Source: Byssochlamys sp. IMV 00236 (Eukaryota > Ascomycota > Eurotiomycetes > Eurotiales > Thermoascaceae). Taken from it: a stretch of DNA of 64,000 nt. The notes under the pieces are model-generated. The model did not search any database and was not told the DNA's origin. It saw nothing but the letters and a program-made list of their open reading frames with translations. The position numbers and the translations under genes are program-made. How positions within the stretch are numbered: position 1 is the stretch's first letter; every line of letters begins with the position of its first letter. The stretch is from contig MSJH02000775.1 in assembly GCA_001931875.2 (NCBI GenBank), forward strand, positions 149,981 through 213,980, written 5' to 3'. Below, one piece after another: positions 1-64,000 of the stretch.

Positions 1-635
1 GTGACGCGCTTGAGTCGTTGCTCATCCCGGATATGGTTCGCGAGGTTCGCCCGCAACGAGTCGTCCGTCAGCTCGTCCAGGAAGCTTAGATCTTCATCCA
101 TGTGATCTGAAGCTCTCCTATGAGTATCTCTCATCGTATGTCGCGGTGAGGGTTGACGTAGGCGGTCCGTTCGTAGCTGGTCCTGTTGGAAGTCATACTC
201 GTCCTGTTCGACCAAATCGACCAGGTTGTCCGCATCGTTGATCTGCCGGTACGCGTCGAGCAATTCTCCCGGCGGACTGGATACGTCTGATACCGGCGAC
301 CGTGCCGATCCAGACGCATTTCTCTGTCGTCTAGTTTGGGGGCTTGGAGTCCTCCCCGCAGAGCGTATCGGCGGGATTATTGGGCGCGAGCTGTCGTCTG
401 CCATTGTTGTGCCTGTTCGCGATGCCGCTTCATAGGCGCCTCTCAGTGTCCGCGTCTGGCCAAAGCTCCTCCGTGGACTCGCGCCATATTTCGCACTGGG
501 ACTGGGGATGCGCGACACATCGATATCGGGTGCGGAGTGGTTATTCAGGCGCGCTCGTCGGAAGGGCGACTCGTATGGGAGATGGTTGTTGCGCCGGGAA
601 GAGAACCGATCGAACTTGCGATCGGGGGTAGACAT
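1..635 (-). CDS. N-terminal part of an unnamed Ser/Arg/Pro-rich protein (runs off the window)
   Basis: An uninterrupted minus-strand frame runs from an ATG at 635 to the window edge, giving 211 residues with no stop, so only the amino terminus is visible. It begins MSTPDRKFDRFSSRR. The first 130 residues are low-complexity and basic (Ser, Pro and Arg rich, with PSP and RRS patches). They are followed by more ordered, acidic stretches such as GELLDAYRQINDADNLVDL and MDEDLSFLDELTDDSLRANL. This layout (disordered head, then short acidic helices) is common in fungal spindle-pole-body or coiled-coil scaffold proteins. I do not recognise the family and infer no function. The start is the first ATG after an in-frame region without other Met. 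The gene is divergent from the membrane protein gene at 1089. Confidence 0.7.
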   Translation of the reverse strand, partial: MSTPDRKFDRFSSRRNNHLPYESPFRRARLNNHSAPDIDVSRIPSPSAKYGASPRRSFGQTRTLRGAYEAASRTGTTMADDSSRPIIPPIRSAGRTPSPQTRRQRNASGSARSPVSDVSSPPGELLDAYRQINDADNLVDLVEQDEYDFQQDQLRTDRLRQPSPRHTMRDTHRRASDHMDEDLSFLDELTDDSLRANLANHIRDEQRLKRV

Positions 636-1088
636 TGTTAGGACGCGTATACTGCGGTGGGCATCGTGCTAGCCACCGTTCGAGTAGCAAAACAGAACTG
701 GTTCAACACCGTTGCCAGGGAATTCCCAGCGCAAAAGAGGGACGTGTCTCGCGTTCTAAAATGAGCTTCGGAAGGCGGAGAGTGAGGCCCCGATGCGGTT
801 AGGCTGGCCTACGATAGAGAGAGAATACGGCGTTAAGTCGAACAGTCGCTCCTGATCGATATCAATATTTATTTAAATAAAACAATATTCCAATCCTCCA
901 TATCCGGGATCTATACCCATTTCCTGCAATAACTTGAACCAGAGCAGACCTCTTCATTGAACCGAATTCATCCACATGAAGTAAACAAACCACGTCCGCC
1001 TACCTAAATACAGTACATGACCCTCCACGGACAACGCAAGAGATAAGACATCGTTCCCAACGCTCCTTTTTTCAACATCGCAAACACC
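636..1088. promoter_or_regulatory. Divergent intergenic promoter region
   Basis: These 453 bases separate two divergently transcribed genes and hold no reading frame I trust. They include an AT-rich core around 860-890 (runs of ATTTATTTAAATAAAAC). It probably carries the promoters of both neighbours, but no specific factor site is obvious. Confidence 0.5.
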
Positions 1089-2150
1089 ATGACCAAAGCC
1101 ACCAGACGGTCCGGAAAGGACAAAAGCTCTGTCTCCGGCTATGCTTCCAAAACAACAACCTCCAAGCAAACAAAGCCTCTCACACCCTTCGTCAAAGCCC
1201 CATCCGACCTCCAACCATTCCTCGAACCCCTCTCCGCGAAAGAAATCTACCTCATCCACATCGACCGCAATCCCATCGAGCTGAAGAAACAAGCCTTCAT
1301 CGTCCCGATCATCTTAAACGCCGTCATCACCGCCCTCATCGCATGGCGCGTCTACAAGGGTCTCGCCATCTACCCGCCTCTACTAGCCACGGCGCTTGGC
1401 TTTACCAGCTCCATGAGCATCGATACCTCCGCTATCTCCTGGGAGGAGATTGGCGGACACATCTTCCGGCGCGCGGGGACGTTTATCGTCGACTATATCA
1501 TCCTGTCGCTATTTCTCGCATGGCCGATTCGATTCGTGCGCGGTCCCGTGCGCTGGCGGTATGTAGTCGGTTTCCGCGAGAGGGAGGTTATTGTTCGTCG
1601 TAGCCAGAAGAGCTGGAGTGAGAAGCTGAAACCGAATAAATGGATCTATGAGGATGAGGAGACGGTGCAGAAGGTTGTTGTGCCCGCTGTGACGCCCGAG
1701 AAGATTCAGAAGAGTGGGTTGCTGCTCGTGGATGCGCATTGGGATTTGGATTATGAGGGCATGATCCGCGCGCATGGACTGGTTGATAAGACTCGTAAGG
1801 GGGAGGGCGTGCCGTTGGATGAGTTCCGGACGGCAGTGCTTGTTCATACGGAGGATGATGGGTGGTTGATTTGGCGTGTGGCGGATGAGGAGACGGATGA
1901 GGAACGGAAGAGGCAGAGGGATAAGATTGTCCTGTTCAAGGATAAGTTGACGTTGATGGGTAAGGAGAGTCTGTTCTTCCGCTGGGTCGAGTTGATTCAG
2001 TACGAGAGCACCCAGCCTGGTGGCTTTACGCCCGAGAGGCAACGGTCCGCTATGGTACAGGCGAAGCAGATGTTTGAGAATGAGGGCATTGACTTCTCTC
2101 AGTTCTGGCGGGAGGTCGGTGGTATGGAAGGCTTACCCGGATTCGAATGA
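1089..2150 (+). CDS. Conserved fungal membrane protein of unknown function
   Basis: This is a single-exon 353-residue protein starting at the first ATG (MTKATRRSGKDKSS). Visible layout: a basic Ser/Thr/Lys-rich cytosolic head (1-35), then a segment around 35-65 ending in FLEPLSAKEIYLIHIDRNP. Hydrophobic segments lie near 69-89 (FIVPIILNAVITALIAW) and near 132-150 (FIVDYIILSLFLAWPIRFV), with a weaker one at 92-108 between them. The remaining 200 residues form a soluble acidic, tryptophan-containing domain with many conserved-looking motifs (HWDLDYEGMIRAHGL, DDGWLIWRVADEE). The pattern suggests a membrane-anchored protein with a large cytosolic or lumenal C-terminal domain. I recognise it only as a type widely found in filamentous ascomycetes. 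No enzyme motif is visible. Confidence 0.8.
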   Translation: MTKATRRSGKDKSSVSGYASKTTTSKQTKPLTPFVKAPSDLQPFLEPLSAKEIYLIHIDRNPIELKKQAFIVPIILNAVITALIAWRVYKGLAIYPPLLATALGFTSSMSIDTSAISWEEIGGHIFRRAGTFIVDYIILSLFLAWPIRFVRGPVRWRYVVGFREREVIVRRSQKSWSEKLKPNKWIYEDEETVQKVVVPAVTPEKIQKSGLLLVDAHWDLDYEGMIRAHGLVDKTRKGEGVPLDEFRTAVLVHTEDDGWLIWRVADEETDEERKRQRDKIVLFKDKLTLMGKESLFFRWVELIQYESTQPGGFTPERQRSAMVQAKQMFENEGIDFSQFWREVGGMEGLPGFE

Positions 2151-2416
2151 TAGGAACGTTGTCACTTCCATTGTGGTTGGGCTCCTAGCAGGCAGTCGTT
2201 TACGCAGGATCAGATGTAGGATGCTCTATGTTTATGTGTACCAATACAAAATAAATCATGGAGAATAAAAGGACATGTCCATGAATCTCAAATACACAAC
2301 GCCCCTTGTCAAGGTCCCCACACAAGTACTCAATCTCATCCGGTCCATTGTCCATGGTAAATAGCAAGCTATACGTGTACTCCAAATAAGATGGGTATCT
2401 TCAAACTATGACTGAT
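2151..2416. other. Intergenic, 3' flank of the membrane protein gene
   Basis: No gene is seen. The region is AT-rich and likely holds the 3' UTR and polyadenylation region of the upstream gene (AATAAA-like sequence near 2248-2256). Confidence 0.4.
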
Positions 2417-2684
2417 CTATCTCCATCGCTTATACGCTAGAAATAAAAACCCGGACTCCTCCACATCGATTTCAACCTTCACTTTCCTTTCACTGTCTTC
2501 CACCTTCCACTCGGTAATCGAGGGACCAGAGCTTCTCCCATGGCCGCGATCGGGCGATGGAGTGACGTTTGTTCGACGCGGGAGTCGGCGAGGGAGAGCC
2601 CGTCATGCTGGCCCTTTTGCTCGAGGAAGAGGGTGAGATACGCCCCTGTTCTGGTCCTCCCCGCTCGATTCCCCATTCCGAGCC
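2417..2684 (-). pseudogene. Small basic reading frame broken by a 7-bp tandem duplication
   Basis: On the minus strand a frame is open from 2684 to a TGA at 2490-2492. It reads through a Ser/Pro-rich part into RPWEKLWSLDYRVE. Its only Met lies at 2604-2606, which would leave 38 residues. Just before the stop the sequence CTTCCAC is repeated exactly in tandem (2497-2503 and 2504-2510, plus-strand sense). Reading as though one copy were absent, the frame continues for about 20 codons (KVKVEIDVEESGFLFLAYKR) to a TAG at 2417-2419. The simplest interpretation is a small gene truncated by a recent +7 duplication, or a sequence error. A first exon could not be found, because the open frame starts right after a TAG that could also be a splice acceptor. 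I do not recognise the family. Confidence 0.35.
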
Positions 2685-2742
2685 CTATATGGGTCTGTCA
2701 GCTGCCATGAGACAACACAAATAGTCTGGCAAGAGGACCGGT

Positions 2743-5700
2743 TCAGGGTCCCAGGAGCTGGTCTTTGCGAACCTCATCAGATCTAGGGTCTCCCTCTCTT
2801 CGCTGTGTCCCGACATCTGCTGCCGCAGCCTGCTCGCTGCTATCGCCCGCGGGTTCCCCAGCCGGTGTCGACGCAGTAGGTGTGCCTTTCTTGGAGGCGG
2901 AGCTGTTTCGACGGCTATCGAGACTCTTGGTCAATGTTTTGGCGACATTCCCGCCGCTAGCCTTGAGACGAATACTGCCTTTGGCGTCAACATGAGCCGA
3001 CGCAACCGTACTCTTCCCCAGACCCGGCGTGCTGGGTGCTCCTGGCTTTTCCTCCTGAGCATCTAGCAGATACCAACGAAGGCCATCGGACAGTTCGAAT
3101 GGGTTCTCGTCGTCCAAAGACGCACCGTCGCTCGCTTCGGCTATCGACCGGCGATCCGGGTTGAAGTTGTTCATTGATTTAGACAGATCCACTACTCGCT
3201 CCTCTACCTTGCTGATCCGTGCGAGCAACCAGTCCCGACTCGACAGCTTGTGCACATCCTGCTCGCGCAGGAAGTAATGCGGTGCGCCGACATTGAATGC
3301 TGCCCATGACCGGATCGTCTGGTTTCGGGTTGGGAGGAACAAGGCGAGATCACCCTCCTTGAATGACCGGTAGGCAATCTTATCATGTGCTTCACTCTGG
3401 GCACGGTGGTATTTGTCGCGATAACCCCGAGCCTCCTTCTGCCATTTCCTTGCCAGAGTCTCGATATCTTTCACTCGCTTGACGACCGCGTCCCCAAAGA
3501 TGTCGATGTCGAACTTCGTGAGGGATTCCATAAAGGAGGCAAACCTGGCAGCCTCTTCATCCGGATCCTCAGACTGGACCCAAGTGACAAGTTGTGCATC
3601 TGGTCGTACAGAGGCTATACCGGAGGTCGCAAGACCTTCTCCAATACCCGACAAACTATTAACCTTGGATGATCTCTGCACCGTGATATTGCCATCTTGG
3701 CGGACCACTGTGAATCCAAGATGTTCCAACATGCGTCCAACTTTCTCTACCTGTGCGTAAAGCTGGCCTGATATCTGCCGCGCTCTTTCGCCGCGGGCAT
3801 TCAGGCGAGACACGGCGCGCTTTTCGGATTCTATAAGACTTTCACCTTTCTTTCTCCATGTAAGCAGTTCTTCCTCCGCAGCGCGAGATTTGCATTCCAC
3901 TTGTGAAAGCCTCTCGGAAAGACCGGCCGCTTTCTTTTCTTCTTCAGCGACACGCTCTCGGAGGACTTCTGAGCCGGTCTCTCCGGCAGCAAACTTCGAT
4001 CTTAGATGCTGAAGCTGTGATTGTTCTTCCACCAGTTCAGCTTTTGCCGCAGACAATCTCGACCGCTCAGATGAAAGCTCATCCTTAAGCTGCGAAAGTT
4101 CTGATTCGCGCATATCTGAGAGCTTCTTCAGCTCCTGTGTCTCGTTTTCCAATTGTGCAAGGCGCTCTTTCAGCGACTCCACTTCAGCAATGGCATTGGC
4201 GTTCTTCTCTTCTGTTGTCCTAGCATGGATAGCCAAGCCTTCAGACAGAACTTCAATTGCCTTCACAAGCCTAGAGAAATCATCCGGCGCAGAGCCCTCT
4301 GGCGACAGTTGCATATGGGCCGCCTGCAGAGAACTGATGCTTTCACGTTCACGTCTCTCCAGTTCCTCGACTTGCTTCTCGAGCTCTCCAGTCCTAGCCC
4401 GTAGTCTCTCGGCCTCTTCTTTCTCAGCCAGGACCTGCGCGTCCAGAGCGTCGGACTTTTCCTTTTGAGATTCATAGTCGTGCTTGATCTGCTCCATCTG
4501 CTCACTGATGCTCTGCAGCTCCTCCGCAGTCTGTGCTCGAACAGCCTCAATCTCGACCTCCAATGTCTGTATTCTTTCGTCGGATTCCTGCTTTTCATGC
4601 TCCCTGCTGTCCATGGCCCTGTCAAGTTCCTCCTCCGCTTCTTCCGCTCTGAGCTTGAATTTCTTTACTTCAGACTCGAGGAATCTTCGCTCATCTTGAA
4701 ATTCACGTTGTCTGGCTTCGAGATTACCTATGAGGTCCTTCTTGGTCGACTGCGCTTCCTGCATCTTATCTGTGCTAGACTGCCGCTCCGCGTGTGCTTC
4801 TTTCTGCAGCCTTTGGACTGTGTCCCTCTCCGCGACAAGTTCCGCTTCCAGAGCGACGATGCGCTGGACAAGGGCCTTTTCTTCCGGTGGCTGATTGGAT
4901 GACATCCGCCTAGACGATACGGACGACCTCCTGGAAAATGGGTCCGGCCGAGGTGAGGCAGGAGAGGTCGGTATATCAGCGCCGAAATTGCCACTTACAG
5001 GCCGACTGATTTGGCTTTGTCTATGAAGGAGATCTTCGAGCTTGCGAATGCGACTCTCGGAACCTTTCAGCTTATCCTCCAATTTGGTTTTCTCGTCCTT
5101 CAAACTTCGAACCATGTCGTCGCCACGGATCAGAAGCGAGCTGCGTCCCATATCAAACACACTGCCATGCTTGAAAGCTTTTGCCCTGCGTTTTTGCTGG
5201 CGAGTAGGAGCGTCAATATCTCTATACATCTGTGACAACTGTTCGACGATGCCAGACATGCCATTCGCTTTCAATTCATCGATATATAGTTCGACTTCCT
5301 TGCGGGCAACGTCGGGCCATTGTAGTTCATGACCCTGTAGATTAATCTCAATGCCCGGTGTGCTGTCATCGGACAACGACAAGAAGTCGCCCATCGTTTT
5401 CAACCATTTTCTCCTTCTACGCTGTTCTTCATCCCTGAAAACGGCCATCTCTTCCGCCAGGGTCAAGGAGTCCGTCTTCATCTTTTCACCCCATTCGCGT
5501 CGGCGCACAGCCTCAATGAGAACAGACCCGTAGACAAACGGCATATGAAAGACAGAGTAGAGAGGTTCAAAGGCGTCCCCTTCAACGTCCAAGTTGACAA
5601 TCTGCGCTTGGACCTCGGCAAGACGGGATTCGATAGAGGAGATGGTCCGCATATGATTGATAGCTACTTTTGTGGCCGCATTGCGCCTCTTGACAGCCTG

Positions 5701-6852
5701 GTCGAGTGCTGCCTGGAACTCGAAGACGATCTCGCGTAGAGACGGCAAAATGTTCTTCGTATGACTTAGCGCCATCCTTGAGACGTTGGCGAGAGTTTTC
5801 GTGTTGCTTGGTAGTCCTAGTACATGCTCATAATCCGAACTGATCTTCTTAGCAAGGGCCTCGACCTCCTCTAAAAGGCCCTCCACAGTGTCACCATGCT
5901 CCGGTCGTGCTTCGACCAACAAGGTCTGCGTGTCGGAGGCGATGTCTCCCACCGCCTTCTCTATGTCCTGGATTCGGTGTGCGAACTGCTGAGATGCAGC
6001 TGAAGCATGCGGCCCTGCTTGCCGTACCTCCTCCACGTCCACAAAGTCTTGTAGTGTCCCGTTCGAACGATCCCTGTCCTTCTTGGGAGTGGACGGCCGG
6101 CCGAGAAAAGTGAAATCCTTCCTCGCAGGGATATTCTCCAATTTGGATAACGCTCCTTGCCACCCTTCCAGAACGGACATCTGCTCCTTCAGGAGATCAT
6201 TTGCCCATGCCTGAGCCTCTTGGAATCTGTGCTCCAGGCTGCCCACGTGAGCCTTTAGATTCTCCAGAGCGACACCAACAGCTCTGTAGATGTTATCCGC
6301 CCGTTCAGTGTGCTCCTGGATGGCGTCGTTGATGGGGACGCAACGTTCTGCAACGTCCAGGGCCCAGGTCCTGCGGGCCATGTAGAGATTCCGCCATGCC
6401 TGAAGGTTATTCTGGTCCGCCAGCGTGTCCGGAGCTGGGCTCAATTGCAGCGGCTGTGGTGAAGGTATTTCGGGGACCTGAATTTTGCCGGGTTCACTGA
6501 CATACTGCCTATCGTAGACGAAGATCTCGTTCTATAGATTACTCCTGGTCAGCTTCGAGAGCTTCGAGTATGACGACAGGATTAAGCAGCAATACCTCAG
6601 TGGCAAGCGTCTGAATCTTGACGTTCTTACCCCGAGCAGTCATCAAGATCTGCCTCTGGGGCGAGATGGAAGTACTGCGAGCGATCCATGATCGTAGTGC
6701 GTCTGGCCTAGATAGTTGGAGATGGCGTCAGTGGCATTCCACGGGAGCCGCCCTAACAGCGGTGACTCTCTTGAGACTACATACGAAGCAAACGACACCG
6801 GGTCAGCAAGCAAACGCTCACCCGTATGGGCGATGTAGATCTGTAATGACAT
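2743..6852 (-). CDS. atg11: Autophagy-related protein 11, selective autophagy scaffold
   Basis: There are three exons: 6785-6852, 6596-6707 and 2743-6531, joined across introns GTATGT...CTAG and GTATTG...ATAG, giving 1322 residues. The true N-terminus MSLQIYIAHTGERLLADPVS and the following ARGKNVKIQTLATE lie in the two small upstream exons; the long last exon alone would miss them. Known family features are visible: an N-terminal ubiquitin-like start, a long helical Atg17/FIP200-like part, a central coiled coil (roughly 500-1000, Glu/Lys/Gln heptads) and the conserved C-terminal domain (about 1080-1220). That domain contains GDLALFLPTRNQTIRSWAAF and a run ending ISKVEERVVDLS. Atg11 bridges cargo receptors to the Atg1 kinase complex at the phagophore assembly site in pexophagy, mitophagy and related pathways. 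It is divergent from the CENP-H-like gene, 222 bp away. Confidence 0.95.
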
Positions 6853-7074
6853 CCGCTGCTCACCGACAGAAGCACAGGTTCATGGTTAGTTCCAGCTGAG
6901 ATCGGAGATTTAAGAGCGGTGGAGAGGTAGGAATGATACTGCAGTTAAGCTGTTCGGGGTGCCTTGGGCGACTTGAAGCTCCCCCCGAGCTAAGCGAATC
7001 CGTCCAGTGACAGCGCCGGATCCCCACCGTCCGCCGAATCGGTCGCAACTGGGCGAAACGATCAGCTTTCATTC

Positions 7075-7990
7075 ATGACCTTTCCGATCACGCGATGGCC
7101 GTCGTCTGCTGCCACGAGATCGAGATCGCAGTTCATGGCATCGATCTCCGGTGCGCGCGACGAATCGCAGCTGCCACCGGCTGAGGCTGCTCTTCTGGAG
7201 CTGGCTGGCAATGACCGCAGAGACGCGTTGTCTTTATCTGATAAGGAATCATTGACTCTGCGGTTGTACGACCAGATCTTAGAGCAGGAACTCGAGAGAG
7301 CGCTCCTCGAACAAGGTACGCGTGCAGACCGGCGACATTTACAACAAGGAAAAGGCTATAGCTGAACAAGTTCTACCAGATGTGCAAGAAGCATCGGACG
7401 ATGACGATGTCGAGCAGCAAATCGCTATCGCGGAACGCGAACTCCTCGAGGCACGAGCAACATATTCCGTGAGGAAGAAGGCTGTCGAGGCCGTTCTTAT
7501 GACCGATCCCAGCCTGAAAGCAGTGCACTTAAAGGCAGTGTCACCTGCTGAAAGGTAATCCGCCCTTTATCCAGTATACTTGGTCTACGCCCAATCTACA
7601 GTGACACTGACGCGTAGCAGAGCTCTGCTTCCTCTGATACATCGGCGAGATGTACTCGCCCTCGTCCACGAGAACCTTGCCGCTGCGCATACGGAGATCC
7701 TAGAGGCACTCTCTAATGCAGAAGTAGATAATAGACAGATCACAGAGAAGAACCAGCGGCTCGTCCGCACACTGCTCGAACTGACGGATCAAGAATCCTC
7801 GTGGAAGGAAGAGATCACGGACCCAAAGCTCAGGGCACAGCTGCAGGAGCTTGAAGCAGGCCATAAGAAGAGCCGGGCACGGTGGGAAACCATCAAAGGT
7901 ATCGCCAGTGCTGTTGTTGTGGCCAGCGGAGTCGACTGGGCCCGCGATGACGCACTGCGCGAGCTGGTGCTAGACGAGAGTGACGATTGA
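7075..7990 (+). CDS. CENP-H/Fta3-family inner kinetochore protein
   Basis: There are three exons, 7075-7315, 7362-7554 and 7618-7990, with introns of 46 nt (GTACGC...TATAG) and 63 nt (GTAATC...CGTAG). They give 268 residues in one frame. The protein is mostly helical and acidic, with a central coiled coil (ERELLEARATYSVRKKAVEAV, then HENLAAAHTEILEAL). The C-terminal signature RWETIKGIASAVVVASGVDW followed by ARDDALRELVLDE is typical of fungal CENP-H (S. pombe Fta3). The N-terminal LSDKESLTLRLYDQI is also family-like. In the family, CENP-H works in the constitutive centromere-associated network at the inner kinetochore. The start used is the ATG at 7075; an in-frame ATG at 7135 is an alternative. 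Assignment is from motif recognition, not a search. Confidence 0.8.
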
Positions 7991-10803
7991 AATCGAAAGC
8001 TACCTAATAGTGATAATAGATCTATCAGAATTGCTCGAGTCCTAAAGTAATATGTACATACTGCTTCAGGTCTAGCTTCCAAAGCAGGTACTGCAGTAAG
8101 CTTAAATGTACTACTAGGAGATTGTCATAATAATACTCCCTTGCACTATCCGCCCAGCTTGTTTCCCCAGAAGCAAATCAGCTAATTACCCAATGAGTAA
8201 AAGCAGGCGAGCAAGCCCTTGAAGCGGTAGCTGCGACCTCACGTGACATGACACCACAGTCTGGCGGAGTTCGGTCTGCTCTCTGACAAGAGTACAAGAG
8301 TCTAATTCAGAAGATAATTATTCCTCGGTCCAGCGACCAGGTCGAAAGCAGGATGACAGGGCAACAAATGGGGGGTTGCGTGTGTGCCGCAAGAGTGATG
8401 CTCGCAGGAACTGCCCCAGATAGCAGGCAGTACCATAGTTACTGAGTCCCCGACTGCTCTGGGGCAGAGTTGATTGCGCTCAGGCAGAGCATCCTGCGCC
8501 AGTTTTGTTGTGAGAACGGCAGAAACCCACTGGGACCCAGAACTAAGCAACAAAGTGGACAGTGGACAGTTTGGGAATCCCGCTGCCAGTTACCGATGAC
8601 GTTCAGCTTTCTGGAGTCAGCCATCATCAGTAGTGTATGATAATTAATATTATTAAGCTTGCCTATCTGCTTCTGAATGGCTAGGAATGTTGTGGCATAA
8701 TTATTTTTATTATCATCTTCGTATCATACAAAGTTGGATCGGCGTGGGGATTCCAGAACGGATCTGCACACCTGAAGACCTTGCTTTTACAGCCACAGGC
8801 TGCAGGCATCGATACGGAGACTAGGCCAACAACCCGCGCGGTCAGATGTTCGACGCCTGTGATACCGACTCCCAACAATGTGGCCGTGAAGCTGGAATGC
8901 CTTTGATTTCAACACCTTCTCCAGCAATGGATTTTGATAACAAATTTCGAGGGATTCTCGTGGCTTGCATTCTTCTGGGACCACAACTGAAGAGACGCCG
9001 GCAGTAAGAGGAGGGAACCACACACGGCCATGGTTAATTACCGCAAGGATCACTACTCTAGGAGCTGGTGATCGGACTTCTGACCTTACTACCTAACTAT
9101 GAATTGTGTGCAGAGCGCTCTTAGCAGTCGTAGAGTGGTTATTTATCTCCTCCGTAGCAGCGTCCGGATACAGCAAGTGTCGGCAGGGATACCGGAGCTG
9201 CAAACATCACCGATGGTACACCACTCCCTAGTAAGAAAAAAAAAAGCACGCCAGTAACGACATTATTGCGCGGAATCTAGGCCAGCCGGGGAGAAAAGTC
9301 GAAAAATGGCCGCAAGGAGGGTTGACAGCATCACGCTATAGGGTCATAGCATCAATACAGGCTCAGCTAGACTGCTACTTAGAGGGGTGAATGCGGTCCA
9401 CCGCGACCGAGCATTGCCTTTGTCGAGCATATGTAGCCGGAGCAGAGTCGCGAAGAGGATGATGCATGGAACATTTTCCGCCGTGAGATCCATCAATGAC
9501 CATGGAAAGGCTGAGCACGGAAGACCTTCGCGACGCAGCAGCAGCAGTGGTATGTTTCTTGGCCCCTGGCCGTAGAGTAGTAGAGTAATACTGCATTTCT
9601 GCGGGCGCGCTATTATGATTATTATTATGACTGCGTATTAATCTCGCCGTTGCCGGCAGCAGAGCTTCTCTCGGCTGCTGGCCATACCAGAGACAGCCGC
9701 CTGCTTGGCGAGTGGTTCTGCTGGGGAAGCGAGATCGGTATCGGCTGCGTATGGTACCATACCGTACGCTCCAGCTGATTATTGCCGTCTGCTGTGGTGC
9801 TCTGCCTTTGTCTGCCCGCCGTCCGACCCGTGCTGCACCCACCGCCGCACAGAGACACGCACCACACAGAGCAGACGGTCTGCCCTCACCCACACCTCAG
9901 CGCAGCCCAGAGTCGAGCAGCTGGCAGCAGCAACGCCGCCGGCTGACAAGACGTGACGGGTACGGTACGAAACCAGCGGGCGCTGGCCAGTGACACGAGC
10001 GTATCGCTCCAGTGTCTGCTGCCCTTGCCTGCTGCTGCTCTCCCCCTCCCCCAGTGCTGACGCTGGCCTGCTCGCTGGTCTCCGTCTCGTCTCTCTGCTC
10101 CAGGTCCAGGCCAGCGCCCGCCCTCTCGCTCTTCTACTACTACCCGCGTACTCTCCCTCCTCTCCTCACTCAAACCTCTCTCACCCAATTCTCCCCCCAT
10201 ACAACTTCGCCCATACAAAATAAGTACTACCAATCCGTACAGGTGAGCTCCCTCATATACATGCCGCACCGTGCACCTCAACATCCTGACCACAACGCCA
10301 CTTTGCTTTCCCTCAAATCCTTTTCCTGTCATTCTCCTGCGTCGATTTTTGTCGTCATTGCCTCTTAATTTCTTCATGTTGGCGCGACCTCGCTGTCGTG
10401 CATCTGCCAGCAGCCATGTTATAGTTCCATGGGCTGTGGACTGACCTGATTCCCTTATTTCTGCAACCCCCCAGGCCAATTTGCCTCGTTTTCACCATCT
10501 TTTGCTGTGTTCTTGCATCCCATCTAGAGGTGCGTTTTTCTTCGTGTTCTTTGCGCCGCGTGCCTTTGATTGCGCCCCCAAGCCCGATCGCATCGTTGTT
10601 TGGGCGCGCGCGCGCGCGCAACGCAACCTCCACCCTCAGCTTCCCTTCTGCCACTGGAACCCCCTCCATTGCTTTTTTGTTTTCTCTTCCATGACACTGT
10701 CTTTTTTGATCGCTGCTGGGTGACCTGATCATCTCGCGCGCCATTGGCCGTCGCGTGCACGAACCTGATTTCTAACAGCTGCATCAGCAACCGCACCGCC
10801 AAC
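7991..10803. other. Long non-coding stretch upstream of nhp6
   Basis: No credible protein gene is seen in 2.8 kb; the reading frames here are short and compositionally random. Visible elements are a TCACGTGA octamer (8239-8246), a poly(A) run near 9235-9246, a long pyrimidine-rich tract (about 10010-10200) typical of strong fungal core promoters, and a GC dinucleotide run at 10604-10619. The last 560 bases probably form the leader of nhp6 (see the intron entry). The middle part (8.3-9.9 kb) could host a non-coding transcript, but nothing in the sequence shows it. Confidence 0.4.
10243..10778 (+). other. Candidate 5' UTR intron of nhp6
   Basis: A strong donor (CAG then GTGAGC at 10243) follows the pyrimidine-rich promoter tract. 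A strong acceptor with a nearby branch-like sequence (CTGATTTCTAACAG, ending 10778) lies 25 bases before the nhp6 start codon. Together they would define a 536-nt leader intron, much longer than the coding introns here. This is inferred from splice consensus only. Confidence 0.4.
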
Positions 10804-11277
10804 ATGCCTAAGGAAAAGACTACTACCCGCAAGACCAAGGCCCGCGGTGTCGAGAAGAAGAAGAAGGGTAAGATTGGCTTCCTCAGCGACTCTCCAGCCG
10901 TGCGCTAACCGCTGTTTCAGACCCCAATGCGCCCAAGCGTGGTCTCTCTGCCTACATGTTCTTCGCCAACGAGCAGCGTGAGAGCGTCCGAGAGCAGAAC
11001 CCTGGTATCTCCTTTGGTACGTCCTCTTCCCGTCGCCAATCTCGCGATCCCACTAACTGTCAAACACAGGCCAGGTCGGCAAGGTTCTCGGTGAGCGCTG
11101 GAAGGCCCTGAGCGACGAAGACCGCCGCCCCTACGAAGAGAAGGCCCAGGCCGACAAGAAGCGATACGAAGACGAGAAGGCCAGCTACAACGTAGGTTTT
11201 GCATGATATCGGTTCCACATGGCATGACATACTAATTCTGGCAGCAGGCTGCGGAAGAAGATGAGGAATCCGCCTAG
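10804..11277 (+). CDS. nhp6: Non-histone chromosomal protein 6, HMG-box architectural factor
   Basis: There are four exons: 10804-10867, 10921-11016, 11070-11191 and 11248-11277. Introns are of 53, 53 and 56 nt, giving 103 residues. After a basic tail ([19 protein letters not shown]) comes one HMG box with the hallmark residues ([39 protein letters not shown]) and a short acidic end (EEDEESA). Nhp6 bends DNA in the minor groove and assists FACT and transcription initiation. The last acceptor is a tandem NAGNAG (GCAGCAG at 11241-11247). Using the upstream AG would add one Gln (Asn-Gln-Ala instead of Asn-Ala); the downstream choice agrees better with related proteins as I recall them. Confidence 0.96.
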
Positions 11278-13738
11278 AGGTGGTGTGCTGTCTGGCGATT
11301 TCGGCATTTTTCTTTTTATGTCCCGCTAATTCTCTGAGCTGTATTCCTGTTTTCTAATGGCTTCTGGTATGGGATGACGGTGGTCTAACTATTTATGTTG
11401 TTTCTTTATTCCTCGTTCATGAAGGGTTATCGGGATTTTTTCTCTCTACGGATGGCGGCTTTTACGACCTCACCTCGAAACTCGGGGCTGGCGCTGTCGC
11501 GCGGGGTAACCAGATTCGAGCTGGGAGAAGGTGCCAGGAGCTGCCTCGTGCTTTGAACAAGCCGGAACTATTGTACACTAGCTCCCTCAATTCACAATTG
11601 TTGCCCTTTTCCATGGGTTTTCTTTTTGTTGTTTGGTTTTTTTGCTGGGAGGGCGTCTTGATGCGTTCCTGACTGGATGGTGTTGGCCCAAGCTCCCTCG
11701 TGCGGGCGGGGCTGTCGCGCTTTGTTTACCTTTCTGACGCGTCGGACCGCGCTTTTCTCCGGCGCTTTTTTTCTTGTCCCCCCGCTTCCCTGTTAGCAGC
11801 CTTAGGCATCAGAATTTGACAGCAAAGAGACAAAGTCCAGGCTCTCGATTTTACTGCCTTGGGTGTCGACATGGCATCCAGAGCTCAGTCCAGGCTTCAA
11901 CAGGCTTCCTTCTGCTGTCTTTTGAGGAGCTGGGCCAAACTGGACCCGTAGGCTGGCTGAGTGTGAAATGCTGAAACCGTACATATCTAGATAAAATAAT
12001 AAGATGGACACCAACCAGGGTTACTTAGCCAACTCTCAAAATATAGCAGGGAGATGAAAGAGACCGGCATCATTGAAATAGGACATAACCATCACCCCCT
12101 TCGATCCTTGTACAGTATGTAGATAGTTACGTTCCCTCTCCTGCCTAATGAGCACGATCTCCTTAGATCTCTCATAAGACAATCTTCTGATTTGCCTCTT
12201 ACGTAGGTATAGAATCCATGATCAGAATGATAAATATCCCCGAGAAATGTATAATCTTCCCCCTTTCCTATGTACTACTAAGTATACTGTATAGTTAGCT
12301 GCTCTTCGCACATGCAACAACATACACAAAACCTATTCCACACATGTTTAATCCGCCTGACAGCCACAGGTGCGAATCTGACGTCTGTTGTGTAACAATA
12401 GCTAAATAGATGATCTGTTCACGTGAGCATTGGTACTGCAGAATGAGGGCAGGGGTTGTTATTGATGTTGTTGTCCTTGGCATCCATCATGGCAGTGATG
12501 ATGATGATGATGATAATGATAATGATGATGAGGGCGGCGGTGTCGGGTGGAAAGAAATGATGCATTGGGATTGATGTGAAGAGGGGGGGTTTGGTTGATA
12601 GATTGATGGAGGGTAATGGATAAGTTGGAGGATTGGATGATCTGTGGTTTTCGGATGTTTTTGGAGAGTAAGACTGTTGGCCCCTTGATAATTCTGGTTA
12701 TGGTTTTCTTTCCTTTTTCTTTTCTTTTTTTATTTTGTTTTATCCCCTATGAGAAGAAAGAGTATATATCATTGGCAAATCATTCCAGGAAGGAGTCTTT
12801 CGTAGATCTATATAGAACTCCCGGGTCATCCGCCCACAAGATTCTCCTTGCCATGACCATCAACCCTACTGAATGTCCACGTCGCAGGCAGCTGCCATTT
12901 TGCCAATGATACCCCGCGCTAGACACACAGCTAAGGAATACGCACACGAGCAGCCAGTTCCCCCGGTAATTCATGGCTTGTCGCACTGGCTTATCTCAAC
13001 TACCACACCTAACGTCAACACCAAAGTATGGCAGCGATTGCATTAAACTGGCCTTATCTGTTTGCCGGGAGCAGAAGAAAGCCAAATCCGATAGATATAA
13101 TCTCCCAAGGCGGCTCAATGGGCGACCTGGGGTTAGGTTTTGGGGGCCATTTGTCCAGGGCAGGACAATTCAAGCTGTGCCGCGGGGAAGCGCTGAGTGG
13201 ACGATCGGGGTCAAGTCAATATAATAGGCAGACTGCTGGGCTGGTCAAGGTGCGCGGGCAGTGGAAAAGAGTCACCAATGCATGCGCATCTGGCAACGAG
13301 ATGCTTGCTCATTGGTGTCGCTCATGGAGGAGAGGTTGACCACGTCAACACCCGACTGCGGCGTCATGATCCCACTTCCGAGCGTTGTCAGACCCCCTCG
13401 GAAAAGAGCCTCAAGTTAATAAACGCCGCCAAAGTTTGCGCTGTTCGTCTCGATGCTTCAGAAAGTGGGTTGTGGGTGTGTTCTCGGCGCGGTTGCGGCC
13501 AAGACAGTCATTCTATTCTGCCTTCATCTGCGGCCTTCCTGGCGCTGATTTTCTTTGCCTTTCTAGGTATCTTCTCCTTCGGCCGCCTGTGCTGCGGCGG
13601 ATGCCCCTCCTTTGTTTATCATCTTCCGTTCGCATGTAAAAAGGGGGAAAAAAAAGGAAGAGAAATTGTCGTGGGCCTGCTCTTGTTTGTCCATACTGTT
13701 CTTGTACAACTGATGGCCTGACAGCCGCCGTCGCAAGC
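11278..13738. other. Intergenic between nhp6 and the eight-exon gene
   Basis: No gene is supported in these 2.46 kb. The first several hundred bases are likely the long nhp6 3' UTR. The rest holds a TCACGTGA octamer (12419-12426), a GAT/AAT microsatellite (12497-12530), T-rich tracts near 12705-12745 and a pyrimidine-rich promoter-like segment just before 13739. Confidence 0.4.
12497..12530. repeat. GAT-type trinucleotide microsatellite
   Basis: There are about eleven GAT units with two AAT variants. It is non-coding here. Confidence 0.85.
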
Positions 13739-15757
13739 ATGGCCTTGCGCACATCTGCTACCAACGCAGAGGACGTTGCGGCCGGTTTTATGCGATTCCG
13801 AGAACCCCTACCTGAACACGCGACAGAGATTACTGGGTTGATCGCAGATCTCTATGGAATCAGCACCTCTCTAAATGCTCTGGAAGAACTCACCAGGTCT
13901 GGTGATTTCCGCTATCGCCGCAACGTGCCCCTGGTTCGGCCCGATCTCGAACTGGTCCGCGCGAGTTTGAAGTATACCCTGGAAGATATTGTCGATTTCT
14001 TCGGGAACATCGACCCCAGAAGCCCTGCGACTAGGGAAATCTACAAACGAACGTGGTTTGAATTATCCACATTCTTTCGTCGCGAGATCAATTATTCGCT
14101 GGCGACCCGTCTGCGGAAGTATAAGTTGTTTCTGAGGGAGTTGGAGGATTTCACAGCAGAGTATGCTTGATTCCGCTTAGCTAGGTAAAGGTTAGAATCA
14201 TTGCTGACAGTCTTCTGTGAATAGTCACTTTCCCGACAAGGGGTTCATGTCTGATCTCCGTGACGGGATCAAAGCTCTGCTGGAAGTCCAGGACAATCGA
14301 TTGGCTCTGAGAATTGGCGGGCTAGAGATAGGAGGCCCAGCATCCTCCGATAGTCACAGTACAGGCCCAAGTAGCCCCATGAGTGAGCGGTTTCCGAGGA
14401 TGCGTCGTTCGTACGAGCGCCATCGTCCACCAACATTGCCTCCACAGTCCCCTCAACCTCCTTTATCTCCGTCGACCGTGACCTTCTCGGACATGCCGCC
14501 ATCCCTCTCAGAGGGGTCGACTTCTCCAACAACTATCTCCACCGCTCCATCCATGCTGTCAAACCCCGTTAATGAACACTGGGCAAAGGGGGTATTCGCA
14601 AGAGATATCCCAAGGACCCGTATCCCGTTTGTAGGCGACAAGTGAGTGGTTTTTTTCTGATCCACTTTCCGTGAAAGTATCAAAGGACTGACCATGCGTA
14701 GTTCCGAATGTGTTGGAGACCCTCATCCGCGTCTCAGACGCTTCCTTATCGAGAATGAATTTGAGGAACTCTTGCAGCTGTAAGCAGCCGTCTTGCCTTT
14801 AGTGTCATAGATCTGACGGTTGCCAGGCCCTTCAATGACGGCGCGGGTTTCTGCGTCTACTTCTACGTTCGTCAGGAAGACCGTCGAGCGCGTATCGTGT
14901 GCGAAGTACCTCATGCGACACGGTCAAACGAGTATTTCTGCTACCCGCTCAACCTGCTTGAGATTTGCCGGGAAGGTTCGTGCCTTCAGATCTGTCGGAG
15001 GCGCCGTGCTGGTACAGAACTGCATCTCTGGGCAAACCTCAAATTCAACACAATTGAAAGTAAGTAGAAACAGCTGAAGATTTGCCGTGGCTGTAGTGGA
15101 GCTAACCGTGGTATCCAGAGATGGTCCTCTTCTTCTGCACCTTCCTGGCCCTTCGTTCTCAGGATATGGGCAAGCCAGTATCTCATATCCTAGATTGCGA
15201 ACTAGACGGCGAAGAAGAAATTTTCGGAGGGTAAGCTCCACTCACCGTCCGATTTTCTAAACCAGGACCATGTGCTGACCATATGTAGACAAATAGTAGA
15301 GAATAATACGTTGCATGCACTGCGCATATACCAAGACACCACATCTAAGGCGGTACGGTTGCAAGCGTCCATCCATAGGGGCGATATGAAACGGTAAGAA
15401 CTCTGTATGACTCTGTATTCTAGAGGATACTAACATTCACAGGGCTCCTCTTTGGACTGCATTTATCACGGATAATGTCCAGTCGTCCGGATGGTTACGA
15501 CGTATGGACTCCAAATCATTGTACCTGCGTCACTTGCGCCGGACGGTCTTCTTCCCTCCCGAGTTTACACTCCCGCAGGGTCGCAAGCCCGAATACATTC
15601 TGCGTTTCGCAAGCAAATCTGGTAAGTGTGGGCAATGTTATCTCCCGCTTGAGAATCTATACGACCTGATCCGAAGGGAAATCATCGCTAACTGGACCTA
15701 CGTACAGACACCGACGATTTCATCGAGGCTGTCGAGGAGCTCGCAATTGACGTGTAA
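13739..15757 (+). CDS. Conserved filamentous-fungus protein, eight exons, function unknown
   Basis: Exons are 13739-14160, 14225-14641, 14702-14779, 14827-15059, 15119-15230, 15289-15393, 15443-15621 and 15708-15757. All phases agree and the product is 531 residues. The N-terminal 140 residues are helical (TGLIADLYGISTSLNALEEL, then NYSLATRLRKYKLFLRELED). A Ser/Pro-rich disordered linker follows (about 170-255). The C-terminal half is a compact beta-rich part with GAGFCVYFYVRQEDRRARIV, EGSCLQICRRRR and LHLWANLKFNTIEKMVLFF. The architecture (helical bundle, linker, PH-like or filamin-like beta domain) suggests a scaffold or membrane-proximal regulator. This is inference; I do not recognise a named family. 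Confidence 0.8.
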
Positions 15758-16548
15758 GCCATAACCTACCGGTTTAAAAGTTCGTGCAAACGCACGAGTT
15801 ACGACGACTATCATTCCTGCCCTGTTGACGATAATGACGTTCCGAACTTTCTGGATTGCATATTATGAATTCTTACGACTGTTACGACTTGACGTTTGCA
15901 TGATTCTGACGGCTTTCTATCACCCATACTGTTCGGATATTATCGGTATTATTCTCTAATCTCCTGATGACGAATCGAAAATGGATAATACCCCCGATGG
16001 CTGAAGGGAAGGTTCCCCTACTCAAGGAAGGAAAGATGTTTATTGTTAGACTATTGTTATCATTATATTACCCCATACTCATGAGTCATGCCACCATTCA
16101 CCTACCCTTCAATGTTTTCGTTGGTGTCGTTGTTGTTACTACATGATGTTGGCCTGATTGCTTGGCTCGCTTCGCGGCGATTACCTTCCCCTTCTCAATT
16201 AATACCGGTTGATTCGCACATTTGACTTCATATTTTATAAAATACCATGATGCCCGTAATTGTAACTTTGTGCTGAAGATCTTTCGATGGTCCTATATCT
16301 TCAATATCGTGTTGGATATCATAGTAAAATGAGAATAGGGATCGATGACCGTCTATGGTGGGGACCTATCTCGTGAAGTAAAGACACAGTTCCATATGAT
16401 TCATGTCGAAGTTCTCATGTCTATAAAACAGAGGGGGTATCTTATAATAATAACAGAACTGCCAAATAGACAGACAATATCATGCCAGAGGAGCAAATAG
16501 GTAGATGAAATATCATGACTGCCGCCAGGAGATGGGGGCTCCTTTTCA
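15758..16548. other. Convergent intergenic region
   Basis: Two genes end facing each other across about 790 AT-rich bases. I see only 3' UTR-like sequence and no gene. Confidence 0.4.
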
Positions 16549-17694
16549 TTACGCCGACTTGATGGCACCCAGATCACCCAGGCTTTCCAGAAAGGCTTCT
16601 GCCTGCTTCTTCCCACGGAGTTCCTGGATCTTTTTCTTTCGCTCCTCTTTCAATCTGTCTCGTTCGCTCTTCCGCGCTCTCCTTTCTTCTCGCACCTTTT
16701 CAGTCTCCTTTCGTGCTCGCTCGAGCTCTTCCATTTCTTTTCGCCGTGTCTCCGCATCCCGCGAGAACGCGTAGAATCCTGTTCCTCGACTGCGTACCTC
16801 TGCGTCCGCATCATAGTGTGTCTCCGCTGGGGGTGTCGCGGACCGGTCTCGACGCGCAGCTAGATATGACATCTGAGCTGCGATAGGAGCATCTGGGTTG
16901 AATGCAGCGCTCTGGATTGCCTCGCCGTAGATGAGGTTCGATGGCCGTGCCGGACGAGATCGGTCGTGTGGTTCGCCTCGCGCCCCAGGGTCTTCTTGTT
17001 CAGCTCTCAGCCTAGCGGCTCGCGCTGCTTCTGCTCTTGTTCCGCGTCGCGACCGACCGAATTCATCTTCATATTCAACGAGAGAGCCCGTCTCGTCAGC
17101 ATCTCCATCACCTTCTTCGTCCCCCGTTTGATCTTCCTCGTCCGATCGCTCTCCGCTTTCTAGCCTCTTTCGTTCCTCCTCAGCCCATTTCCGATCGAAA
17201 TCCACAAGAGCATTCTTCTCCCGTCTTCTCATCCGCGCCGCGTGATCATCTGCAGTCATATCCTCTTCATCACTACTACTCGCCTCCGCCAGATGCGCAC
17301 CGCTCTTTAACTCCTCATACACGCGAACTTTCTCCTCCATCCGCCTCTTTGACCGCTGCAGCGTCGCCGCATCCACTTGACCAATATCCTCTGCTCGCTG
17401 ATGCTTCTGGCGCGTAAATGCTGATGAATCATCGTCATCTTCGAGATCAGCCGCGGCCCGTTTCTGCGCGCCTTTATTGTGGACGGAAAAGATGTCTGAT
17501 TTGGAGCTCTTGGAAGAGCGCACACGGCCGGTGGACGTTTTGCTTTCGGACTTAGATGCGGAAGTACCGCCCTGGGCGATTAGAGAGGAGAGTTGCGTCG
17601 TGAAGGCGAGGGTGGATGATGAGGTGAGGTCCTTTTTGCTGGCCGCATTGCGGGGGCGAGGGATTCCGTAGAGAGAAGAGGGATCGACTGGCAT
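16549..17694 (-). CDS. CCDC174 homologue (DUF4078), nuclear coiled-coil protein
   Basis: This is a single-exon 381-residue, highly charged protein. An N-terminal Ser/Thr/Lys part is followed by acidic tracts (SSDEEDMTADD, EEDQTGDEEGDGDADE). Then comes the conserved core with GSLVEYEDEFGRSRRGTRAE, NLIYGEAIQSAAFNPD and HYDADAEVRSRGTGFYAFS, which is the DUF4078/CCDC174 signature. It ends in a long Arg/Lys/Glu coiled coil (about 315-365). Animal CCDC174 is a nuclear protein linked to the exon-junction complex; in fungi the role is not established. It is divergent from the HNH gene across 290 bp. Confidence 0.85.
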   Translation of the reverse strand: MPVDPSSLYGIPRPRNAASKKDLTSSSTLAFTTQLSSLIAQGGTSASKSESKTSTGRVRSSKSSKSDIFSVHNKGAQKRAAADLEDDDDSSAFTRQKHQRAEDIGQVDAATLQRSKRRMEEKVRVYEELKSGAHLAEASSSDEEDMTADDHAARMRRREKNALVDFDRKWAEEERKRLESGERSDEEDQTGDEEGDGDADETGSLVEYEDEFGRSRRGTRAEAARAARLRAEQEDPGARGEPHDRSRPARPSNLIYGEAIQSAAFNPDAPIAAQMSYLAARRDRSATPPAETHYDADAEVRSRGTGFYAFSRDAETRRKEMEELERARKETEKVREERRARKSERDRLKEERKKKIQELRGKKQAEAFLESLGDLGAIKSA

Positions 17695-17984
17695 GACGTG
17701 TTGCGTCTTTTAGATGTTGCGAAATCGTTTTAGATTTTTATCAAGTGAAAGATATCATGTGAAACTGTACTTTTCCGTGGAATGGGTGGAAGATGTAGCT
17801 TGAATTGAATAAATAATAATTAACTATCGCCTATCGATTCACGATAGCTACCGCTGAAGTGAAGTCAAGCTTTACCGTAAACGGTGATACTAACCTCATC
17901 AGGGACATTAGTCATCTGCCTAATCCTCCCGTCATACAAATGCAGTCTCCGCAATCTAGATAGTTACCATATACTGGTATAGCC

Positions 17985-19174
17985 ATGTCGGCACAGATAG
18001 GACTATCGGGGGAGCCACCTGAATCATGGCCCGATCTTGCCCGCAGTGCAAAGGAAAAGATCAATCAGTATGAATACATCCCATTTTTAGACGATGAAAA
18101 GCTCGTTCCTTGCATGACCGCACTACTGGACCACCTACCCGAAGGAGGTAGAGAGTCGATTGCCCGCGATATCCTGGGTTGTGAGAGCAACAAGAAGAAG
18201 CTGTATGATGTCTTTCAGAACATCCGTAGCTGCCTTCTTTTTGCTAGTGAGTGCATAGGGATTTCCGTGCACGTTTCTGAAATACCTACTGAATTGTATA
18301 CAGTGAAGGCTGCCGGACATAGTTCCATCAATGGAACTCCAATTGATGATGACAGGAAGGACAACGTTGAACCTATAATCTCAGAATTAAATGATCCGCA
18401 ACACCGAGAGCGCGAATTCCACAACAAGGTGCTCTATCGTGATAGATTTCAGTGTGTCGTGACGAAAGATATGGACTTTAATCACTGGGAGAAGGTCGGG
18501 GAACCCGCCGGAATTATGTACTCTGAGCTGGAAGCAGCACATATAATCCCCCTTCCACTAGCCTCGTGGAAGGAATCCCCCGTAAGCATTATTCGATCCG
18601 CGTTCTCCTGATACAATACATGACTTGACTTGACTGAAAAAAATAGACTGCCTCGTTTGACGCCAGTAACGTATGGGAGATGCTGTACCGATGTTTTCCG
18701 AAAGTGCGACAAATAGGCATGAAATTGGACAACATTAATAACCCATGTAATGGCATTTCCTTGCGGGACAGTTTACACACCCAGTTCAGAAAATTTCACC
18801 TTGCTTTTGCTCCGACAGTATGTCTTAACATCAACCTAGGTTTTGGTGGCATGAAGCTTATTGTGCATACTGTCTAGGCCATTCCAAACACATACAAAGT
18901 GAAAACATATTTAGCTTTCCCGACCTACCTAAGAAGAGATATCCCATATGATGGATTAATTTGCTTCACGGATTCTAGCAAGGCGCATGACGTTCCTTTG
19001 CCGGATGCAGCGTTACTCGATTGTCATTACAGGGTTGCGGAAGTTCTCAATGCATCAGGGATGTTGGGGGAGATAGATACAAAGATCGAAGAGTGGGAAG
19101 ATATGAAAGTGAACATGTGGGATGGCCATTTGGCGGAAGATGGGACAGCAGACGTTTCTGCTTATAGTCCTTGA
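17985..19174 (+). CDS. HNH-nuclease-domain protein of the fungal type
   Basis: The favoured exons are 17985-18246, 18304-18581, 18647-18817 and 18878-19174 (335 residues). The first intron (GTGAGT...TACAG, 57 nt) is a multiple of three, so retention would give 354 residues. A helical N-terminal half precedes an HNH-like module: YRDRFQCVVTKD (first strand, with one Cys), AAHIIPLPLA (His of HNH), NNPCNGISLRDSLHTQFRKF (Asn and second His) and a closing strand with TYKVKTYLAFPTY. All three HNH residues are present, so nuclease activity is plausible, but no substrate can be inferred. Proteins of this type are numerous and uncharacterised in ascomycetes. It borders a 2.9-kb gene-free stretch. Confidence 0.75.
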
Positions 19175-21794
19175 AACTGAGGCGATAGTGACAGTTTGTC
19201 GAATATTGAATGGCACAGAAGCATGTCTGATTTGAACCGCATAGATTGTACATCTAGGCTGCTTGAATTGCTTGCTTGATTCTAGTTCGAAGAGGGTAAT
19301 TTGAACCCATGTTTACCCCCTATAGCATACAAAGAATCTAGATCCCAGTGATCTAGTAGGTAATTAGGATCCAAAGAACCTGCTGCAAACAGATCACCCA
19401 GACGTAAGCTTGTGCGTCGACACTGTTCAGAGTCTTCGAATTCAGAGTTCTTCTATGATACTTTTCCTATATCTTTGATCGATGTCCCGGCTGAGCCTGA
19501 TAGAAGGATTTGGATACACTCAGCCCACCCACAATATACTAACAACACTCTGGCTCACTCTAAAAAAAACACAATTGGACGAGTGCCCAATGCAAAGACG
19601 ACTATCACTAATTATTATAAGAGAGACGCATTGTAGATTATCATAACTCATGAAACTCTTGGTTAAAATGTCTTATCACCAATATAAATCCACTAGAATA
19701 GGTATAGTAGATATATTGGCAGCTCCTTCACGGGCCCATGTGAAGATATCCTAGCAGGGATAGTTATCTACTCCCGAGTAATTGAATAACAAGAGCCACG
19801 TGCGGTCTCCAAATTGACTATTGGCAATAGGGAATTAGGCTCGCGTCTGGCGCTTCGAGCATAATCAACGCATCCTTGGCATATCGAGATAGTAATTATA
19901 TCAAGCTAATTCTACTTACGCGGGATGAGAAAAAACTATACTGATCGCTTAATTTTATTTTCTGCAGGGGAATTTTATAGTCCTTATGTAATTTTATCCT
20001 CCAAGTAACTAACTAACTAGTTACCCTACTCTATTCCTCTTATGTCTATCACTCCATCCTGCCAGACTATTTAATTAACGCTCAAGGTCCCCTCTTGTTT
20101 GTCCTTGTTATTATTATTATTATTGTTCGCTTAATACCTCAACTTAAACTTCCCCCTTCGAATAAGCTAACGGATGTAGATCCCTATCTCTAGCGCATAA
20201 GATAAGCAGGCACGTTCGTGGTGATAACTTATGGCGCATCTCTTCCCGACGAAAGATACATTATGATTGGACCAAGCTCGGAGAAAGCTTCTTTTGCCCA
20301 GATAAAACAGGGGCATGCATATTAAATAATAGCTTTATGACCATCAAAGCCAAAGTCGTGCATCGTTATCAGATATTACGAACCACGGGGATATATCCAA
20401 GATGGGATATTGTCGGATCTTGCTCCCATGCAGCAATCCAAGCAGCACCTGCAGGTGGGCTATTTGTAATTACGGATATGCAACTACAAACGGACGACCA
20501 CGCATACCGTGGCTTAATTCCATGATACGAGTAGCAGGGTAACAGCAGCAGCGATGGAAGCTTTTCTGGGAACTCAGCAAGTCCTGTATGATAAGTGCTG
20601 TAGCTACATCGTTTGATTGCGGTTCATTCTAGATATCGAGCAATAATAGTTAAAAAAGGGTTTTGAACTTGACTCTATGTTCTGCCCAGCTTTTTGCTTC
20701 CCGTGATCTGTGATTCGACAGATATATAACTCCTCTGTTTCCCCCCCTCCCCCCTTTACCCCCTTGTTAGCGTCATTATTATAGGCGATAATCTCAGTTC
20801 AACCTGCGGTGAACGCGTATATGCGGAAAAACAAAAAAGAAAAAAAAATGAAAGAAAAAGACCTTTCCGCTGACCAATCCATAGAATAGTTACTTGTCAA
20901 AGCTTCTCTGTCTCAAGTTCCAGAGACCCACAGATTGAGAGAAGACGATCCCAGGACCCCCACCAGTTTCAGAACTCTGAGAACCGGGTCGTCGTGATTT
21001 TTTTCTTCTTCTGACTATAAATCTTACGTATAGGCGTATCCAACTGCTCTAACTATGGGTAGTGGACCGGTACAACGATACCGGGACCGAAATCGATGGA
21101 AAAGAAAAAAAAAGAAGCTACTACTAAGATCGTCCATGCAAGATGCAGATTAGCATCTGAGCTCCAATTCAATAGTCGTTCTAAACTTTCAGCTTCTTCT
21201 TTTTTTTTTTAAACTTCTTGGTCCCCGAGGACCGCCGAAGGAGCCGTTAAACAAGTTCAAGGGACGGCGTTGTTCTAAGAAAGTGTAATCATGATGATCA
21301 ATGATTATTCCCCGCCAAGATCTGAGATCACATGAAGTGTGGCCGTACATGGCCGGATGTGGTTAGTGTATCCGTGGCTGAGGAAAAGTGGCTCACTCGA
21401 ATTGTGGCGTCGTGGCTGTGGTATAGTTTTTATACAGTTACATTTACAGTAAAAAGTTTTAGTTACTAGTGTAGAGGTTAAAACACAAACTCAAAAGCCC
21501 ACGAGGTGACGAGTGAGACCCAGTAGCGGCCTTAGCACTTCTGATGGGGAAGACGGTAAGCTTAAACAGAAAAAAAAGGGGGGGCCAAGGCAAGAAACAA
21601 GCCAAGAGTCCGGATCGTGGCCGAGATGGATTAGGCCGACCTTCTTGGAATTACGCTAGTCGTTTACTACTACGAGAGTCTAGAGTACTCTTGAGTTTTG
21701 ATGTGTTATGCTAAGATACTACGGCTGTTACTACAGGGACGGTGTTCGATTATCTTCTCCGAAGGCAATCGTAAAGGATTGCCTATTCTTACTG

Positions 21795-21851
<57 letters not shown>

Positions 21852-22077
21852 AAGAGACTGACTGAAGTGTGAAAAGTGTTCGATGCAGTATTGAATTCTA
21901 TAATGTATGTACTTCATGTATGTTGACGTGTCACGATCAATCCATAAATCCATCAAGTCTATGTATAGGGAAATCATGTACATGCCCGGAGATACGACTC
22001 CATACTCCGATATAAAATATTGAGAAACCAATCCAATAACACAGAAATGTACATACAGTGAAACATGTTGTAAAATT
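19175..22077. other. Gene-free stretch of 2.9 kb
   Basis: I find no supportable gene. Features are AT-rich patches (around 19900-20130, with a TTA/ATT run near 20108-20124), homopolymer-rich segments near 20840 and 21205, and a long GT microsatellite at 21797-21849. The right end is the 3' flank of the GH16/AT3 gene. Such a stretch could be a decayed accessory region, but no transposase relic is readable. Confidence 0.4.
21797..21849. repeat. (GT)n microsatellite
   Basis: About 26 perfect GT dinucleotides lie roughly 230 bp beyond the stop codon of the minus-strand GH16/AT3 gene. A run this long is a likely length-polymorphic marker. Confidence 0.95.
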
Positions 22078-25000
22078 TCAGACCTCTGAGATCGTCTCTG
22101 ATATCGTGGCCTTGCCATCGGGACCTTTGCCCTTCTTCTCATCTATCGTGTCTGGTGTATCGGCCCGGGCAGCATCCACATCACGGTTCAGCAGTTGCCT
22201 GCCAAAAGGATACGTGGTGGGCTTTCTCGGTGCCGGCTCCTGGCTGGCGTGCTCCCACACCGTCAGAGTGAAATTCTTACCGAGCAGCTCGATGGGCGGC
22301 GTCAAGATAGGGAGAACGGCAAAGATCATGCCATAGCAGATGATTGCCGTCAGAAGGACGCACAACCAGTAAGGTAGGCCATAGGAGAAGAGTGTCACCA
22401 TAGCCCACGAACCAGCAGACCACATGATGAAACCGTGAATCAGATAGATAGTGAAGATGTGAGGGAAGACCCACTGCAGAACCTTGACCGAGAGCACTCT
22501 TTGAACCACAGGGGAAATTTCCACGATGGTTTGCATGCTGACCGTGGTGATCAAAGCATTCAGTCGAGGAATGTAGTAGTCCGGGTAGAGGCTGCGTCCA
22601 GCCTGTACGATGGCGAGACCAGTCGTCGTGTCGGGATGCCACCCATATTCCTTCTCGGCATACTGGACACCGGTGTACTGGGGAATCAGGTCGAGAGTAA
22701 AGCCGCCCAGAGTGACCGCGATGAGGAACCACAGGATAGGGTAGTAGACGAACGGGCGAGCATGCAGCCACTTCTTGTACTTGAAGGTAAGGTCAAGGTC
22801 TGCAAGAAGCACTCCGGCGTAGTAGTAGCTGCCCCACGAAAGACCGTACCAGTGGTTAGCGATGCAGAAGGCGTAGAAAGCCATCCGCTTCCAAGGCGTC
22901 TTGCATTGCTTGACCATGATCAGACCAATCAGAGTTTGCCAGGCGCCCTGCAATTGGACGGGGATGGTCCAGAGCACTCCGGTACAGTAGTTGTTGGTGA
23001 TCTGGGGAGCGGCATTTGGAATCAGGAAGGCGAGCTCAACGATCTCACTGATGAACACACCAGGGTTCTGCACAAGCGTAACGTACGGCCACTGTGACCA
23101 CGTAACAGAAGGGAGGTATTCGAGCCAGTTCACGGCTCCCGAATCCATGAGGAAGTACTCGAGAAGAGCAATTGATGCGACCGGAGTGAGAAGACGGAAC
23201 GGACGAGAAACAATTTTCTGGGCCATGTTTCCCAGGTTGCCTGTACGAAGATAATTGGAGATGAGGAAGCGGGTGGAAATCATGAGGAACGGCCCGATCC
23301 AGAGAGGATCTAGGAAGTAGGTTGCGATAGTCTTTCTCGCCCACAACTCACTGGAATAATGGTGGTCCAGTCCAGGCTCCAGGACGGATGCGAAGAAGGT
23401 CAAACAAAAATGGTTCACCGTGACCAGAAGCGCACTCATAGAGATGAAACCAGCCAAGTAGTCAATGCGCTGACGGGGCAGAGCAGCTCCTGCAGCCGGA
23501 GATGCTTTGACTGCAGGAGTCTTGCGTTCGGTCGCCGCAGGAGCCTGGGGATCCTGCCTCTGTTGAGGCACATCTGCAGAGAAAAATCCTGGGGTAGGGG
23601 GTGCGCTCAATTCCATCGAAGGATGCACCAGGGTGCTGCTGCTGGGACTACCATGGTATTCCACATCTTCCTTGATGGATCTAGGAGTTTTACTGGTCCC
23701 TGCACGGCGTCCCTGGGTTCGTGAGATGAGAGAGCTTGCCTGCGCATCTGCCGGATAAATTGGCTGGATCGTCAGATCGTCAGCTGAGTTGGTTCGCGAT
23801 GGCCGTGGGGATACTACTGGGGTTTGATATTGAGGTGCCGGGGTTTGAGGAACAGAGTACGCCGGCGGTGGTGACAGGCTAGCGTAAGAAGACACATTTG
23901 GAAGGTTATGTCTGCTCGCAAGAGGACTGCCAGTATCAGTGTTTGCGAGAGTCGCGCCGTCGTCAGTTGACTGAGCGTCGCTCTCGCTCCTGTCTGAGGC
24001 CGCAGAGGAGCCCGCAGTCTCCTTCCTTTCCTTAAGGCCAAGGAATTCATAGAGGGAGTCCCAGGAGGCTCTCCGCCACAATGTCTTGACGAGTAAGATT
24101 GTAAAGACAGAAAGGAAAGCAATGTCAATCGCAAGAGGAACCCAGGGAATCGTCCACTTGGGTTGGGCCTGCTTCCAGGGTTTCGTGGCATCGAGATCAT
24201 AGGCCGTGGAGCCTCGAAGAGCGTTGTCGCTCATGGGACAGGCTGCAGTACGTGTGCATCGTGCATCGAAATCCTTTCGTGTCTTGTCTGTCGCCAACGA
24301 CGAGTTGTAGAAGATACGAGTCCAGCCGATGTTTGCCTGAGAGCGCTGGGTTGGAGGGCCCTGGCAGCTATATTTGTTTCCCGTTGACCAGTGCTGCCAT
24401 TTCAACGGTGCCGGTGTGCTTGGTAAGGTTCCGTTTTCCTTCTTCGTGTACATCTTTTGGAGCTGGCCGTCGATGTAGTAACTGATGTTGTCTCTGGTCC
24501 AGTCCACGCGATATTCGAGGTAGTACCACGGATCCTCTCCAGCATGGATGAGATCGGTGAAATTCTTTCCCAGCCAGATATCAGGGAAGACACCATTGGC
24601 AAGCATGGAGACCCAGGCCTGGCTGCTGTTGTCGGTGTTCATCACGTCGATGTTCCATCGCTCAGTTTCGTTGTGATAGAGCAGCATCGATAGAGCAGAT
24701 CCCCTGTGCCAGGACCGCGGGGCACGCATAGAAGACCGGAAAGACCCGAAAAAGATGTCTTGACGTTTGGTGCGGATACTCGCGCCATTGACCAAGTGCT
24801 CCTTGTCTGAGGGGTCAATGGCGAGCTCCAGGCTGGTGAGGTTGCGCGCGGTGGTGTCGTTGACGATGTTGACATTGTCCACCTTGGCTCCCTGACGGTA
24901 AACGGTGTTCCAGCCTAGATCATACCTGTGCTCGAACGACTCGATGACCAGGTCGTCAGGGACACCATTGGTTTCGTTGAAGTATACAATGGTGCTGTCT

Positions 25001-25128
25001 GTGAAGAGGAGGTCGGCGTCTTCATCATAGAAGCCGCACGTGCAGCTGGAAAACTCCCGGGTCGTCAACTCCTGAGCACGGCAGACAGAGACCAACAACA
25101 CCAACACCCACGACCAGAGAGACGCCAT
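22078..25128 (-). CDS. Secreted GH16-like domain fused to an acyltransferase-3-like membrane domain
   Basis: This is a single-exon 1016-residue protein. Residues 1-18 are a signal peptide (MASLWSWVLVLLVSVCRAQ). About 25-300 form a jelly-roll domain resembling GH16/concanavalin-A-like glucanases (CTCGFYDEDADLLFTDS; WYYLEYRVDWTRDNISYYID) with many N-glycosylation sequons. A transmembrane helix lies near 329-348, then a Ser/Pro-rich cytosolic linker to about 550. About 555-960 form a ten-or-so-helix membrane domain of acyltransferase-3 type (DYLAGFISMSALLVTVNHF; VLWTIPVQLQGAWQTLIGL; YYYAGVLLADLDL). At the GH16 catalytic strand, where the family has ExDxxE, the sequence is NIDVMN (159-164), so hydrolase activity is doubtful. 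Likely role (inference): binding and O-acylation of a cell-surface polysaccharide. It is divergent from the GT2 synthase. Confidence 0.85.
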   Translation of the reverse strand: MASLWSWVLVLLVSVCRAQELTTREFSSCTCGFYDEDADLLFTDSTIVYFNETNGVPDDLVIESFEHRYDLGWNTVYRQGAKVDNVNIVNDTTARNLTSLELAIDPSDKEHLVNGASIRTKRQDIFFGSFRSSMRAPRSWHRGSALSMLLYHNETERWNIDVMNTDNSSQAWVSMLANGVFPDIWLGKNFTDLIHAGEDPWYYLEYRVDWTRDNISYYIDGQLQKMYTKKENGTLPSTPAPLKWQHWSTGNKYSCQGPPTQRSQANIGWTRIFYNSSLATDKTRKDFDARCTRTAACPMSDNALRGSTAYDLDATKPWKQAQPKWTIPWVPLAIDIAFLSVFTILLVKTLWRRASWDSLYEFLGLKERKETAGSSAASDRSESDAQSTDDGATLANTDTGSPLASRHNLPNVSSYASLSPPPAYSVPQTPAPQYQTPVVSPRPSRTNSADDLTIQPIYPADAQASSLISRTQGRRAGTSKTPRSIKEDVEYHGSPSSSTLVHPSMELSAPPTPGFFSADVPQQRQDPQAPAATERKTPAVKASPAAGAALPRQRIDYLAGFISMSALLVTVNHFCLTFFASVLEPGLDHHYSSELWARKTIATYFLDPLWIGPFLMISTRFLISNYLRTGNLGNMAQKIVSRPFRLLTPVASIALLEYFLMDSGAVNWLEYLPSVTWSQWPYVTLVQNPGVFISEIVELAFLIPNAAPQITNNYCTGVLWTIPVQLQGAWQTLIGLIMVKQCKTPWKRMAFYAFCIANHWYGLSWGSYYYAGVLLADLDLTFKYKKWLHARPFVYYPILWFLIAVTLGGFTLDLIPQYTGVQYAEKEYGWHPDTTTGLAIVQAGRSLYPDYYIPRLNALITTVSMQTIVEISPVVQRVLSVKVLQWVFPHIFTIYLIHGFIMWSAGSWAMVTLFSYGLPYWLCVLLTAIICYGMIFAVLPILTPPIELLGKNFTLTVWEHASQEPAPRKPTTYPFGRQLLNRDVDAARADTPDTIDEKKGKGPDGKATISETISEV

Positions 25129-27090
25129 TCTGTCTGGCTTGAGAAGTACAAAGGATTATGCAGGTACGGACAAGGTCCCTGGCAGAAAGGCGCTGAAGAA
25201 CAGGAGGACGATGGCGGCTCCTGGGTCTTAAGAAAACGACCTTCGACCAAGCTTGCTTTTGGTGCAGTCCAGTTCTGAACTTATCAATTATTATCGCCCG
25301 TGGGGCCCCAGCAGCACTGCTGATCCGCCCGTGGACGACACTAGATACGTCTCTGGGCTGAATCTTGGTTCTACTTCCGACGATGTCCTCCCGGTGTCGG
25401 TCTCGAATCGTTCTGGTTCGGATTTCCACCCACCTAGAGGAAAAGCTCGATAAGGCTACGGATGGATGCGGTCTGATAGACTCGATATTACCGAGATAGT
25501 ATCTGACATGGGGCCTGCAGGCCTATCATCCAACAAACGGTCCACGCCCTTGATGAGATTTCCGTCTCAATGCTACTCAGCCCTGACGATGTGACCATAA
25601 CGATTCTGTCAGCAGAACCATGAGTCGACTGAAAAGTATACTACTTTTGCAAGGACCCCCAGCTAGGTCCTCCGCTTGACCCACCGTGTTTTGTGACGGT
25701 ATTGAAGCACCGAGTATGGATATCTTGTGGCGCTCTCTTATACAGCTGCGGTCCGGCCAAATAATTCGGCCTTTTTTTAGCTTCAGCCATGACCTTGAGG
25801 ACTTGACACTAAAAACCTGCTCGCCTTGAAGCTTATCTGAAGGTTACTGAGCAGAATAGGTAATGCTTCATGGCGAAGATGGCCGAAGAAAAGCTTCCCT
25901 CAGAGCGATAATCTTGGTTGACGGACACCCTAAAGAAAATAGCTCATCGTCTGACGACTGATCCCACGGAAAAGCAACCATCCCACAGGCTGACCGATAT
26001 TCCGCATAAATGAAACGAACGGACGAACGAACGAAAGAAAGAAAGAAAAGGCGTGATCATGGCACTCTGAGTCGTTTTCGATACAGATCGGCAACGCGTG
26101 CAACTGAGGATGCAGCGCATCAGCCGGGCGACAGGCACATCAGTAAGCAGCGCAGGCGCCGTTGGCGTTCTCGTGCCAGTGAATGCGGGAGAAGCGCAGT
26201 TGTTACCAGGGGACGCTGTCAGGCACGGGAAGTGATATCCTGCTAGTCGGGACCGAGATGTAACTTAAAATTCTGCAGGCTGTCGATCACTGGGATCTCT
26301 CCACCAGCATCATCCATCGTCAAAGCGCGGATCTATCTGAAGTGGCGCCGACATCTGCGAACCGGTCAAGGGACTCCGACCCCAGCAGAACGCCACGCTA
26401 CTGAGCCACGAGGGTAAGAAAGGGTAAACCTTGAATGCCGAGTCTCTGGTACCTGACTACCAGTATTATGATTTTCTGGATCTCGGACAACATTCTGGCG
26501 CCCGCTACGTCAGTCAGTCCCTTCGGACGGGATCCTGCTGTCCCTACAATGCAATGGAATTGAATTTTTTTTTTCTCTCGGTAATTGATCTCGGGCGATC
26601 AACCATAGCCCATGAGTACCTACTACGACAGCACGTACTCGGTACCCACGACGTATGGGAGCCAGACTAACTAACTAGTCGCGACGTATCTACTACGACT
26701 CTACGAGTAAGTACGGAGTACAATCCAATCCGTTGGTCGCCGACCGACTCTCCGGGAGATCGGCGGATGCTAGATAGTAGATACTAGGGTAGTAGAGGCC
26801 CGCTAGCGCTTTACAACCCAACTCTAGGCTCCGAGCTGGAGACGTGAGCCCAAAGATCCAGCAGGGTATCGACGAGATACGCAACTAAGTTATCCTTATC
26901 GGGTTCCCTGCTCTGATGGATTCCGAGAAAGTTTGCAGGCGCCTCGGCCGACGACCGGGCTTGTCTTTCCTTTCTGGACAGCGCTGGGCTCATTCAAAGG
27001 TGCGCTTGCGCCAGCACATTTGATCGAAGTTCTCCTCGGTTTTCCCATCAACCACAGCAGTCCAGCCTTGACGGAACATCATCCTGCAAG
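25129..27090. promoter_or_regulatory. Divergent promoter between GH16/AT3 and GT2 synthase
   Basis: This 1.96-kb region separates two divergently transcribed polysaccharide genes. There is no reading frame of interest. It contains a GAAC/GAAA-rich tract near 26016-26048 and a T run near 26564. Its length suggests complex or condition-dependent regulation, but no specific binding site is identifiable by eye. Confidence 0.45.
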
Positions 27091-28692
27091 ATGTCGACCG
27101 CACCCATGGCGAACGGCTCTGAGGAGGACCTCTTTGACGGTGCGTACCAGCGCCAGTCGCGGCCAAGGCAGCTGCGCTCCAGCATGTCCAAGATGGTCAG
27201 TAGCCTCTCCTGGACGATCAAGACGGCATCAGATGGAATTCAAGACTGGACTCCATTCGTGCTCGTGTTTTGTTATTTCGCCTTTTCCATCTGCATCTAC
27301 ATGGTTGCGTCGTCGGGGGTCATGAAGGTCTTCTGGTTCGTCTACCTGATGACCAACACTTACATCGCCGCTTCTACCGTTGTCGAAGCCATGTTCAGTG
27401 TGGGCAAATACCACGAAGCCAAGGTGGCCGCGGCCAAAGTCGAAAAGAACCACTGGACCTTTCCGACCCCGGACGCGGAAATGAAGAACCTCGACCTATG
27501 CATTGTCGCCTACCTGCCCAACGAACAAGATATCATCCTCGACCGCATCAACTATCTGTTGCAGGAGATCGTTTACCCGCGCGATAAGCTCCGCATTGTC
27601 GTTCTCTACAACACGCCAACCCCCATTGAGCCTCTTGAGACTGAGATGCGCGCCATGATGTTGAAGCACCCAGAACTGCGAGTTATCAAGGTGCCCAAGT
27701 CTAAGTCGAAGGCCGATAACATCAACTACTACTGCTCTCTTGAAAATGATGCGGACGTGACGGCCATCTTTGACTGTGATCATTACCCGCACCCGTACAA
27801 TCCGCGATGGGCAGTGGAGAACTTCCAGCGCGATGATCAAGTCGATATCGTCCAGGGCCGCTGTGTTATCTTCAACTCAGACGACACCCTCTTGACTGCC
27901 ATGATCTCGGTCGAGTTTGACAAGATCTATGCCGTCTCTCACCCCGGACGCTCTACCATGTTCGGGTTTGGTCTGTTCTGCGGTTCCAACGGTTTCTGGC
28001 GAACGTCTCTCCTCCGGCACCTGAAGATGGACGAGACCATGTTGACCGAGGATATCGATTCGGCCCTACGAGCCTTTGGTGTCGGTGCCAAGGTCATCCA
28101 TGATCTGAACGTCGTCTCATTCGAACTGGCCCCGACTACATGGCCAGCTTTCTGGAAGCAGAGACTTCGATGGAGTCAGGGCTGGCTGCAGGCCAGCGTA
28201 AGACATATCCATAAGGTCTGGACTCGATCTCCGGAGGGCCGGAAGCGCACGCTTACCCACCGGTTTGGCTTGCTCTCGCTGCTCTACATTCGAGAATCCA
28301 GTTACTACTTAGTTACACAGTATCTGTGCCTGGTGGCTGCGATCGTTATCATGCGATGGCCTCAGTCGGGCGAAGACCTCTTTAAACTGGTGTTCTTCAT
28401 GTACCCTGTTGCATGGTGGCTCTTTATGTTCAGGTAAGTCTCTTGTTAGCGTCCTTTTGCATGTTCCTATCCGAAGTTCGGACGGCTAATGTGCGCCTGC
28501 AGTTGCATTTCCTACGTTGTTACTCTCTGGATCACCTTCCACACACGATCCGAGTTTGTGCGGTGGTGGCATATCATCGTCTTCACTTTGACCTACCCGG
28601 CCCAGCTTATCCTGACAGCGGTAATGGGTCTATTTGGCCATGCACGCCAGGTCAGCAAATACGTCAAGTGGAACCCGACCCCGAGAAGTTAG
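27091..28692 (+). CDS. Processive family-2 glycosyltransferase, Cps1-type polysaccharide synthase
   Basis: There are two exons, 27091-28433 and 28503-28692 (intron GTAAGT...TGCAG, 69 nt), encoding 510 residues. Two N-terminal membrane helices (about 54-75 and 78-98) precede a GT-A catalytic domain with the full processive GT2 signature. It has Asp209 in KSKSKADN, the DxD motif FDCD (Asp228/Asp230), TED at 319-321 and QRLRW at 357-361. A CGSNGFWR loop is also present. Further helices follow (about 390-490). This is the architecture of hyaluronan/cellulose-type synthases that polymerise and export a glycan at the plasma membrane. Among fungal proteins it most resembles the Cps1 polysaccharide synthase group (from memory). 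The sugar made cannot be read from the sequence. Its neighbours are two AT3-like membrane proteins, suggesting an acylated polymer. Confidence 0.9.
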
Positions 28693-30308
28693 CCGGCACG
28701 GGCTGGTCGGTGGAGCAAATGAGATTTGGTTACGTATGAGGAGTTTTGGTTTTTTTTTGGACTTTCTGGGCTGTACACATTACATTTATCCCGGTTCTTT
28801 TTGGGTTAGCAAAAGTGGCATATAGAGTGGGATATAGATGATTCTTCATTTTTGGTAGCGAGAAAATGCTTGGCAATGCCTGTTTTCTTCCGACTTGGAT
28901 CTTCACACCAAGCTTTCTATTATCTAACCAGTGAATTAGTTTCTTCCTCGCATGTGATAAGGGGACCGACGCAGCAAATCAGCGCACTCCTAAAAAAGAA
29001 AAGATGAAGAAGAAAGAAAGGAGAGTAAAGAAGCATTCGGACCTTGGTGGAAGCCCACTGGTCACATCGTCTACTGCAGGGCCCGGATCACCGCGTGGGA
29101 CAGGGCCGCGTTGCTAGGTGGGTTACATAGCCGAGAGAGATCGACGTGCTTAGCCTTTGAATCACATCTTTGGCCATCAGAAGCACCATCCGTCAAGAGA
29201 CAGAATGGCGGGAAAGGCCACCGGGTGGCTTCGGGGGCGCTCGACGAGACCCTGATTTGGCACGGGAGCTTCCTCTGGTTCAGGTCGTTTCAGGTCCAAC
29301 TCCAAGGCTAAAAAGCGAATGGAGAAGTCCAGAGCCGCCAAGGCGCGAGAAGATGCCAAGAGTGCGGTCTTGAATCCCCTTTCCGTTCCGTGGCGCGCGG
29401 AATCTAACATCCAGCATCCAGAAATGAACTATCCATGGACCCTAAAATGACGCTAGAGGGTAACGTACGACTCTATACCAGTTGCCATTTAGTACAGCAC
29501 TACAGCTCCATCGTGAAGTCTAAAATGCTTATCGGATCGACATCCAAAGAGGGGCGTGTCTAAGCTTTCTGCTCAAGAGCATTTTGCTGCGGATCGAGTC
29601 GGTGAAACGCCGTATTCTGTCGCCATGGAAGCTCTTGCACCTGGGCCACGAGCTGAACGGAGATCCGCTAGAGCACGGTCGAGAACTTCCTACTTGGTCC
29701 ATGGACTACGCTCAGATCTACAACCCCAAATATTGGGCTATCGACCGGGTTCATGGTACAGTACCATCGCCCGTATCGTCCCAGTTGGTTTCTAGCGTCC
29801 GAGCGATGCATTACCTGCTCCAGTCTATCTAATGCAGAAGCGAAGCAGACAGTGCCTGCATCACAACCCCGGAGCTGGAATTAGCTTCTTACCATGATAT
29901 GGTTACCGCCGTCTCTCTCTCTCTCTCTCTATCTGGGTCTTATTCGGACACGGAACTGTACCGTAAGCCCACCATCCGTTCTGCTGTCCCCTCTTTGAGG
30001 ACCCCGAGATCTCTCCAATGGTTCTGGACTCGTACGTGAGAGGCTAATCGGTCTGGTTCGGATGAGGTAGTAGTCTTCCTGGGTCTTTTTTTTGCTTTCC
30101 CGCATTAGCCATTTATGCTATCAGCGCAGGTGTCATTGAAATGTGAAAGCATCCCCAACTTCTCTTTCCTCTCAACAGATCACACGTCTCTTCTTGCTTT
30201 CTGTTGCTGTATTTGTCTGTAGTCGGCTTGGGAACTCCTCCTCATCTGCCTGAGGATCTCTTCTCGAACTGTTTGGAGCTCGTTGCCCTTTTACCGTTTC
30301 TGCCAAAC
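28693..30308. other. Intergenic between GT2 synthase and AT3-like gene
   Basis: These 1.6 kb carry no gene I can support. A CT dinucleotide run sits at 29912-29930. The last 250 bases are pyrimidine-rich and likely the promoter and leader of the AT3-like gene, whose frame stays open 5' of its ATG without another Met. Confidence 0.4.
29912..29930. repeat. (TC)n microsatellite
   Basis: A short perfect CT dinucleotide run of about nine units lies in non-coding DNA. Confidence 0.85.
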
Positions 30309-31695
30309 ATGGGGTTCGCAGAGATCGTCAACAGTGCCCCCAAGCTCAAGATGGGCTCGCCCACGGAGTATGAGCAGCCCTATCTGTTGGGTTTCCGCGG
30401 CATCTTGGTGATCGAGACGTTTCTGTGGACATTCCTCCGTACCTTTGCTCCTACTACTGTGTACGTTTCTGCGGATCCCAATGGTCCCTTTTCGTACCAG
30501 ATAGTCCGCAAGATCTTTTCGGTCCTCTTCTGGAACGAATACTTCCTGTATGGTGCCATCATCTTTCTCTCCGCGCGCTCAATTGCCATTCCGTTTATCA
30601 GGAATCCAAAGGCGGAGCGGGCTGCCATGTCGATGATGTGTCGTGGTATCACCCTTTGGTTCCCAGTTGCTGTGTCCGTGGCCATTGCGACTCTGGCTTT
30701 TGCCATTGGTGGCACTGAGTACATCGCCGACTTCAAGACGCGGACCTCCAACCATACGACAGCCGTGCCATATGTGATCCCCAACGCATTTGCCTACTTC
30801 AACTCCGTATTCAACATGTTCTGGACTACTCGTGACTACAACATCCAAGCGGCCAGCACGGCGTTCCCCACTGGTACCCTGTGGGTTATCTGTGCTGTGT
30901 ACATGCAGAGCTACACTGTCTACATGACCATGCTCATCATCCCGTACACGCGCAACAAGTGGAGAGTCCAGGGCGCCTTCGTCTTCGTCCTGTGCGCCTG
31001 GTGGTGTCAGTCTTGGGCATGGTTCACCATCTCTGGTCTGATCCTGGCCGATATGGTGATGAACATGAACTTCAAGGAGCGCGCTCAACGCGGTATTCCA
31101 GTCTGGACCCGCGCTGATGGCAGCCGGATCTGCATCCCCGTCTTCGTGCCAGCCGGTTTGTGTCTAATCGGTGGTCTTCTCATGCAATACCTCTGGGTGG
31201 CCTACCGGCCGGACCTTTTCGACAAGGAATGGCTGGTTCACACCGATCCCTACTACACCGCATCGCTCAACTTTCAGTATGCGACACGCCACACGCAGGC
31301 CCGTGACGATGCTTATCTGATGGTTATCGGCATCTTCCTCTTCTTGGAAAGCTATGATATCCTTCAGCGGATCTTCTCCAATGGCTTCCTCGTCGCTCTT
31401 GGAAAGCGCTCTCTCAGTAAGTTATCTTTTGCTATGCAATCCAGTTGTTAGTCATCGTGCTGACTGCTTTCTTCCAGGCTACTTCCTCGTCCAGTCGAAC
31501 ATGATGTACATTGTCGGCATCCGCGTGTTCGAATCTCTGTATACCAAGCACCACATCTCTTTCGGTGGCTCCAACATGGTCGCCTTGATCACCTGTCTGG
31601 TTGTTACAATCCCGTTGGCCGAGTTGTTTTATCGGTTGGTGGAGTTGCCGAGCAAGCACCTGGCGCACAAATTCTATGAGTTCATCACCGCATAG
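30309..31695 (+). CDS. Acyltransferase-3-like multispanning membrane protein
   Basis: There are two exons, 30309-31416 and 31478-31695 (intron GTAAGT...TCCAG), giving 441 residues. The start is the first ATG in the open frame (MGFAEIVNSAPKLKM). About ten hydrophobic helices are visible. Family-like landmarks are LLGFRGILVIETFLWTFLRTF near residue 25-45, LWVICAVYMQSYTVYMTMLI and WAWFTISGLILADMVM. These align by position with VLWTIPVQLQ and YYYAGVLLADL in the AT3 domain of the GH16 fusion, so the two are probably paralogous. Its first helix keeps an Arg-Gly but lacks the His usual in active AT3 enzymes. Likely role (inference): acyl transfer, or a partner in it, during modification of the polysaccharide made by the adjacent GT2 synthase. 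Confidence 0.8.
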
Positions 31696-32425
31696 AGCGG
31701 GCTTTCTGTGTTTGTACATGTACATATGGTCTAACGTTGTCTTCTGGCGTAATCGGGGTTTGAATTTCCATAGATGGGTCTGCACATGATAGAATCCGGT
31801 ACATAGTTAGTAATAGAATTGCATGTTTTTATGACAGTGTCGATTGTGCCAGAAGATACTTTGTAACGTTCCAAAGTATGGTTTATCGTGGTGTATCCAC
31901 CAAGTATTTTCCCGTCGTCGTCCGGATGTACTGCGGATCACAAACTGCGGTCCAGCGTTGCATCCCGTCATCTCGTTCCTGAGAAATCGCCGGAATTGGT
32001 AATAAGAGCGTTATCTCTCTCCACAGGGAACAGGATCTTCCTGGCTTGACAGAAGATCTCCGAGGATCCAGCAGACGGGATCACAACGTGCGCGTTGAAC
32101 CGAACTGTCTTCTCTCGGTACTGATTAAGTTAGAATTAGGATCTAGCATCCGCAGGATTAATATTATTCTCCCTTGCGTCGTGCTTAAGTAGATTTTTAG
32201 AGTTGGCTCCGATCTTCGCAGCCCCGCCAACAACGAGGACTTGGGACGTTCTTACAACGTCCACTCTTCCCCTCTTTCTTTTCCGCTTCACCGTTGAAAG
32301 TCTCTCGCACGAGGTCCGTACCCAGTCGGCTGGTTCTCGATTTCTGGTTCATTTCCTGCTTGACTTTCTGATTCCAATTGACTTTGTTCGTTCGGTTTTC
32401 TGGAAAAGTCTCTTATCGGATCATC
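31696..32425. promoter_or_regulatory. Intergenic, promoter side of homoserine dehydrogenase
   Basis: These 730 bases hold no gene. The last 250 are pyrimidine-rich with a leader-like character upstream of the ATG at 32426. No consensus TGACTCA general-control site was found by eye. Confidence 0.4.
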
Positions 32426-33656
32426 ATGTCGGCTACCCCTCTCTATCTCGGAGTCATTGGTATGTCCCACCACGCTTCAGAACCACACATGGCACAAACC
32501 CTTCGGCAGAGATGATACTCAACTCCCGAAGAACTACGGCTAACTTTTTTTTTCTTTATTGTCGTGATTTCCAGGCGTTGGTGGTGTTGGAGCCGCCTTT
32601 CTCAGCCAGCTTGCCCGTCTGCCCAATGCTCCATCGCTCGTCCTGCTCGCCCGCTCGACGCAGACGCTCCTCTCCCCAGCGCCGTCATATTCCCCTGCTA
32701 TCCCGGCTACAGACTGGCAGACTGCTTCGTCGACGCCTTCCTTGACCAAGTCTGGGTCTCTCTCGCCACAGGAGATCGCATCTTATCTCTCCGCTGCTCC
32801 AGGACGCTCTATCCTCGTCGACAACACCTCCGACCCCGCTCTCGCGAGCGCTTATCCGGTCTTCCTCCGTGCAGGTATCTCTATTGTTACGCCCAACAAG
32901 AAGGGTTTCTCGTCGGATCTGTCTCTGTGGAAGGATATATTCGCCGCTGCGGCTGAGGGAAAGGCGCTTGTCTACCACGAGAGCACGGTCGGGGCTGGTC
33001 TCCCCGTCATTTCGACTCTGCGGGATCTCGTCGCGACCGGCGATGAAGTGACTCGCATCGAGGGTGTCTTCTCCGGCACCCTGTCTTTCCTGTTCAACAC
33101 CTTCGCGCCCGTCTCGAGCAGCGGTGCGTCCGCGTCCTGGAGCGCTGTCGTCGCCCAGGCCAAGGAGCTGGGCTACACGGAACCCGACCCCCGCGATGAC
33201 CTCAACGGCATGGACGTCGCGCGCAAGCTGACCATTCTGGCCCGTATCGCTGGCCTGGAGGTGCAGGCACCGGACTCTTTCCCTATCGAATCGCTCATCC
33301 CCGCTGAATTGGCCTCTCTGCCCAGCACCCCCGAGGGCATTACGCAATTCATGACCCGTCTGCCCGAGTTCGATGGCCAGATGGCCTCGCTCAAGGAGTC
33401 GGCAGAAAAGGCAGGCAAAGTCGTTCGCTACGTTGGCAGCATCGATGTTGGCAAGAAGGAGGTCCGCGTTGGACTGCAGCAGTTTGACCAAGACAGCGCC
33501 ATTGCAGGATTGAAGGGCAGTGACAACATCATCAGCTTCTACACGCAGCGATATGGCGCCAATCCCCTGATCGTGCAGGGTGCGGGAGCCGGTGGAGATG
33601 TCACCGCTATGGGTGTTACGGCTGATCTGATCAAGGTCATGGAGAGATTGAGATAG
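32426..33656 (+). CDS. hom6: Homoserine dehydrogenase
   Basis: There are two exons, 32426-32459 and 32575-33656 (intron GTATGT...TCCAG, 115 nt), encoding 371 residues. The intron splits the nucleotide-binding motif: joining gives LGVIGVGGVGAAFLSQLA, the GxGxxG Rossmann fold. Further family motifs are VTPNKKGFS, VYHESTVGAGLPVI (substrate site), EGVFSGTLSFLFNTF and GYTEPDPRDDLNGMDVARKL with the catalytic Asp/Lys region. The enzyme reduces aspartate semialdehyde to homoserine with NAD(P)H, the branch point to threonine and methionine, in the cytosol. The usual fungal length is about 360-370. A 268-residue antisense frame over it is a codon-bias shadow. Confidence 0.96.
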
Positions 33657-34187
33657 AGGATAGGAATGTGCCTATATGGTGACTTGTTTCTCAAACCGTG
33701 TAAGAGCAGCACGGTGGGAAATCAATGGGGGGAAAAGTAGTCCATACTTGATTAAAATCAGATAGAAGCGAATTGATACCGCAGGCAGAGTCCTCGATGC
33801 AATAAATGATGAAGGTGGAAGAAGCTAGATTGCTATCCCTTAGGCCGTGCCTTCCTGGCTATTCAAATATCATGATACCAATTCATCTCATCTCTCTTCA
33901 GCTTTCCGCACATATCAAATCAATATCTTCGTTCCATGGAAGCTCGAAATATTCTCCCATAGAGAAGTAGACATAATCTGAATGAAAGCGGTTGATATCT
34001 GTTGGCGCACGAAGAACCGCGCAGGGGATCTGTCATATCATCTGTTTGCAGCAGGTTTCTTGGATATCTTAATTGGAGGATCGAAGCTACTAGATCAGTA
34101 GGTCTTTATGTGCAAACTGATGAACTTTGGAATTGACTTCGAATATAGTGAAAGCTAACCCTTTTGCTAGCGATCTCGTTCTTCCTC
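33657..34187. other. Convergent intergenic region
   Basis: The 3' flanks of homoserine dehydrogenase and the DUF3445 gene meet here. No other feature is seen. Confidence 0.4.
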
Positions 34188-35748
34188 TTAACTCCTCAAA
34201 TACGCCTTTACAGCCTCTCCCCATACAGCACCACGCTTATAGAAATGCATCTGCGGTACACTCCCCTCCTTCAACCCATCAATAGCCCGCGCCAAATCCT
34301 CACCTAGTCCCTCGTCCTTAATATCTCGAATCGGATACCGATATGTATGAAACGCAAATACCAGAGCCCTTGACGACGGAAGACGATGTAATGTCTGACG
34401 CTCACACCGAACAAAAGTCTGATCGAGATCCAATTCCTCCATTCTCAAAGGCGTTGTTGTTGATTCATCGTCCGCTCCGCCGTGGATTTTGTTCCCGAAG
34501 GCTGAGAAAAGTTCCGCGTCCGTGGTGACGCTCCAATTGACGCGTCGTACGTACTTTCCGACTTCGAGCTTATCGAAGAATCGATCCATGCTTCGTTCGA
34601 GTTTCTCCTTGTATCCGGGAACGGGGTCATGGATGGTTGCGAGCCGATGGCCGAGTTTCTTGCGCGTGTCGAATCCGGCTGGGTAGCAGGTCGCGTATGC
34701 TTCGAGGATGTATTTCGTTGCTTCTCTTTCTCCTTCTCCTTCTCCGTCTTTCTTCTTCTTCTTTTTTTCGGAGGAAGAAGATTTTTCCGGGAGAAGAATC
34801 AAAAAGTCCTCATCAACAGTCTTGATTAACGTCTCCAAAGCCGTAATAGTCGGGGTACTCTTTCCCACTTCCACAGGCCAGAGTTCTCCCGTGACGAGAT
34901 TCTGCACCATAACTGCTTTTCCAGCCTCAAATTCTGTCCGATGCAGCTTGAACATCGTCGGGTAGCGACCTGGTAGATACGTTCCCATGAGATAAGTATA
35001 CAGCTCACTAACAGCAGCGCGCGTGCGCGGATCCGAATCATCATTGACCGCGACGACGGTTTCGTGATATTGCTTCAAGAGGGAGCGTCGTAGTGCAAGA
35101 CGATCCTTGTAGGTTTTGTCCATGGGGATGAGGTCTGCTGGATCAAGGGTCTGGAGGCCTAGAATGTCCCCAATTAGCATGTACATAACTACACACATAA
35201 ACACATACATGGTTATGTGATTTTATATCAAGGAGCGTCCTCATACCCATTGTGAGATGGTACTTTGGTTTAAAGGGACGGAATTTCAGAGGTTCTGTCG
35301 TTTCCCAGTTAAAGTCCTCGAGAGGTTCGATTGATGGGAAGGTCGATGCAGGGAGATCTCTGCTTAACTTCGCTGCTTCGCGCGCTTCTCTCTGGAAATT
35401 GTTAGAAATGATCATAAATCAAGACCGCTAGCTGAACGCAAGGACCAAGAAAAAAAAAGCATGAAGTAACTCCAAAATCAATAAACCAAACTTCAAAGGG
35501 AAAAAAAAGAATGAAACCAGGAAAGAAGCCATCACATCACATACAGCTCTCCTCTTCAAATTCCATACAAACAACCCCACTGCCACAAGGATAAATAGCA
35601 TCTTCGGCGTGATCTTCACCTCCTCGAGTTTCGTCCGGAGAAAATCCCCCATATCTTGTCGCGATATAACACCCCGGATCTGATTCCATGGTACGTACAT
35701 CTCGAGGTTCTTATCGGCCACGTCGCGGAGGTTTGACATGTCGATCAT
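34188..35748 (-). CDS. DUF3445 protein, haem-dependent oxidative N-demethylase-like
   Basis: There are three exons, 35545-35748, 35247-35391 and 34188-35158 (introns of 153 and 88 nt), giving 439 residues. An N-terminal membrane anchor (about 46-65, TPKMLFILVAVGLFVWNLKRR) is followed by the DUF3445 domain. This starts near PFKPKYHLTMGLQTLDPADL and contains DKTYKDRLALRRSLL, TGELWPVEVG, EDFLILLP, HDPVPGYKEKLERSMDRFFD and RCERQTLHRLPSSRALVFAF. In characterised bacterial members this fold binds haem and demethylates amines. The fungal substrate is unknown. A poly-Lys/Glu insert (SSSEKKKKKKDGEGEGE) lies mid-domain. The first ATG (35748) is used; an ATG three codons later (35739) is possible. Confidence 0.88.
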
Positions 35749-36607
35749 TGTCTTATCTTAAGTACGGGGAAACCCGTTCCTTAGGAGTATAAGAACAACG
35801 GAATCGAATATCTCTATATAATAAAAGATAACTCGGCGCAAGCAAAAGTGAGACGGGTCACGATGAATCTAACAAGGATAGAGATAAGAGAAAAGAAGAA
35901 ATCGGCTGTGAGGTTTCGAGTCAACGTTCGGACATTTAATTGTGTGGTTGACGGTGCCGCCGGACTTTTAACATTCCTTGTTTGTGATAGATTGGTTTCT
36001 CCGCCGTTAGAGGGGACATATCGCCGTTGATAAGATAACTGGAGGATAGATTATTATTATAAAGCCGGAACTATCATTGCCTACCCGTAAGATCAAGACC
36101 TTCATGTTTCTAACAACTATCAAGAACATATAAAGTGGCTTACACCTTGAAAATGCGTTATAATTGACCCGCTAGGTAAAACTACCTACGTTGGAAGCCA
36201 AACTCTCGAATAGGTACCCTATCTACCTACTCAGTTTCTCTATCTCGCACATCGCTATCATAGAGTTCACTTCGCCAGAACGCTAGGTAAAAACCCCTTA
36301 AGCATCCACGATTTCGTCCCGCTAGTTACCTAAGTTAGTAACCAGTGTTCGCAAAATGCAGCCTTGGACTGAGAGCACAATACCGTAGGACACAGTGGAA
36401 ACTGGACTTCCGAAGTGGGATCGCAAATGTTTTCGTTGTTCGTGGCTTCCCAGCAAGTTCCTGGAGAGAGATAAGACGTCAAAGGGTCAGCGTGTGTACA
36501 GTATACCGTGAAGTGTACCTGGTTTCAGGTATTAAGAAACGAATCAGTACCGTCACTGCAAATGCATGCCATTTCATTTACCCTGATAAAAGCCAGTTAG
36601 ATTGATT
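35749..36607. other. Intergenic
   Basis: These 860 bases contain only short, random-looking frames. They include repeated TAGGTA/TACCTA-type words around 36170-36330. No gene is supported. Confidence 0.4.
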
Positions 36608-36805
36608 TCATTTATCGCCAAACTTAGGTAGTTGCGCAGTCCTGAAAGGTTTATCAGACACATACGGATCTGGGTGGCATGGTTGAGGGCCATAAGATAT
36701 ATCAGGCTCGCGTGCATCGAGGACTGGAGACGGGGATAGGGAAAGGACCTGGATAGCCAGGCTGGATGCCAAGATAATCGCAGCGGAACTGGTCAGAGTC
36801 TTCAT
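36608..36805 (-). CDS. Small secreted protein (65 residues)
   Basis: This single-exon reading frame begins MKTLTSSAAIILASSLAIQVLS in two parts: a Lys after the Met and a long hydrophobic core, a good signal peptide cleaved near residue 22. The mature part is about 43 residues, Pro and Asp rich, with a single Cys (PQPCHPDPYVSDKPF) and no dibasic processing site. A consensus TATA box on the same strand (36883-36890) about 80 bp upstream supports a real transcript. I do not recognise it. One Cys argues against a disulfide-rich effector or antifungal peptide. Confidence 0.55.
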   Translation of the reverse strand: MKTLTSSAAIILASSLAIQVLSLSPSPVLDAREPDISYGPQPCHPDPYVSDKPFRTAQLPKFGDK

Positions 36806-37905
36806 GATTACCTAGGACTTTGTAATGGATTATGTATACTGTAGTAGCGAGAAGAAGGACTGAATGGGTGTGTGCATGGGCACTTTTATAGTACCGTTTT
36901 CTAGATGTCTATGAATATCTTAACCTGCGTAACCTCTGAGTGACCTGTATAGAACAAAGAAAGAGCAACAAAGAAAAGCGGACAGTGCGGCTCGTTGTGA
37001 GACTATATGGGCTCCACAATTGAGATCAATTGATTATCATTGTTAAGCTGATTATCATAATGTATATTTTCCCCCATAATATGGTTCTTATTCTATGTAA
37101 TCCACTAAAGAAGACAATTTCTGTATTTCCACCGAATAATCTGTATTAGATTTACTGTTCAGTATAACAGTAATATCGATTCGATATAAGTAGTAGACGA
37201 CGTTATTTTATTGCCTTGATATCCTCATTCCCTGAGCTTAAGAGAATCAATTAAACGCAATTATGATAAGATCTCTGTTTGACATTCGTAAGGAATGATA
37301 GCAGTACTTTCTGTGCTGGGATCGATTTCTCGTGCAAACTATGCAGCAGAATACTGACCATATGCCGATCCCAGAGACCGAGTAGTACCGCCCACAAGAC
37401 ATTACCACACCAGCATTAGAGGTTTACACTGTCACACAAAGACAGGATGCTCCAGACAGCCTCAATAGACATTGCTTGCCATCAGTCAGTGGAAGTAGCC
37501 TGCGGAGATCGCCGTAAGCCGATGCTTGTTTGTCACAAGAGCTTAAGATCAGCCACGTGGGAGTCGAAGAATCTTTGATGCTGTGTTGCAGAATGATGTA
37601 TATAAAATGTATACCATTACAATAACCATACCAGAAGCAATATAATACGAATATGTATGCATTGGCAGTAATATGTTTAACGATTCTCTTGCTCACAACT
37701 AAAGGAAGAGACAGGGAGAGGGATCCGCTGGTTAAAGATAGAAGAAAAAACCAACGCTATCATGAGGCAAAATAAGAAAATAGAAACATAGTAAGCTAGC
37801 AGAATAATAGTTTCCAGAGCGGAATAGGCATAGACAATATGCGACCGTGGAAACATAAAGATGACAACTCAACAGCACATTTGGATAGTTCACATTCGCA
37901 GCTGT
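36806..37905. other. Intergenic, AT-rich
   Basis: Beyond the TATA element, 1.1 kb of AT-rich DNA (especially 37020-37260) shows no gene. Confidence 0.4.
36883..36890 (-). promoter_or_regulatory. TATA box for the small secreted protein gene
   Basis: TATAAAAG on the minus strand lies 78-85 bases upstream of the ATG at 36805. Confidence 0.5.
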
Positions 37906-38590
37906 CTAAATTTCTCGAATCCAGTGTCTGCTCATCTCATGCGCCATTAACCGATGCGCTCCAAGATGTTCCAGCAATATTTGCAATTTGGCGTGCTTGA
38001 TTCGCGACGGAGGTACATCTCGAGGACTGGCTCCGCGGAAAGTCAGAATCTCCCTGACGCTCAAGGGGAGATGGTAGGATAGGAGAATGCGATCGAGTTG
38101 GGTGTCTGTTAGGCTGTTAGCTCATCATATCAAATCACCCTACGAAAAGCCGCAAAGGTAATGCTGAGAAAGACATACTATCAAGTAACCTCATCGATTC
38201 TAGCGTTTTCGGCACTTGGAAGTCCGGCGGGAACCGCCCATCTGAACACATCATAGGATGGATCTGCGAGTACTTCTGGTGGCTGGCGTAATGGTTCGCG
38301 AGTGCCACGGCCAAGTTGGTTTTGCGAACCGTCTCATTAAGACTCATTTCGTGGTTATATCCTCCTCCCATCTCTTCGAACCGACCACTGCCGGCGGGAA
38401 ATGGAGAACGAGGCGGCATCTGGCCTGGCGTGGTGAATCGGGGATTGTCACTGAAATAATCCGCATGAAGGCCAAACCGTGCTCCCTCGAATGCAGCGCC
38501 GATATCGTGGGGTGACATGCCCCTATCCTCAGGAGGCCTAGTAAAAGGGCTCCTCGGCATGTTCCTAAAGCGCTCTTCTCCAGAATGCAT
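37906..38590 (-). CDS. Unrecognised 203-residue protein, two exons
   Basis: Exons are 38179-38590 and 37906-38105, joined by a 73-nt intron (GTATGT...AACAG). The junction converts LLDS into LLDNTQLDRILLSYHLPLS. The first half is Pro/Arg/Gly-rich and disordered (MHSGEERFRNMPRSPFTRPP). The second half is helical: KTNLAVALANHYASHQKY, then LSVREILTFRGASPRDVPPS and KHAKLQILLEHLGAHRLMAH. This could be a small nucleic-acid- or protein-binding helical domain, but I do not recognise it. The chosen start is the ATG at 38590. The frame is open to 38713, which would add a hydrophobic stretch that looks like random sequence. Confidence 0.55.
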
Positions 38591-39750
38591 ACCGTATATG
38601 ACTCTCAATCTCTGAAGTTTTGAGAAGCAACAAAGGTGAATCCAAGGGCAGTTAATATGTGAAATGAACGATGTATAGCCGATAATTCCGACTTCAGATG
38701 GCATCAAGTCCATGAAGGATGCGTCGTCTTATGCGGTCTCCTGACTTGTAAGTCCTGGCAATAACAACTCACCACGAGATGCCGTGAAACAGAAAGTAAC
38801 AAGGAGCACCCTGTTTCATCCCAGTTTGCCAGTCCGCTGGAGCACCTGGAAACGCTAAGTGGCGAAGACCGGGAAGCTGCAGGAAAGAGAAGCCAGTAGG
38901 CATTGTCTCATTTACTCCAGGGCTGTTCAACAAACGCCTTACGCGAATTGACTTGCGCCCTTTGGGCTGCACTGGGCAGGTTGGACAGGAATATTATAGC
39001 CACAATCAACTGGGCAACAGAGTCCAGAACCGCATATGGCTTCGACGCGGCTGAGAATCTCACCCCAGGATTCTATTCCTAAGCGAGGATGTTTGCTTGC
39101 TCACGAGGGATCAGCGCAGCCTCACATGTCGCTGTTCAGAAATGGAAACTCTATTCACAGTGTAGCCTCGGCCACAAAAGAATAGAGTCGTCAGCTCGCA
39201 AAGTATACCAAGTACGTTCATCGTAAGGTTATGGTGCATAGTGAGTCACGCGAGTATATTGCAGGATGCGAAGCCGTCAAACATCGTAAACGCAATGAAC
39301 AAGATTTGGAGAGCAAAAACATGCAATGCTCTAAGAGAGTCCCAAGCTGAATTGCTCGCGCAACTCCGTCACATGAAGCAAGCCTCGACAAGTTACAAGA
39401 CATGAGTAACTGATGTCCAATTGGCCCACCGGATGACAGACACAGCCTTGACGTTGCCAGACGATCACAGTCGACGATCCCAGCTGAATATGAGAGATAA
39501 AAGGCATTAAATGATTATTGATATTCTGCGGCACGGTCGTCTCGTAGGACTTTCTATTGCATAACAAATGTAGACATGCCGGTTAGTCCAGCAATCGGCT
39601 TGTCGAGATAATTAAACTGCCCCGTATGGAACCCCGGAGTTGATTTCCGCAGGGCAGAATCATCCACGGGAAGCGGCATACGGGACCTGATGGCTTCCGA
39701 GGTGGTTATGGTAACGATGCCCTCAAATCAGGAGAGAGCGCGTCCCTCGA
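38591..39750. other. Intergenic
   Basis: These 1.16 kb contain a 67-codon minus-strand frame (38769-38972) with plausible composition. It cannot be spliced in frame to the downstream gene without creating a stop. Nothing else is seen. Confidence 0.35.
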
Positions 39751-40262
39751 TCACCCACTGCTGTCCTTTGGATACCTCCTTCTCAAATCTGCATCCCCGT
39801 TCGTAAATCTTTCTGCTTCCATTGCTTTGTCATTATGACTGGACCCGGGCCGTGATACAGGCCGTGATCCAGGACGGGAACCATAACCACTGCTTTCACG
39901 TTCCACTCCGCGAAGACTGAACGCTCGCCGGTGCCCACTTGGTCGCTCGCTCAGACTCGGGGCGCGGGGTTTCTCTCTGCCTCGTGCCCGGCCTCCAATA
40001 ACGGGTATCTTGTACGTTGCCAGCCGCCAGATATAAAGTAGGAAATCAAAGACTATCAAGAAAGCCCAGGGGCCTATAGTCAGTAGGCCGAGTACGAACT
40101 ACATACACAGAATAAGGTTAGTACATGTTCTTCAAGTAGAATGCCACCAAAAATTCCCGCAGGTGGCAGCGATAGAGCAGCTAGAAGAAGACATACAAAG
40201 ATCCTCACAACCCAGGTTTCAAACGTAGTGAGATACGGCGGGAGAATCGAGTACCACGCCAT
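39751..40262 (-). CDS. Small two-pass membrane protein, 137 residues
   Basis: There are two exons, 40197-40262 and 39751-40098 (intron GTATGT...TGTAG, 98 nt). The join yields WVVRIFFVLGLLTIGPWAF then LIVFDFLLYIWRLATY, that is, two close hydrophobic helices (about 17-36 and 38-55). They are followed by a basic, Arg/Ser/Gly-rich cytosolic tail (SGYGSRPGSRPVSRPGSS) that looks disordered and phosphorylatable. Its size and layout fit a small endoplasmic-reticulum or Golgi membrane protein. I do not recognise the family. Confidence 0.65.
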
Positions 40263-41241
40263 TATACCTTCGCTGTTCCATGCACACGACCACGATTCCT
40301 AAGGATGTCCCCTCTCTTTCCTTATGACCGGCCTTCCTTCAGACAGCTCCCGCTCAACTCGTCCGGGTCCGCGTGGTGTTCAACAGTCGGAAGGCTCCGT
40401 TGCCGAGTGTTCTGACTTTCCAGCACCGCAACACATTCAAGCAAGCGTTCGCGCTACGACAGCGACCACAATCGCCTTCTGTTCAGCAATGGTATAGAGT
40501 CACAGCGGATGCCCGAAGAGGGAGCCTCAGTTATCGCCAACGAGCGACAGGGCCGGATACGCGCGGGGGTTTCGTCGGAGCTGTCAATGCGCAGGGGAGG
40601 CCTCCTCCACTTTTCAGGGGCGCCACGTCCAGGCAATCACGACAATAATACGAGGCGAGCAATTGAGAGAGCGACAGATGATGGAGAAGGAAGAGGAAAG
40701 GAGGGGATTGATCTCCCTCCGGAGAGTGGAGAGGTGATGATGTCTTGCAAGTAAAGCTCCCGGAGTTGATCGGCGAAAGAAACGATCGCGGTCGCGCCTA
40801 CCCGATCGGGAAATATCATATCAGATGCTCGGGGTTTCGTCCCGGGGAATTATTATTATTATGCGAGCTATAGATACCTAGAGATAGCTATAGTGATGAT
40901 AGAAAATATATAACAGAATGTTCCGGAAGCTATACAAGTACACGTGAAAGCATCGAATTTGTTCAGCTTAACTACCTCGGAAGAGCAGCCGGATCGTATG
41001 CCTTCACATGATCTTTCAAACGTCATCTCTGATCAACATCAACATTTTATGCTTCTAGTTCTCCGGCTATTGACCTGCAAGGTAGCCATAATCTCAACCG
41101 TCGAATCGTCAATTACCAAAGCAAGGTGTACATAACTATACATCACCGGTTCTGTAGGGCGTTCACATTGGATCACGGTCTCATATAACACCACATACAG
41201 CAGTATAGATGTGCGCAATATGATGCCAGTTGACTGTATCA
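40263..41241. other. Intergenic
   Basis: These 980 bases include a purine-rich segment (40670-40730) and an ATT run near 40850. No gene is seen. Confidence 0.4.
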
Positions 41242-42373
41242 TTATTCTGACTCTGTAGGCAAAGCACGAGTCCAAGCAAAGTAGGTATGACCGTGTAGAG
41301 CGACTTCGCCATTCTCGTTCCTTTCCACACCATCACCCTTCAATATCTCAGCGACCTCTGCTTTGGTGTCCTGTAAACAGATGCATCAGTACAACAACGA
41401 ACGACCAAAAAAATACCGAAATGTCGAAATACAATCCCTTGTGTTGATAACTTACTTCTAGTTCCTTTCCCTGCAGAATTGCGATCTGACTGAGCGTGTG
41501 GAATCGATCCCAAACCGCACTGGGCGACAAGAATTTTGTGAAAGGTACAGAGATCTCTTGCAAAGGTTGGGAAAAGAGGATAGGCTTTTGCTCTTTATCT
41601 TCCAGGACCCTTTTCCATACAGCATGTCTAAATCGAGGCTGGTTGTCATCATGTCTCCAGATGATGTCTTTCATTTTAGCTTCGCCCTCCGTTCGGGGCG
41701 TCCATTCTCTGGGCGAGTTATCTCAGAAGAAAGTCAATGTCTGAATACGTAAGGCTTCGAGTCAAGGCTGCACAGCTTACAATCTTCGACATTCCAGATA
41801 ACGCCGAAATATCCGCCAGGCTTCAAGACGCGGTGAATTTCCTCTAGAGAGTCCCGGTTGGAGAACCTGCAGGAAGCGTCAATCGAGGAGATTCGATCGA
41901 CATAGTCATACTGGATGGAAATATACTCACCAATGCCACGCCTAAATATTAATTATATCAGTATCACTAGAGTAGATTTTTTTTTTACTTCCTATTTTGG
42001 TTGGTTCTGAGATGCATACCTGAGCCGCGATGAGCCCGTCAACGTTCTTAGACGCAACTGGAATAGAAGTCGCCGTTCCATTTACCACCCTTACTCCAGG
42101 AAGAGACTTCCTCTCCAGCTCCGCGCGCATCTCGTCGTGTGGCTCGACAGCCAGGATATCGAATGCCTCCGGTCGCGCCGCAAGAACCTCGGTGAACTTC
42201 CCCGTTCCAGCCGCGAGATCTACCACCTTTGCACCTGCATTGCCCGCCAGATGAAGGGCCGCGAGCAGCTTATCGACCGCCTCTGCGGGGTATGAGGGGC
42301 GATGCTTATCGTAGGAAGATGCATTGGCAAAGCCGGCCTTCGCGATGGCAGATAGAGACTTTGACGCTGGCAT
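41242..42373 (-). CDS. SAM-dependent methyltransferase (class I) with an 11-nt micro-exon
   Basis: Exons are 42020-42373, 41931-41941, 41866-41781, 41721-41456 and 41370-41242, together 281 residues in frame. Motif I is KVVDLAAGTGKFTEVLA and motif II DILAVEPHDEM. Post-motif sequence is DGLIAAQAWHW then FSNRDSLEEIHRVLKPGGYF and GVIWNVEDYNSPREW, typical of the fungal UbiE/methyltransferase-11 group. The micro-exon GCGTGGCATTG supplies Ala-Trp-His and part of Trp in the conserved AQAWHWF motif, which strongly supports it. Substrate unknown. It is divergent from an FAD monooxygenase gene 849 bp away, so the pair may act on one small molecule. Confidence 0.85.
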
Positions 42374-43222
42374 TGAGTCGACTATACAGTATGTGCTGTC
42401 TGTACACCAACAATGTTGAATTTTGAGGTTGAGCCCTGATGATATGTTTCCAGACAAGCAGGATAGTTAAACCATAAGATGCAGAATCAACGTTAATAAG
42501 TCCGTCCCTGACTTTACCTATCCTCGATGTCCACGAGTTAAACATCTGTCTAAGTACCACGTTGGTTAAGTGAAAGTATCCACCCGAAAGGCGGCTTATT
42601 CCGCAGCATTTAGTTACCGATGGCGGGAGCAGCAATACTTACTACATGATCATTGAAATCGGGAGAACAAATATTTATGTGTTCATATTAACAGAATTCA
42701 GGGATCGCAAATTTTGGATCAAGAACTAGCAATAGCGACTGCTTTTCTTGATTTTTGAGACAAAAATACCTGGACAATCAGAAATTTACCAGAGGACAAG
42801 TCACGCCAAAACTAAGCTGGCCGAAAATGTCCCAGTTTTCTCTATAAACCACAAGGTATATTCCCACAAAGATATAATCATAGAATAAATAGATAGCAAT
42901 AATTTCCATAATACAAACTACACCACTCGTAAAAAGAAGCAGACAAAAGACTAGTTGACAGACGCGCAGGACGCCTAAAAATGACGAATCGGGCGCTATG
43001 ATTGCGACAGGGAGATACAATAGGTAGATTGTAGTGCAGTGGACATGTCAGACTGCAGAGACTGATCTGACCTCAGACACACAACAACATCTGATCACGA
43101 TTTAGCCAAAATAATCTCAAAATTTGCTTCGTGGTTATGCTACATCCCATTAATCGAGGATAAGCAGGTACCTAGTTACCTTTCCATAAACCACATAATC
43201 AATATATATACAGTACACGAGG
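42374..43222. promoter_or_regulatory. Divergent intergenic region between methyltransferase and monooxygenase
   Basis: This likely holds both promoters. A minus-strand hydrophobic 80-codon frame (42778-43020) lies inside it, but has no other support. A TATATATA stretch at about 43202-43210 sits just upstream of the monooxygenase ATG. Confidence 0.4.
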
Positions 43223-44978
43223 ATGTCAACGGCAACGCCACGTTTTAAAGTCCTTATAGCTGGTGCTGGTGTTTCCGGGCTCACCTTGGCGCTTGCTCTT
43301 GAACACGCTGGGATCGATTACGAGCTATTCGAGAAAGGTGACATCGATACTGATCTCGGTGCATCGATCGCCATCCATGGACCTACTGTTCGAATCCTGG
43401 ATCAGCTCGGTGTCTGGGAAGATCTCGAACCACTCGTGACTGATATGGAGCGATGTTATCGAGTTGATGGTAAAACTGGACATGTGATTCTTGACTCTGA
43501 TTTTCATCGAGTGCTACAGGATGAGTACGTATGACCTTATATTAGTTTCTACTCTGGTACCGTTCCATTCTGTGTACTTTGGGCAGCAGATTCCAATGAA
43601 TGCAAAGCTCAAAACTCATCTCATTGCTTCATATCTACTGTCAAAAATGCCTCTATGTTGCTCTAAAGAGTAATATCTGACAAAGATACAGGCTCCATTG
43701 GCCCATCGTATTCCTCGAACGGAGAATACTTCTCAAGGCCATCTACAATCGTATCCAGAATAAGTCCAACATCCATAGCCGTGCAGCCATGCTTGAATAC
43801 GACCAAGATGCCGACGGCGTTGTTGTAACCACCAGCGCGGGTGTATCCTGTCGGGGAGATATTCTCGTCGGAGCAGACGGTATACATAGTCACATCAGAA
43901 CACTGATGTCTAAGCATACTAGAGAAACCAAGGAGCCTCTCAGCAGGGAAACCAATAATAGTACGGTATCTCCGAATAATAAACTCACCTTGTATCTCTC
44001 CAAGTCGCTGATCCAAACCAAACCAGCTTTCGTGACTGAGTTTCAAATCATCTTCGGTGTCTCCCACCACGAACCCACCGCATCTTGGTTGGCAGATGGG
44101 CATACTGTCTATCTGACCCACGGCGACAATCACTCAGCAATCGTCATCAAGACAAGACCAGATCGTGTATTCTGGTTCTTAATCAATAAGATCAAACGGA
44201 CAGAATATGACTATGTCCACCGCCTTCACTATACCCAGGAGGATGCCCAAGCACTCATTGATGAGCGCGGTGGACTCTTAATTGTGCCAGGACACCCTAT
44301 CCGGGAGTTGTGGGACACTCGAATTAACGCGACTCTGGTCCCGATGGAAGATGGTATTGTCAAGAAATGGAACGATGGGAGGGTCCTCTTAATCGGTGAT
44401 TCTGTACATAAGGCACGTCCTCTTCATTATTCCTTCCATTGCAGAATCACAGTTCATGAGAACTTCAGTCCATTGCTAACTAGGAACTTTAACAGTTCAC
44501 TGTAAATGCCGGTCTTGGAGGTAACATGGCCTTCGAAGCCGTTGCACATTTGACAAACCGACTTGTTTCATTGCTGAAACAAAACCCTCGCCCAACATCA
44601 CAAGATCTGACTTCGCTCTTCGAAGAATTCGAAAGCGCTCATCGACCGCGCACAGAAATTGCCCGGAACATGTCGATCTACACCACACGTCTTGAAAGTC
44701 AAGCTAGTTGGTTCCTGAAGTTCTATGCTCGATACATTATGCCGCGGAATTCGGCCAAACAGCTCAGTCAACCAATATTGGAATGGGCCCTCGCTGCTCC
44801 GTGGTTGGAGTTCGTGCCGTTGCCAGATAGGGATGCTGATTTTCTGGCGAAGAAGGAAGAGCATGAGAAGGCTCAGAAAGATCGTGCGTACTCTGCAATT
44901 ACGTGGTCTACTGTGGGTACCGGTCTGGTGTTAGCTACCGCTGCGGTTATCTGGGGGTTGCGTCTAAGACGGGCTTGA
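43223..44978 (+). CDS. FAD-dependent monooxygenase with C-terminal membrane anchor
   Basis: The favoured exons are 43223-43524, 43692-43960, 44027-44412 and 44496-44978, giving 479 residues. The second intron (66 nt, GTACGG...ACCAG) is a multiple of three; retention gives 501. The third intron begins GC rather than GT (AAG then GCACGT), the only donor that keeps GDSVHKFTVNAGLGGN intact. Motifs: VLIAGAGVSGLTLALALEHAG (FAD dinucleotide fold), LVGADGIHSHIR (DG motif) and VLLIGDSVHK (GD motif). A C-terminal helix WSTVGTGLVLATAAVIWGL is also present. Proteins with this layout (PaxM-like) epoxidise prenylated intermediates in fungal meroterpenoid and indole-diterpene pathways. Here no terpene cyclase or synthase is nearby, so the substrate is open. 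Confidence 0.85.
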
Positions 44979-45515
44979 GTTTTTAGATGAGGTTTTTTCT
45001 AACAAATATCGAATCGATATGCCAATTTTTGACAGCTATTAAGTGATCGAAAAGACCAGTTAGATCGACACAGGACTGAAATCATGTAGGACTGGCTCTC
45101 TCGTGTCTTGCTATGTAGAACAATATCTCTTAGTCAATGACAGACAGGATCATCCAGGAGATTGATCACAAGTAATCGATATGTTAGCTCATCTTCAAAT
45201 ACGGTACTCATCTATCGGCGTAAACATCAAAACTGCCCACTGACTCATATATCCATGACGTAAGACTGCATTTCGTTCACTGTGTGATGCTAGCTATACA
45301 TGTCGCACTCAGACTCTGCACATCCCTAATGAAAAAAAACCCAGGTATCTGTGGCTTGAACCGGTCACAGCTGACGAGGGAGACAGGTTTAAAGATAGAA
45401 AATGTTGGAAAGAATGCCTCGCACAAGATAGGTATAGGAACTATGAATAGAGTTGCAAATCATAAAACATGAACCGACCCTCTAAACGCCTGTGGATGAT
45501 CCTCTATGCCCTCAA
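44979..45515. other. Convergent intergenic region
   Basis: I see no gene or distinctive element in these 537 bases. Confidence 0.4.
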
Positions 45516-46493
45516 TTATTTATTGTGAATCAAGAGGTTACGGAATGAGTCCCAATGATCAGAATCCGCATAACTGGTAATATTTGTCAGTAAAGTATAG
45601 CGGAAGGCAAAAAAGAAGAAGATAAATGGTACGTACATGTACTTCATACTGCTTCGCAAGCTCGAGGCCAATGTGTCGGGGTACCAGCGGAAGATATACA
45701 TGACAAAGGCCCACGTAAAGCTTGCGAAAACTGGCCAGGCGTTATTTGTCATCTTTTCTCGGGTATCTGGCGTGATCAGATGAGAGAGAGGGTGGACGTT
45801 AGGTTGGATGGCGATCTTAGCAAGAGCAAGCATCACTCGCGCAAACACGTAGATCACAATCTAAGAATATGCTGTCAGTCGTGGCAAGATCAAATATTTG
45901 GAGAAGGCATCCCATAGACATGTGTATACACACCTGTTGGCTCACGCTGCCCGGGTTTCGGCCAAAGACGACATATCCTCCCAACAATCCGGCCACGAAG
46001 GTATCGTATCGACCCTCTTTCCGGGACGCTGTAGGGCTCAACATCCTCAGAGCTACTAGTGTTGCCTTATATACGATAGCAAAGGTCGCTAGATTGCGAG
46101 CATGTAGCCGAGTGGCTTTCAGGACGAGCTTAGTCTTTTCTCGGATTCTAAATGCAGTATTCAATTAACAACTGACCGACTGCAGAATGCAGAATGCACA
46201 GGATACACTTACGTCCCCGATCTGAATAGGAATATCATCCTAAACACAGAGTATCAGAATTATCAATATTCTGACTGCAGCCATCACATTCTCTTCCAAG
46301 GTTCCTTACACCAGTGCGTGCGGAAACCGCACTTTAGCACCGTACACCGCGCCATTTCGAGCGCCTTTGATGATAGCCAAAAAGGGAGCGAGGTCCGGAT
46401 CGAGGACAATGGAATTTAATCGTTCCTATAGTAGGCGTCAGAGTCTGAAGCTTGTGTTAACACGTCGGGCATCGCTACCATGATGGCATCCAT
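45516..46493 (-). CDS. Peroxisomal membrane protein 4 (Pxmp4/PMP24, Tim17-related family)
   Basis: Six exons: 46479-46493, 46310-46425, 46213-46239, 45934-46147, 45637-45860 and 45516-45573, giving 217 residues. Family landmarks appear only after splicing: FLAIIKGARNGAVYGAKVRF, PHALVMIFLFRSGTIREKTK, ATRLHARNLATFAIVYKA, DTFVAGLLGGYVVFGR and the C-terminal YADSDHWDSFRNLLIHNK. The Gly-rich GARNGAVYGAK and GLLGGYVVFG helices are typical of the Tim17/Tim22/Pmp24 fold. In the family it is an integral peroxisomal membrane protein of uncertain transport role. The 15-nt first exon is the least certain element. Confidence 0.85.
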
Positions 46494-46908
46494 GGCGCCG
46501 TTCTGCGGCCGCAACCTGGCCGAGATGCTAGTCAGCGGTAAAAGGGATCTCAGCCAGGCGCTGCGCGTGCATAGATAAACTATAGATTAAATAGGTCTAC
46601 ACCAGCTGTGCCGTCATGAACAGGAACTGGCTCTGAAAGATCATTGAGGATGATGATGACCCCAAAAATGCGGGCAGCCCATCCAAGTCCGACCGGGAGA
46701 CTCCTCGGCATGTGAAGCAGTGCCGCGGTTGCTTCCAGAGCGACGTCAGTGATGGTCACGTGAGTAACTGCCGATCGGCATCCGTGTATCAGAAGTTGTA
46801 TCTAGTCTAGGCTGTAGGCCACGATGTATTTTCTGGGTTCGGATTAAGAATCAAATAAGTTCGCACTTCATCTATCCATTCTTTGTCTTTGCATGTATCG
46901 TATCAATC
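46494..46908. promoter_or_regulatory. Divergent intergenic region
   Basis: This 415-bp interval contains a TCACGTGA octamer (46756-46763) about 150 bp before the HTH-protein ATG. No gene is seen. Confidence 0.4.
46756..46763. promoter_or_regulatory. TCACGTGA palindrome (bHLH-type site)
   Basis: This perfect octamer contains the CACGTG E-box. Identical octamers occur at 8239, 12419 and 50494, all non-coding. Confidence 0.35.
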
Positions 46909-47660
46909 ATGGTTCTCCCGGAAACAACAAGACAACAGATCACTGCGGCTCTTTTTCGTCAAGAACCTTACCCGTACATCTGTCTCACCTACAATGTCTC
47001 TGACAGACAGCTACGGAGGATAGCACATTGCCTTCGAACATGGGGAACAACGGTACCGCCACGAAAAGAGCATACAAAGCCAATGGGACGGCCTCCGGTT
47101 GTGCCGAAAGAGGTCCAAGAAGTATGCCGCGGGGAGGTACAGTTAAATCGTTTCAGATTAGATAATTGATTCCTATCCAGGAACTCCGAGATTATGTCGA
47201 AAAACACCCAATAGCTGGACTCAAAGAGATCCAGTCTTATCTGCAAAGTGAATGCAATACCAAGTTCGGCCTTTCAACGATATCGCGGCGGCTGAAAGAT
47301 ATGGGGTATGCTCTCAGTATTGTGTCTCGAGGAGCAACGTCGGTGGAAAAGGACAATATTCCCAACCTTAGCCAAGAGGACAGGGAACGCTTGTTACTGG
47401 ATCCTGTTGCAACGGAAGCGATGGCTGGTCGTGGTACGGTCTATGCGTGGTTAAGAGGTACCAAGCCAGTTCCACGTCGGCAAGGCGTTCGACCAAAGAG
47501 GAAGAGAGCTTCCGATGATCCTCAAGGACACGAAGTAGAGGATGATAGAGAGCATTGTAGTGAATTTTCTGATGTGGACTCGCCAGAACACGATGCTAAT
47601 GGCCCGGGTGCAAATATACGGGCCTCAGAGCCTTCAACCACCCATGGCACCTTAGAGTGA
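46909..47660 (+). CDS. Transposase-like double helix-turn-helix protein without catalytic domain
   Basis: There are two exons, 46909-47121 and 47181-47660 (intron GTATGC...ATCCAG, 59 nt), encoding 230 residues. The N-terminal part (TRQQITAALFRQEPYPYICL, then YNVSDRQLRRIAHCLRTWG) resembles the first helix-turn-helix of Tc1-type transposases. The linker GRPPVVPKEVQEELRDYVEK leads into a second winged-helix-like unit (AGLKEIQSYLQSECNTKFGL, STISRRLKDMGYAL). A basic patch (RRQGVRPKRKRAS) and an acidic tail follow; there is no DDE catalytic domain. It is intact, spliced and not AT-skewed, unlike the relic at 63.4 kb. A domesticated DNA-binding protein is the best reading; target and role are unknown. 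Confidence 0.7.
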
Positions 47661-47954
47661 TGTCTAATATTCTTTACATTATCGCCTCGAGTTGATTTCA
47701 TCGTCAAATGGCAGCAACAATTACATTTTCGGCGATCGATATTTCTTCTCCCTGTGCAAAGAAAGGACAGAAAAGTGATGCAGGATGTTTGTTGGAAATA
47801 AGCTGGAAAGCATGCTTTTATAATTCGGGAAAGGTCGATATGCATCATCTGGACAGGTACCCTAGTATGACAAACAGTGAAACTATTTTTCCGCGTGGCC
47901 CAAACCAACCATAACGCCGTGCTAAGAAACAGAATCGAGTCCCATATGTGGGCT
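47661..47954. other. Convergent 3' flanks
   Basis: A 294-bp gap between the HTH protein and rpf2; nothing else is seen. Confidence 0.4.
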
Positions 47955-49005
47955 CTAGCCTGTTCTCGCTCTCTTTCTTCCCTCGTCATCTGAGACCTCG
48001 TCCACATCCATCATATCAGCGTCGCCTTCGTCGTCAGAATCGATTCCAGCGCGTCTCTTGAGACCCTTCATCTTCCTCGTCTGCAGACCACCAAGATCCT
48101 GCTTGCCCAGGTGCACTCTGCCGACTTTGTCACCGATGGAATCCATGCTGATGTTCTTCTTTGTTCTTTCCTCGTTCGGCTTCCTGCCTTGCTTCATCGC
48201 CGCTTTCATGGCATCTGGCTCCGCTTCACGGATACGGCCGATCTTGAAATCGAACTTGGGACCTATCTCATCCAGCTCAACACGGGGCAATTTCTGACCA
48301 CTCTTCTTTGTGCGAATCTTATACCACCGCAGGTGGATCACGGGCGCAGTGCCCTCAACAGGTTCCTCAGCGCCAACCATCAAGATGTACTGCAAACCCT
48401 CCACATCGATCTTGTCCGTTTCCTCTCCTCTGAAAATATCCAGCAGCATGCTCTTCACCATCGCGTAGTTGGCGGCAGTCGAATCCTCCCAGGCGCTACC
48501 AGCGAACAGCATCATGGGCTTCAGTCCGACACCGATGTTCATCTTCAAGGCATTTGGAGGCGGGACAGCGCCCTCATCTTGCGGCGGCAGCAGCATCAGT
48601 TCACACATATCCAAAATTTTCGCATTGAATATTCTCGCAATCGTCACACAGTTGGGACGCTTCTTGCTACTGCTCCCAAAGACCACGACACCACACTCGT
48701 TCTTGTTGGCAAGGAATTCGAGGCTCTCCACATTCTCAAATGGGTGGATATTCTCATTCTTCTTATGAAACAGGATCGAATTAGGCTGGGTAAGTCCATG
48801 GATAGTCTTCAGAACAGTGTGTAGAGGAGTAGGACATTTCGTGCCATGTAGCAAAAGAGTGCGCTTCGCGGGCTCGATGAGCTGCGGTTCTCGGGCCTTG
48901 AGAATGCGTGCCGCACGGGCGGTCTTGGGCTTTCTGCAGAAAAAGTCAGTCTGGGCACCCGAGATGATAAATTCCACCTGATACGTACACTTCTCTCAAC
49001 ATCAT
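47955..49005 (-). CDS. rpf2: Ribosome production factor 2, Brix-domain protein
   Basis: There are two exons, 48989-49005 (MMLREV start) and 47955-48933, encoding 331 residues. The first exon is only 17 nt. The basic start KPKTARAARILKAREPQLIE leads into a Brix domain: KRTLLLHGTKCPTPLHTVLK, CGVVVFGSSSKKRPNCVTIA, RIFNAKILDMCELMLLPP, then VEGLQYILMVGAEEP. The tail is basic then acidic (DADMMDVDEVSDDEG). Rpf2 with Rrs1 recruits the 5S RNP (5S rRNA, Rpl5, Rpl11) to pre-60S particles in the nucleolus. The length matches the fungal family. Confidence 0.95.
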
Positions 49006-51404
49006 AGTGCCCTTTTCTTCTGCTGAAGGAGTGAGGTGAAGATGGCTAGTTCGCTGTGCGGAAAGAAAAGTTTTGGGGATGGAAGTCTTGGCGCTCTTGA
49101 CCAAAGTTCCTTATCGATAAGCTTATTCTGGATAAGTGCCAAGAACATATCCAAAGTCTATCCAAGGCTTTCAAGAAGACACTTCTGTTGCAAAATCAAC
49201 CAGTCTTTGAGGGAAGGACTCTACGGACCAGATAAAATGGTCGTGGTATAGCATAAGTTTGTTCATATCCAAATTATGCGCCACTCAAGCTCGCAATATC
49301 CGTCCAGAAATCTATTCACTCATTGTATATTTTATCTCGCTCTTGAAAGGACAGGACTCAAAATTCCTTTCTATTCTCTTACCATGAAGAAACAAATACG
49401 AGCCCTCGAACTGATCGAGCTTCCGTCCATATGTAGAAAATCATAAAGCTATGGCTACTGAAATACTCACGCAGTAACTCGTCATTACTCACATAGAGCT
49501 TGGCACGAGCGTCCTTGACTGCCCCTGGGAAGAGATGGCGTTTTCGTTTCAGGCATTGTACGTGCTAAATTCTATGGTATGTTCATCTATTAGAAGTCTA
49601 AAAACGGACATGTAGTTTAACTAAATCATACTTCCCGTGGACCAAGGACTGAAGAGCTACCTAAGAGATTTCGCAGGATATCTCTGCTGCGAGCTCGTCA
49701 GAAACAATAATGACTACAGCGGAAACTCTCGAGTAGCCATGTTTCATCATCCCATTGTACTCGATAATGCATGTCATTGATTATACGCAAAGGGCCCAAT
49801 CGTCGCAAGAGGTCTTCAGACAATTCACCATCCTTTAATAACCAGAACCGTCCTATAATAGCTCACGCTTCAAAGGTAAGATAGCCTAAGAAACAAAAAA
49901 CGGTTTCTTTTTCTTTCCTGGGGATAATAATCCTTACCTCTATAACTCTACTTCGGCCCCATCCTCAAAGTATTGGTCATCACCATCTGCTGTAAACACT
50001 TAACACTAAAACAGGGTCAACAGGTACGCGGCCCCTCGAGTGAATTTCTGTACAGATCTGGAACCTGGCCAAACAGAAGTCAGATCTGAGGATTTGGCCC
50101 TATCGAGTTTCATCTAGAGACCGCTCGTATGGTAATGCCATTTCCAGTCCATCGTCGGCACTAGCATCTACTTAGAGATGTCCTGCGCACCGACGATGTT
50201 TTAGCAGCACTAATGCTACTCCATGTAGGTGGGATTAGCAGCCTGTGTTATAGAATTTGAAATTCTATTTTAAAATAGCCTACTATTGATAGCTTCAATG
50301 CGAAGGTAAGCTTTATTCCTAAGGGTTGGTACATTCTTAATTGGTGGTACATAATGTCAAGATAATCCCTTCGTTCACCGAGAGATTCAGCAGCTTGCGG
50401 TAAGACCAAGAGTTTCGGCAAAATGTTTCATTTGTTTCAAATTAAGCCTCGAATAGCGATATGGCCTTATCGTCCGTCCAAAGCACATACGAGTCACGTG
50501 AAATCAACTGTTTACCCCTGGTTTCACCATTAGATATCGCAAACTTTCCTCATGAAAGTAAACAGCTTCAGATTCTCTTGCCTGCAGATTTTCATTGGTT
50601 TTTTTTTTTTTTTCTATAGTATATATATCACTGGTCTTTGAGTATAGTCAATTGAATGCGATATTGACTTTCCTTGCTCTGGCCACCGTACCAATACCTG
50701 AGTTGTCAACGGAGTATGTAACTACGGAGTAAGTAATAAGCCAAGAGCAACGAGACGCTACTGATGAGTCCTGAGACGGCTACTGTCTGATTTCACGGCC
50801 AAAGGGGCATGAGCAAGTGCTCCATCATGCGGCACCAGTACAGATCGAGCAATAATAACGGTCTTAGAACTCTGCTAATGCCAGATCCGAGTCCGCATCA
50901 AGGCAATCCTGCCGTAAGCTGTACACTAATATTCACCATGTTAAACAAACCTGGAACCTCTAGGACTAGGGTTTGCGCAACAGATGCCAAACCATGGATC
51001 AACATATACAGGAACAAGTAGTTAATTAGTTGCTGCAAGTAATAATAACTAATCGAAATCTGCGCACCAGCTTCCAGACTCCGTGCCTGATTGCTGAGCC
51101 CCGTGCAAGTCTCGTCTCTCTCTCTCTCTTTCGCTTCTTTTCAATTCTTTTTTGCGCAGGTCCGCCTAAAGCTTGCTAAGCGGGTACCTTGTTCATTCCT
51201 TTTCTTTCTGTTTTCCAGGTGATCTTCAGGCCAAGAATAATAATAAGACAGTCTACACTCGTTTACTTTGCCCCTGGAGGGCCTCGCCTTTGAATCGCTG
51301 TGTTGTCTATCTCAATCTTCGGAAGCCCTCGACGCCTGGTTGCGGGTTCCTCAGCAAGGTCTCGGACAGTAATACAAACAGAGCACAGAGGATCATCCGT
51401 TACG
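49006..51404. other. Long intergenic stretch
   Basis: No gene is supported in 2.4 kb. Noted elements are a perfect 9-bp inverted repeat around a single G (50250-50268), a TCACGTGA octamer (50494-50501), a T run near 50601 and pyrimidine-rich sequence near 51115-51150 that may belong to the next gene's promoter. The frames inside are short and random-looking. Confidence 0.4.
50250..50268. repeat. Perfect short inverted repeat
   Basis: ATAGAATTT, a single G, then AAATTCTAT. An AT-rich palindrome of this size can occur by chance. Confidence 0.6.
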
Positions 51405-52969
51405 ATGAGGAAGGGACAACATGATGGGATGGGGCCCAATCCCTCGTTCACATGGCACGTTGGAGTGCTTCTGCTGCTTGCGATATCCAATGTCAGTACA
51501 CTCCAAGTAGTAGTATAACCCATACTGAATTCTCCGCAGAATACGGTCAACGCACAATGGAACGCCACTATGTCAAACGCAGGACAGCAGCTGTATGATG
51601 GCCCAGTACTGTGTCCCGTTGAGATTGAATATAGCTAATTGGCATCAAAGTGCTGCTGGAACGTTGGGATCTGTTGGACTTCTACCCGGAGCACCCACGC
51701 CGACACAATCATTATTGGTTGGGGTACGATTTGTTGATTGATTTCTTATATTAAGGACATGGCTAATTATCGACTATAGACCGGAAACCTGAAGTCCAGT
51801 CCAGCGGTGGCAATAATCCCCCAAGCGCAAGGTAAGACGATATTCATGACTCGGAGTACCTGCAGTGGCTAACAATAATGAAGCTGCAGCGGACACCCTT
51901 GGATCTGTTGGGCTTTTGCCCGGAGCACCTACGCCGACACAATCATTGTTGGTTGGGGTAAGATATGTTGATTTCTAAAATTTGTGCTGCTACTGATTCT
52001 TACCAACAATCATAGACCGGAAACCTGAAGTCTAGTCAGGCGGTGGCCGCATCATCATCAGTCGCCGTAGTTGCAACATCATCGTCGGTAGCCGCAGTCG
52101 CAGCATCATCATCAGTCGCCGCAGCTGCAGCATCATCGTCAGTGGCCGCAATTGCAATATCATCGTCAGTGGCCGCAATTGCAACATCATCCTCGGTGGC
52201 CGCAGCTGCAGCATCATCGTCAGTGGCCGCAGTGGAAACATCATCGTCCTCGGTAGTCGCAGTCGCAGCATCGTCCTCGGTGGCCGCAGTCGCAGCATCG
52301 TCCTCGGTGGCCGCAGTCGCAGCATCATCATCGGTAGCCGCAATTGCAGCATCATCGTCGGTGGCCGGAGTCAGTACACCCGCCATGTCTTCCGCAGCAG
52401 TTGCGGCATCGTCATCGGCTGTTGCGGTACCTGCTGCCACACCTGCAGGTAGTGCCGGGTCCGATTCGGGAGCTTGCGACTGTACCTGTCTTTGCCCGGC
52501 TAGCGCTTTCAGCATATACCCATCCAGTTCAGCTGCCGCCCTAGCGTCAACATTCGCAACCATAATGACACCCGCATCGAGTGCTGTTGTAGCAGGCTCT
52601 ACATCAGCAGTTATGTCTTCTAGTGTCGCTGTCCCTTCCTCGAGTAGTGTTGCGGCCCAGACAGAAAGCAGTACAGCAGTACAGGCCTCTAGCTCTGCAG
52701 CGGTACAGCAATCTACCTCTGCCGCAACGTCTTCGTCGTTCGTAGCAGAGACCACTGCAGCAGCAACAACAACAACAGCAGCAGCCGCAAGTACAACTTT
52801 CACAACTGCGACATCAACAACATCAACGACCAGTGCCACAGCAGAGGCAGGGGGTGCTGCCGCAACGACTGCAGATCCATTCGATATCAACACGGTTGCA
52901 CTCCATAGCGCATTAACAATCGCGTTGTTTGGACGAGGGGAGGAAGCAGTGGCTACGGCGAGCCTGTGA
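51405..52969 (+). CDS. Secreted Ala/Ser-rich repeat protein with duplicated exons
   Basis: Six exons: 51405-51491, 51540-51592, 51651-51723, 51780-51831, 51890-51957 and 52016-52969, all phases consistent, 428 residues. A signal-anchor-like start (hydrophobic core HVGVLLLLAISN) is followed by NTVNAQWNATMSNAGQQL. Then the block TLGSVGLLPGAPTPTQSLLV plus TGNLKSS occurs twice, once per exon pair. The last exon encodes about twelve copies of a nine-residue unit (A-x-SSS-V-A-A-x, 27 nt). A CDCTCLCPASAF patch and further Ser/Thr/Ala-rich sequence follow. The composition suggests an O-mannosylated wall or surface protein. No clear GPI signal is seen at the C-terminus (ALFGRGEEAVATASL). No known family is recognised. 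Confidence 0.7.
52043..52380. repeat. Coding 27-nt minisatellite
   Basis: About twelve imperfect tandem units coding A-x-S-S-S-V-A-A-x lie within the last exon of the Ala/Ser-rich gene. One unit has an extra Ser codon. Units differ mainly at codons 2 and 9. The repeat keeps long frames open on the opposite strand too. Confidence 0.85.
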
Positions 52970-53216
52970 GGAGAGTAATATTCAGAGAATCGGAGTTGTC
53001 ATCTCTGGAAGAGGCGGCTGCTAAATATTTTCGTATTTCATGTAATGGTTATCTCTTTTGTCTGTGTCTTCAGCAACCCTTAATCGCGAGATTAGAAATT
53101 CCGGTGACATCATGCTTAGATGCTAGCAGCACTGGTTTCTGTCCCTCGGATTCGTGACTGTAAACTGTAGTAGTGTTATGGCGTACCTTTAAGTCCGCCT
53201 GTATTGCCCGCTTGTA
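52970..53216. other. Convergent 3' flanks
   Basis: The 247-bp gap between the Ala/Ser-rich gene and rpp1 holds nothing further. Confidence 0.4.
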
Positions 53217-54186
53217 TCAAGGAGCATCTGGACCGTGTGCCTCCAGACGTGCCTTCTTAGCTCTCCGTTTCATCTCACGCTTGGACAGAGGCTTCTCGGA
53301 CTCCTCTGCTGGCGGTTCTGAGCTGAGAGATGCCTTTCTCTTTAAGCTATCGGCGGCATCTGAGACTGCAGGGGCACTCTTCTTTGTCTTCGCAGGCTCA
53401 ACCTTGGGCTTCTCCCCTCCGTGGACCACATCCACTATACCCCGCCAACTACTTCTCTTCAATCTTGCCAGCGCAGTCACTTTTCTTGCTTCTTCGCAGA
53501 TTGCCTCTTTCCCGCGCTCCTGTGACAGACCCCAGACACAGGCAAGATTGATCACATCCCAGGGAGCACGCACACCTAGTGCCCTCTTGGCCTCACTCGA
53601 TATGATGATGCCCCTTCCTCGCGTGGCACGAATTAGAGCCATAGCATTCCCAATGAGATTCCGTCGTGCTTCCAAGCCGCTTCCAGTCACACCAGGGCCA
53701 TAGCAGATCTCGAAACGAACCCCACGCGAGATGGCCGACGCCAGTGTCTTGAATTTGAAATGGAACGGAAGACGTTCTGAGAAGTCGAGTGAGATCAGAT
53801 CACAATCCAGGTTGTTGCATGCATTGAGAAGTGACTTTTCGTTCGTAGGTCGTACGGCAACCAGTGAATATGTCTCAGCCAGGGCCGTCAGACGTTGATT
53901 CTGCGAAGGATCTGCGAGCGGGATATTCACGCGGGACAGCAGCGTGAGAGACTTGGGAGCATTTGCTGGAGGGGAAGGCGGGGCAGCATTGGGGGGTATC
54001 TTCCCGGTGATCGTTTGAGACAAGGCGACAGTAGAGTAGCCCACTGGAACCCGGTCAGTTTCTCATGTCACGCGCAGAAATACAGAGAAAAAAAAAAGGA
54101 ATTGACGTACATTCTGCAAGAAACTCCAGCGTGTGGAGAATCTCAGGGTCATCAGGGGAATACGGCACGTTCAGATCATAAAACAT
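53217..54186 (-). CDS. rpp1: RNase P/MRP protein subunit Rpp1 (p30)
   Basis: There are two exons, 54111-54186 and 53217-54043 (intron GTACGT...TCCAG, 67 nt), giving 300 residues. The true start MFYDLNVPYSPDDPEILHTL lies in the small first exon. The TIM-barrel-like RNase P p30 fold is indicated by LAELGYSTVALSQTITGKIP, CNNLDCDLISLDFSERLPF, SRGVRFEICYGPG and GRGIIISSEAKRALGVRAPW. The C-terminus is a lysine-rich tail (LSKREMKRRAKKARLE). Rpp1 is an essential shared subunit of nuclear RNase P (tRNA 5' processing) and RNase MRP (pre-rRNA cleavage). It is divergent from the CK2 gene across 447 bp. Confidence 0.94.
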
Positions 54187-54633
54187 TTTGGCAGCTTAAA
54201 ACCGTCCAGCCCGCCCTATGCCCTTCAGGGTTCTTGTCGATGGTGTAAAGTGAAGCTATTCTGCTGCTGTCCAGGAAAGGAAACTGAAAAGCGGCGGATA
54301 AACAGCTTTTCCGCCACCGCTTTAATCGCGCTAGCCGCATCGGGGGGCTCCCCACATGATCACCCCGTGACTTGGATGAACGAGTCTCTTACGCTGGTTC
54401 AACACCACCACCAGTGCGCGATCAGTTAACTGTTTCTGCAGTCACTTCGGGAAAAGTATCGCTGCTGATCGGTGGGCTCTTTGTCACCTACCTCTCGGCA
54501 CGCATACCTCTGCCCATCTTACAATTCTCATTCCTATCTCATCGCCTTCCTACCTCACCGATTTTGCCCCGCCACAACGGGTTTCGAGGTCCGATTGTGG
54601 GCGAGTGGCATCAGCCTTTAAGCCGCCAGCAAC
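54187..54633. promoter_or_regulatory. Divergent promoter of rpp1 and the CK2 gene
   Basis: This interval between two housekeeping genes carries pyrimidine-rich sequence (54500-54560) near the CK2 start. No gene is seen. Confidence 0.45.
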
Positions 54634-55847
54634 ATGGCGCGCGTCTATGCAGATGTCAACGAGCATATGCCAAGGTCCTATTGGGACTATGATAGTGTGA
54701 ACATCTCTTGGGGCGTTCTGGAGAATTATGAGGTTGTGCGCAAGATTGGTGAGAGCCCCTCCTTGTCGCAAGCGGGAATAACAAAACAAAAACAAAAATT
54801 GAAAAATCGAGGGACTGGAAATTCTAATGTTTTATCTATTATCTCAGGTCGCGGAAAGTATTCGGAGGTGTTTGAGGGCATCAATGTCGTGAACTACCAG
54901 AAATGCGTCATCAAGGTCCTCAAGCCTGTGAAGAAGAAGAAGATCAAGCGTGAGATCAAGATTCTGCAGAATCTGTCTGGAGGACCTAATATTGTGGCCT
55001 TGCTTGATGTCGTTCGTGACAGTCAGAGTAAGACGCCTAGTCTGGTATTCGAATACGTGAACAATACCGACTTCCGCACGCTCTATCCTCGTTTCGTGGA
55101 CTACGATGTTCGTTACTACATCTATGAACTTCTGAAGGCACTCGACTTCTGTCACAGCAAGGGTATCATGCATAGAGATGTGAAGCCTCACAACGTTATG
55201 ATTGACCATGAACGGCGAAAGGTGTGTGGTATCTGACACTTGAGATACCTTTACGAAACTAACCAGATGTAGCTCCGACTTATTGACTGGGGTTTGGCGG
55301 AGTTTTATCACAAGGGGACTGAGTACAATGTCCGCGTTGCATCAAGATATTTCAAGGGACCTGAGCTTTTGGTCGACTACCAGGAGTACGATTACTCTCT
55401 TGACATGTGGTCGCTGGGCGCGATGTTCGCTTCGATGATCTTCCGGAAAGAACCCTTCTTTCATGGAAACAGCAACTCGGACCAGCTCGTAAAGATAGCC
55501 AAAGTTCTTGGCACCGAAGAACTCTTTGAGTACCTTGACAAGTACGATATTGAGCTTGACCCGCAATACGATGAGATCCTCTCGCGCTTCCCCAAGAAGC
55601 CATGGCATTCATTTATCAATGCTGAAAACCAGCGATTCGTCAGCAACGAAGCTATCGACTTCCTTGACAAGCTTCTGAGATATGATCATGCGGTACGTCA
55701 TATGGCGCTCGTTTGAAGTTGATGTGGTTGCTGATATCATTATAGGAACGTCTTACCGCTAAGGAGGCCATGGCCCATCCTTATTTTGCTCCTGTTCGCG
55801 CAGCTGCCGCTCAAGGCTCTTCGAACAGTACTCCTTCTCACTCCTAA
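54634..55847 (+). CDS. cka1: Casein kinase II catalytic (alpha) subunit
   Basis: Four exons: 54634-54748, 54848-55221, 55273-55692 and 55746-55847, encoding 336 residues. Start [20 protein letters not shown], Gly loop [11 protein letters not shown] (39-49) and the CK2-specific basic cluster [18 protein letters not shown] are present. The catalytic loop is [12 protein letters not shown]. The DWG that replaces DFG in CK2 appears as [32 protein letters not shown] and the acidic end SSNSTPSHS follow. CK2 phosphorylates acidic Ser/Thr sites as a tetramer with the beta subunit, in nucleus and cytoplasm. The length is typical for fungi. Confidence 0.97.
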
Positions 55848-56813
55848 TGACTATGAACTATCATGAAGATGCCGAAGTACCTCATTTACATCCTCCATCA
55901 GCCCGAGGCCGTGGAGCTGGTATGAGTGGTAGTCGCTCCTACTTCTCAATGCCAAAACAATCGCTGGCGTTCTCAGCTCCCGTTCAATCCCGATATCATG
56001 GTGAAGAGGTCCAAGACGGTTAGGCGACAAGGTGTCTGGGCCTCGCGCTGCACTTATTACCTGCAAGAACTATTGTGATGATTGATGGAATGCTTGTGAA
56101 GACGATTTCTGCACACACCGCGCTTACTGCTCAGTTACTCCGGTGCACTTATCGGTCCCGAGTCTAGATATATAGAGTGAGCGGAACCACTCGACCATGT
56201 CTAGAGCACCCAAAGTTATCACGTTTTCTGCGTAACTGTACATCCCAAGTCCTCTTTCCGCTTTTTATGTTCCTTCCGCCGGAAGACGGGATTTCAAAGG
56301 AGCTAATCACGGCTATAACTGTTCATCTTTCATCGTGTTTTGTTTTGGCCCACGTGTGGAAGCGGAATGATAGTGGGCAAACTCTTTGTCTGGAGCGCTG
56401 GGTTGTTGGTTCCGGTTGTTGTCTTTTCCTAGATTTCCAATGAACGTGCATAAAGATACCAACTTATTCCCGTGTAGAAAGTACATTTTCATTCCGAATA
56501 ATTCAGGAGTTCCATCGAGTTCATCGTCGGCAACACTGCAGTCCTAGGCCTGTACATAATGGCTGTCCTTGATCTTATCGGTGAGCACTGTCCACTTTTC
56601 AGACTTACGCAGGATAATATGTAATTAAATTCATTAATAACGCCTCTAGAAAGAAAGAGAAATCGCTATATCATTGTCTAAGTATACAATCCGACGTATA
56701 TTCTCCCCAAGAGCATTTTCACGTGGTAGTGACGTATTCCCGTCAGATAAGAATATCAACAGGTTTTACCTCCTTATATACGTCAACACAGCGCCTAAGA
56801 AGTTCCTCCGTCA
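55848..56813. other. Intergenic downstream of the CK2 gene
   Basis: About 970 bases without a supported gene. A short open stretch near 56559 (MAVLDLIG) followed by a GTGAGC donor-like site could start a spliced small gene, but no partner exon was found. Confidence 0.35.
56775..56780 (+). promoter_or_regulatory. TATA-like element for the 73-residue protein gene
   Basis: TATATA lies 127 bases before the ATG at 56902 and about 40 before a short upstream frame. Confidence 0.4.
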
Positions 56814-56870
56814 ATGATGACTGCTCGACATTTTGAGATTACCTACAAGAGCGGCACCCCAGAGAAGTAA
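56814..56870 (+). CDS. Upstream open reading frame, 18 codons
   Basis: ATG ATG start, 18 residues (MMTARHFEITYKSGTPEK), then TAA, ending 31 bases before the ATG of the next gene and downstream of a TATA-like element. It is probably in the leader and could modulate translation. It might instead be chance. Confidence 0.35.
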   Translation: MMTARHFEITYKSGTPEK

Positions 56871-56901
56871 TATTCGATAAATAGAAACGAGAAAACTTAA
56901 A

Positions 56902-57167
56902 ATGTCCCAAGCCTCTGCATCTCAGAATCCTCGTAAGTCTACCTCTAACCGACGCTGTAACGTCTGACTAAATTAGTACCTTGGGAGTGGATAGTGGGAC
57001 AACCTACAGCTCCTCTCACGGAGTGGCCTCCGAGTGCCAACGAAGAGACCAAGAAAGAAGTCCTTGAGGCTGCGAGGAAAGACCCTGAAGGGCAACATTT
57101 AGGTGGGCATGATAAATCTGAACCACCGAAGATAGTACTGGAAAAGAAAGTACAAGGGAAACCATAG
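56902..57167 (+). CDS. Small unrecognised protein, 73 residues, two exons
   Basis: Exons are 56902-56932 and 56977-57167, split by a 44-nt intron (GTAAGT...ATTAG). The protein starts MSQASASQNPLPWEWIVGQP and continues with a charged helical part (NEETKKEVLEAARKDPEGQH) and a Lys-rich end. It is Trp-rich near the N-terminus (PWEW, EWPPS). No signal peptide or membrane segment is visible, so it is probably a small intracellular protein. Support comes from good splice signals, Kozak-like AAAATGTC and an upstream TATA element. I do not recognise it. Confidence 0.6.
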
Positions 57168-57400
57168 CGTTGTGATAATGTTCTCGAAGGCTATATACAT
57201 GCTGAGGGAGGAAAGACGTACAGACTTATAAACATGGCATTGGTATTCCACAAGAATGACAGCATATTCAGATATCCAGAGTCTTGTATAATACCTAATG
57301 AGAAATGTATGCAGAGAAACATGTAACACTCGAACCGTATGGAATTCCCACCATAAACAGTCACTGCTCTAGGTTTAGAAGAAAAGAGCACAGAACGTCC
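57168..57400. other. Convergent 3' flanks
   Basis: A 233-bp gap before pad1; nothing is seen. Confidence 0.4.
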
Positions 57401-58198
57401 CTAAGGACGGAAACCCTCCCACCTGCCCTCCGCAGGCATCAAGCCATCTGTCTCTATACCAAAACAATCCAACATGCGCGCCACGCTATGGTTAACAATA
57501 TCATCCAGTCCCTTCGGCCTAGTATAGAATGCCGGGACAGCGGGAAAGATAATCACGCCCAATTTAGCCAGCGCTAGCATATTCTCAAGATGGATCGCAC
57601 TGAGCGGCGTCTCCCTTACAACCAACACCAACGGTCTGCGTTCCTTGATACACACATCCGCTGCGCGAGAGATCAAGTCCTCTGAATAACCCGCTCGTAT
57701 GGCAGCTAATGTTTTCATACTGCACGGCGCGATGAGCATTCCATCGGATTTCCAGCTTCCGCTGCTCATAGGTGCAGCCATGTCGCGGATGGGCCAGGAT
57801 CGGCCCGTCGCGAGTGCCGCGACGTCTGCGACGCTGTATGATGTTTCGTATTTGATTGTCGCGTGTGCCCATTTTGACATGATTAAGTGCGTCTCTATGC
57901 CTAGAGTGCGCAGATACTGCATGGCTACAACGCCATAGATGACGCCTGTTGCGCCGGTCATGCCAACTATGAGGCGGTTGTGTTTGAGACCCGTAGGCGG
58001 AGGTGAGGGCATAGAAGAGTATGGTTGCCTTGCATGTTGGGATATATGAGAAGTCGTTGGTTGATACAGTTGGTCAATCGGTGACGATAATTGTAAACCT
58101 TTCGCTCGAACTGGAGTTGTGGTTGCCGGTGTTGTTCTCAACCAAGAGGCATTGATTCTGCTCGCTGTGCGGGAAAATGAAGGAATTGGTCCCAGCAT
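57401..58198 (-). CDS. pad1: Flavin prenyltransferase (Pad1/UbiX), mitochondrial
   Basis: This is a single-exon 265-residue protein. The first 65 residues are Ser/Thr/Arg-rich with few acids, like a mitochondrial presequence (MLGPIPSFSRTASRINASWL). The UbiX fold follows: LIVGMTGATGVIYGVVAMQY, IETHLIMSKWAHATIKYET, GSWKSDGMLIAPCSMKTLAA, LISRAADVCIKERRPLVLVV and RETPLSAIHLENMLALAKLG. The enzyme joins dimethylallyl phosphate to FMN, making the prenyl-FMN cofactor that UbiD-type decarboxylases need. Its natural partner Fdc1 is encoded divergently 920 bp away, a conserved functional pairing for decarboxylation of cinnamic, ferulic and sorbic acids. Confidence 0.95.
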   Translation of the reverse strand: MLGPIPSFSRTASRINASWLRTTPATTTPVRAKGLQLSSPIDQLYQPTTSHISQHARQPYSSMPSPPPTGLKHNRLIVGMTGATGVIYGVVAMQYLRTLGIETHLIMSKWAHATIKYETSYSVADVAALATGRSWPIRDMAAPMSSGSWKSDGMLIAPCSMKTLAAIRAGYSEDLISRAADVCIKERRPLVLVVRETPLSAIHLENMLALAKLGVIIFPAVPAFYTRPKGLDDIVNHSVARMLDCFGIETDGLMPAEGRWEGFRP

Positions 58199-59118
58199 CC
58201 TCTCACAGCGCAGCTAATTTACTCGCCCGTCAGATCGTAGATCGAAGGAACAGTCTGACAAAAATAAATATCGATTTCCATGGGTGGTATAGCAAGCATA
58301 TCCCATTTCAAGCGCTCGGTTAGCTCTTGTCTGTTTTGCATCGTCATCATGCGACAGCCGGCGTAGAGCCGGGAACTACTCCCGTTGTAACCGGATGCCG
58401 CGTCAAGCCGATCATTATTGGGGCAGATATGTTCCTGGTTTGAGGCACGAATAAGTTATGCTCCAGTGCGTCTGTATTATTATTTAATCTTTCTCTGGAC
58501 GTGAAGATGCTGTCCCTTACTTGGAGAAAGATTCGTTCTTGTTTGGGTTGACAATATGTTGTCATCTGTTACTATGTATCGAGTATTCAACTGGACCAAG
58601 TGTAGCAGTAGCAGTACCTCGACCATCTAGCCATGTTACGCGGCACCTGCGAGCTGTATTAATTTTTCCACTCATAAGATTGAGGTTTACGTCTTCAATA
58701 TTCTGCTCAACGGCGAAAGAAGGTGGCTGCTTCTAACGTAGTTACCTAGGTATGTTGGCGAGACGGAGTAGATCCAGTTGCTACTAACTTAACCAACTTT
58801 ACCAGCCGGCACATTCCAGTCTCCAAAGTTGGCTAGCCAACTAGATAGCTATGTAAGTAGTCTATCTGGATTCTGAGGTAGATATCTCCAGAATCCAGAT
58901 CAACAGCCAGTGTGGAAATAGATGAGTCGGGCTTTTCCCCCGGCCTCCCCGATCTCCCCGTCGGGATCTATCCGCCGGCACTGACGAACGGCATAAACAG
59001 AGACACGTTACCTCGGGATCCAACCTAATTATCTTTAGATGGATGTAGAGCCCTGTATTATTTTGTCAGTAGATTCTCTAAAAAGAAAGTGACAAGGCTT
59101 CTGTATCCCTACCTGTAC
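58199..59118. promoter_or_regulatory. Divergent intergenic region of pad1 and fdc1
   Basis: These 920 bases between partner genes hold no third gene. In some Aspergillus species a Zn2Cys6 regulator (SdrA) is encoded in the pad-fdc cluster; no such frame is present here. Several TAGCTA/GGTA-type words lie near 58740-58880. Confidence 0.45.
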
Positions 59119-60771
59119 ATGATGAGCTTGGCGACCGCGGGCAAGTGGACAACCAGGCGGTTGTTGAGTCCTGCTCAGCAGCGATGTTTCTCCAAAGCAC
59201 CTTGCAGATGCAGCAGCAATCGTGCCATTAGTGAAGCAAACAACACTCCTCATCTCAGCTTCCGATCGTTCATATCTGCCCTGCGTGAGCAAGGAGACTT
59301 GGTGGACGTTAAGGAACCAGTATCAGCCGACCTGGAAGCTGCCGCAGTAACTCGTCGAGTATATGAGAAGCGCGCACCAGCACCGCTTTTCCACGATGTT
59401 ATAGGTACAGATCCTAAAACCGGCCTCTTTCGGATTCTAGGAGCTCCAGTTGGACTCCGTAAGAATAAGAAGGACCAGTATGGACGTCTGGCATTACAAC
59501 TGGGTCTTCCCGCAACAAGCACCGCGCGGGAGATTGTTGAGAAGATGATCGCGGCCAAAGAAGGCACTCCCCTGCCTCCGGTAGTTGTGGACAGAGCAGA
59601 TGCACCATGCAAAGAAAATATCCTCAAGGGCAGTGAGGTTGATATGACTAAGTGGCCCATTCCACGTCTACATGAACTCGACGGTGGTAACTACCTCGCT
59701 ACATACGGCTTTCACATCGTCCAGACCCCTGATAAGTCTTGGGTGTCGTGGTCCATTTCGCGGGCAATGCACCTTGCTGGGGAGCCACGGGCACTTACTG
59801 CTCCTGTCTTGAAAGGCCAACACATCCATGCCGTGAGACAGAGATGGATTGATGCTGGAGAGGAGAAGACTCCTTGGGCGTTAGTATTGGGCGGTCCTCC
59901 TGCAGCAGCCTTCGTGGCAGGCATGCCTCTTCCATACGAAGTCAATGAGGACGGTTATGTGGGAGCACTTTCAGGGTCTCCCTTAGAGGTCGTTAAATGC
60001 GAGACGAACGATCTATATGTGCCGGCAAACTCGGAGATCGTTCTGGAAGGTCACATTTCCAACTCCAAAACAGTTCCTGAAGGTCCCATGGGCGAGTACC
60101 ATGGCTATGCCTTCAAAGATAAGCCTGTCATGAAACCACTCTTCCATGTCGACTGTGTTACCTACCGAAAGAATCCGGTGGTACCCATCTGCGTTGCTGG
60201 TCTGCCGCCAGACGAGACACACACAGTCTGGGGGCCATCTATTTCCGCAGAATTACTCTCAGCATTGCGCAAAGCTGGCTTCCCAGTAAATTTCGTTTGG
60301 CTCCCACTCGAAGCATTGTGCATCTGGATCTTCGTTAGCGTCGATACCAAGAAGCTTGCGAGCATGAACATCTCCCCAGAGGAACTTTGCAAGCGTGCGG
60401 GAGAGCTCATATTCGGCACACATGCTGGCTGGGAGATCCCGAAAGTGTTCCTCGTGGGAGACGATGTCGATATCACCGATATCAACCAGGTGCTTTGGGC
60501 GCTCTCTACACGCTATCGACCTGGAGCAGACGAATACATTTTCGATGATGCGACTGGGCTTCCCTTGTTGCCGTACATGATGCGAGCTACGAGGAAAGAG
60601 GTTCCTGATCCGGGCAAGGGAGGAAAGAGTGTTGTGAACCTGCTTCTGCCGGAAGAGTTTGATGGTGAGAGGAACTGGCTACCTAGCAACTTTGAAGGAT
60701 CCTACCCGGAGGATATCAAAGAGACTGTGCTCTCTAAATGGGAGAAGTATGGATATGCAGAGGATGAGTGA
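59119..60771 (+). CDS. fdc1: Prenyl-FMN-dependent aromatic/sorbic acid decarboxylase (Fdc1, UbiD family)
   Basis: A single exon. The start is the ATG at 59119 (or the adjacent one at 59122), giving 550 residues. About 45 N-terminal residues (ATAGKWTTRRLLSPAQQR and on) are Arg/Ser-rich and mitochondrial-presequence-like. They make it longer than the 500-residue A. niger enzyme. UbiD core: LFRILGAPVGLRKNKKDQYG, YGFHIVQTPDKSWVSWSISR, ETNDLYVPANSEIVLEG, VPEGPMGEYHGYAF and STRYRPGADEYIFDD. The catalytic Glu-Arg-Glu set is present: Arg215, Glu321 and Glu326, with the same spacing as in known Fdc1. It decarboxylates phenylacrylic and related acids to styrene-type products with prenyl-FMN from Pad1. 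Confidence 0.94.
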   Translation: MMSLATAGKWTTRRLLSPAQQRCFSKAPCRCSSNRAISEANNTPHLSFRSFISALREQGDLVDVKEPVSADLEAAAVTRRVYEKRAPAPLFHDVIGTDPKTGLFRILGAPVGLRKNKKDQYGRLALQLGLPATSTAREIVEKMIAAKEGTPLPPVVVDRADAPCKENILKGSEVDMTKWPIPRLHELDGGNYLATYGFHIVQTPDKSWVSWSISRAMHLAGEPRALTAPVLKGQHIHAVRQRWIDAGEEKTPWALVLGGPPAAAFVAGMPLPYEVNEDGYVGALSGSPLEVVKCETNDLYVPANSEIVLEGHISNSKTVPEGPMGEYHGYAFKDKPVMKPLFHVDCVTYRKNPVVPICVAGLPPDETHTVWGPSISAELLSALRKAGFPVNFVWLPLEALCIWIFVSVDTKKLASMNISPEELCKRAGELIFGTHAGWEIPKVFLVGDDVDITDINQVLWALSTRYRPGADEYIFDDATGLPLLPYMMRATRKEVPDPGKGGKSVVNLLLPEEFDGERNWLPSNFEGSYPEDIKETVLSKWEKYGYAEDE

Positions 60772-60817
60772 AACTTAAGCCTCAGATAGTATGTATGTAC
60801 ATGGTATTCTGGCTGCT

Positions 60818-62164
60818 TTAGTTCTTGGCAAAACGCTTCCAAAACATTAGTCCAGTCTTAGCATTCTTTCTTCGAGCGTCAGATATACCATTTCCCAATT
60901 CATCATCCAAATCTTCGTCATCTTCTGTGCTCTCCATCGGAGGAACCCAAGGAACAGCCCATTTGTGCTGCGGAATTTCACCTAACTTTGTGCTTCCAGA
61001 GCTGATCGAGAGGATAGAAATTCTATTACGCTCCTGGAACGCTGCTGGTGGATCTTTTCTGATATGGCAACACTGAGGAAACTCAACTTGGCCCTTATCT
61101 GTAGCGTCACCTACACTCCTGCTCTGAGGCTCTGAGTGTGACGCTAACTGATCAGCAGTATAATATCCCACGGGCTCATTCGAGGAGGTTGCTGCTTGAT
61201 CCGTACCAGACATGTCGAGTCTCGCGTATTTGCTATAATCTGGTCCATCAATCTGTTTCCCCGATGCGTGCTTATTTCTTGGTTTAAGGCTGGCGGCCTG
61301 CTGAGAGTGCTTCATGGATGGTATCGTTGCCATGTAGATCGAAGAGTGGGTTTTCGATCGTACCCATGCCCCCTGAACCGGTTCAGAAGCCACTGGTCTT
61401 GCTTTCGGCGTCTCTGTTCTCCACTGCTGTTGCGACGCAGGGGGGTTGTTATTCTTTCTTCGTGCTGCACTTATTACCAAAGTTTCTTTTCTAGTTTGTT
61501 GATTTAGTCTTCTTGTTGCTTGCTGATTCCTTGGTCGCCTGCCCCATTCCTCTGTTCTAGTCCTGCCATGAACAGCTTTTTGAGACATCCTCGCTCGTGG
61601 ATCTCCCCGAGAAGCAGAAAGCGTAAGCCTCTCCCGAAGTGCTTGTAATGAGCTAACCGCCTCTGCAGCAGAGGTTTGCGATAAACTCAGCAGAGACTGC
61701 CGCGCGAGTTCGTCGCATCTGCTGGACCCTGCCCCTCTGGGTGGCGTGCACATGCACGAAGATATGATTCTCATCAAGCCCGCATTCAGAGCAAGCAGCG
61801 TATGTGTCAGCGAGGCTTGGGCTAATTCTGTATTTGTTATTTCATCAGTATACTCATCTCATGTATCATGCAAAAGATGCGTGGACAGAGAAGAATAACC
61901 AAGCATACCATCTCCCCTCTCGAATCTCTGCCCGAATCTTCTCGTGCTCCGGTCATACTCTGTCATGATCTCGCAGGACCCTGCCTGGAGAGATCTAAGC
62001 AGATGCAGTTCCTCTTCATCGTCATGATCGCGAGTATTCTTTCTGGATGTTCTGCGGGGTCGAGATCCTTGTTTTCTCGTTCGAAGACGTCTGAATACGT
62101 CCATCCCGCTGTCGAACGCGGAGACAATAGACCCCACGATCGAAGAGACACTGGGGTTTGGCAT
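60818..62164 (-). CDS. Unrecognised basic protein, 421 residues, two exons
   Basis: Exons are 61909-62164 and 60818-61827 (intron GTATGC...TACAG, 81 nt). The start MPNPSVSSIVGSIVSAFDSG has a good context (CAAAATGCC); an in-frame ATG at 62215 would add 17 residues. The N-terminal 120 residues are helical (FRRLRTRKQGSRPRRTSRKN; EELHLLRSLQAGSCEIMTEY; HTLLALNAGLMRIISS). They suggest an amphipathic membrane-touching or helical-bundle part. The rest is disordered, basic and Ser/Gln/Arg-rich, ending in an acidic patch and KTGLMFWKRFAKN. The 3' end lies 46 bp from fdc1 (convergent). No family is recognised. Confidence 0.65.
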
Positions 62165-62929
62165 TTTGCTTGTGTCAATCTTTTTTCTTTTCGCTTGATG
62201 GCAAGATAAGTGCATGCCTTGATTTACTTCCTACAAACGACACCAAGCCCCTATTTATTTCCCCGATAGGCGGCCTCCCATCTAGGGGCCAGAAAACATG
62301 GATGAAGAACCCCACTGTACCTTATTCGAGCTTCTCTGCTGTAGACAAACCAATCGTGGCTTTTGTCACATAGCCTTCGGCAAGAGAAGCATCGAGCCGT
62401 GCCAAAATAACTGCAAGTATGTACTTCTATTCACGCATACGGTGCCTGTTGGAGTCTGCACTGACAGGGCGACGGCGCATCTTGGCCAACCACTCATTAA
62501 GCTTTCTGCCCTTTGTCGATCTATTGATTGAAACTAGCGTATGCTCTGCTTTTGTCCTGCCTATACTGTATGGAGTGACCACCATGCAGAATGCAGAAAT
62601 ATGCAAGAGGGCGAGGCGCTCGACATTTTAGGAATGCGTTGATGGAGGGCACGACCTCTCGATGTAGAGATAGGTTATCAGGGATGGTGACCAACCACAT
62701 TTCATATCTCTGGAGCTTCCTGTCGATCTGTATGCGGGATCGGGAGGGAAAGAGTTAGTATACGGAGGCAGCAAATGGGAACAGACCGGGATTTTCAAGG
62801 GGGTTCTTCCGGGCGCTTACAGGAGCGTTGGGATTCGGCCTCTCTTTATCGTGCCACAGCCAATACGAGATCGAAGAGAGACCAATGTCTAGTTGACCAT
62901 ATCTGGGCTGATCAAGCCCTGGGTAGATT
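62165..62929. other. Intergenic upstream of the basic protein gene
   Basis: No supported gene. Base composition is still normal here, in contrast with the AT-rich DNA that begins near 62930. Confidence 0.4.
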
Positions 62930-63321
62930 AACTAACTATAATGTAGTGAGTTAGCTAGTTACGGGAAACTAATATTAATAATATCCTATCCCAATTGTAG
63001 ATCTGGGCAAAGAAAGTACACTAAATTGCAGGTGGTCTGATGTTATACCATAATACTCCGATAGCCCGTTCCCTCATATGTATGAAGTAACCCGCTTCTA
63101 ATAACTATAGTATGTAGTGAAAATAGTTATAACTAAGCCTTAACAATTATTAAGCTTTGACGGTCTCGGCGCCCACAGGAGAAAATACTCCATCTATGAG
63201 AGTCTAAATTGAGTTCGCAGGTGAGTCAACTGCGGAGATGACTAGAGATTAGTCAAAGTTAGTTTAGATGAAGAACAGTGCAATTCTCATATTGATGATG
63301 AATGATATCCGTGACTAAGCA

Positions 63322-63353
63322 GCTCACCCATACCCTTCCAGTTATGGGTGAGC
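63322..63353. repeat. Perfect 11-bp stem hairpin
   Basis: GCTCACCCATA, a 10-base spacer, then TATGGGTGAGC, perfectly complementary. It lies 80 bp before the transposase-like relic and may be part of an element end, or an independent hairpin. Confidence 0.75.
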
Positions 63354-63432
63354 CCTCCCGCATTTATACTTCCTACTATATTTGTATTTTTCTTCTAATT
63401 ATTCAACATTGAGGCTTTTTAACCCCCCTAAT

Positions 63433-63708
63433 ATAGCTAAATATGCTCCTATTAATAATACTCATATGCTAGAAGTATATTAGGCTGCTCAATACTAAAA
63501 AAAACCAAATATTAAGCAGGTTGCGCGCGACTTTAAAGTCCTATATTATATCTTACTTAACTATATTAAAAATCTTTATTAGTCTTATACAGCTAGAATA
63601 TTAATTAATAAAATCCTTAAAGATTATTAAGAGAAAGCTCTAATCTACTAGATTGCTTTTATATACAATATTAATATACCAGTAACTCCTAAACTGATAG
63701 AGATATAA
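63433..63708 (+). pseudogene. Relic of a Tc1/pogo (Fot1-like) transposase N-terminus
   Basis: One frame translates to a recognisable helix-turn-helix region (MLEVY, then KKPNIKQVARDFKV) but is broken by at least five in-frame TAA/TAG codons within about 90 codons. The KQVARDF-type motif and the spacing to the second helix are typical of pogo/Fot1 transposases. All stops are ones that C-to-T changes of Gln or Trp codons would give. No DDE catalytic part is readable before the window ends. Confidence 0.6.
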
Positions 63709-64000
63709 ATAAACTAAGTATTTGCTCGGGATGTAGCTCAGCCCAGCCGGGGACGAGCTCAGCCCACCCTAAAAGCTCATACCACCCAAGTATTTGGGAT
63801 CTCGGCGCACCCCAAGAAACTTTGATTTTTCCTAGCCTATTTAGGCATAGTAGAAATATATAAAAAATATTATAAAATAATTTATATTTTAGTCTACATT
63901 ATATATTAAAATTAGGATTTTAGGATTTTAATTGGGTACGCTAGGGCAAGAGTTAGTAAATTACACATAGAAATTCGAAAATTACAAATCTTTCTTGGTT

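Follow-up and report, generated by a model that had tools for sequence, protein, structure and literature searches.

Genes of the locus

Three genes lie between positions 22078 and 31695 of the Paecilomyces variotii window (the whole stretch of 64,000 nucleotides that was analysed), and their models were rebuilt here as A on the reverse strand and B and C on the forward strand. Gene A (25128..22078, minus strand) is a single exon with no intron and encodes 1016 aa; gene B (27091..28433 and 28503..28692, plus strand) encodes 510 aa across a single GT-AG intron (28434-28502); and gene C (30309..31416 and 31478..31695, plus strand) encodes 441 aa, likewise with a single GT-AG intron (31417-31477). 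A and B are divergent and are separated by 1962 bp (25129..27090), to judge by orientation alone a putative shared promoter region, and the B-C gap is 1616 bp. Close homologues of A, B and C were all found in named fungi, indicating that the three frames are real genes and not chance. No further convincing gene was seen inside the span in the open-frame list, in agreement with the initial annotation, which had placed no other gene within these 9.6 kb; the next gene-length frame begins at ~32.5 kb, and an Rfam scan of 20000-33500 gave no match at the gathering score.

From N to C terminus, A comprises a signal-peptide-like start (judged solely by eye and by hydropathy), a GH16-fold ectodomain, one TM helix, a long disordered linker, which we infer to be cytosolic, and an AT3 (TmAT) domain. 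The ectodomain (residues ~23-277; 24298..25062, minus strand) matches GH16 in Pfam at E = 1.9e-9 and has the GH16 fold. Indeed, GH16 chains aligned over residues 26-277 fill the structure list of A, so that no entry there matches the AT3 domain; the predicted model of A is the weaker one (pLDDT 72.8). The catalytic motif of GH16 enzymes, ExDx(x)E, is absent from this ectodomain and from every one of the 118 family rows that cover the site (121 aligned). The AT3 domain (residues ~554-960; 22249..23469, minus strand) falls below the Pfam cut-off in the window's member (E = 0.24), and 33 of 40 scanned family members match PF01757 at E ≤ 1 (best 7e-9).

B matches GT2 in Pfam (E = 1.3e-16), and its KADN, DCD, TED and QRLRW motifs lie in columns that are invariant, or almost so, across an alignment of 30 members. 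It thus has the DxD, TED and QxxRW signature of processive, cellulose-synthase-like GT2 enzymes, together with an FCGS-like motif, and cellulose synthases (BcsA) are the sole PDB matches of its profile at E ≤ 0.001 (best 9.7e-11). These properties bear on the size of the product. AT3 proteins are also described as acting in antibiotic biosynthesis, on small molecules (PMC9833829), and B could by analogy make a short glycolipid or oligosaccharide that the A/C pair acylates; however, the processive-type motifs, including QxxRW and the FCGS-like one, the exclusively cellulose-synthase profile matches and the polysaccharide-hydrolase fold encoded next to B make a small product very improbable, and we favor a polymer.

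C on its own has no credible Pfam match (best E = 4.2). At the family level, 7 of 56 members match PF01757 (best 1.6e-4; the window's own C gives none) and 8 of 56 match DUF418, all at E ≤ 1. Foldseek against the PDB returned no match for C at E ≤ 0.001, with HGSNAT at rank 8 (E 0.29), and VIA-align run on Foldseek's list gave HGSNAT, which assigns C the TmAT fold; against viral models there was a single match (E 5.2e-4). The C profile found nothing among PDB sequences at E ≤ 1, and a pattern search of GTDB genomes gave 41 matches, of which none was confirmed as a prokaryotic relative. The AT3 relationship of C is based on the Pfam matches of its family members, on its fold and on a profile-profile comparison with A by hhalign, which also supplied the A-C alignment used below. 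The initial annotation had described A as a divergent GH16-like/AT3 fusion, B as a GT2 synthase with all catalytic motifs and the downstream gene as AT3-like, and all three descriptions are borne out, the AT3 part of A through its family members.

The same annotation had treated B as a Cps1-type synthase, which is not supported. This genome has its CpsA orthologue elsewhere, as a separate gene on contig C695, which was found by Pfam search and was not returned when the genome was searched with the B protein. The peptides NWRSNLT and MVSHGWE, encoded by the A. fumigatus cpsA qPCR primers given in Table 2 of PMC6485754, are both present in the C695 gene (L043), and none of the 122 B rows contains them. 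A search for a cpsA orthologue with a primer-derived tail pattern gave 0 matches. The spacing from DxD to QxxRW is 129 in 115 of the 122 B rows and 130 in four (128, 140 and 340 once each), compared with 140 for FvCpsA, 145 for MoGT2 and 148 for the gene on C695. An assignment of B and its paralogue on contig C837 to the Cps1/Cps2 pair of PMC9500679 was considered and rejected, since the C695 gene bears both primer peptides and the motif spacing differs. For Botrytis and Neurospora, a literature search by locus tag for the neighbors of cps genes found only the cps genes themselves treated, and these belong to a different family from B.

Conservation and duplication of the trio

A second copy of the trio lies in the same genome, on contig C837, in equal order and orientation and with matching introns; the two copies have diverged to 39-58% identity. 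The trio stays together, complete or partial, across several fungal classes. Members of at least two of the three families lie on one contig in 51 cases among the matches listed, where ~0.6 would be expected, and trio members have adjacent locus tags in several ascomycete classes. The proposal of a conserved three-gene unit is thereby upheld, its members being kept together well beyond close relatives.

Trees were built from 118 A, 120 B and 121 C rows, after exclusion of three A rows shorter than 800 aa and two B rows shorter than 400 aa, and their clades agree block-wise. The B tree is a quick, midpoint-rooted one that drew long-branch warnings; its root split has an SH-aLRT of 94. Three linked contigs (1,670, 7,332 and 33,523 bp) are discordant in clade, and a fourth (23,092 bp) carries an unlabelled A. 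Two of the three discordant contigs involve a small basal B group (P0333, P0321), which the automatic split placed outside clade I. The 1,670-bp contig could not accommodate both genes at the spacing seen in the window, and its entry probably reflects a chance equality of length. Microsynteny can persist passively, and the gaps here are long (1.6-2.0 kb), as would suit genes that are neighbors by descent alone and do no joint work; but linkage in several classes, duplication of the whole trio to such divergence and block-wise agreement of the clades make this explanation extremely unlikely.

Paralogy of A and C and a divided R-X10-H motif

By profile-profile comparison of their sequences, A and C are paralogues within the AT3/TmAT superfamily. 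For the AT3 superfamily, R-X10-H has been called absolutely conserved (PMC9833829); the TMH1 arginine is reported to be essential in OafB, OacB and HGSNAT (PMC12423673). In our alignments the two proteins divide this motif between them. In TMH1 of C, Arg is found in 118 of the 119 rows with a letter (Arg30 in the window) and His in 0 of 121, its position being taken by Val, Met, Thr or Ile. In TMH1 of A the reverse holds, with His in 113 of 121 rows (His573 in the window) and Arg in none of 121 (Ile562 in the window). The eight A rows that lack the histidine have Asn (seven) or Gln (one); the HGSNAT residue at this position is given as Asn (PMC12423673). Five PF01757 loci of the same genome served as AT3 controls: TMH1 was seen in three (L001-L003), which are ordinary AT3s and keep both Arg and His, and not in the frames of L004 and L005. 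Over TMH1 both family profiles run in register with L002, but the match is weak, at 7.8 bits for A and 1.0 bit for C in that segment.

In A, the RxxR of TMH3 (R642 and R645) is present in 121 of 121 rows at both positions, and the Tyr and His of TMH9 in 120 of 120 rows with a letter. C keeps the first Arg of RxxR in 121 of 121 rows and the second in 49 of 121, the window's C having Thr here; in TMH9 the Tyr of A is mostly replaced by Phe or Leu, and the His three positions further along mostly by Gln, in columns thinned by gaps, many C rows being unspliced gene calls that lack the second exon, so that counts are thinned from about residue 372 on. C has a nearly invariant set of its own, E307 (119/121), H311, R332 and D334 (each 120/121).

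These patterns admit three readings. One is that A and C together make up an obligate heteromeric acyltransferase with a split active site, in which C would contribute the Arg that grips acyl-CoA and A the His, docked on B and steered by a dead GH16 "hand"; we put this forward tentatively and with low confidence. Complementation in trans would require an intimate heteromer, as the residues of one TM domain cannot simply replace those of another, and in A, R554 (118/121), eight residues before the lost Arg, and Asp556 (117/121) could take over its function, making complementation less compelling. A second reading, that A and C are two independent acyltransferases acting singly, e.g., on different positions or with different acyl groups, draws on their shared superfamily, on R554 and D556 and on the E307/H311/R332/D334 set, which could form a different active site in C; the total loss of the TMH1 Arg in A and of the AT3 His in C, and the replacements in TMH9 of C, tell against it, and we consider it unlikely. 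The initial annotation had likewise proposed two acyltransferases, one with an extracellular glycan-binding fold; membership of both proteins in the AT3 superfamily stands, whereas the proposal as worded does not, given the missing histidine of C and the lost GH16 catalytic motif. By itself, the missing histidine does not imply that C is inactive, because GWT1 also lacks the histidine of HGSNAT. C may nonetheless be inactive or act in another role, and A, given its lost TMH1 Arg, may be impaired.

Motif decay in both proteins leads to the third reading, in which there is no acylation and A and C belong to the synthase as AT3-fold subunits for co-polymerization or export. A role of this kind was once suggested for IcaC, which was first thought to be a PNAG transporter and whose biochemical function is called an outstanding problem in PMC9558356. 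However, a purely structural A is not expected, because it retains the TMH1 His, RxxR and the Tyr and His of TMH9, and we hold this to be quite improbable. The reading we favor is acylation by A with C as its likely partner.

Proposed mechanism and relation to known systems

We propose, as the fairly probable role of the trio, the synthesis and acylation of an extracellular glycan by a membrane-bound machine. B would polymerize sugar from a cytosolic nucleotide sugar and presumably extrude the chain in the manner of bacterial cellulose synthase; a beta-linked glucan would be the most likely product, although GT2 motifs do not reveal the donor sugar. The GH16 fold of A, outside the cell, would hold the emerging chain and not cut it, since the catalytic motif is lost, while its AT3 domain would take acyl groups (probably acetyl) from acyl-CoA in the cytosol and attach them to hydroxyls of the chain. 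C, the degenerate paralogue of A, would assist in acylation, and the three proteins may pair physically.

One close parallel is the staphylococcal ica locus, in which the IcaAD synthase is encoded with IcaC, an AT3 protein suggested to O-succinylate the polymer (PMC9833829, PMC9558356). Both loci encode a synthase, in the trio a putative polymer-extruding one, together with AT3 protein; unlike ica, the trio is fungal, its synthase profile matches cellulose synthase, and it encodes a pair of AT3 paralogues that split the motif between them, one of them fused to a GH16 fold without its catalytic motif. As described for the AT3-SGNH fusions OafB and OatA, the AT3 domain of A is tethered to an extracytoplasmic carbohydrate-active fold, but in A this fold is N-terminal and is GH16 without its catalytic motif, whereas R-X10-H is intact in OafB. 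HGSNAT and GWT1, of the TmAT superfamily, differ from C in sequence (8-12% identity), in the residue at the AT3 His position and in that C is encoded beside a polysaccharide synthase. Like Cps1, CpsA, ZtGT2 and MoGT2, B is a membrane GT2 of fungi that bears DxD and QxxRW, yet it is a separate gene with a usually shorter motif spacing. With BcsA it shares the KAxN, DxD, FCGS, TED and QxxRW set; in contrast to BcsA, B shows no match to PilZ over its 510 aa and is predicted to have fewer membrane segments. A literature search for a fungal module coupling a GT2 synthase to AT3 acyltransferases, or for a GT2/AT3/GH16 cluster, found none.

To our knowledge, no synthase has been assigned to several of the polymers found in the wall and on the surface of filamentous fungi, and a recurring three-gene unit, present twice in one mold, offers a direct genetic handle on such a polymer and its acyl groups. 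Within the AT3 superfamily, the divided R-X10-H motif stands out as a clear anomaly that lends itself to testing. If the split-site heteromer were real, A/C would be a transmembrane eukaryotic counterpart of bacterial polymer-acylation machines, and the A/B/C assembly might produce O-acetylated glucans, lichen pustulan among them. A chemical test is made attractive by a lead from lichens: the pustulan of Lasallia pustulata is reported to be partly acetylated (PMC7389562), and the homologues of A include a protein of this species (P0177).

Organization, conservation and duplication of the trio

Rebuilt gene models place three genes at window positions 22078-31695, on contig C772 of the 47.4-Mb, 840-contig assembly: A (minus strand, 1016 aa, intronless), which joins a GH16-fold ectodomain without the catalytic motif to a C-terminal AT3 domain; B (plus strand, 510 aa, single intron), a GT2 synthase; and C (plus strand, 441 aa, single intron), an AT3-fold membrane protein. 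A and B are divergent across a 1962-bp gap, and B and C lie in tandem, 1616 bp apart. In protein searches the three products matched Paecilomyces variotii, with 100% identity for A and C and 94% for B (strain No. 5). A long GT microsatellite (about 21797-21849) lies just past the 3' end of A, and the next frame downstream of the trio (32568-33656) resembles, by eye, a homoserine dehydrogenase. Open frames that overlap on both strands at 52016-52998, with a repetitive Ala/Ser/Val pattern, are probably a low-complexity repeat.

Conservation of the trio beyond close relatives, a question raised by the initial annotation, is borne out by adjacent locus tags in several ascomycete classes and by shared contigs well in excess of chance. 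Homologue lists comprised the best 120 of 259 matches for C, of 307 for A and of 1292 for B, and co-location was scored by equal size of the homologues' longest contig. Among the matches listed, at least two families occur on one contig in 51 cases, with all three on 16 of these; jittering contig sizes by 10% gave a mean of 0.6 accidental matches (maximum 4, 500 draws). Near neighbourhood is shown for the 20 of 51 shared contigs that are shorter than 50 kb, while for the 27 of at least 100 kb the evidence is of the same contig only. A listed partner accompanies 23 of the 48 A homologues that lie on contigs of at least 100 kb, 22 of the 59 such B homologues and 19 of the 35 such C homologues, those without one being uninformative because the lists hold the best 120 matches only.

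Locus tags are consecutive, in the order C-B-A, in Claussenomyces and Leptodophora (Leotiomycetes), Rhinocladiella (Eurotiomycetes) and Sarea (Sareomycetes). The tags of C and A differ by two numbers in Cryomyces (Dothideomycetes), and those of C and B are separated by one number in Rasamsonia. Lecanora (Lecanoromycetes) has consecutive tags for B and C, with A not seen among the matches listed, and Saccharata (Dothideomycetes) carries all three families on one 2.6-Mb contig, which places them together without implying adjacency. Judged from sequence, the trio is a conserved unit.

A second trio lies within 10.2 kb on contig C837 of the same genome, in the same order and orientation. By matched stretch, identity between the copies is 43% for A, 58 and 54% for B, and 52 and 39% for C, and the intron positions of B and C are identical. 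In each of the three family trees the window and C837 copies fall on opposite sides of a deep split, and the clade labels of linked genes agree on 47 of 51 contigs (3 discordant, 1 unlabelled). The trio was duplicated as a whole block.

The divided R-X10-H motif of A and C

C and the AT3 domain at the C terminus of A aligned over 391 columns in a profile-profile comparison (probability 98.8%, E 9.4e-17). The R-X10-H of TMH1, the first transmembrane helix, is described as absolutely conserved in AT3 domains (Arg14/His25 in OafB) and the RxxR of TMH3 as highly conserved (PMC9833829); the TMH1 Arg is placed at the acyl-CoA site and is reported to be essential in HGSNAT, OafB and OacB (PMC12423673, on the TmAT superfamily). 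In the C family the Arg position holds Arg in 118 of the 119 rows with a letter (Lys in the other) and the His position holds His in 0 of 121 rows; in the A family Arg is found in 0 of 121 rows, and 113 rows retain the His, 7 have Asn there and 1 has Gln. As a control, the three of five ordinary PF01757 loci of this genome with a visible TMH1 (L001-L003) each have DGLRG and, eleven residues beyond the Arg, a His; both family profiles align in register to L002 over TMH1, with weak scores. Every row of the A family has RxxR, and the TMH9 Tyr and the His after it are conserved in every row that has a letter there. C-family rows all have the first Arg of RxxR and 49 of 121 have the second; at the TMH9 Tyr position most have Phe or Leu. 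The two proteins are thus sister members of the acyltransferase fold, and the TMH1 motif is divided between them. Against a functional role for this division stands, above all, the retention by A of Arg554 (118 of 121) and Asp556 (117 of 121) just before TMH1, residues that might replace the missing Arg. Both families also have S-x-R in TMH2 (Arg620 of A in 119 of 121 rows, Arg90 of C in 121 of 121), where L001-L003 differ in having SGY; the arginine is thus common to A and C.

Relation to CpsA, and the proposed mechanism

The initial annotation had grouped B with Cps1-type synthases, an identity that we reject. Two qPCR primers for A. fumigatus cpsA, listed in Table 2 of PMC6485754, encode the peptides NWRSNLT and MVSHGWE, each of which is found in L043 (C695:110532-111254, minus strand) and in 0 of 122 rows of the B family. 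These peptides mark L043 as the CpsA orthologue (Cps1/ZtGT2 family of fungal polysaccharide synthases), a gene distinct from B; because the trio is distinct from that locus, the cpsA, ZtGT2 and MoGT2 mutant phenotypes are not directly applicable to it.

We propose that, most likely, B would make and extrude the chain, the ectodomain of A would grip it as it emerges, and cytosolic acyl-CoA would enter the AT3 domain, the acyl group being transferred to the chain outside the cell; C might support A structurally or supply what A has lost. The bacterial ica system is a precedent: its AT3 protein IcaC is suggested to associate closely with the synthase and thereby to pass the acyl group straight onto the emerging polymer (PMC9833829). 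The closest solved relatives of B and the adjoining lichenase-like fold suggest a beta-glucan product. The lichen fungus Lasallia pustulata encodes an A homologue (P0177), and its pustulan is reported to be partly acetylated (PMC7389562), together a possible product lead. No description of the fungal trio was found in the literature searched, most subscription papers being outside its reach; synthase-AT3 pairing is already known in bacteria, and what is new is the fungal setting, the fusion to a dead GH16 fold and the divided motif.

Other GT2 matches in the assembly

Small contigs of 37-41% G+C, unlike the trio loci (49-52%), contain additional GT2 matches (L027, L031-L033, L037, L038, L040 and L041, among others), of which several look by eye like chitin synthases; a second organism may be present in the assembly. 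On the 18.6-kb contig C579, one 547-aa GT2 frame occurs twice with identical scores and in inverted orientation (L044/L045; 2354-3058, minus, and 15583-16287, plus), the result of either inverted duplication or faulty assembly.
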